A stretch of DNA of 29,168 nucleotides from a virus, in IMG/VR virus record IMGVR_UViG_3300037285_000166, positions 1 through 29,168 of that record, one strand, 5' to 3'. Position numbers and translations under genes: made by a program. How positions within the stretch are numbered: the stretch's first letter is position 1; each line of letters opens with the position of its first letter. This document shows positions 1 to 29,168 of this stretch, in pieces. A model generated the notes under the pieces. It worked only from the letters and a program-made list of their open reading frames with translations. It did not search any database and was not told the DNA's origin.

Positions 1-1924
1 CGCCGATGTCCCAGAAGGTATGCACAGGGACGTTGTTGACGTGTGGGATCTGGCAGATGCGGCCTTGCGCGCGCGCTGCAGCGATCTGCGGGGCGTACCA
101 TGTGCCCTGCGTGCTTTGCTGCCAGCACTCGGCGGGCGTCGACGGGTATTCCCGCCACATCTTTTCGGTGTCGCCGTTCTGCTCGTTTTCGAGCGTCATG
201 ATGTACCAGGCGCGCTGTGGCAGGATCAGGCGCTTGTTGCGCTCGATCTCGACCTGATCGAAGTAATCGTGCCATTCGGGCGCAATGCGCACATGGCGCG
301 GATCGGTCTGGTATTCCGGCAGATCGTGCCACGCGAAGAAGTGAAACTTCATTTCCTTCGGCGCAAGCGGGCGCGGATCGAGGGCGCGGCGCTCGGCGCG
401 GGTTGCTATCTTGTGGAACTCGCCTTCCTGCCCCTCTGCGGTGCTTTCAATGCTGGCGATGCCCGATGCCGGTACTGCGGCCAGCGAACCGGTGACGATC
501 TCGGCTGCCTTGCTCGGGTGTTCGGCGGCGATCTTGCCCATTTCCGAGACGTGCAGGCGGTGGATCGTGCCTGACCGCATGGACGTGGCCACGCGGATCG
601 ACGAGTTGTTCTTGAAAAGGATCTCGCTCGTGTTGCTCGTCTGGATTGGGTAGAGGTCTTTGACGATCTGCGGCAGGTTGTCGTAAGCGAACTTCGCCTT
701 GTCGCGGAAGAACGATTCCGCATGCGGCAGCGACTGCGCGATGATCCCGCACCTCTGGTTGTCGTTGAAGATGGCGTGATCGGTGAATGAGATCACGATC
801 ACCGTCGTGTTGTGGCTGACCATCCCCTCGGCGATGAACGTGCCGGTGCTGGTCTCCAGCGCGATCATGTCGACCTCACCGACCGGCTCGATGGAGACGA
901 TCTCGTTCCAAGCGGCGTTGTCCATGTTCCTCTTGCCGGGCATTTCCTTGCCCTCCCAAAACCGGAAGCTGCGCTGCAATCCGCGCGTCGGGCGTGTCTC
1001 TCCGATCAGACGAAACAATTCATTCGTGCGGCTGAACACCAGCTTGGGAACCGGCGTTGTGCCGTGCTTGGACTCGCGCTGCCCTTCATCGTGTTCAATG
1101 CGATAGTGGTACTGCCTGTCCTGCGCATACGAGACCATGCGATCCCATACGGGTCCGGGGCGCTGCGACACGCATACCGACGCACCAGACCGAGACGGCA
1201 GCGACAGACTGCCTTCCCCATCAATCATGCCGCCAAACCATCCATCTTCGAACTGTCCGGCTTCCCATGGCACGCAGATAGAGCGCACCTGATGCCCTAC
1301 GGTTAGATTGCGCTCTGCGTTCGGCGCCTTCCGGTCCATTGCCCGCCAGAACGGTTGCCTTTTCACTCCACTGCGAGCCAGGAATGGGTGTTGATCCGTG
1401 CAAACGACTGCCCGGCCATCCGCAAACTGGACGCGATATCCGTAGCGCCGAACCTTTTTGCATGCTTGCACCGTTGCCGTGCGCATCTTTCGGGCCGCGC
1501 CACGGCCGCCTGGCACATGTTCATCGACGCCAATGACCTCGTCACCAGGTTGAAGGGTGTCGATGCGGACCCACTGCAAATCGGCGGTCAGAACACGCGT
1601 TTCGCAATCCAGACAAAACCCCATCTGACGGGCTTTAAGAATCACGTTCCGCGTGTGCAGGTCTGCGAGGAACATGCGCTGCACGAGGTTCGGCTTGAAC
1701 GGTATGACGGCGCCTTCTTGGTGCTCGTCATCCTTGGTCATGATCTTGTAAAGCTGGCCTGAGCATATCCGCCAGAAGGGATCCTTGAGGCAGGCCAGCA
1801 TCTCGGTGTCGTTGCGCGGCACATAGTCGATCGGCAGAGGATCGGGCAGCTGCGCAATGTCTGCGGCCGCCTCGATCTCTGCGGGGAAAGCCCCTTGGTG
1901 GGATTTATGCGCCTGCACGGTCAT
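1..1924 (-). CDS. terL: Phage terminase large subunit (TerL) interrupted by an intein; C-terminus beyond the left edge
   Basis: Motor ATPase and nuclease that packages phage DNA into the prohead. The frame is open from ATG 1924 to the edge (641 complete codons): N-extein residues 1-103, intein 104-372, then at least 269 C-extein residues. The N-extein ends in KARQMGF and the C-extein begins TTVIV; joined they give a deviant Walker A loop (ARQMGFTT). Further on are a Walker B-like segment (RLHVSEMGKIA), the coupling motif STAEGQ, and TFWDIG at the very edge, where the RNase H-like nuclease domain of this family begins. The start is fixed by a TGATG overlap with the upstream gene. Function requires splicing of the intein. 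Family and intein are seen directly in the translation; activity is inferred. Confidence 0.93.
   Translation of the reverse strand, partial: MTVQAHKSHQGAFPAEIEAAADIAQLPDPLPIDYVPRNDTEMLACLKDPFWRICSGQLYKIMTKDDEHQEGAVIPFKPNLVQRMFLADLHTRNVILKARQMGFCLDCETRVLTADLQWVRIDTLQPGDEVIGVDEHVPGGRGAARKMRTATVQACKKVRRYGYRVQFADGRAVVCTDQHPFLARSGVKRQPFWRAMDRKAPNAERNLTVGHQVRSICVPWEAGQFEDGWFGGMIDGEGSLSLPSRSGASVCVSQRPGPVWDRMVSYAQDRQYHYRIEHDEGQRESKHGTTPVPKLVFSRTNELFRLIGETRPTRGLQRSFRFWEGKEMPGKRNMDNAAWNEIVSIEPVGEVDMIALETSTGTFIAEGMVSHNTTVIVISFTDHAIFNDNQRCGIIAQSLPHAESFFRDKAKFAYDNLPQIVKDLYPIQTSNTSEILFKNNSSIRVATSMRSGTIHRLHVSEMGKIAAEHPSKAAEIVTGSLAAVPASGIASIESTAEGQEGEFHKIATRAERRALDPRPLAPKEMKFHFFAWHDLPEYQTDPRHVRIAPEWHDYFDQVEIERNKRLILPQRAWYIMTLENEQNGDTEKMWREYPSTPAECWQQSTQGTWYAPQIAAARAQGRICQIPHVNNVPVHTFWDIG
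809..1615 (-). other. Intein (269 aa) with LAGLIDADG-type homing endonuclease motif, inserted in the TerL Walker A loop
   Basis: Self-splicing protein insert. It begins with Cys1 in block A (CLDCETRVLTADLQWV, then LQPGDEVIGVDE), has block B with T73 and H76 (VCTDQHPFLA), a block F-like stretch (VDMIALETSTGTFIAEG) and ends in SHN followed by Thr as the +1 extein residue. These are the residues required for standard splicing (Cys1, block B His, His-Asn, Thr+1). The middle holds one LAGLIDADG-like motif at intein residues 125-137 (GWFGGMIDGEGSL) with acidic residues kept; I see no clear second motif, so the endonuclease is either a single-motif type or eroded. It sits exactly between F103 and T373, in frame, in the ATP-binding loop, a typical essential-site insertion. 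Confidence 0.93.
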
Positions 1925-2259
1925 CAGCCTGGCCGCTGCTCATCCTGCGGCACGCGCACAGAGTTGGCCGAGACGGGATTGAGGGCGCGCTGGCGAAAGA
2001 ACCCCTTGTGCTGCGGGTTGTTGTGCTCCCAGAGGCGCGCATAGCGGCTCGTGTAGTTGTTGTTGAGCTTCACCCGCCCCGTGTACGGCGCAAACATGGT
2101 TTCCCATCTCAGGCGCTCGCATACGGCCTTGGCCGAGCCGTTGGCGTAGCCTGCGCGCAGCAGTTGGCGCGTGAAGCGATCGAAGAACGCGTAGACCTCG
2201 GGATGCGCCTCGTGGAAACGCCAGAAATCCTCGTTGATCTGGTCCCGCGTGCCTCGCAT
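1924..2259 (-). CDS. Conserved phage protein between TerS and TerL, function unknown (111 aa)
   Basis: Soluble protein with a helical N-terminus (NEDFWRFHEAHPEVYAFFDR) and the segment KLNNNYTSRYARLWEHNNP, a pattern I associate with unnamed proteins beside phage terminase genes. It overlaps the TerS stop and the TerL start by one base each (TGATG on both sides), so the three genes are translationally coupled, which suggests a role in DNA packaging. No catalytic motif is visible. Confidence 0.8.
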   Translation of the reverse strand: MRGTRDQINEDFWRFHEAHPEVYAFFDRFTRQLLRAGYANGSAKAVCERLRWETMFAPYTGRVKLNNNYTSRYARLWEHNNPQHKGFFRQRALNPVSANSVRVPQDEQRPG

Positions 2260-3128
2260 CAGTCGCCATCCTCATGGTCTTCGGGAAACAGCCGGTGGCG
2301 GTTGGCCTGCGCATACTTCGGGTCGAGAGGCGGTGAAGCGGCATTGATGTTCCGCGCGGCCTGCAGCAGTTCCTCGCTGACGTTCAGGTCCACGCTGTCG
2401 TTGAAGAACTTGAGATGCCGGGCGACGTGCTCGAGGGCCTTGGCGCGGTCGGCGATCTTGATCTCGATGCCTTCTTTGGTCTGCTTCACGCCATCGTAGA
2501 GCGGATGCGAGACTGCGCCGCGGGTGTCGGATATCTGGACGGTCTCGACGCCTTCGCCGTTGCACTCGGGGCAATCGGGATGCGGCTCGAGCCTGGCGTC
2601 GAACCCATAGCCCCCGGCGTTCTCGGGCATGTTGGGGATGCGACCGCCGGCGTCGATCTTCTCGCCGAGTTCGATCATCACATGGACATCGCCGCCAGAC
2701 TCGTGTTTCAGGAACTGGTCGACGGCGCGCTTGTATTCGCGCTCGGTGCGCCACTGGTATTCGTGTTGCTCGCCATAGCAGTGACGGCAGCATCGACGTT
2801 CGACACGGACGATGTCGTTCACGTCGCCGGTTGCGGTTTCCCAGAGGCGCTTGAGGACGTCGTGGTGTTCGATCCTGAGCTTCTGCGCGATCTCGCCTTC
2901 CAGTTCGCTGATGCGACCCCTCACGTCGTGGAACGTCAAAAGCTCATGGGCGATCGCTCGGGCCCCTGACTTGTTGTATCCGGCGTCTCGTGCGGATCGG
3001 GCTCCGTTGTGGTCTTTCACGTATTCGAGGCAGAAACGCTCACGGCCCCAGGTCAATCCAGACGGGGCATATCGCTTGGCGTGCTTGGTCCGTTCTGATT
3101 TCGACGGCGTGGGTTTCTTGGGGGCCAT
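2259..3128 (-). CDS. terS: Terminase small subunit (TerS) with DnaJ-like Cys pairs
   Basis: DNA-recognition subunit of the packaging terminase, 289 aa. After a basic leader comes a Terminase_2-like helical N-domain (RERFCLEYVKDHNGARSARD, then AGYNKSGARAIAHELL), then the segment LRIEHHDVLKRLWETATGDV. The middle carries two Cys pairs (CRHCYGE and CPECNGEG) like a zinc ribbon, followed by HPLYDGVKQTKEGIEIK, usual in this long TerS type. I prefer ATG 3128 (MAPKKPTP), preceded by GGACGAG, over a TTG 12 codons upstream. It leads the leftward packaging operon and overlaps the next gene by one base. Confidence 0.88.
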   Translation of the reverse strand: MAPKKPTPSKSERTKHAKRYAPSGLTWGRERFCLEYVKDHNGARSARDAGYNKSGARAIAHELLTFHDVRGRISELEGEIAQKLRIEHHDVLKRLWETATGDVNDIVRVERRCCRHCYGEQHEYQWRTEREYKRAVDQFLKHESGGDVHVMIELGEKIDAGGRIPNMPENAGGYGFDARLEPHPDCPECNGEGVETVQISDTRGAVSHPLYDGVKQTKEGIEIKIADRAKALEHVARHLKFFNDSVDLNVSEELLQAARNINAASPPLDPKYAQANRHRLFPEDHEDGD

Positions 3129-3234
3129 TCTACTCGTCCAGTCGCACAATGATGTAATGGGCAATCAGATAGCACAATCGGGGGCGTCAGTCGATAGTCT
3201 GCGATGCGGCGACAGCGCAAGGTGTTGTGGTCTC

Positions 3235-3335
3235 GCACGCGCATTACCACCACCACCACCATATCTAGCTTCTGGCTTCTGGACTCTAGGGCTTAACCCT
3301 ACCCTTAACCCTACCCTTAACCCAGCCTCAAATCG
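3235..3335. repeat. Decayed copy of the replication-gene linker, with a 12-bp direct repeat
   Basis: This non-coding stretch resembles 10110-10206 inside the DUF1376 replication gene. Both run CACCACCACCACC, then CTTCTGG/ACTCTGG units, GGGCTTAACC, purine/pyrimidine repeats and finally CCCAGCCT. Here the linker carries the 12-mer CTTAACCCTACC at 3292-3303 and 3304-3315, plus a partial third unit to 3323. Read in the replication frame on the minus strand it contains stop codons, so it is not coding. It may be a recombination scar or an iteron-like origin element. Confidence 0.6.
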
Positions 3336-3452
3336 ACATTTAATATCAAAAGGTTGCAAGGGGCCTGAAATCAGGCGTTTTGAAAAAATATCTACGTTTT
3401 TCGTGCGTCGTAACTTTTCAGTTGGTTTGACGCGCCCTGATTTGATTGGATT

Positions 3453-3504
3453 TTGCTGCAACTATAGGGTTGACTATCATTGCCAATATATTGCATCCTG
3501 CAAT
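3453..3504 (+). promoter_or_regulatory. Candidate promoter and operator of the 3.5-7.7 kb rightward genes
   Basis: A -35-like TTGCTG (3453-3458) lies 16 bp from a -10-like TATCAT (3475-3480). Just after the expected start is a perfect palindrome ATTGCA-TCC-TGCAAT (3490-3504). The element TGCAACTAT inside this promoter also occurs at 12004-12012 in the immunity region. This suggests control by a phage repressor; inferred from sequence only. Confidence 0.5.
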
Positions 3505-3533
3505 TACACGGACGAACATGAAGGACGAGACCG

Positions 3534-3839
3534 ATGACACCCCGCGAAATCGCAAGCCTCACCGACGCGCAGATTGACAGGGCCATCGCTGATTTGGCCG
3601 AGCTTTCCCTTGATAACCCGCTTGCCGAGCGGTTCGTTCGCGAGCTTGCCACGCGCCGGGCGGCAACACCGACAAACATGCCTTGGGCCGTTTACCGCTG
3701 CCATCTGATCAAGCGCGGCGAGGTACCGACCGGCGAAGAATTTGTTAGCGGCCACATGTCGCCGTCCGAGGCGATGGGCGAGGCCAACCGGCTCAAGCGC
3801 ACGGACCGCGCAAACAGCTACACTGTGGGCGGCGCCTGA
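3534..3839 (+). CDS. Small phage protein, unknown function (101 aa)
   Basis: First gene of the rightward small-gene cluster, with ribosome site AAGGACGAG 6-14 bases before the ATG. The N-terminal half is a charged helical segment (LTDAQIDRAIADLAELSLDN) and the rest is basic with no recognised motif. No signal peptide or membrane segment. I do not recognise the family. Confidence 0.7.
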   Translation: MTPREIASLTDAQIDRAIADLAELSLDNPLAERFVRELATRRAATPTNMPWAVYRCHLIKRGEVPTGEEFVSGHMSPSEAMGEANRLKRTDRANSYTVGGA

Positions 3840-3848
3840 ACGCCACTT

Positions 3849-3861
3849 GGGCCACACGCCC
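3849..3861 (+). other. Intergenic hairpin 1 (4-bp stem, loop CACAC)
   Basis: GGGC-CACAC-GCCC lies just after the preceding stop and before the GGGAG ribosome site of the next gene. It is the weakest member of the hairpin family and has no U-tract. Confidence 0.4.
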
Positions 3862-3885
3862 CCAACACCACAGGGAGAAAGACAT

Positions 3886-4230
3886 ATGAGCAATCTTGAG
3901 GACCACATGGCCGAGCAGGACGAGATCACCGCGCTTTGCGAGGCGGGCGAGTGTGACCACCCCGAATGTCACGAGGACGCTTTCGAGGAAGCGGAACGCG
4001 ATGTTGACCGCTACTTGGCCGTCGTTGCATGGGCAAAGGCTCGCTACCGCAATGAGAATGGCCGCCTGACAACATTTGTCGGCTGCATGATCGCGGGCCG
4101 CTCACCTGCCTCGGGGCATTGGGGCGTGCCTACGCGCTACACGATGATCGAGGATCTGGCCGCGCGCCTGTATCTCGGGACTGCGCCCCGCTTTCCCCAT
4201 GAAACCCTTGCCACGGCGCACCGTGGCTAA
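3886..4230 (+). CDS. Small acidic phage protein, unknown (114 aa)
   Basis: Start chosen at ATG 3886 after GGGAGAAAGACAT; the longer frame upstream has no ribosome site and overlaps the previous gene. The N-terminus is acidic with a Cys/His cluster (CEAGECDHPECHED, about residues 18-31) that could bind a metal. The rest is a mixed soluble domain ending at a TAA just before another ribosome site. No known family recognised. Confidence 0.7.
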   Translation: MSNLEDHMAEQDEITALCEAGECDHPECHEDAFEEAERDVDRYLAVVAWAKARYRNENGRLTTFVGCMIAGRSPASGHWGVPTRYTMIEDLAARLYLGTAPRFPHETLATAHRG

Positions 4231-4246
4231 CCCGAAGGAGACAGAC

Positions 4247-4303
4247 ATGAACCACACCGAACGGCCCTGCGCCGCCCACGCCGCACCGGCCCGCATGCAG
4301 TAA
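4247..4303 (+). CDS. Possible 18-aa peptide
   Basis: ATG 4247 follows a strong ribosome site (GAAGGAGACAGAC) and reads 18 codons to TAA. Spacing and ribosome site match those of neighbouring genes, but the product is tiny and unrecognised; it could be the stub of a deleted gene. Confidence 0.3.
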   Translation: MNHTERPCAAHAAPARMQ

Positions 4304-4310
4304 CCTCAAT

Positions 4311-4329
4311 CCCCGGCCACGCGCCGGGG
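4311..4329 (+). other. Intergenic hairpin 2 (7-bp stem, loop CACGC)
   Basis: CCCCGGC-CACGC-GCCGGGG is a perfect stem between the 18-codon ORF and the next gene. No U-tract follows, so it is not a standard intrinsic terminator. Confidence 0.6.
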
Positions 4330-4358
4330 ACCACACATCAACCAAAGGAACCAACCAA

Positions 4359-4760
4359 ATGAAAAACCTAACACAAGCAGATGTCGTCCGCCTTTTTGAG
4401 GATGCAGGTCTGACGATAGACATTCGCGGATCGCTTCGCGTAACGCACAAAACCGGAACATTCCGCTACGATACCGAGGATGAGGACGATCTCGGCGTTT
4501 ACATCGCAATGCACCAAGACACCATTGACGCCGACAACGCGTTGGCCGTTGCAAATGAAAAATACCGTGCAGAAGAAGAGAGGCGCGTAGCGGAAGAAGA
4601 GGAATTAAAGGCCGCGTTCCTGAAAACGGATGAAGGAAAGGAGTGGGCGGAGAAAAGCGCATTCCCTACCATTGACTTTTCTGGCGGGTCTGAGACGGAT
4701 TTTACGGGCATGTTCGCCAACTGTGCCGACCTTAGCGGCGGCAAGCCTTGGCTGAAATAG
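4359..4760 (+). CDS. Small phage protein with charged helix, unknown (133 aa)
   Basis: ATG 4359 follows AAAGGAACC. The N-terminus (DVVRLFEDAGLTIDI) looks like a small folded domain; residues about 65-90 form a long charged helix rich in Glu, Arg and Lys (EEERRVAEEEELKAAF). Base composition is visibly more AT-rich than its neighbours, which hints at separate origin. No known family recognised. Confidence 0.7.
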   Translation: MKNLTQADVVRLFEDAGLTIDIRGSLRVTHKTGTFRYDTEDEDDLGVYIAMHQDTIDADNALAVANEKYRAEEERRVAEEEELKAAFLKTDEGKEWAEKSAFPTIDFSGGSETDFTGMFANCADLSGGKPWLK

Positions 4761-4775
4761 CCAAGGAGGCACCAC

Positions 4776-4832
4776 ATGACCAAACTCCACGCGACTGACC
4801 GCGACATAGCGCTCTTGGCGCGCCAGTATTGA
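4776..4832 (+). CDS. Possible 18-aa peptide
   Basis: ATG 4776 follows CCAAGGAGGCACCAC, one of the best ribosome sites in the cluster, and reads 18 codons (MTKLHATDRDIALLARQY). Its start region resembles that of the next gene (ATGACCAAA after AAGGAG), so it may be a truncated duplicate. Confidence 0.35.
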   Translation: MTKLHATDRDIALLARQY

Positions 4833-4839
4833 CACCAAG

Positions 4840-4858
4840 CCCCGGCGCGTGGCCGGGG
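4840..4858 (+). other. Intergenic hairpin 3 (7-bp stem, loop GCGTG)
   Basis: CCCCGGC-GCGTG-GCCGGGG. The stem equals that of hairpin 2 and the loop is its reverse complement, so this is an inverted copy of the same element. Confidence 0.6.
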
Positions 4859-4880
4859 AACACCGGCAAGGAGCCACACC

Positions 4881-5048
4881 ATGACCAAAGAGCAATACGC
4901 CGACCTGCAGGCCACGATCTTTGATTTTCAAAAGAAGATCATGATGTACGACATCGCCAGCATGGACCCCGAGGTCCGCGCCACGATGGAATCGGTCGAG
5001 GCCCAGCTTGACGCCCTGCGCGCGGGCAAGTTGTTTGAATTGCGCTGA
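4881..5048 (+). CDS. Small helical phage protein, unknown (55 aa)
   Basis: ATG 4881 follows GCAAGGAGCCACACC. The 55 residues are predicted mostly helical with heptad-like leucines (YADLQATIFDFQKKIMMYD and VEAQLDALRAGKLFELR), suggesting a small coiled-coil protein. Function unknown. Confidence 0.65.
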   Translation: MTKEQYADLQATIFDFQKKIMMYDIASMDPEVRATMESVEAQLDALRAGKLFELR

Positions 5049-5072
5049 ACACACCGGCAGGGAGCCAAGACA

Positions 5073-5297
5073 ATGACAAACCCGCATGAAACCTATTGCA
5101 ACGAAACCGCCACACATTTTGTAGCGGTCCGGGGCCAGCAACGCACCCGCAAGGATTGCGCAACGATGGACGACGCCAAGGCATACGCGGCGACCTATGG
5201 AGACAAGCGCACGATGGTTTATATGCGGTCAACGCCTTGGGCAACAGCGCCCACATCTGCAACGCATGAAAGGGAGATAGAAAATGAACAACCATGA
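5073..5297 (+). CDS. Small phage protein, unknown (74 aa)
   Basis: ATG 5073 follows GCAGGGAGCCAAGACA. Soluble, basic, with a possible short beta segment (THFVAVRGQQRTRKDC) and a following helix. It overlaps the start of the next gene by 14 bases. Not recognised. Confidence 0.6.
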   Translation: MTNPHETYCNETATHFVAVRGQQRTRKDCATMDDAKAYAATYGDKRTMVYMRSTPWATAPTSATHEREIENEQP

Positions 5298-5406
5298 AGC
5301 AAAGCAGGAAGCACGCCGCGCCAGACTTGAAACGGCATCAGATCGCGCATCAGAACGGGCTAACTCGGCATATCGTAAAACTGCACTCGCTGCTGAGCGA
5401 CAGTAA
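5284..5406 (+). CDS. Small Ala/Arg-rich helical peptide (40 aa)
   Basis: ATG 5284 follows GGGAGATAGAAA, inside the end of the previous gene. The product is one charged helix (KQEARRARLETASDRASERA). Supported by ribosome site, coupling and position before a family hairpin; function unknown. Confidence 0.55.
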   Translation: MNNHEAKQEARRARLETASDRASERANSAYRKTALAAERQ

Positions 5407-5413
5407 ACTCAAC

Positions 5414-5428
5414 GGGGCCACGCGCCCC
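5414..5428 (+). other. Intergenic hairpin 4 (5-bp stem, loop CACGC)
   Basis: GGGGC-CACGC-GCCCC, placed seven bases after a TAA and followed by ATCACCACAAGG. The loop equals that of hairpin 2 although the stem differs. Confidence 0.6.
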
Positions 5429-5451
5429 ATCACCACAAGGCAGACAGACAG

Positions 5452-5628
5452 ATGGCAATGCACCAAGTTTACATCAACGAAAGCGGCGAAAAGCGGCTCG
5501 CCGAGATCGCCGCGCGCATGGATCGGTCGGTCGAAAGCCTGATCGAGTCGGCGGCCGAAGAGGCCGCGCTTGATTACTTTCGCGCCCAAGGAAGCGACCC
5601 AGCTACGCAGGACCAATCGACAAACTGA
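5452..5628 (+). CDS. Ribbon-helix-helix-like small protein (58 aa)
   Basis: The product starts with a short strand (HQVYI), then two helices (GEKRLAEIAARMD and SVESLIESAAEEAALDYFR), the size and pattern of Arc/CopG-type DNA-binding proteins that act as dimers. The ribosome site is weak (AAGGCAGACAGAC). A transcriptional role is inferred from fold pattern only. Confidence 0.6.
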   Translation: MAMHQVYINESGEKRLAEIAARMDRSVESLIESAAEEAALDYFRAQGSDPATQDQSTN

Positions 5629-5646
5629 ACCACCCCATCGTCAGAG

Positions 5647-5663
5647 CGGTGCCGCGCGCACCG
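5647..5663 (+). other. Intergenic hairpin 5 (6-bp stem, loop CGCGC)
   Basis: CGGTGC-CGCGC-GCACCG, again between a stop codon and the next ribosome site. The stem sequence differs from all others yet is perfectly paired. Confidence 0.55.
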
Positions 5664-5707
5664 TTCCACCGTGGGATGGACCACGACACCAAGGAAGGAC
5701 GAGACGC

Positions 5708-5872
5708 ATGAAATCCCCGATATCCCTGATAGTTCTATGGTTTCTGACTATGGTTCAAATTGTGAAATACCTCGCCGAGCCGGGCGATTTAGCGGCTGGG
5801 GTAATAGGGTTTCTTCTTGGGCTTGCGATTTCGAGCACCGTTCTTTGGGCGGACAGAAACGACTTAATCTGA
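5708..5872 (+). CDS. Small two-helix membrane protein (54 aa)
   Basis: Start ATG 5708 follows GGAAGGACGAGACGC; the longer upstream frame overlaps the previous gene. Two hydrophobic segments (about residues 4-22 and 29-47) suggest a small inner-membrane protein with both ends on the same side. Located among early small genes rather than in the lysis cassette, so a superinfection or host-takeover role is as likely as a holin role; neither is shown. Confidence 0.65.
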   Translation: MKSPISLIVLWFLTMVQIVKYLAEPGDLAAGVIGFLLGLAISSTVLWADRNDLI

Positions 5873-5885
5873 AAAGGACGAGACC

Positions 5886-6665
5886 ATGGATATTCAACTG
5901 ACGCGGCTGCGGGAGTCGACGCAGCATGCCGTGCGCACCGCCACCAAGACGCCCTCGGGCTGGACCATGCAGAGCCCGTGCGGCGCTGTGGTCGGCGGGG
6001 CGCTTTACGACGATCTGGCGGCAATGTTTGGGCCGAACGGGATCCAAGCCATGGTTTTGGGCGGCAAAGTCATCGTGACGCCGGAAAGCTCGGCCTACCA
6101 GATGATCGAGAACATTCACGCCGCGCAGAAACCAGTACGCCGCCCGCTCCAGGGCGGCGCGCATAGCCCGGACAAATCGCACGTCCAGATCAACATATGC
6201 GACAACGGCCAGATATCACCGCACGCCCTGATCCGTAATTGCGCGCGCACCGAAAATCAGGCCATGCTGATTGTGGCTGAACAGGGCCTTGAGCCCTTGC
6301 CGGACCACGGGGGCGGGCAGACGGACCACTACGATGCCGAGGACGGCCCGCACGTCTGCGGATATGAGCCCGATGGGCATGGGGTCTTCATCGTGCATGC
6401 CATGCGCCCCGCAGCTGCTGCGCCCTGCAGCACATACGCCCCCTTCACTGTGCTGTTCATGCTCCCGGATTACCTGCGCAGCGGCCAGTCCTGCGCGGCC
6501 GACATGCTGACGCGGGCGTTCACCAAGGCGGTGGACGCGGGGACTGCGCCAGACGCCGCGCTGACGCACCTCATGAGCGCGGGGCTGATCGACCCGGATG
6601 ATGCCGACGATTACGCGCCCGTGGCCGTCTACGAGGGCCATATCAGCGATCGGCTGACACCCTGA
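5886..6665 (+). CDS. Phage protein of unknown function (259 aa)
   Basis: Largest gene of the small-gene cluster; ATG 5886 follows AAAAGGACGAGACC. Two parts seem present: residues 1-85 (GWTMQSPCGAVVGGALYDDL, IQAMVLGGKVIVTP) and a C-terminal part with scattered Cys/His (HVCGYEPDGHG) ending in helices that resemble a compact alpha domain (TAPDAALTHLMSAGLIDPDD). No signal peptide. Not recognised. Confidence 0.7.
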   Translation: MDIQLTRLRESTQHAVRTATKTPSGWTMQSPCGAVVGGALYDDLAAMFGPNGIQAMVLGGKVIVTPESSAYQMIENIHAAQKPVRRPLQGGAHSPDKSHVQINICDNGQISPHALIRNCARTENQAMLIVAEQGLEPLPDHGGGQTDHYDAEDGPHVCGYEPDGHGVFIVHAMRPAAAAPCSTYAPFTVLFMLPDYLRSGQSCAADMLTRAFTKAVDAGTAPDAALTHLMSAGLIDPDDADDYAPVAVYEGHISDRLTP

Positions 6666-6669
6666 CCGG

Positions 6670-6685
6670 CGGGGCGCGAGCCCCG
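6670..6685 (+). other. Intergenic hairpin 6 (6-bp stem, GCGA tetraloop)
   Basis: CGGGGC-GCGA-GCCCCG five bases after a TGA. GCGA is a GNRA tetraloop, which would make the RNA hairpin particularly stable. Confidence 0.6.
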
Positions 6686-6717
6686 TCACCACCCTACGAG
6701 CAGAGAAAGGAAGCCCA

Positions 6718-6897
6718 ATGCCTACCCGCGAACAGAAGCTCGACGCCGTCTACCGGCACATGCACCCCGATTACACAGGCCGCATCGACGGCGAGCGCAC
6801 GGTCATGACCTATCGCAACGGGACGTGTCTCGTCGCGCTGGACGATCTGACCGATGCCGAGATCGAAAGCAAGCTGCCGAAGGAAATGCGCACATGA
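6718..6897 (+). CDS. Small phage protein, unknown (59 aa)
   Basis: ATG 6718 follows GAGAAAGGAAGCCC. The product has a compact pattern (DAVYRHMHPDYTGRIDGERT, then VMTYRNGTCLVALDDLTDAE) suggesting a small alpha/beta fold. It overlaps the next gene start by four bases (ATGA). Confidence 0.65.
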   Translation: MPTREQKLDAVYRHMHPDYTGRIDGERTVMTYRNGTCLVALDDLTDAEIESKLPKEMRT

Positions 6898-7208
6898 TGG
6901 CCGAACAGATCCTATGGCAGACGGTTGTCATTCGGAACCTGACTGACGCACTGTCGCCCGACAAAAAAACCACTCGCATAAAACATGGCAAGCCGTCGCG
7001 CGAGAAATACGAGGCGGACCTGTGGTTTCGCCACGGCGGCCGGGATTTCTATCTCGTGTGCCATTTGGCCGGGATCGACCCGTCATGGCTTCGCGAAAAG
7101 TACCTTGCCAAAGAGATTGATCTTTCTGCTTTGAAATCTGAGGAAAAGGTCAATCCTGAAAGCAAGCGCAGGCGGAGAAAGGGGGCTTCGTATGAACCTG
7201 TTGCGTGA
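6894..7208 (+). CDS. Small basic phage protein, unknown (104 aa)
   Basis: Start at the double ATG 6894, coupled by ATGA to the previous gene. The centre has DLWFRHGGRDFYLVCHLAGIDP followed by SWLREKYL, and the C-terminus is strongly basic (KRRRRKG), suggesting nucleic-acid binding. It overlaps the next gene by 17 bases. Confidence 0.65.
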   Translation: MMAEQILWQTVVIRNLTDALSPDKKTTRIKHGKPSREKYEADLWFRHGGRDFYLVCHLAGIDPSWLREKYLAKEIDLSALKSEEKVNPESKRRRRKGASYEPVA

Positions 7209-7398
7209 GTGGGTCTGGGATTGGCGCGCGTGGTTCGTCGCGGCCATGCTGGCCGGGTATCTGATCGTCTGGCTTTTGGCCTGGCGCGAACCGGCGCCTA
7301 TGCCCAGCCCCGAAGAGATAGACCGGCTGATCGAGTATCACGTCGAGCGGTGCGACTTGATGGAAAACGAATGGAGCGGATATGCCTGCGACACTTGA
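7192..7398 (+). CDS. Single-pass small membrane protein (68 aa)
   Basis: One hydrophobic segment at about residues 13-31 (AWFVAAMLAGYLIVWLLAW) followed by an acidic soluble tail with two Cys. Ribosome site is the GGAG/GAAAGGGG run before the ATG. Overlaps both neighbours. Function unknown. Confidence 0.6.
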   Translation: MNLLREWVWDWRAWFVAAMLAGYLIVWLLAWREPAPMPSPEEIDRLIEYHVERCDLMENEWSGYACDT

Positions 7399-7744
7399 TA
7401 TCCCGAGCTTGGAAGAGCGTGCGGACACGCCAGAAATGCGTGACATGCTGGCCAAGATCGCCGAGGTTCAGCGCACCGGGCTTATGGACCTCACACTAAC
7501 CCGGCTGTCGCGCAAGATGGGCGAGCCACACGGAACCACATCGCCGCGGCTTAGGATGGCAGAAAATTGCGATTGGGTGAAGTTGCGCGACAATGCGAGT
7601 GGCGCGGTCCATAATATCAGCCTTACGGAGAAAGGCTGGGAGATCGCCGGGGGTAAGCCTTTGTGGATGGGCGGATCCCGTTGCTCTTTGCGGGGTGATG
7701 TGGTAGGTATTGCGCGCGGCAAGCGTTGGGGAAATGGCGGGTAG
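7382..7744 (+). CDS. Winged-helix-like phage protein (120 aa)
   Basis: Last gene of the cluster. Residues 20-85 read as a small helical domain ending in HNISLTEKGWEIAGG, a LTEKG pattern common in MarR/PadR-type winged helices. The C-terminal 25 residues (WMGGSRCSLRGDVVG onwards) run toward the tRNA-like gene and look poorly conserved, so the natural stop may have been displaced. DNA binding is inferred. Confidence 0.55.
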   Translation: MPATLDIPSLEERADTPEMRDMLAKIAEVQRTGLMDLTLTRLSRKMGEPHGTTSPRLRMAENCDWVKLRDNASGAVHNISLTEKGWEIAGGKPLWMGGSRCSLRGDVVGIARGKRWGNGG

Positions 7745-7783
7745 GCTATAAGCCGACAGTCACCAAGGGCCGCGCTTCGACAT

Positions 7784-7858
7784 GACGGGGAGAGTGCTGG
7801 TTCTCCGATTGGTCTCATAAGCCTATCTACGCGGGTTCGATTCCCGCCCCCGCTACCA
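7784..7858 (+). tRNA. tRNA-Met-like gene, anticodon CAT
   Basis: 75 nt with an encoded ACCA end. The T-arm is perfect (GCGGG-TTCGATT-CCCGC), the anticodon loop is CTCATAA with CAT at 7816-7818, and the 3' acceptor strand CCCCGCT resembles bacterial initiator tRNA. Anticodon stem TTGGT/GCCTA has one T-T mismatch. The acceptor has an A-C mismatch at pair 2 and a G-T pair at position 1, and the D-arm is poor (GAG/CTC only). It may be a degenerate phage tRNA, or a tRNA 3' end kept as an attachment site. Confidence 0.6.
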
Positions 7859-7904
7859 CGCTTCACACCTTACCTGATCGCCCATGACGTCCCATCCGGC
7901 GCGC

Positions 7905-8414
7905 TCATGACGGCTGAACAGTTCGATCCTGCACGCCGGGAATCAACGCCTCAGCCGCGGCGAACGCCTCTTCGGGTTTTTGCGAGTGTGCGCGCACTGT
8001 CCCCTCGATCACCGATCGGACGCCGCGCGTGCACCGCGGCTTGCCGATCGTTCCGATCAGGAACGGCTCGCCGGCGCTGCGCAGGATGTACCCGGTCCCG
8101 AACGCCTGCTTGTTGTTGACTGTCTTCTTGGACCAGTGGCCGCCCGTCTTGAAGGTGAATCCCCACGCGGCCATGACCTCCAGCGCCTGCGGCAGCATCG
8201 GGTTCGTCGCCCATAGCCAAAGCAGGCAATTCGGTGAGGCAAGGTCGGCGACGCGTAAACCCTTGATCCAATCCAGCGGCGTGCAATCGTAATGCGCCGC
8301 GGCGTTTTTGCCCTCGCCCGCTTTCGACCAGTTTTCGAAGAGCCATGGCGGATCCGCCATGATCAAGTCGTAACGAAAGAGAGGTACATCCGCAAAATTT
8401 TCGAATGTAGCCAT
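7905..8414 (-). CDS. MT-A70 family adenine-N6 DNA methyltransferase
   Basis: 169 aa. Transfers methyl from S-adenosylmethionine to adenine, probably in DNA. Seen: catalytic DPPW at residues 21-24, LLWLWATNPMLPQALE in the middle, GTGYILRSAGEPFLIG and HSQKPEEAF near the end, the usual order in phage MT-A70 proteins. Start ATG 8414 follows AGGAGCAATAGACAA; an upstream ATG at 8486 lacks a site. Likely protects phage DNA from host restriction or marks it at a regulatory site. Last gene of the leftward early operon, facing the tRNA-like gene. Confidence 0.9.
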   Translation of the reverse strand: MATFENFADVPLFRYDLIMADPPWLFENWSKAGEGKNAAAHYDCTPLDWIKGLRVADLASPNCLLWLWATNPMLPQALEVMAAWGFTFKTGGHWSKKTVNNKQAFGTGYILRSAGEPFLIGTIGKPRCTRGVRSVIEGTVRAHSQKPEEAFAAAEALIPGVQDRTVQPS

Positions 8415-8539
8415 TTGTCTATTGCTCCTGTCTTGTTGCGAGGCGCGGCGTTGTGACCCACCGGCCCCGCGTACCCACACCACCACCTACCGGACCAGAC
8501 CGTCTCTGTTGAAACCGGCAGGCGATGACGTGAATCCCA

Positions 8540-8758
8540 TCAGTCGTCTATCCTGAGATACCCGTCTTCGCCCTCGATCACGTTGTCTGGCAGCGGCGGG
8601 TCAGGCGCGGCGTACCTCGCTTGCGATCGCGCCTCGCGGATTGCGCCGTCTGAATACCCTGCGATGCGAATGGCGTTGTCCGTCCATCCTAGCAGCATCA
8701 TGCAGCCGACCTTGCGGACGTTTTCCGTGCGGATCTGCTCAAGTGTCTGGCTGGTCAT
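8540..8758 (-). CDS. Small helical DNA-binding-like protein (72 aa)
   Basis: ATG 8758 overlaps the upstream gene's stop by ATGA. The segment RKVGCMMLLGWTDNAIRIAG followed by YSDGAIREARSQAR has the spacing of a helix-turn-helix. The C-terminus is acidic. Function unknown. Confidence 0.65.
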   Translation of the reverse strand: MTSQTLEQIRTENVRKVGCMMLLGWTDNAIRIAGYSDGAIREARSQARYAAPDPPLPDNVIEGEDGYLRIDD

Positions 8759-9033
8759 GCGTCCACCCCCTCGTGCTGATCGGCGGGCAGGCCCTCGACC
8801 ATCTCGCGCAGCTGGCGCAGGGCGCGGGGCTTGCGGATGCGGTAGCGAGTTAGCCACACCGCCGGGTTGCTCGTGCAGTCCGCATCGACGTCGAACTGCG
8901 TCATGGTGCGCACGTTTTCAAAGGGCTTGTCCCACGCGACGCCTTGAAATTGTACCACATCTCCCACCTTGATATGCTTCACTCGACCGACGCCATCGTG
9001 CGCGATCCACGGGCCCCATTCTTCATTTTCCAT
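8755..9033 (-). CDS. Small phage protein, unknown (92 aa)
   Basis: Residues 17-30 (GRVKHIKVGDVVQF) have a small beta-barrel look, and the C-terminus is basic and helical. It sits inside the overlapping leftward early operon, overlapping its upstream neighbour by 11 bases and its downstream one by four. Not recognised. Confidence 0.65.
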   Translation of the reverse strand: MENEEWGPWIAHDGVGRVKHIKVGDVVQFQGVAWDKPFENVRTMTQFDVDADCTSNPAVWLTRYRIRKPRALRQLREMVEGLPADQHEGVDA

Positions 9034-9229
9034 CTCTGATCTCCTTCCGTCGTTTCTTGATATTCACGCATGCGTCGAGATAGCTTTCGAACCCGGCGGC
9101 TTGGGACGCCATCATTTCGGCCATGTATCGGCTGCACCCCTCGCCGTCCTCGATCAGCGCGGCGCGCTCTTCGAGCAGGTCCAGCGCGAGATCGGGGTCA
9201 TCGCGCCATATCTCGGCGATGGGCTTCAC
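9023..9229 (-). CDS. Small helical phage protein (68 aa)
   Basis: Start is GTG 9229 in a GTGA overlap with the preceding stop. A longer frame to 9457 would lie antisense-like over the previous gene in another frame and is rejected. Two helices (DDPDLALDLLEERAALIED and MAEMMASQAAGFESYLDAC) and a basic tail. Function unknown. Confidence 0.7.
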   Translation of the reverse strand: MKPIAEIWRDDPDLALDLLEERAALIEDGEGCSRYMAEMMASQAAGFESYLDACVNIKKRRKEIRDGK

Positions 9230-9723
9230 AGCTTGATCACGCGGCCGTTCTCGTCGACACGGCAGCCAAGCTCTTCGAACACTTCGCGGATCCGCTCTTT
9301 GCTCACGCGCGGCCCGCGCTTGTCCTCGATCTCGGGCGCAGGCTTTGGAGGCGGCTTCGGTCGCCGCTTCATGATGATCTTGTAGAGCGCGCCGGGATCG
9401 GGCTTGTAGAGCTTGCCCGCCTGGGTACGCGGCCCGGTCTTCTGGTACTCGGCCCATGCGGCGCGGATCTCGCTGTGGGAACAGGTCTCCAGCACGTCCA
9501 TCCAGGTTTCGTGCTCCAGCGTGCGCTCGGCTTGCGTGCTGTCGCTATCGCGCCAGAACTGCGCCAAGATGCCCTCGGCCCTGACGCCGATCTTTTCGCG
9601 GTGCCTGATCCGCTCTTGATCGCTGAGGCTTCGGTAGCCTTCAACCCCAGTCGCTGCCGCCGGTTGTCCCGACTGCCGCGGCCCTGACTGCGTCAGATCG
9701 GTCGGCTTGTCGTCTTTGTCCAT
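9226..9723 (-). CDS. Phage early protein downstream of the replication protein (165 aa)
   Basis: ATG 9723 has a strong site (GGAGGACGAGACG) inside the 3' end of the replication gene, with an 83-base out-of-frame overlap. Residues 48-85 (GVRAEGILAQFWRDSDSTQAE...) are helical; then YKPDPGALYKIIMKRRPKPPP and a Pro-rich linker; the end (SKERIREVFEELG) resembles a small helical module. The position after an O-like protein suggests a replication partner such as a helicase loader, which I cannot confirm by motif. Confidence 0.65.
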   Translation of the reverse strand: MDKDDKPTDLTQSGPRQSGQPAAATGVEGYRSLSDQERIRHREKIGVRAEGILAQFWRDSDSTQAERTLEHETWMDVLETCSHSEIRAAWAEYQKTGPRTQAGKLYKPDPGALYKIIMKRRPKPPPKPAPEIEDKRGPRVSKERIREVFEELGCRVDENGRVIKL

Positions 9724-10573
9724 CGTCTCGTCCTCCGTTGGTCCTTGGTGGTGTCCCGCCGCTCGGGACGGGGGTTAGGTGTTGCGGCGCCATCGGCTTT
9801 GACTGCGCCTCGTTGATCTCGGCCGCGAGGCGTTCCATCGCCTTGGTGAAGTAGCTGAGAGAGGCCGGCGGCCCGTCGCGCTTGCGCTTCATCAGGGTTT
9901 CGATGTGCTCAATCACCTGATCGCGGGTCAGGCCCAGATCATCCAACCATCGCTGCGCCTCGATCATGTGCGCCTGCGTGCCCAACTGCGCCCCGCCGCG
10001 CCCGGTGAGCCCGGACTCGGGGTCAGCCCCGCAAGCCATGAGCAATCTTTCCCGGTAGGTGGCGCGCGGCGGTGGCGTTGGCGGCTTTGTCGGCGGGTCC
10101 GCCTCGCGCGCGCCCGCGTCACCACCACCACCAACCTTCTGGACTCTGGACTCTGGCTTCTGGGGCTTAACCTCGGGGTTATCCCTTGGGTTATCCCAGC
10201 CTGAATTTCCTCTTTCTTTTGAGAGGCTTGGATTACCCCCTTTCCGGCCATTATTGCGGCTTGCTGCCGCCTTCTTCATCCACCTGGTCATTTTGCGCGA
10301 GTAGATCACACCGTTTCTCGTCCGAGAGAAAACGCCCGCTTCATCGAGCTCATGCTTGTATTGCAAGAACTCGTCCGGGGACGTTCCTGTCAGAGCGGCA
10401 ACCTGTGCGTCTGTCGGGCAGTGTCCGTTGATGAGAAGATGACCGTAAGGGGTCGCTTCGTGCATGAGACAGATCATTTCCATCCACAAACCTCGAGCGC
10501 CGAGGCTGCACATTCTGAGGGCGGGATCAGACCGCCAGTCAGTCGGGTAGAACTTGAACCATGGATCCTTCAT
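9641..10573 (-). CDS. Replication initiation-type protein with DUF1376-like N-domain
   Basis: 310 aa. The N-domain (WFKFYPTDWRSDPALRMCSL, GARGLWMEMICLMHE, HCPTDAQVAALTG) is the DUF1376/YdaU-type winged helix of phage replication proteins. Residues about 112-170 are a low-complexity linker (NPRDNPEVKPQKPESRVQK, then Gly run) encoded by short DNA repeats; the C-domain (TRDQVIEHIETLMKRKRDGP) is helical. Acts as the lambda O counterpart, binding the phage origin, which in such phages often lies in this linker. ATGA overlap with the upstream gene. Confidence 0.78.
   Translation of the reverse strand: MKDPWFKFYPTDWRSDPALRMCSLGARGLWMEMICLMHEATPYGHLLINGHCPTDAQVAALTGTSPDEFLQYKHELDEAGVFSRTRNGVIYSRKMTRWMKKAAASRNNGRKGGNPSLSKERGNSGWDNPRDNPEVKPQKPESRVQKVGGGGDAGAREADPPTKPPTPPPRATYRERLLMACGADPESGLTGRGGAQLGTQAHMIEAQRWLDDLGLTRDQVIEHIETLMKRKRDGPPASLSYFTKAMERLAAEINEAQSKPMAPQHLTPVPSGGTPPRTNGGRDDGQRRQADRSDAVRAAAVGTTGGSDWG
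10110..10206. repeat. Repeat-rich linker of the replication gene, candidate origin
   Basis: The DNA contains CACCACCACCACC, ACTCTGG units and two GGTTATCCC units (10178-10186 region and 10189-10197 region). It resembles the intergenic stretch at 3235-3335. Iteron-like repeats in an initiator gene recall the lambda origin; function is inference. Confidence 0.45.
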
Positions 10574-10995
10574 GAGACCGCCACCTCTTCGATGACGTGC
10601 CCCATGCTTTCCATGATCGCCTTCTTGAGCTTGTAGAGCTTCGTCTTCGCGCCCTTCACGTCGACGATGACCTCGCGCCCGGTCGGCACGTCGAGGTATA
10701 CAAAATCGGCCTTGTAGGTCAGGACTCGGCCCGTCTCGGAGCGCAGCGGGCCGCCGGGGCCCCGCAAGGTGAATGACACCTGCATGCGAATGTCGGACAC
10801 GAGCCCCGCGCCCTCAAGGCGGCACAGATCGCCGTAATACTTCGCCTCGGCCTTGCTGTCGAAATTGGTGCCGTTGACCGTGGTGCGCGTCGCGCCGTAC
10901 TTGTTCGATCCGCGCGCCCGGCCGGGGCGGCTTTGCTTGCCCTGGTCGCGCGCGTGCGCGATGGCGTTGAAGTCTTTTGCCTTCATGCGCTCCAT
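10570..10995 (-). CDS. DUF1064 family nuclease-like protein (141 aa)
   Basis: Phage DUF1064 proteins resemble small PD-(D/E)XK nucleases and often sit where RusA-type junction resolvases do. Seen: NKYGATRTTVNGTNFDSKAE with E as candidate active-site residue, GLVSDIRMQVSFTL, then YKADFVYLD and EVIVDVKGAKTK, giving the E...D...(D)VK pattern. ATG 10995 starts five bases after the previous stop with GAGG upstream; the longer frame to 11109 overlaps that gene and is rejected. Confidence 0.82.
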   Translation of the reverse strand: MERMKAKDFNAIAHARDQGKQSRPGRARGSNKYGATRTTVNGTNFDSKAEAKYYGDLCRLEGAGLVSDIRMQVSFTLRGPGGPLRSETGRVLTYKADFVYLDVPTGREVIVDVKGAKTKLYKLKKAIMESMGHVIEEVAVS

Positions 10996-10999
10996 GGCC

Positions 11000-11191
11000 T
11001 CAATCCGGTATTCTGCGAACGTCGTCGACGCGGGCCAACACATCGGCAAGGCGCTTCCGAATGTTCGCGGTCGAAATGGTCTTGGACCCGCGGCACGGGC
11101 ACGGCTCAAGCGCCACGCGCAGGCCGTGGACCTCGGACATGGGAATGCGGATCACAGCGTCGTCGCCGTCTTTCCTGATGCTGGCACTCAT
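11000..11191 (-). CDS. Small phage protein, unknown (63 aa)
   Basis: ATG 11191 overlaps the end of the broken methyltransferase by ATGA. It has the strand pattern DDAVIRIPMSEVHGLRVALE, a CPCRG motif and a helical tail. Not recognised. Confidence 0.6.
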   Translation of the reverse strand: MSASIRKDGDDAVIRIPMSEVHGLRVALEPCPCRGSKTISTANIRKRLADVLARVDDVRRIPD

Positions 11192-11680
11192 GTCATGGCC
11201 TCCACCATCTGCATGCGGTCGAAAACGTACTGCCCGCAGTTGATCGCCCAGCTATTACCAAGCGCCTTGTAGCGCGGGCCGTCCGGGCAGAGATCGGCGG
11301 GCTTGCCGCGCCACTCGATCGCCGTAAAACCGTCCGGAAAGCCTTGCAGGCGCTCGCATTCGGTCGGCGTCAGTCGGCGCACCGCCCATGGGCTGGCAAT
11401 CGTCGGCTGGCCCTGCCCTGGCTTTCCGCCACCGGTCGTTAGTTGCGACATGACTGAACCGTCACCACCGCACAGCCTTACCTCGGCGCGGCTATTTTCG
11501 GCAAAAGCCACCACCATCGGCGTGCCGCGGCCCGTGCCATCCTCTGACTCATCGAACCCCTCGCCGCGCAGGGAGTGGGCAACCATCGTCTGCCCCTCAT
11601 CCATCGTGGTGTTGATGCCTTTATGCATTCGCGGATACCTCGGGGGCGCCTATGCCGCTGCACACTGTCATGCCGATCAT
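11188..11680 (-). pseudogene. Internally deleted, frameshifted cytosine-5 DNA methyltransferase
   Basis: The first frame starts at ATG 11680 with site AGGGGGATGGCGC and reads MIGMTVCSGIGAPEVSANA before a stop at 11621. This contains the motif I cofactor loop (CSGIGAPEV, usually FSGIGAPE). A second frame from ATG 11628 gives the C-terminal third of the family: HSLRGEGFDESEDGTGRGTP, then RRLTPTECERLQGFP and YKALGNSWAINC (motifs IX-X). The whole middle, including the catalytic PCQ and ENV motifs, is missing. Catalysis is therefore impossible. It is still coupled by ATGA to the Cro-like gene and to the next gene. Confidence 0.85.
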
Positions 11681-11997
11681 GCGCCATCCCCCTGACAGGA
11701 AAGGGTCGCAGGGACGGACAACACTACTCCGCCCCCGCTGGTCCCGTCATCAAATGCTTTCACTGTTGGCGCAGCTTCCGCATAGGTCGGGGACGTCTCT
11801 TGTTTCTGGAACCAGACCGACACCGGCACCCGGCCGCGCGTCTGGGCCTCGATGGTTTGCATCAGCTTCGGGTGCGGCAATCGCCGGCCCGCAAGGATCT
11901 GGGACAGGTATGGCTGGCTGATACCGAAGACCTTGGCCCACTGCGATTGCTTGGCCTTGAGCGGGTACGCGGCGATGTATTCTTTTAAGGTCTGCAT
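11677..11997 (-). CDS. Cro-like helix-turn-helix repressor (106 aa)
   Basis: Start ATG 11997 (MQTLKEYIAAYPL). The helix-turn-helix is SQWAKVFGISQPYLSQILAG, a YdaS/Cro-type pattern with a recognition helix SQPYLSQIL. The C-terminal half looks disordered. It is the first gene of the leftward early operon and faces the CI-like gene across a 133-bp operator region, the Cro position. The candidate promoter puts its start only a few bases upstream of ATG. Confidence 0.8.
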   Translation of the reverse strand: MQTLKEYIAAYPLKAKQSQWAKVFGISQPYLSQILAGRRLPHPKLMQTIEAQTRGRVPVSVWFQKQETSPTYAEAAPTVKAFDDGTSGGGVVLSVPATLSCQGDGA

Positions 11998-12130
11998 GGT
12001 TATTGCAACTATCAATGCGCATAGCCATGTGTCAATGACAAATCGCAATAGATCATGTACCATACGCAAATGTGGCGCTACACTTGCCACTTCGGAAGAA
12101 TATTTCAGGACGAGTTATGAAACACATAGG
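11998..12130. promoter_or_regulatory. Immunity operator/promoter region between Cro-like and CI-like genes
   Basis: On the minus strand TTGACA (complement of 12030-12035) lies 16 bp from GATAGT (complement of 12008-12013), a candidate Cro promoter. Repeated half-sites are ATTGCAAC (12003-12009 region), CGCATAG (12018-12024), CGCAATAG (12044-12051) and ACGCAAA (near 12064), with CATGT following two of them 28 bp apart. These probably bind CI and Cro. Confidence 0.55.
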
Positions 12131-12499
12131 ATGGACCCCGTGCGCATTAAGATCAAAGAAGCCCGCATCGCCGACGGGCTGAAACAGAAAGAGCTTTCCG
12201 CGATGGTCGGGTTATCGCAGCCGTATTTCGCTCAGATCGAGCGCGGCGAGCGGCGGCTGACCGCGTCACTGCAAGCCCAGATTGCCAAGGCAATAGGTGT
12301 AAAACCCACTGATTTAGTGGATTTCGACGCGCCGACAGAGGATGATGAGCAGTTTCTTATCGAGACGTTCCGGGGTCTGTCCCCGGAACGTCGTGAGGGC
12401 TGGCTGGACATGGCGCGCACGATTGCCGCTCAGAAGGCGAAACCGTCCGAAGAAACGCAGCGCGGCCCTCGGGCCCCATCTGCGCCACCAGGCGCTTGA
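12131..12499 (+). CDS. CI-like XRE-family repressor (122 aa)
   Basis: N-terminal helix-turn-helix KQKELSAMVGLSQPYFAQIE followed by RGERRLT, and a C-terminal helical segment (FLIETFRGLSPERREGWLDM) typical of short phage repressors; no LexA/S24 peptidase domain, so RecA cleavage is not expected. Start ATG 12131 has no good ribosome site; the AGGACGAG at 12107 better serves an ATG at 12117 in another frame. It faces the Cro-like gene, so a role in lysogeny is likely. Confidence 0.78.
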   Translation: MDPVRIKIKEARIADGLKQKELSAMVGLSQPYFAQIERGERRLTASLQAQIAKAIGVKPTDLVDFDAPTEDDEQFLIETFRGLSPERREGWLDMARTIAAQKAKPSEETQRGPRAPSAPPGA

Positions 12500-12566
12500 A
12501 CTCTGCTGTTTGACCCGGCGCGTCGGCGCGGCCCTGCTGATCCGGCTTGCGGTTAACTGCTGCCAT
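12357..12566 (-). CDS. Possible antisense-overlapping small gene (69 aa)
   Basis: ATG 12566 follows a strong site (AGGGGGAATC) and reads a plausible helical start (AEFKRLVAQMGPEGRAAFLR) but then runs antisense through the last 143 bases of the CI-like gene, where its sequence looks random (SCAPCPASPHDVPGT). Either a real gene truncated or extended by recombination, or a chance frame. Confidence 0.35.
   Translation of the reverse strand: MAAVNRKPDQQGRADAPGQTAEFKRLVAQMGPEGRAAFLRTVSPSERQSCAPCPASPHDVPGTDPGTSR
12364..12392. repeat. Perfect 12-bp inverted repeat in the CI-like gene
   Basis: GACGTTCCGGGG and its exact complement CCCCGGAACGTC flank the loop TCTGT. It lies within the repressor coding region (residues ETFRGLSPERR). 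No U-tract follows on either strand. Confidence 0.85.
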
Positions 12567-12737
12567 GATTCCCCCTAAAAACATCCCGCGGGTTGAGCCT
12601 GTCGCAAAACATTCGCGCGGATCACTGCCTACGTCCAGAGAATATTCGGCCTCGCAATGATTGCAACAGCATTTTTTTTGTTGCAAAGGTTGTGCTGTTT
12701 GCAATAAAGTGCAGATACGCAACACGAGGATGGACCC
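12567..12737 (+). promoter_or_regulatory. Operator/promoter region of the RecT operon
   Basis: No convincing gene here on the plus strand. Near the right end are clustered TTGCAA-type sites: CGCAAT (12653), ATTGCAAC (12660-12667), GTTGCAAA (12680-12687), TTTGCAAT (12698-12705) and ACGCAAC (12717-12723). TTGCAAC (12661-12667) and GTTGCAA (12680-12686) form an inverted repeat around a T8 tract. TTGCAA (12681-12686) and TAAAGT (12705-12710) could be -35 and -10. Confidence 0.5.
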
Positions 12738-12905
12738 ATGCAGGATGACTACCTGACGGCCCTTCGGGGCCTCAACGACGCCGTGTACCGCGCGACTCGC
12801 GCCGCCGCGGCAAAGAACGCCCCCGAGTACCACCAGCTGCGCGCCATGGCCTTTGATGTAGATCAAATGGTCGACGCGAACGCACCGACGATGAAGGTGT
12901 CGTGA
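12738..12905 (+). CDS. Small helical phage protein (55 aa)
   Basis: First gene after the TTGCAA-rich region; ATG 12738 follows CGAGGATGGACCC. Two Ala/Arg-rich helices. It ends in a one-base TGATG overlap with the next gene. Not recognised; expected to be repressor-controlled. Confidence 0.6.
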   Translation: MQDDYLTALRGLNDAVYRATRAAAAKNAPEYHQLRAMAFDVDQMVDANAPTMKVS

Positions 12906-13069
12906 TGGGGTTGCGCGAGGACAATGAGCGCGCTGCGCGCGTGCCGAAAGGCAAATGGGCCGACTATCTGGCAGGCGAATACACCCCGCCGCCCGCGCCG
13001 TATCCAAGCGACCCGAGCGCGAAGCCGATCACCGGCAATTATGAGTGGATCAAAGTGAGGGGAGACTGA
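12905..13069 (+). CDS. Small phage protein, unknown (54 aa)
   Basis: Coupled by TGATG to the upstream gene. Basic N-terminus (RAARVPKGKWADYLAGEY) and Pro-rich centre (TPPPAPYPSDPSAKP). No family recognised. Confidence 0.6.
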   Translation: MGLREDNERAARVPKGKWADYLAGEYTPPPAPYPSDPSAKPITGNYEWIKVRGD

Positions 13070-13072
13070 GCC

Positions 13073-13291
13073 ATGACACACGACAAAACAGGCGGACCAG
13101 CGTTTCAGCGCGATAACTTTCATAGCGGCGTAGAAGGCATGACCATGCGCGACTGGTTTGCCGGGCAGGCTTTGACGGGAGCAATGGCAAACGAGGCTTG
13201 GGATGATGCGCCTCTCAGTGCGATATCTGACCTTTCATACAACGCAGCCGACGCCATGCTTGCCGAGCGCGCGAAAGGCGGTGGCGAATGA
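13073..13291 (+). CDS. Conserved small phage protein (GMTMRDWFAGQAL type, 72 aa)
   Basis: ATG 13073 lies three bases after the previous stop, with GGGGAGACTGAGCC as ribosome site. The core GMTMRDWFAGQAL and YNAADAMLAER is a pattern often seen in unnamed proteins of proteobacterial prophage early regions. Function unknown. ATGA overlap with the next gene. Confidence 0.72.
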   Translation: MTHDKTGGPAFQRDNFHSGVEGMTMRDWFAGQALTGAMANEAWDDAPLSAISDLSYNAADAMLAERAKGGGE

Positions 13292-13593
13292 CCCTCAATG
13301 ACAAATCCGGCAGCCGCGACATAGCGCAGCACATCCGCGAGACACTCGACCGCTGCCGCGACAACGGCCTGGATGAGCAGGCACGCCGTGCCATGAGCAG
13401 CCCCGCCGTGCCTGAGTGGTTCGAGACGCTCGTTGGTGATTCCGAACCACCGAAGCCGCGCCGGTTTCCGTGGGTACTGGTTAGCGCGTTTGCTTTTGCC
13501 TTCGCGGGACTGGTCGCCGGCTACGCCTTTGGTGAGGTGCCGCCGGACTATGAACCGCCGCGCGGGTACGAAGCCTGCACTGGATTGTGCTGA
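13288..13593 (+). CDS. Single-pass membrane protein (101 aa)
   Basis: Soluble helical N-terminus, then one membrane segment at about residues 61-82 (PWVLVSAFAFAFAGLVAGYA), then a short Pro-rich tail with Cys residues. N-in orientation is likely from the preceding PKPRR. Overlaps the previous gene by ATGA. Function unknown. Confidence 0.65.
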   Translation: MTLNDKSGSRDIAQHIRETLDRCRDNGLDEQARRAMSSPAVPEWFETLVGDSEPPKPRRFPWVLVSAFAFAFAGLVAGYAFGEVPPDYEPPRGYEACTGLC

Positions 13594-13595
13594 CA

Positions 13596-13991
13596 ATGAT
13601 CCGTCAACCGACCACATGGAATGACGCTCATGCGTGGTGGCACCGCGCCCTCAATGATCCCCGGACGCCGCGCCACGAAGCCGATCCGCAATGCGGGTAT
13701 TACGCCCGCCGCGCGGTGAAAGGCGGACCGCTCATCCCCGTGCATGTCTACCTCGATCAAGAGATCGACCCGGACACGGGCGAGCTTGCCGACGACGAGA
13801 TGATCCGCGCCGAAGAGCTTGGCGCGAGCAAAGATCCGGTGCCGATCTGGACGCATCTGCGCCCGATCACGCGCGACCAGTACGAATCGCTGGTCGAGCG
13901 GCACCGCACCGACATCGACATGCAGGCCACGCAAGTTGCGATGGACCTTGGCGACAAACCCACCAGACCAGGAGGACGAACCAATGCCTGA
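13596..13991 (+). CDS. Phage protein, unknown (131 aa)
   Basis: ATG 13596 begins two bases after the previous stop; GTG 13587 is an alternative. The sequence has a Trp/His-rich start (TTWNDAHAWWHRALND), CGYYARRAVKGGPLIPVHVY and an acidic stretch EIDPDTGELADDE. It overlaps the next gene by eight bases and lies directly ahead of the recombination genes. Confidence 0.65.
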   Translation: MIRQPTTWNDAHAWWHRALNDPRTPRHEADPQCGYYARRAVKGGPLIPVHVYLDQEIDPDTGELADDEMIRAEELGASKDPVPIWTHLRPITRDQYESLVERHRTDIDMQATQVAMDLGDKPTRPGGRTNA

Positions 13992-14754
13992 CGACCACAC
14001 CCCCGAAAGCACCCCGGCCATCGGCCACAACAAGGGCCCGGCATTCCGGCCCGAGAAGGTCGAAGAGCACAGCACCAAGGCGGCCGAGTTTCTCGACGCC
14101 GCCGGTGAATGGCTGGCGGTCAAGGAAATCACCAGCGAGGAACAGGCGGGCGACCTGTCCGACTTCGTCGCCGGGATCCGCAAGCGGTGGAAGGCCACCG
14201 ACGAGGACCGCAAGGCTGACAAGAAGCCCCATGATGATGCGGGTACGGAGGTGCAAGGGGCTTACAAGCCGATCCTCGATAAGATGAAGCGGGCCGCCGA
14301 GCGTGTCGCCCCGCTGCAAAACGCATGGCTGGAGAAGCAGGAAGCCATCCGGCAGGAAGAGGCCCGCAAGAAGGCGGACGAAGCCCGCCGGCAGAAGGAA
14401 GAAGCCGACCGGTTGGCCGCACAGGCTGCATCGCGCAACGACGTGTCGGGCGAGGTCGACGCCGAGGCCGCCATGAAGGAAGCCGAGAAGGCGGAAAAGG
14501 CCGCGGCACGGTTTGCCAAGGGCAAGGCGCAGACCCGCAGCGCGTCGGGGGGCGGCAAGACCACCAGCCTGCGGTCTTATCCCGAGGCCGAGATCGAAAA
14601 CCTGCGCGTCGCGCTCATAGAGTTTTCGGACCATCCCGAGGTTGCCGACCTGCTGCGCACCCTCGCCACCCGCCGGGCGCGCGCCAAGGGGTTTGACCCC
14701 GCGGTCGACAAGATCCCCGGCTTCACCGTCAAGATCGTAAAGAGGGCAGTCTGA
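13984..14754 (+). CDS. Coiled-coil phage protein upstream of RecT (256 aa)
   Basis: ATG 13984 follows CCAGGAGGACGAACCA. The N-terminus has the phage motif IGHNKGPAF; residues about 100-190 are a long charged coiled coil (ARKKADEARRQKEEADRLAA); the C-terminus forms a small basic domain (SYPEAEIENLRVALIEF, PGFTVKIVKRAV). Its position and coupling (TGATG) suggest a partner of RecT in recombination. Function unproven. Confidence 0.75.
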   Translation: MPDDHTPESTPAIGHNKGPAFRPEKVEEHSTKAAEFLDAAGEWLAVKEITSEEQAGDLSDFVAGIRKRWKATDEDRKADKKPHDDAGTEVQGAYKPILDKMKRAAERVAPLQNAWLEKQEAIRQEEARKKADEARRQKEEADRLAAQAASRNDVSGEVDAEAAMKEAEKAEKAAARFAKGKAQTRSASGGGKTTSLRSYPEAEIENLRVALIEFSDHPEVADLLRTLATRRARAKGFDPAVDKIPGFTVKIVKRAV

Positions 14755-15887
14755 TGAATACCGCAGTCGCAAAGAAACCCCTGCGCCAAGTGCAGGACGT
14801 GAAGCAACTTCTACACAACGACCAGGCGCGTGAACAGCTGGCCGCGGTCGCCGCGCAGCACATGCGCCCGGAACGGATGATGCGCGTCACCGCGAACGCG
14901 ATCCGCGAAACCCCGAAGCTGCAGCAATGCGATCCGCTGTCGTTCCTCGGCGCGCTGATGCAATGCGCCGCGCTCGGGCTCGAGCCCAACACCGTGTTGG
15001 GCCATGCGTACCTCGTCCCCTTTGACAAGAGCGTGAAGGGGCCGGACGGCCGCTGGCAGAAGATCCCGCAAGTGCAGTTGATCATCGGCTACAAGGGGTT
15101 GATCGACCTCGCCCGCCGGTCGGGTCACATCACCAGCATCTCCGCGCATGTTCACTACTCCGATGATGAGTTGTGGGAGTACGAGGAAGGCACCGAAGCG
15201 CGGCTGCGCCACCGGCCCGGCCCGCAGGACGGCCAGAAGATCCACGCCTACGCGATCGCAAAGTTCCGCGATGGCGGCCATGCCTATGTCGTCCTGCCGT
15301 GGTCCCACGTCATGAAGATCCGCGACGGATCGCAGGGATGGCAAAGCGCGGTGAAGTTCAAAAAAACCGAAAGCAGCCCGTGGCACACACACGAGGACGC
15401 GATGGCCAAGAAGACGGCGATCCGCGCGCTGGCAAAGTACCTGCCGCTGTCGGTCGATTTCATGGACGCGGTGCAGACCGATCACGATGGCGGCGCCCAG
15501 ATCGACTATGCCTCTTATGCCATGAACCCGGAGGACGGCCCGACGATCGACGGCGATGCGACGGACATAGAAGATCCTGAGCCAGAGGGCGAGGATAAAG
15601 GCGCCGAAGGAAAGCCTAAGACCGAGAAGTCCGAGGAAAAGCCGGCAGAAAAGCCCGCGTCGCAGGCAAAGCCCAAGACCGAAAAAGCCCCGAACGACGA
15701 GGGCGGGTCCGACGACAAGCTGCTGCAACTCAAGAACATGATCGTCTCGGATCTCGACGCCGGCGCGCCGGCAGATGCCACCCGCCGGCATTACGCGGAC
15801 CTGATCGAACAGATCAAGGCGGGCTCGGCCGAAATCTATGACGCCCTCGAGGCCGAGTTCAAAGCCTACGAGCAAGGCGGCGAATAG
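14754..15887 (+). CDS. recT: RecT-family single-strand annealing protein
   Basis: Binds single-stranded DNA and anneals complementary strands in phage recombination. 377 aa. Seen: CDPLSFLGALMQCAALGLEP, the RecT signature region, VQLIIGYKGLIDLARRSGHI, and the segment SPWHTHEDAMAKKTAIRALA. Residues 1-260 are the RecT core; about 260-320 is an acidic, Lys/Glu/Pro-rich linker that is unusually long; the last 60 residues form a helical C-terminal module. No RecE/YqaJ exonuclease is visible in the window. Starts in a one-base overlap with the previous gene. Confidence 0.92.
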   Translation: MNTAVAKKPLRQVQDVKQLLHNDQAREQLAAVAAQHMRPERMMRVTANAIRETPKLQQCDPLSFLGALMQCAALGLEPNTVLGHAYLVPFDKSVKGPDGRWQKIPQVQLIIGYKGLIDLARRSGHITSISAHVHYSDDELWEYEEGTEARLRHRPGPQDGQKIHAYAIAKFRDGGHAYVVLPWSHVMKIRDGSQGWQSAVKFKKTESSPWHTHEDAMAKKTAIRALAKYLPLSVDFMDAVQTDHDGGAQIDYASYAMNPEDGPTIDGDATDIEDPEPEGEDKGAEGKPKTEKSEEKPAEKPASQAKPKTEKAPNDEGGSDDKLLQLKNMIVSDLDAGAPADATRRHYADLIEQIKAGSAEIYDALEAEFKAYEQGGE

Positions 15888-15899
15888 ACCTGCGCGTCA

Positions 15900-15922
15900 G
15901 CGGCGGGCCGCGCGCCCGCCGC
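15900..15922 (+). other. Intergenic hairpin 7 (9-bp stem, loop CGCGC)
   Basis: GCGGCGGGC-CGCGC-GCCCGCCGC between RecT and GapR, the longest stem of the family. No U-tract follows. Loop identical to hairpin 5. Confidence 0.6.
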
Positions 15923-15943
15923 CCTATCCCGAAAGGACACCAG

Positions 15944-16234
15944 ATGAACGACACCATGAAACTTAAGCCTGACCCGGAGTTTGATGCGGCGCGCGACAAC
16001 GCCTACCGCGTCACGGCCGACGAATTGCGCCAGTTCATCGAGCGCATCGAGCGGCTCGAGACCGAGAAGAAGGGCATCGCCGACCAGGTGAAAGAGGTTT
16101 TCGCCGAAAGCAAAGCCCGCGGCTACGACCAGAAGGCGCTGCGCGAGATCATTAGGATCCGCAAGCGCGACTCGGACGAGGTCGCCGAGCAGGAGGCCGT
16201 GGTCGCGATGTACCGCGAAGCATTGGGGATCTGA
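15944..16234 (+). CDS. gapR: GapR-like DNA-binding protein (DUF2312)
   Basis: 96 aa. GapR is an alphaproteobacterial nucleoid protein that clamps overtwisted DNA and helps replication. Seen: VTADELRQFIERIERLETEK, GIADQVKEVFAESKARGYD and KALREIIRIRKRD, the complete coiled-coil and basic helices of the family, at normal length. A phage copy could support phage replication or alter host chromosome structure. Ribosome site AAAGGACACCAG. Confidence 0.93.
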   Translation: MNDTMKLKPDPEFDAARDNAYRVTADELRQFIERIERLETEKKGIADQVKEVFAESKARGYDQKALREIIRIRKRDSDEVAEQEAVVAMYREALGI

Positions 16235-16237
16235 GCC

Positions 16238-16645
16238 ATGAACATGAACGCGCCCACATCGAAACCAATGACCGACCGGGAGATCGACGCCTATGTCGGC
16301 GGTCGGATCCGCGCACGCCGCCGGGCGCTCGATATCACGCAAGTCGAACTCGCGGATGCCATTGGCGTGAAATTCCCGCAGGTCCAGAAATACGAGTCTG
16401 GCAGGAACCGCGTCAGCGCATCCCGCATGTTCCTGATTGCCGAGGTTCTGCGGTGCAGTCTTCTGCATTTCTGGGACGGCCTGCCGGCAATGTATTCGCT
16501 GGGGCCCGCCGATCGGCTGCAGGCGACGCCGCAAGACCGGATGGAATCGCGCCTGCTGGACGCCTTTCGCAAGTGCCGGCCCGAAGTCCGCGCCGGCCTC
16601 GTCACCCTGCTCGAAGACGTGGACGCGAAGAAAGCGAAGCCATGA
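16238..16645 (+). CDS. XRE-family transcriptional regulator (135 aa)
   Basis: Helix-turn-helix in residues 20-75: RIRARRRALDITQVELADAI, then GVKFPQVQKYESGRNRVSAS. The C-terminus is helical (MESRLLDAFRKCRPEVRAGL). It starts three bases after GapR, so it is in the same operon. It resembles chromosomal alphaproteobacterial regulators rather than CI, and may regulate host or phage genes. Confidence 0.85.
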   Translation: MNMNAPTSKPMTDREIDAYVGGRIRARRRALDITQVELADAIGVKFPQVQKYESGRNRVSASRMFLIAEVLRCSLLHFWDGLPAMYSLGPADRLQATPQDRMESRLLDAFRKCRPEVRAGLVTLLEDVDAKKAKP

Positions 16646-16669
16646 GCCGCGCACCGGCATTTTTTGGAG

Positions 16670-16756
16670 ATGGGGCTGGAACTGACGCAGCCCGACGAGC
16701 GGATGAAATCGGACGCCGCGCGATACCGGGCGAAAATGGAAGGGGTGGGGGAATGA
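16670..16756 (+). CDS. Possible 28-aa peptide
   Basis: ATG 16670, preceded closely by TTTTGGAG, reads MGLELTQPDERMKSDAARYR and ends in an ATGA overlap with the next gene. Charged and helical; the ribosome site is too close to be convincing. Confidence 0.3.
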   Translation: MGLELTQPDERMKSDAARYRAKMEGVGE

Positions 16757-17415
16757 CCGACAAACCGATGATATTCAGCGCGCCGATGATCCGGGCGTTG
16801 CTCGACGGGCGGAAGCACCAGACGCGGCGCGTGTTGAAGCCGCAGCCTGTATTCTATGCGCCGGGGTTCCACGTTCCTGGCTTGGGCGGCGGAAAATTCC
16901 CCTATAAATGGCTTTCCAAAAACCAAGGGCCGACAGTTTACGGAGTTGACCCAAAAGACCTTTCACGCCGAATTGAGCGCCACTTACTCTACGCCCCCGG
17001 AGACCGGCTATGGGCGCGGGAGGCTCATGCGTTTGGGTGGCCTGTTTCGCAGGGTGAAACTATGCCACGGGCAGAGGGGCCGGATCACGCTGTCACCTAT
17101 CGCGCCGACGGCGATACGCCATTCGGCGGCATCCGCTGGCGTCCCTCGATCCACATGCCCCGATGGGCGTCTCGCCTGACGCTAACCGTGACCGACGTGC
17201 GCGTGCAGAGGTTGCAGGAGATCAACGAGGCTGATGCGGAGGCAGAGGGTGTGACGCTATCCCCTGAATGGCCGGAAGGCTACGGCACTCATGCTTTATC
17301 GCTTTCGCTTCTGTGGAACGACATCCACGGCTCCGACGCATGGGACCGCAACGATTGGGTGGTCGCCCTGACGTTCGACGTTCACCGCTGCAACATTGAC
17401 GCGATGCCGAAATGA
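16753..17415 (+). CDS. ASCH-like phage protein (220 aa)
   Basis: The N-terminal pattern MIFSAPMIRALLDGRKHQTR followed by RVLKPQP, then YAPGDRLWAREAH and a C-terminal WVVALTFDV, matches a common phage family related to ASCH domains that may bind RNA or nucleotides. ATG 16753 has GGGGTGGGGGA before it; longer upstream frames overlap the XRE gene. It overlaps the HNH remnant by ATGA. Function in phage is not established. Confidence 0.78.
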   Translation: MTDKPMIFSAPMIRALLDGRKHQTRRVLKPQPVFYAPGFHVPGLGGGKFPYKWLSKNQGPTVYGVDPKDLSRRIERHLLYAPGDRLWAREAHAFGWPVSQGETMPRAEGPDHAVTYRADGDTPFGGIRWRPSIHMPRWASRLTLTVTDVRVQRLQEINEADAEAEGVTLSPEWPEGYGTHALSLSLLWNDIHGSDAWDRNDWVVALTFDVHRCNIDAMPK

Positions 17416-17522
17416 CCAGACGCGAGTTCCCCGCCAAGGTGAAGCTGGCCGCGTTCAAGCGCGCCGCCGATCGCTGCGCCGCGCCGCTGCTGCCGCGCCG
17501 CTGCTGCCGGGCCGCTTCGACT
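17412..17522 (+). pseudogene. 5' remnant of an HNH endonuclease gene
   Basis: ATG 17412 reads MTRREFPAKVKLAAFKRAAD followed by RC, the typical start of phage HNH proteins. A second frame then gives APLLPGRFDYD, which is the segment just before the HNH catalytic His; the frames are split by a 14-bp tandem duplication. The rest of the HNH domain is absent and a methyltransferase begins at this point. Confidence 0.72.
17481..17508. repeat. 14-bp perfect tandem duplication
   Basis: GCGCCGCTGCTGCC occurs at 17481-17494 and again at 17495-17508. The length is not a multiple of three, so it shifts the HNH remnant into the frame of the methyltransferase. Confidence 0.9.
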
Positions 17523-18473
17523 ATGATACCCAAAATGCAAACCTCTATGGGGCAGTTATACGAGGCGGATTGCCTGGATGTTCTGCGCTCTCTTGAAGGC
17601 GAGAGCGTTGACCTCGCCTTTGCTGATCCGCCTTTCAACCTGGGGAAAGAATACACCTCAAAAATAGACGACGATTTGCAGGAGGACCAATACTTAGATT
17701 GGTGCCGCTCATGGTTGGATGAGATGGTTAGAACTCTCAAACCTGGTGGGGCTTTGTTTCTTTGGAACATCCCTAAGTGGAACCTTCCCTTGGGAGCACA
17801 CCTTGGGCAGGCTCTGACATTTCGACACTGGATTAGCGTAGATATAAAATACAGCCTTCCAATCCGATCACGCCTCTATCCGTCTCACTACTCCCTTTTG
17901 TATTTCGTTAAAGGCCCCAAACCTGCGATTTTTCATCCGGATCGGTTACCGGTTCCTTGTTGCCGCCATTGCGGAGGCGAGCAACGCGATTATGGGGGGT
18001 ATAAAAACAAAATGAACCCTCATGGGGTGAGTCTGACAGATGTTTGGACCGACATTCCCCCGGTTCGCCATGCCAAATATAAAAAGCGAGATGCCAATGC
18101 TCTGGCCCTCAAACTGATGGACAGGATCATCACCATGGCGAGCGATCCAGGATCGCTTGTGTTAGATCCGTTTGGTGGCTCTGGGACTACCTATGTTGCC
18201 GCTGAGCTAACAGGACGCCGGTGGGTTGGATCTGAGCTTGATTGCTCGACAATCTTGGAGCGATTTGACGGCATCGAAGCCGATCGCGCGCACTTGGGTG
18301 AGATCCACGCAAACAAGAATACTCTTTTCACGGATGCAGTCGTAAAGAAGCGTGCGCAGAACGGAAACCCAATATCCTCGCAGTATCGGCTCAAGGATGG
18401 CACAGACACTGCCACTACGGACTGTTCTTGCGACCATCACGACGGGGTGCAGGGCAGCCTGTTTACTCCTTGA
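17523..18473 (+). CDS. Beta-class DNA methyltransferase (N4-cytosine or N6-adenine), possibly fused to an HNH leader
   Basis: Methylates an exocyclic amino group in DNA. Motif IV is ADPPFNL (residues 34-40), followed by LKPGGALFLWNIPKW, and motif I LDPFGGSGTT comes late (about 214-223), the beta-class order. A CCRHCGGE Cys cluster lies between. The frame is open from ATG 17412, so a 353-aa fusion carrying the HNH leader is possible; the internal ATGs at 17523 or 17535 lack a strong ribosome site. The DNA is clearly more AT-rich than its neighbours, a sign of recent acquisition. No cognate restriction gene is adjacent, so it may act in defence evasion. Confidence 0.9.
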   Translation: MIPKMQTSMGQLYEADCLDVLRSLEGESVDLAFADPPFNLGKEYTSKIDDDLQEDQYLDWCRSWLDEMVRTLKPGGALFLWNIPKWNLPLGAHLGQALTFRHWISVDIKYSLPIRSRLYPSHYSLLYFVKGPKPAIFHPDRLPVPCCRHCGGEQRDYGGYKNKMNPHGVSLTDVWTDIPPVRHAKYKKRDANALALKLMDRIITMASDPGSLVLDPFGGSGTTYVAAELTGRRWVGSELDCSTILERFDGIEADRAHLGEIHANKNTLFTDAVVKKRAQNGNPISSQYRLKDGTDTATTDCSCDHHDGVQGSLFTP

Positions 18474-18479
18474 TGCGCT

Positions 18480-18599
18480 ATGACCGACCCGGAAACATGC
18501 CACGCAAACATCATCACCCAAGCCCGCGAGACCGGCTCCAGCATTCTGAGGCGGATGTATCAGGACCGGGCTGCGGAATTGAAAGGCGGTGACGCATGA
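18480..18599 (+). CDS. Small phage protein (39 aa)
   Basis: ATG 18480 begins seven bases after the methyltransferase stop and ends in an ATGA overlap with the next gene. A single charged helix (TGSSILRRMYQDRAAELKGG). Unknown function. Confidence 0.55.
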   Translation: MTDPETCHANIITQARETGSSILRRMYQDRAAELKGGDA

Positions 18600-18991
18600 C
18601 CCGCACCATTACCGCCGCGCTTGCCCTTGCCGCACTGACCGGCCCGGCGATGGCCGCGCCTATCCATCACCAGCCGCCCGTCCCCGTGCCGCATGGCCTG
18701 CTGCTGACGATCGACCCCTTCGAGGGGAGGCACAGCTTCAATCCGGCTGACGGCATTGACGCATATGCTGGGGGCAAGACCGGGCACCTCACTGCATCGC
18801 CGCACGAGCCCCGCACAGTGCGCTGGCCTCGCGCCGGGGCATGGATGGCCACAGAAACCCGGCAACCGCACTACGCGGGCCGGATATGGGGCCTGCCGGG
18901 ATATCCCGTGGGTTTCATCGGCCGGAACGTAGATCACGGCCATGCCGTTCTCGATCTTGACGTGGCCCCGCTTGTCGTCGCGCAGGCTCAC
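18560..18991 (-). CDS. Possible leftward gene, only the N-terminus convincing
   Basis: GTG 18991 lies in a GTGA overlap with the upstream stop. The first 31 residues (SLRDDKRGHVKIENGMAVIY, then VPADETHG) look like a genuine beta-rich protein; the rest reads like a shadow of the opposite strand. It probably is the head of a gene cut at a module junction near 18900. Confidence 0.4.
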   Translation of the reverse strand: MSLRDDKRGHVKIENGMAVIYVPADETHGISRQAPYPARVVRLPGFCGHPCPGARPAHCAGLVRRCSEVPGLAPSICVNAVSRIEAVPPLEGVDRQQQAMRHGDGRLVMDRRGHRRAGQCGKGKRGGNGAGHASPPFNSAARS

Positions 18992-19117
18992 TTGCGCACC
19001 TCCGTCTCGACCATCACCGGCGGGTGCGCGGCACCCATGATCGTGAGGCGCACCGATCCACCTTCGATCAGGGTTTTCAGCTCGGCCGGGCTCGGCTCCC
19101 ATAGGCTCGTCATGTAA
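18596..19117 (+). CDS. Putative exported protein (173 aa), C-terminus doubtful
   Basis: Starts with a clear signal peptide (MTRTITAALALAALTGPAMA, cleavage near AMA-AP), coupled by ATGA to the gene before. The mature part has no recognised domain. From about 18990 on it runs antisense to a well-supported leftward gene, so the frame is probably extended past its natural end by recombination. Exported phage proteins can act in the envelope; no function is claimed. Confidence 0.5.
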   Translation: MTRTITAALALAALTGPAMAAPIHHQPPVPVPHGLLLTIDPFEGRHSFNPADGIDAYAGGKTGHLTASPHEPRTVRWPRAGAWMATETRQPHYAGRIWGLPGYPVGFIGRNVDHGHAVLDLDVAPLVVAQAHLRTSVSTITGGCAAPMIVRRTDPPSIRVFSSAGLGSHRLVM

Positions 19118-19218
19118 TTCACGCCGTCGATCCTGTCGTCTCGGATCGTAAGGCGGATGTATTGGTCCTGGCTTTCGGCAAGAACTCGGGTTGCGTGCAG
19201 CGGGCGCAGCGGGGTCAT
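18988..19218 (-). CDS. Small phage protein, unknown (76 aa)
   Basis: Regular strand pattern (DQYIRLTIRDDRIDGVNYMT and GGSVRLTIMGAAHPPVMVET) with a central WEPSPAELKTLIE helix. Coupled by ATGA to the gene upstream in a three-gene leftward operon. Not recognised. Confidence 0.7.
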   Translation of the reverse strand: MTPLRPLHATRVLAESQDQYIRLTIRDDRIDGVNYMTSLWEPSPAELKTLIEGGSVRLTIMGAAHPPVMVETEVRK

Positions 19219-19505
19219 GCTCGACCTCCATCCGGACCCATACCGGAGACGCAGCGCTCCGCGAACTCCTCCAGCTCGTTCGCGTATTGCGTGAAGATGC
19301 GCTGCATCGTCTCCTCGTCCTGCGGGGTCACGTCCTCGTCAGCCGTCAGGCTTCCAAGCACCACGCCCTGATACATCGTTGCGCCAGCATAGAACGCCTG
19401 GCGAAGCTGCTGGAGCTGGCTTTCGCCCATCGCCTGCGGCCCGCCCTTGTAGACCATCTGGACGTAGCCCAGGAACTGCCGTTCAATCAATCCGATCTCG
19501 CTCAT
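19215..19505 (-). CDS. Small helical phage protein (96 aa)
   Basis: Helical and amphipathic (SQLQQLRQAFYAGATMYQGV, YANELEEFAERCVSG). The segment LRQAFYAGA is a pattern found in unnamed phage proteins. ATGA overlaps at both ends place it in the middle of the operon. Function unknown. Confidence 0.7.
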   Translation of the reverse strand: MSEIGLIERQFLGYVQMVYKGGPQAMGESQLQQLRQAFYAGATMYQGVVLGSLTADEDVTPQDEETMQRIFTQYANELEEFAERCVSGMGPDGGRA

Positions 19506-19702
19506 TCTTTCCCCTCCGCTCTGCGCATCCGGCGAATTGCCCGGTGCATGATCTTCTGCAACTCGCTGCGCGTTTCCTTCTGGCGCAGCTCAATCAGCCA
19601 AAGGCGACGGCGAAGAACCTCAACACGCTCGTCCTCCTCGACTGTCGTGTGCCGCTTCCAAGGCGGCGTCACGTCGCCTCGCTGCACATCATCCTCGACC
19701 AT
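19502..19702 (-). CDS. Small basic helical protein (66 aa)
   Basis: First gene of the short leftward operon. Charged helix (VEVLRRRLWLIELRQKETRS, then basic RAIRRMRRAEGK) compatible with nucleic-acid binding. Promoter elements are directly upstream. Unknown family. Confidence 0.65.
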   Translation of the reverse strand: MVEDDVQRGDVTPPWKRHTTVEEDERVEVLRRRLWLIELRQKETRSELQKIMHRAIRRMRRAEGKE

Positions 19703-19731
19703 CTGCGCAATTCCCTTGCTTTACTCGGAAC

Positions 19732-19771
19732 TGTATACACCTTGACAAGCTGCACGGTCAACCTGTAACGT
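19732..19771. promoter_or_regulatory. Interlocked divergent promoters
   Basis: Leftward: TTGACC (complement of 19756-19761) and TATACA (complement of 19732-19737), 18 bp apart. Rightward: TTGACA (19742-19747) and TAACGT (19766-19771), 18 bp apart. Each -35 lies inside the other promoter's spacer, so the two cannot be occupied at once. TTGAC/GTCAA form an inverted repeat. Confidence 0.6.
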
Positions 19772-19816
19772 ATGCCTTGCGCAATGTGCGCCACACCCCA
19801 TCGAAAGGAAATCACT

Positions 19817-20101
19817 ATGATAGGCAAAAAGTGTATCATCCGCTGCTATGCAAGCGGCGTCCATTACGGAACCGTTACCGCACAAGATTGTCGTCAAGTC
19901 ACACTGATAGACAGCCGCCGCCTATGGCGTTGGCACACCGGCGGGAAGGAAAAAGGCGTGAGCCTTAGCACAGTTGCGTTGACTGGCATCGACGTAGCTC
20001 GCAGCAAGGTTGAACCGGCTCTGCCTGAAATTATGCTGCTTGATGTGCTGGAAATCATCCCGGCGAGTAATGTGGCATCTAAAAGCATTGAGGGTGCATG
20101 A
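19817..20101 (+). CDS. DUF6948-like phage protein (94 aa)
   Basis: MIGKKCIIRCYASGVHYGTV, RRLWRWHTGG and EIMLLDVLEIIP match the small phage family found upstream of Gly-rich repeat proteins. ATG 19817 has AAAGGAAATCACT; the TTG/ATG upstream lack a site. The family's function is unknown. Overlaps the next gene by ATGA. Confidence 0.8.
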   Translation: MIGKKCIIRCYASGVHYGTVTAQDCRQVTLIDSRRLWRWHTGGKEKGVSLSTVALTGIDVARSKVEPALPEIMLLDVLEIIPASNVASKSIEGA

Positions 20102-20397
20102 TGATGCAGTCATTCGAGTACTATGAAAACGACGGCTACGGCGACGGCTCCGGCTCCGGCTCCGGCTACGGCTACGGCTCCGGCGAAGGCTACGGCTCCG
20201 GCTCCGGCTTCGGCTCCGTCTCCGGCGACGGCTCCGGCTCCGGCTCCGGCTTCGGCTCCGGCGACGGCGACGGCTCCGGCTTCGGCTCCGGCTCCGGCTA
20301 CGGCTTCGGCTCCGGCTCCGGCTCCGGCTACGGCGAAGGCTACGGCGACGGCTCCGGCGACGGCGAAGGCTACGGCGACGGCTCCGGCGACGGCTGA
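20098..20397 (+). CDS. Gly/Ser/Tyr/Asp-rich repeat protein (99 aa)
   Basis: After MMMQSFEYYENDG nearly every second residue is Gly, the others being Ser, Tyr, Asp, Glu, Phe: units GSGSGYG and GDGSG. Such proteins follow DUF6948 genes in phages. The chain should be disordered; aromatic residues spaced in Gly/Ser resemble condensate-forming sequences. Function unknown. Confidence 0.8.
   Translation: MMMQSFEYYENDGYGDGSGSGSGYGYGSGEGYGSGSGFGSVSGDGSGSGSGFGSGDGDGSGFGSGSGYGFGSGSGSGYGEGYGDGSGDGEGYGDGSGDG
20134..20394. repeat. Hexanucleotide GGCTCC/GGCTAC/GGCGAC array
   Basis: About 43 consecutive six-base units GGC-NNC/NNA in register with the reading frame. Prone to slippage in multiples of six, which would change length without changing frame. 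Opposite-strand Arg-Ser and Pro-Ala frames are by-products. Confidence 0.85.
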
Positions 20398-20421
20398 AAA
20401 TTCCATCGCACAAAAAATATT

Positions 20422-20443
20422 AAGCCCGGTTTGCGCCGGGCTT
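20422..20443. terminator. Bidirectional intrinsic terminator
   Basis: AAGCCCGG-TTTGCG-CCGGGCTT followed by TTT on the plus strand and, on the minus strand, by AATATTTTTT. It ends the Gly-rich gene and the leftward late operon, whose last stop is at 20447. Confidence 0.9.
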
Positions 20444-20446
20444 TTT

Positions 20447-20878
20447 CTATGCAAACACGTCAAAATCGCCATCCGCTTGGAACGATCCCCCGCCTTTTCC
20501 GTCAGTCCTGCGCCCGCCGAGCCGGTCAAATTCACCCACGCCGAGGAAGCCATAGCCCGCCCCGTCGCAAATGTGGCTTTCGTCGTTCTTGGAGGGTTTG
20601 TCGGCGTAGCGATCCTCGCCCGTGACCGCCAGACGCTTGAAGTGCCACGCCCCCATCAGCCCCTTGTGCAGCATCGGGCAGTGTCGCTTGTTCAGCAAGA
20701 GCCCAGGCTTGCCGTCGTCGCTGGGAGCTTGCTCTTGGCCTAGATCAAGGATGCGTTGAAGGCTGGGCACCGACTTGCCGGAGCCGACCGGCCCGATGAT
20801 GAAGCTCGCAAAGCTGCGCTCCTGCTTGTACTTCCAGGCGACAGGCGACGTGGTGTAATCCCAGGTTGAGCTTGTCAT
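20447..20878 (-). pseudogene. Internally deleted large terminase relic
   Basis: 143 aa. N-part: WDYTTSPVAWKYKQERSFAS, then GPVGSGKS, a classical Walker A (residues 29-36), as in terminases of T7/N4-like podoviruses. From about residue 57 (DGKPGLLLNKRHCPMLHKGL) the sequence is the C-terminus of the same family, through RYADKPSKNDESHICDG with the last nuclease Asp (105) kept. Walker B, coupling motif and most of the nuclease, several hundred residues, are missing. The junction is in frame at DDG. It cannot package DNA, and a different TerL lies at the left end of the window. Last gene of the late operon, coupled by ATGA. Confidence 0.8.
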
Positions 20879-21252
20879 ACATCTACATCAACCTGCGTCA
20901 GCCCCATCGCGGCCAACACCGCCAGCGCGTCGTCACCAACGCAAGCGGTCAGTTTGTCGGGCATGGCCGTCACAGGCGTCAGGCTGAACACCAGCGCCGC
21001 TTGTGCGCGCCGTGCCGCATCCATGTCTATAATGTTGTCAACGTCCCATGAGGGGCGCTGTAGGCCGCTCTGCGCCGCCGTTGTGAATGCGTCAGACACG
21101 ATCAAGCTTGCACAGGCGTAAAGGTTGCCCCCCGCGTCCTGCCAGTTTAGCCCCACGTAGGTTTCTGCATCGTCGGGACGGTAGCCCAATACCATGGCTA
21201 GGTTGTTGGCATCATCCCGCAGCGCCTCGGGGCAAGCGATTGTTAGTCTCAT
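20875..21252 (-). CDS. Phage late protein, unknown (125 aa)
   Basis: MRLTIACPEALRDDANNLAM, YVGLNWQDAGGNLYACASL and ARRAQAALVF match unnamed proteins found beside tail genes in Rhodobacterales prophages. Mixed alpha/beta, no signal peptide. Overlaps the tail gene stop by TGATG. Probably virion-associated or a tail chaperone; inference. Confidence 0.7.
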   Translation of the reverse strand: MRLTIACPEALRDDANNLAMVLGYRPDDAETYVGLNWQDAGGNLYACASLIVSDAFTTAAQSGLQRPSWDVDNIIDMDAARRAQAALVFSLTPVTAMPDKLTACVGDDALAVLAAMGLTQVDVDV

Positions 21253-22541
21253 CAGTAACCTCCTGTAACTGTAACGGTCCAGCCGCGAGAGCGCAGTGTG
21301 TCGATTGCGGCCTCGCCAGTTGCCGAGGGGGCAGAGCCGCCCGATTGGTCAAACACCCCTGCCGCAATACCGGATGCCACGAGCGACACCAGGATGTTGT
21401 CGATGCTGGTTTGCGTCAGTGCGGTGCTGGTAAATGCGTCGGTAAAGTCTCCGCCTTTTACATTGTCGAAGGCATTAGCTGGGAAGCTCGTTAGGCTGGT
21501 GCAGTTATCCCAAGCCAGAAAAAAGTTAGTCCCAGAAGATGTGTCGATGGCTGGGAAGCTGGTGAGGCTAGAGCAGTCACGCCAAGCCGCAGTGAAATCA
21601 GTCCCTGCTGACGTGTCGATCAGAGGAAAGCTCGTCAGGCTTCTGCAGCCCCGCCAAGCCCCAAAGAAGTCTGTCCCCGAAGACGTGTCGATCAGAGGGA
21701 AACTCGTCAGGCTGTCGCAGTTAAACCAAGCCAGCCTGAAACTAGTCCCTGCTGACGTGTCGATCAGAGGGAAACTCGTCAGGCTGTTGCATTTATACCA
21801 AGCAAAAGAGAAATTAGTCCCCGAAGACGTGTCAATAAGGGGGAAGCTGGTAAGGCCAGAGCAGTCGCGCCAAGCCCGAACAAAGCCAGTCCCCGAAGAC
21901 GTGTCGATCAGAGGGAAGGAAGTAAGTTCCGACCATTCGCGCCAATAGCTGCTAAAATCCGTAACCGAACCATAGCTGGCAGTCGCGCCGTTTGCCACAA
22001 AGTAAGCCTCGGTCGCAGCAGCATCCCCCGCACTCAAAGCCCCGTCGCGGATCACCTGCCCGACGATTGCATTGCCCGGGAAATACAGGCCGCCCCTGCC
22101 GCCAATGTCATACGGACCAGCAGGAATGTTCACACCGTAGGAAGCCGTCCCTTGGTCCGTTGCCAGAACCATTGTGCCGGTAAAGCCGCCCGTTGGTACT
22201 GTAACGGACAGGCGATCATCAACCTTGTCCAGCGTGGCGCGGTCGGGGGCTGTCTGATAGATCGGTCTAGCTGCGACAGTTGCTTGCGCGGCGTGGTTGT
22301 CGTTGCCGGAATTGTCCAGCATCAGCCCAACAGGTTGTCCCGCCGTTGTGACAGGCGTGGTGCCTGCGCTATCTTGGAACAGCGTGGACAGGTCGGATGG
22401 GCCGTACCATGCGCCTGTCTCGCTTCCCGTGAACAGATCAGCAGGGGTGAACACGCCGAAAGGCTGTCCGACGCCGAGCCGCCGGCCGAAAGGCGACGGA
22501 ATGCCGTTGAAGGTTTTTTCGAAAGGGCTCTTGAACGGCAT
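21252..22541 (-). CDS. Tail/receptor-binding-like protein with BspA-type leucine-rich repeats (429 aa)
   Basis: N-part (residues 1-195) begins MPFKSPFEKTFNGIPSPFGR and has LDNSGNDNHAAQATVAARP, typical of phage virion proteins with a laminin-G-like fold. Residues 200-370 hold about seven copies of a 24-residue repeat with consensus W..C..LTSFPLIDTSSGT.F..A, the BspA/DUF285 type of leucine-rich repeat known from surface proteins. The C-terminus ends in a small domain (EAAIDTLRSRGWTVTVTGG), the usual last piece of DUF285 proteins. Probably binds the host surface. Confidence 0.8.
   Translation of the reverse strand: MPFKSPFEKTFNGIPSPFGRRLGVGQPFGVFTPADLFTGSETGAWYGPSDLSTLFQDSAGTTPVTTAGQPVGLMLDNSGNDNHAAQATVAARPIYQTAPDRATLDKVDDRLSVTVPTGGFTGTMVLATDQGTASYGVNIPAGPYDIGGRGGLYFPGNAIVGQVIRDGALSAGDAAATEAYFVANGATASYGSVTDFSSYWREWSELTSFPLIDTSSGTGFVRAWRDCSGLTSFPLIDTSSGTNFSFAWYKCNSLTSFPLIDTSAGTSFRLAWFNCDSLTSFPLIDTSSGTDFFGAWRGCRSLTSFPLIDTSAGTDFTAAWRDCSSLTSFPAIDTSSGTNFFLAWDNCTSLTSFPANAFDNVKGGDFTDAFTSTALTQTSIDNILVSLVASGIAAGVFDQSGGSAPSATGEAAIDTLRSRGWTVTVTGGY
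21435..21944. repeat. 72-bp tandem repeats of the tail protein
   Basis: Six complete 72-bp units start at 21944, 21872, 21800, 21728, 21656 and 21584 on the minus strand, with a degenerate seventh. Units are similar but not identical; the core encoding LTSFPLIDTS is best conserved, and the residues around W and C vary. Confidence 0.85.
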
Positions 22542-22553
22542 CGGAATCTCCGG

Positions 22554-22838
22554 TCAGGCGTGGTAGACGTTGATCACGGCGTCATCGCGGGAGAACGCAT
22601 AGAGATCCGTGTAGCTTCCGCCTGGGAAAATATCGTCGAGCGTGCCGCGCTCACCTTCGCGGGTCACGTAATCGAAGCCATCCGCAAAATCGGAAGCCGA
22701 GGGCGTCGCGCCCGTAGTGCCCATGATGGTCACAAGGTCGCCATACTTGATCTGGAAGGCGATCGTGCCCGGGCTCGAGGATCCGGTCAGCTTCGTGACG
22801 GTATAGGCGGGCACATCAACTCGCTTGGGGGGTGGCAT
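22554..22838 (-). CDS. Phage late protein, unknown (94 aa)
   Basis: ATG 22838 follows AAGGAAACTGAA. Strand-rich (TIAFQIKYGDLVTIMGTTGA) and ends in DDAVINVYHA, consistent with a small virion or tail-associated protein between the spanins and the tail gene. Not recognised. Confidence 0.65.
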   Translation of the reverse strand: MPPPKRVDVPAYTVTKLTGSSSPGTIAFQIKYGDLVTIMGTTGATPSASDFADGFDYVTREGERGTLDDIFPGGSYTDLYAFSRDDAVINVYHA

Positions 22839-22889
22839 TTCAGTTTCCTTCCGAGTTCAGGCCATCCAGCAGGCCGGGGGTGTATTCGG

Positions 22890-23111
22890 TTATTCGATTT
22901 TCCGCTGGCAGGCGGCTTCAAAGGCATTGTACGCGCGCCCGATCTCCGCGACCGTCTGCGCGGTGTCCGACCTCGAGCGCGACGGCAGGCTACCCTGCCA
23001 CACATCGCACAGCGCCTGCTCAGTCGCGGAAACCGCGGGTGTCGTCTTCTGGCTGCACGCCGTCAGCATCGCGAGCGCGGCGACGGATATCATCAGCGTT
23101 TTTCCGATCAT
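22890..23111 (-). CDS. Outer-membrane spanin lipoprotein (Rz1-like)
   Basis: 73 aa with a lipoprotein signal MIGKTLMISVAALAMLTAC (lipobox LTAC, Cys19). Its first 92 bases lie inside the inner spanin gene in another frame, the classical Rz/Rz1 arrangement. With its partner it would fuse inner and outer membranes at lysis. ATG 23111 follows GGAGATGCAGGACC. Confidence 0.8.
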   Translation of the reverse strand: MIGKTLMISVAALAMLTACSQKTTPAVSATEQALCDVWQGSLPSRSRSDTAQTVAEIGRAYNAFEAACQRKIE

Positions 23112-23265
23112 GGTCCTGCATCTCCTTTTGCGCCTCTCCGCGGCCCTTCGAGCGGCTTTGGCGTTGCAGCCACCGGAGATACGCCAAGGCAGCGAGAGCC
23201 GCCGCCACTGCCTGTCCTGCGCGGCTGCCGGCGATCCAGCGCCATGCGGCGATGATCCACGTCAC
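23020..23265 (-). CDS. Inner-membrane spanin (Rz-like)
   Basis: 81 aa. Hydrophobic N-terminal segment (about residues 15-33, GQAVAAALAALAYLRWL) followed by a charged coiled coil (AQKEMQDHDRKNADDIRRRA). Start is GTG 23265 in a GTGA overlap with the endolysin stop. The embedded lipoprotein gene supports the spanin call; sequence motifs alone would not. Confidence 0.75.
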   Translation of the reverse strand: MTWIIAAWRWIAGSRAGQAVAAALAALAYLRWLQRQSRSKGRGEAQKEMQDHDRKNADDIRRRARDADGVQPEDDTRGFRD

Positions 23266-24020
23266 GTCTCACGCCCCCTCACAATCCACCACAGACCCGC
23301 CAGTGCAGCTATAACGAGTACTGCGGCTACTGCGTAGGGGATAGGCCCCTCACTACTTGACAGAACACCACCACTGCCCAGCAAGCTACCTGCGACCGTC
23401 TGCACGCCACGATTGCTCGCAGCATCCTTGATGGTGAACATAACGCTTTTCTTGCCAGCCGCCTTGGCTGTCGGCGGCTCTGCCGTATCCGTCGCGACGG
23501 TTTCGTCGTAGGCCCATTCGATAGACTGCGCCCGTACCTCGTGAACGCGCCGTGACCAGCCGTTCTTGAATGTAGACCAGTGACGAAGGCTTTTCATGAA
23601 AGACAGCCGTTTGTCGCAGTAGCGATGGATTAGCTCATCGGGCGGAACGTCCCGCGTCTGGGAAACCGTTTCGTTCCCCACGATGCCATCAACCTGTGCG
23701 CCGATGACCGTTTGCAGCCATCTCACCGCGCGCCCCGGACCGCTGTTCACGGCGGCGTCAAACACGCAATAGGCCACGCCCGGCGGCAGGTCATCAGCAT
23801 GGACCGCGTGCCAGTATTGCGTGTGGTAGATCCGCTCGACCTCGGCATTCGTGATCTTTCTCACGTGCCGGGGCGGCTGTTTTTGCCTAAACCGGTAGGC
23901 GTCATATGTGCGCTGCGTCACGCCCTTCATGGTCGCGCCGCCTGGATCTCGCGGATGATCCGAAAAACCGCCCTCGTGGACTTTCAGAAGATCAAACGCG
24001 CGGGGAAACCGGTCAGTCAT
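23262..24020 (-). CDS. GH108-type endolysin with C-terminal membrane segment
   Basis: 252 aa. Cleaves peptidoglycan glycan strands. Seen: catalytic Glu16 in HEGGFSDHPRDPGG followed by ATMKGVTQ, then YWHAVHADDLPPGVAYCVFD, and GIVGNETV of the peptidoglycan-binding half. Unusual is a membrane segment at about residues 228-247 (PIPYAVAAVLVIAALAGLWW) preceded by a Gly/Ser linker. A C-terminal tail anchor could hold the enzyme inactive in the membrane until lysis. TGATG overlap with the 27-residue peptide. Confidence 0.88.
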   Translation of the reverse strand: MTDRFPRAFDLLKVHEGGFSDHPRDPGGATMKGVTQRTYDAYRFRQKQPPRHVRKITNAEVERIYHTQYWHAVHADDLPPGVAYCVFDAAVNSGPGRAVRWLQTVIGAQVDGIVGNETVSQTRDVPPDELIHRYCDKRLSFMKSLRHWSTFKNGWSRRVHEVRAQSIEWAYDETVATDTAEPPTAKAAGKKSVMFTIKDAASNRGVQTVAGSLLGSGGVLSSSEGPIPYAVAAVLVIAALAGLWWIVRGRET

Positions 24021-24103
24021 CAGTTACCTCCCTGATTATCGCGCAGATACCGTGTGAGTTCCGACAGGGTGTCGACCATGCGGGGACGGGCGGGCATTTT
24101 CAT
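24020..24103 (-). CDS. 27-aa peptide of the lysis cassette
   Basis: ATG 24103 follows GGGAGTACGCCGAA and overlaps the upstream stop by ATGA; its own stop overlaps the endolysin start by TGATG and its codons contain the endolysin ribosome site (GGGAGG). Sequence MKMPARPRMVDTLSELTRYL then RDNQGGN: basic start, helix. Probably a real peptide or a coupling frame that sets endolysin translation. Confidence 0.55.
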   Translation of the reverse strand: MKMPARPRMVDTLSELTRYLRDNQGGN

Positions 24104-24426
24104 TTCGGCGTACTCCCGTTACTGATATAGTCGATCAGCGTGTCGATCTTGTCCTCGGTGCGCCGCTGTCCCTGTTCGATGCTGATCAGGCGCTGGTCCA
24201 AGCGCGCGGCCCCGGATTGCAGGGTGTTGACGGCACTCGTGTTTTGCGAAATGTCCTGGCGATCTTCGGCTTGCCGCGCCTGCAGCATATCGACGCCGTT
24301 CTTGGCGTCCGTGACCTGCGTTCCGATCCAGATACCGCCACCGATGAGCGTGACCAGGATCGTCCAAGCCAGCGACTTGTTAAGGGTTACGCCCCTTTCG
24401 GAATTTTCAATCATTGGGCGGTTCAC
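24100..24426 (-). CDS. Single-pass membrane coiled-coil protein, candidate holin or lysis regulator (108 aa)
   Basis: One hydrophobic segment at residues 18-37 (SLAWTILVTLIGGGIWIGTQ) followed by a long coiled coil (SAARLDQRLISIE region). It sits directly upstream of the endolysin. Single-span holins exist, but the long coiled coil is more typical of membrane-anchored regulatory proteins. No second holin is seen. Confidence 0.65.
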   Translation of the reverse strand: MNRPMIENSERGVTLNKSLAWTILVTLIGGGIWIGTQVTDAKNGVDMLQARQAEDRQDISQNTSAVNTLQSGAARLDQRLISIEQGQRRTEDKIDTLIDYISNGSTPK

Positions 24427-24695
24427 CTCATGCCCTCATTACGTTGCAAAACATATCGGGCGCGAGCGACGTCGTCTTCCCATGCCTTCTTGATGTGGTT
24501 CTCCTGCCAGAAAAAAACGGTATTGATCAGAACCCCGAACCGGCGCCAGAACTCGCTGTCGCGCCCGTTGAGATAAGCGCGCGAAGAAAGGCCCTGCGCC
24601 GTCGAGCCACCAAAGAATATCGCGTTGGCACCACGCGTCAGAAGGCTGCCGATGTCACACAGCAGGCGCCGAATAAGATATCCGCAGCGGGTCAT
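24423..24695 (-). CDS. Small phage late protein (ANAIFFGGS type, 90 aa)
   Basis: Start ATG 24695 (MTRCGYLIRRLLCDI) rather than the longer frame to 24758, which has no site. The pattern ANAIFFGGSTAQGLSSRAYL and INTVFFWQENHIKKAWEDD is one I associate with unnamed phage proteins near lysis genes. ATGA overlap with the holin-like gene. Function unknown. Confidence 0.68.
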   Translation of the reverse strand: MTRCGYLIRRLLCDIGSLLTRGANAIFFGGSTAQGLSSRAYLNGRDSEFWRRFGVLINTVFFWQENHIKKAWEDDVARARYVLQRNEGMR

Positions 24696-24863
24696 GCCAG
24701 ACACCCCGCCTGAACATGGCGGCCGTAGAATCCGCAAAAGTTGGGAGGCACATGGCAAGGTGTCATTGCAAATCCTGATCTAAGGGGTCCAGGTTGCATC
24801 ACACATCTTGCGCGGCGCTGCAGGCCATATACCACATATGGGCCCGCAATGAAAGACCGCCGA
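24696..24863 (-). promoter_or_regulatory. Gap between polyvalent protein and lysis genes
   Basis: 168 bases with no convincing gene. It has an ATTGCAAA site (24765-24772) like those of the immunity region, so a minor promoter for lysis genes is possible; no clear -35/-10 pair. Confidence 0.3.
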
Positions 24864-27800
24864 TCAGTCGTAAAGCTGCGGCGCCATGTCCCGCTCTATG
24901 CCCGGTCGCAGCTTGTCGTTGATGTTCACGCCGCGCTGCACGCCCTCGCTCCACCGCTGGCGAGAGCCGATCGACCGGCGGATGCTGGATCCGGTGATCG
25001 GGAACGTCGGGTGCTTCTGATTGAACGCGCGGATCCGCTTGAGAAGCGCGGGCGTCATGCCGCCGCCCTCGGACACCGCCTTGGCAATGTCGCCGTGCAG
25101 GCTCGAGCGTTCGCGGATGATCTTCTTTTCCGCGTCGCGCATGCGGCTCATGTCGTCATACCGCTCGGCCAGCCGGGCCGGGGTGAACCCCATGGCCTGC
25201 ACGATCGCCTCATAGGGCGACACGTCCTCCAGGATCGGATCCCCGTTGCGCGTCTCGACCCCGTCCATGGTGTAGCGCACGCCCTTGGAGATATCGCGCG
25301 CCATCTTGGGAACCATGGCCTCAGCCCCGCGCCACCAGTCTTGTTCAGCCATGTATTGCATGCCGCGGCCCATGCTGAACACGATGCTGGCCGCCGGCCC
25401 CGCGAGCTCGTGAACGTAATGCGTGACCGTGTCTTGCGCGTCCATGTCGTAAAACGGGCCGCGGAACCAAAGGTTCGGGATGCCAATGCGCTCGGACAGT
25501 GCGATCTCGCTGATCTGCCCCGGCACGCCCTTGAGCGCCATCCCCATCATGTAGTTCCAGGCGGCCGTGCCGGTGCTGTTGCCCTCCATCAGAAGCGCGT
25601 CATGCAGCCATTCGTCGATATCGTCGTCATCGCCGCCCGAGAACAGGCCCAGAAGCGTCGTGATGAGGCCGTAGCCCCAGACGCCGGTGATCCCCGCATG
25701 CGCCATCATCGAAAGGCTGATGCCGACCAGTTGCGCCTTGGCTTCGCGGCGTTCCTCGTCGGTCTTGCCCTCAAATGTCTGGTAGGTGTCGCGGAACAGG
25801 CGGTAGATGGCATTCACTTGGAATTGCCTGAAGATGAAGAACACGCGCGGCCAGTCGCCTTGCATGAACCGCGGCCGCGAACTGCCTTGGTAATCGAAAT
25901 GCGTCTTCCACGTCACGGACCCGGCCTTGTCGACCGCGCCCTCGCGCGTGCCGCCCTCGGCCATAGCCATGCGGTACGCGGCGAGGAACGTCACCTCGCG
26001 GTTGGCAACCTCGGCCTTGTGGAAAAGGTACGAGAAGAAGCGCATGATCTTTTCGCGCGTCCCGCTGTATTCCACGCCCGTTTCCGCGACCGATGCAAGG
26101 TCGTGCCCTTGGGTCCGAGTGATGATCCCGCGCTTGTGCGCGCTCTCCAGCGCGTCCTTTTCATCTTGCGACAAGCGGCTCGATGCGGTGGCGTCGCCAC
26201 GCCCGGATGCGAAATCGAGCCCCGCCCGGCCAAGCTGCCGCGCGATCTCGCCCACGCTGGCATTGCGGAACGCCGCGTTCATGATGGGTATGCCCATGAT
26301 CGTTGTCTGCGTCAGGTTGACCATGGCCGCCGCCGGCGTCGCCCCGAGATACCAGACAAAGGCCAGTGACGTGATCGCCGTCGAGGCGCCCGACACTTGC
26401 GGGTTCATGGTCCACTGGTGCCGGCGGTTCATCTCGTCGACCACCAGCGTCGCGCGGTTGCTGTCGCTGCTCTGCGCGGCTTCGGTATATGCCTCGTCGA
26501 TCGCGTCCTGCATCTGCAGCCCGTATTTCAACCGCGCCAGTTGGTGCGAGCCGTGGAACATATGGTGCGTGTAGGCGCGCAGCGCGTCCTTCTGGTAGCC
26601 TTGGCGGCCTTTCCGGTGGATCCGGTTGGTGCGGATCGACTGATCGGGCAAGGTTTCCAGCCACCTCTGCCAGACCGTGTCCATGACCGCGGGCTCGACG
26701 TCCCAGGTGGCCAGCAGGTTTTCCATGTCGGCCACGAAGGTCGGATCAACCATGGTCTTGAGATCGGTATCCGCCGCGCCGAGAACGCCCGTGTCGACGG
26801 TGTAGCCCTCGGCCTCCAGCTTCTTGGCCTCTTCGCGCTGCTTGCGCTGCTTCTCGAACCGCGAGAATGACACCACCTTGCCCTTGCTGTCGCGCGCCGC
26901 CACGAAGTAGCTGCCGAACCGGGCGAGCGGGAAATAGACGCCTTGCAGGCGGTTCGACTCGAACTGCTGCCGCATCTCTGCAATGCGCGCGTTCTGCGCC
27001 CAGCCCATGCGCGCCTTGGCCTGTTTCAGCTTTGCCTTCGCGTCTTCGGCCGCGTCGCGCTTTTCCTTGCCGGTCAGGCCCTCGTCGGCGATGCGCTGCA
27101 TCTCCTTGTCATGGGCCCGCTGCGCCCGCTTGACCGCGACGCGCTGCGCGTTCTTGACATTCTCGATGATGGCTTTCTCGAACTCGTCGGCGATATTGCC
27201 ATAGTCGTCGCGCACCTTGCGGAACAGAGTCCGGAACTCGGGCGGCAGATCCTTGAACTCGGCGCGCAGCAGATCGTAATCCGCGGCGCGGACCCGGTTC
27301 TGCTTCTGCGAATAGTTGCCCGGGTCGAAAGCCTTGGACGGGTCGATCCCGGCCAGCGTGGACCGGTGCATCAGGTCCATCATCCGGCCGTTGGCCTCGG
27401 TATCCTTGCCGGCCTTGCTCATCCAGTCCCGCGCAAGCTCGTCGGTCTTGGCGTGCCATTCCTGGCGCAGCGTGTCCATCAGGTCTTTCAGCTTGAGATA
27501 AACCCGCGCTGACGGCAGGTTGCGCCCCAATTCCTCGAAGAGCGGCCGCCCCGGCACCAGCGCCAGCACGTTGGCCTTGCCCGTGCGCCCGCCCATGGAG
27601 TCGGTCAGAAGGTCGTTCCAGAGATCCTTGCCCTTGGAGCGCCATGTCCGCGGGGCGCCCATCGGCACGCCCTTGGGGGACGCGGGGTCGCGCCGCATGC
27701 CCTGCACCGGCCCGCGCACGCCGCGCCCGCCGCCGGGGCCGCGCCCGCCGATTTCGCCCGACCGGATCCGCTCGAACACCTCGGCGGCCTCGTTGGCCCC

Positions 27801-29168
27801 GTTGCGGCGCAGCGCGTTCAGAAACGCCTCGACGATCCGGCGCAGCTTCTCGAACGCGCGCCCGGCTGAGTCCTGCGTGTCGCGCTGGTCCATCCATTCG
27901 CGGAACGCCTCAGCCACCATCTCTTCGGATTTCTGCGGCGTGTTCAGATCGGGATAGGTGCGGTTGATCCGGTCGCGCACCGATCGGTTGTTGCGCGCGG
28001 CGCGCACCATGGCCTGCCACTCGCCTTCGGTGAAGAGCCCGTAATCCCGGCCCCACAAGGCGCGGTTGCGCATGGCGTGGATGACCTCGTGCCGCATGAC
28101 GCCGCGGGCGCCCACATCGGACCCCGTGCCGGCGCCGATCACGCCCTCATGAAAGAACCCGTCGAGGGTCGTGCCGTCATACCGGAACCCTTTGGCGACG
28201 CGCAGCCGCACCTGGCCGGAAATGCCGATGCGGTTCAACTCGTCCTGCAGATCGGTCTTGAGGCTTTCGAACGCCTCGCGCGTGTAAGGCGCCGGGCTGG
28301 CGTCGCCCGCGTCGCGGCGGCGGCCCTGCGGCTTCGATGCGTCGATGATAGCCTGCGCTTCTTCCTTGTGCGCGGTCGCCTGAAACTCCGTGCCAAGGCT
28401 GGTTTCGTATTCGGACAGCACCTGCCGCAGCGTTTCGGTATCCAAGGATTTCTTGAACGGGCCGGAGCGTGCGGTGAAGTCGCCCAGCATGTCGCGCACG
28501 ACGGGGTTGAAGATATAAGGCTTGTAGCCTCGTGTCCGCTCGATCGTCATCTGGAAGTCGTTGGGCTTCTGCGTCCGCTGCACCGTCATGACACCGTCCG
28601 CAGTTTTCAACAGGGCCGGGGCCCCATCGGTGCCGGCGATGGCGGCAAACCGGATGGCCTGATCGACATTCGCGAACGCGCGCGGCGCCTCTGCAAGCGC
28701 GTCCATCGCCGAGAAGTCCTTGGGCAAGAGAAGTCCCTGATCGAGCGTCCCGTCATCGCGGCGGAACATGACGATCTGCCCCTTGCCGCTGAACTTGGAG
28801 AAGCCGTTGATGACGTTGCCGGTGACGATCTGGCGCGTCTCGCGGGTCTGCGCCTGCCCTTTCTCGAAGGCGTTGCGCACGGTCTGCTCGCGCGCCGTGG
28901 TGATCGAATAGTCGTCCGACCCTTCACCGACCAGCCGGCCCATGGGAATCGTGACCTGTTTCCCGGGCGACGCCAGCGCGATCTTGACCGACATTTTCGA
29001 CGGCGCGACGCTGTCGGACATGCGTGACAGGTCCACGCCCAAGGCCGTCGCATAGACGGTTTCCTGCGTTTCGCCGTTCTGCAGGAACGACACCATCAGC
29101 GGGCGGCCGGGGGCCATCTGCCTGACGATCTCCTTGATCTGCCTGACACGATCCTGCTTCGACTGCAC
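24864..29168 (-). CDS. Giant polyvalent phage protein, C-terminal 1434 aa (PLxRFG, HExxH); start probably beyond the right edge
   Basis: One open frame to the edge; the GTG at 29168 is probably not the start. Residues 25-170 (VDLSRMSDSVAPSKMSVKIA, GEGSDDYSITTAREQ, VTGNVINGFSKF, GQIVMFRRDDGTLDQGLLLP) resemble the end of the Strawberry-notch helicase/methylase part of DarB-like proteins. Residues 350-372 contain HEVIH (360-364), a zinc metallopeptidase motif. The PLxRFG motif PLARFG is at 747-752. Later hydrophobic segments occur near residues 929-950 and 1148-1175, the latter followed by an acidic run. Such proteins are injected with phage DNA and act against host defence. Last 80 residues resemble a virion-attachment tail. 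Confidence 0.82.
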   Translation of the reverse strand: MQSKQDRVRQIKEIVRQMAPGRPLMVSFLQNGETQETVYATALGVDLSRMSDSVAPSKMSVKIALASPGKQVTIPMGRLVGEGSDDYSITTAREQTVRNAFEKGQAQTRETRQIVTGNVINGFSKFSGKGQIVMFRRDDGTLDQGLLLPKDFSAMDALAEAPRAFANVDQAIRFAAIAGTDGAPALLKTADGVMTVQRTQKPNDFQMTIERTRGYKPYIFNPVVRDMLGDFTARSGPFKKSLDTETLRQVLSEYETSLGTEFQATAHKEEAQAIIDASKPQGRRRDAGDASPAPYTREAFESLKTDLQDELNRIGISGQVRLRVAKGFRYDGTTLDGFFHEGVIGAGTGSDVGARGVMRHEVIHAMRNRALWGRDYGLFTEGEWQAMVRAARNNRSVRDRINRTYPDLNTPQKSEEMVAEAFREWMDQRDTQDSAGRAFEKLRRIVEAFLNALRRNGANEAAEVFERIRSGEIGGRGPGGGRGVRGPVQGMRRDPASPKGVPMGAPRTWRSKGKDLWNDLLTDSMGGRTGKANVLALVPGRPLFEELGRNLPSARVYLKLKDLMDTLRQEWHAKTDELARDWMSKAGKDTEANGRMMDLMHRSTLAGIDPSKAFDPGNYSQKQNRVRAADYDLLRAEFKDLPPEFRTLFRKVRDDYGNIADEFEKAIIENVKNAQRVAVKRAQRAHDKEMQRIADEGLTGKEKRDAAEDAKAKLKQAKARMGWAQNARIAEMRQQFESNRLQGVYFPLARFGSYFVAARDSKGKVVSFSRFEKQRKQREEAKKLEAEGYTVDTGVLGAADTDLKTMVDPTFVADMENLLATWDVEPAVMDTVWQRWLETLPDQSIRTNRIHRKGRQGYQKDALRAYTHHMFHGSHQLARLKYGLQMQDAIDEAYTEAAQSSDSNRATLVVDEMNRRHQWTMNPQVSGASTAITSLAFVWYLGATPAAAMVNLTQTTIMGIPIMNAAFRNASVGEIARQLGRAGLDFASGRGDATASSRLSQDEKDALESAHKRGIITRTQGHDLASVAETGVEYSGTREKIMRFFSYLFHKAEVANREVTFLAAYRMAMAEGGTREGAVDKAGSVTWKTHFDYQGSSRPRFMQGDWPRVFFIFRQFQVNAIYRLFRDTYQTFEGKTDEERREAKAQLVGISLSMMAHAGITGVWGYGLITTLLGLFSGGDDDDIDEWLHDALLMEGNSTGTAAWNYMMGMALKGVPGQISEIALSERIGIPNLWFRGPFYDMDAQDTVTHYVHELAGPAASIVFSMGRGMQYMAEQDWWRGAEAMVPKMARDISKGVRYTMDGVETRNGDPILEDVSPYEAIVQAMGFTPARLAERYDDMSRMRDAEKKIIRERSSLHGDIAKAVSEGGGMTPALLKRIRAFNQKHPTFPITGSSIRRSIGSRQRWSEGVQRGVNINDKLRPGIERDMAPQLYD

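Follow-up and report, generated by a model that had tools for sequence, protein, structure and literature searches.

The mycobacteriophage inteins TerL1-a and TerL1-b lie in the ATP-binding loop of the terminase large subunit (TerL), the former between Lys and Thr, and in the P-loop -b intein of phage BAKA, block C and block E each contain a motif (PMC5050341). Inteins of the C1 mycobacteriophage group Pham3880-g occupy another point of another terminase-like protein (SSPY/C...HN/S, with Ser at +1). For one of these, ScottMcG gp245, splicing has been shown (Kelley et al. 2016, PMC5050341). Gordonia phages (Woesvirus) harbor an intein in the portal protein (Hello gp8, 275 aa).

The stretch of viral DNA analysed here (hereafter the window; 29,168 nucleotides, positions 1 to 29,168 of IMG/VR record IMGVR_UViG_3300037285_000166) carries an insert in TerL that resembles each of these systems in part. 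It shares the ATP-binding loop with TerL1-a and TerL1-b, neither of which was among the tblastn matches of the window intein or of a same-site relative, and has a single motif, unlike BAKA. Alice gp239, a C1 intein from the same group as ScottMcG gp245, likewise comprises 269 aa with Cys1, an HN end and one DGEG-type motif, and is 31-36% identical over the full length; ScottMcG gp245 is of the same size. Hello gp8 also has one motif, Cys1 and an SHN/T end, with about 29% identity, but in a different host protein. The sequence-only reading had singled out the small size, the single motif and Thr+1 as an unusual combination. This did not hold, because relatives at the same site and the Gordonia portal intein share all three. 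The intein is another example of an already known type of element, not a new kind.

The minus-strand frame of TerL opens with the ATG at 1922-1924 and stays open up to the edge, where it leaves the window, so that the C-terminal end of the protein lies outside the view. The open frame spans 640 codons of exteins and intein, with TerL residues 1-103 before the insert and 269 residues after it. The insertion point falls inside the motif ARQMGF/TT, which we regard as the putative Walker A loop on the basis of the motif itself, the terminase match and what PMC5050341 describes for P-loop inteins of terminases. The joined extein matched phrog_2, the terminase large subunit family, at E 5.7e-19 and phrog_26724 at E 6e-60. 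A terminase small subunit gene is located upstream of TerL (Table 1). Translation reproduced exactly the coordinates and length that the sequence-only reading had given for the intein (809-1615, 269 aa without a stop, between F103 and T373). The residues it had named were each present, i.e., Cys1, the block B Thr-His (T73-D-Q-H76), the C-terminal His-Asn (S267-H268-N269), Thr+1 and one LAGLIDADG-type motif (F127-GGMIDGE-G135).

Table 1 Features of the interrupted terminase locus (positions in the window)
Feature	Position	Strand	Evidence
Putative intein, 269 aa, C1-N269, Hint plus single-motif LAGLIDADG endonuclease	809..1615	-	sequence, tblastn, AlphaFold2, Foldseek PDB/BFVD, same-site clade
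TerL N-extein M1-F103, ending in Walker A-like KARQMGF	1616..1924	-	ORF translation, phrog_26724, phrog_2
TerL C-extein from Thr+1 (T373), remaining ATPase	1..808	-	homologues 51-74% identical over the extein
Block B T73-D-Q-H76	1388..1399	-	H76 conserved throughout the 31 relatives
Endonuclease region, residues about 110-225	941..1288	-	DSSP of the model; LAGLIDADG_3 matches of relatives; dN far lower than dS versus L070
LAGLIDADG-type motif FGGMIDGEGSL with E134 as presumed catalytic acid	1205..1237	-	G129, D132, G133, E134 and G135 invariant (31 relatives)
Block F position 4, Ala252	860..862	-	Asp in 25/26 same-site inteins; gp41-1 intein alignment
Penultimate His268 and C-terminal Asn269	809..814	-	HN in 26/26 same-site inteins
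Terminase small subunit	2259..3164	-	phrog_51 E 1.5e-35

Five other viral contigs carry the same insert, which rules out an assembly artefact. Over the shared stretch, their inteins differ from that of the window at one residue only (F78 in the window, W78 in all five). At the nucleotide level, the differences from these sister contigs cluster at window positions 504-662, in the C-extein 150-300 nt past the intein, and positions 663-2333 are nearly devoid of them; this pattern could be a co-conversion tract.

Sequence and structure comparisons both point to an intein. A tblastn search with the intein gave matches far above chance in 144 phage records, spanning most of its length or the whole of it, the best covering all 269 residues (E 2e-29). 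Among the intein and Hint profiles, NCBIfam NF038136, a model of the Rv2578c-type intein-containing radical SAM protein, covered residues 1-269 (E 1.2e-18), although that host protein is bacterial and not a phage motor. Pfam Intein_splicing matched weakly (E 0.0036, under its cut-off) and TIGR01445 slightly under its own. The AlphaFold2 model, built on an alignment of 31 relatives (mean pLDDT 92.6, pTM 0.89), shows a Hint splicing fold enclosing one complete LAGLIDADG core. According to DSSP of the model, residues 122-207 form one alpha-beta-beta-alpha-beta-beta-alpha unit, from helix 122-134, which bears the DGEG motif, to helix 197-207; the remainder fits the Hint fold. In the PDB, Foldseek matched the model to inteins (E 1e-7), including those of DnaB, gp41-1 and VMA, and the closest BFVD entry was the viral protein A0A411CH48 (1007 aa, TM 0.84 by query).

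Taken with the in-frame position and the precise empty sites described below, Cys1, T73..H76, H268-N269, Thr+1 and the Hint fold place the insert in class 1. At block F, Ala252 stands in place of Asp; this Asp was not used for class membership because it is the commonest residue and assists splicing but is not obligatory. A class 3 intein was ruled out by the presence of Cys1 and the lack of Cys at F:4. The earlier proposal of a LAGLIDADG intein inside the TerL ATP-binding loop is thus borne out by residues, profile and tblastn matches, predicted fold and empty sites. We estimate a probability of about 0.93 for a class 1 intein that brings along a homing endonuclease of its own, likely excises itself and likely homes into intein-free terminase genes. 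As far as sequence and model can tell, this is a real and well-supported single-motif element, for which both splicing and cutting are predicted.

Two readings would deny the element this role. If this terminase family simply had the segment as a normal domain, homologues should contain it; as the sequence-only reading had foreseen for a genuine intein, they do not. In L007, the nearest terminase at 74% identity, the sequence is KARQLGF-TTLIAI, the terminases of BcepMigl and F116 likewise align straight across the site, and the motif ARQxGx[S/T]T was uninterrupted in all intein-free homologues checked. Given also that the structure and residues of the insert are those of inteins, an ordinary domain is refuted for practical purposes. 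Alternatively, the insert could be a decaying relic unable to splice, leaving a broken terminase. The block F substitution is the one feature in favor of this; the frame is open over all 640 codons, five more contigs share the intein, the other splicing residues are all kept and dN/dS is low, which makes a dead intein very improbable. The apparent 90% terminase identity of L009 and L006, whose DNA matches that of the window almost completely, was read as an alignment entering the intein end.

Filled and empty sites coexist among related terminases. Pattern scans of viral contigs yielded 19 stretches of ARQ[ML]GF followed by Cys versus at least 120 of ARQ[ML]GF-TT; by score, 100 of the latter are clear relatives of the window terminase. 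Among 395 genomes of the Mesobacterium pallidum family, five close TerLs were found, three filled and two empty, and the coordinates of one family carrier equal those of the Roseicitreum antarcticum plasmid NZ_CP061502.1. Such filled and empty alleles are close enough for direct homing and splicing tests.

In total, 26 distinct inteins, including that of the window, occupy exactly this site. All begin with Cys and end with His-Asn, and the +1 residue is Ser in 18 and Thr in 8. Twenty-five of them comprise 252-273 aa and have one motif, the exception being L236. H76 and the motif residues G129, D132, G133, E134 and G135 are invariant across 31 relatives. The other same-site inteins, from uncultured phages, M. 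pallidum and R. antarcticum, share with the window the insertion point, the single motif and, where tested, the clade, but keep the block F Asp, and their exteins are 24-59% identical to that of the window. The clade ties together terminases of uncultured phages. We found no published account of a single-motif TerL intein clade at this site in the literature searched, which took in only a minority of subscription journals. The TerL inteins of Microcystis phage Mic1 sit at other sites and were unmatched by the window intein, and the LittleE TerL intein also lies elsewhere.

Two variants of the same-site pattern were observed. The viral contigs L236 and L241 carry a 161-aa TerL intein without the endonuclease motif, a natural mini-intein derivative that fits the known homing cycle. 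In contig L025 (124-972), an intein of the same clade lies just upstream of the usual site (QVL/C...HN/CLKGRQVGITT, with Cys+1), possibly by a site shift.

The phylogenies of intein and terminase are in conflict. The 17 terminase inteins on the intein tree form one clade (support 98/96), within which the window pairs with L070 from M. pallidum (98/91). In the extein tree, the window instead pairs with the intein-free L007 (100/99), and forcing window and L070 together on the extein data was 45 log units worse (AU p 0.00035). Consistent with this, the two are 78.8% identical in the intein versus 53.6% in the extein. The conflicting trees therefore show that the intein has moved between phages, one or both of the two terminases having gained it sideways. 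Between the window and L070 inteins, dN was 0.18 and dS about 1.2, with a similar constraint in the endonuclease part (dN 0.17, dS 0.93) as in the splicing part; because dS is near saturation, the selection estimate is rough and only the direction dN<dS is safe.

From its anatomy, the intein most likely removes itself, as demonstrated experimentally for a relative. After translation, Cys1 would form a thioester, Thr+1 would then accept the N-extein, and cyclisation of Asn269 would leave TerL joined as ARQMGF-TT. Since the ATP-binding loop is split by the insert, packaging can soundly be expected to depend on this splicing. Once free, the intein most likely functions as a homing endonuclease of the LAGLIDADG type: it would cut terminase genes that lack the intein in co-infecting phages, and the cut genes would receive a copy. 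We infer that such cutting caused the movement between terminases.

The endonuclease core is recognizable by the motif helix (FGGMIDGEG) with the acid E134 and by the alpha-beta-beta-alpha-beta-beta-alpha unit of the model. A two-motif enzyme with a hidden second half was discarded, as the model contains one core only. A single LAGLIDADG core is known to form a dimer and hence to require a symmetric target (PMC3943268), and the window endonuclease should therefore act as a homodimer. At the insertion point, palindromy was not above chance. A weak symmetric center 7 nt downstream had the top raw score of 201 offsets in the 26 filled sites, albeit chosen post hoc, and ranked second in two-arm covariation; it was not raised in 128 empty sites. 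Wobble-position composition and relatedness are confounders of this signal.

These data bear on the question of whether the intein still splices while its endonuclease no longer cuts, such that it is now inherited vertically. Pfam LAGLIDADG_3 matched 11 of the 31 relatives scanned and missed the window member, and this, together with the single motif, an insertion point that is not itself a center of symmetry and the existence of an endonuclease-less relative, would fit a loss of cutting. However, the motif and Glu134 are intact and invariant, the endonuclease part is constrained like the splicing part, and the intein has moved relative to L070. We thus consider a loss of cutting unlikely and retain an active homing endonuclease as the preferred reading.

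Finally, the block F substitution raises the possibility of slow splicing. The Asp present in 25 of 26 same-site inteins is replaced by Ala in the window only, and Ala252 is common to the population copies in the five sister contigs. The Asp, at position F:4, assists the first acyl shift (PMC7765530); PMC4031507 characterizes block F as one of lesser conservation. In the C1 group, Alice has Ala at the aligned block F position, and a member of this intein family is the sole tested terminase-type intein with a readily visible unspliced precursor (PMC5050341). By analogy, this is suggestive of a link between Ala and precursor in the C1 group, with the Ala read in Alice and the precursor reported for ScottMcG gp245, another family member. 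Ala252 could slow or uncouple splicing in the window intein, and conditional splicing is possible, the unusual Ala being the sole hint of it.

Under such a scenario, loss of the Asp would weaken the first step, TerL would wait as an inactive precursor and packaging would be delayed. The uniqueness of Ala252 among the same-site inteins, its persistence in the population, the assisting role of the Asp and the C1 family speak for it; against it, the argument hangs on one residue, in a block that is less conserved, and this Asp is missing from many members of the wider intein family. We regard slow splicing as a tentative reading with odds well below even. A broader scenario would join these threads: a large clade of single-motif inteins, specialised on the TerL loop, that moves from phage to phage (several of these phages residing in alphaproteobacterial genomes) by means of homodimers acting on the weakly symmetric +7-nt site, with the window member, devoid of the block F Asp, splicing slowly and timing packaging. 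As a whole, this combination is doubtful. The window intein and the 79% identical, Asp-bearing L070 intein provide a natural pair in which to examine how this residue affects the rate of splicing in a motor that the phage cannot do without.

Elsewhere in the window, a telomere-like direct repeat (CTTAACCCTACC, 2.7 perfect copies) lies at 3292-3323, upstream of the small terminase gene, and the only tRNA gene, tRNA-Met(CAT), at 7784-7858. Repeats of 6 bp, in 44 copies over 264 bp (at 20098-20397), encode Gly-Ser/Tyr in one frame, with other frames open too. At 21252-22541, a 429-aa protein contains about six 24-aa repeats (LTSFPLIDTSSGT.F..AW..C) and matches no Pfam family, only phrog_34853, a family that carries no functional annotation. 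The region 24864-29168 encodes a 1434-aa polyvalent protein with an LPD39 domain and a match to the DarB-like phrog_10089, the frame of which reaches the far window edge.
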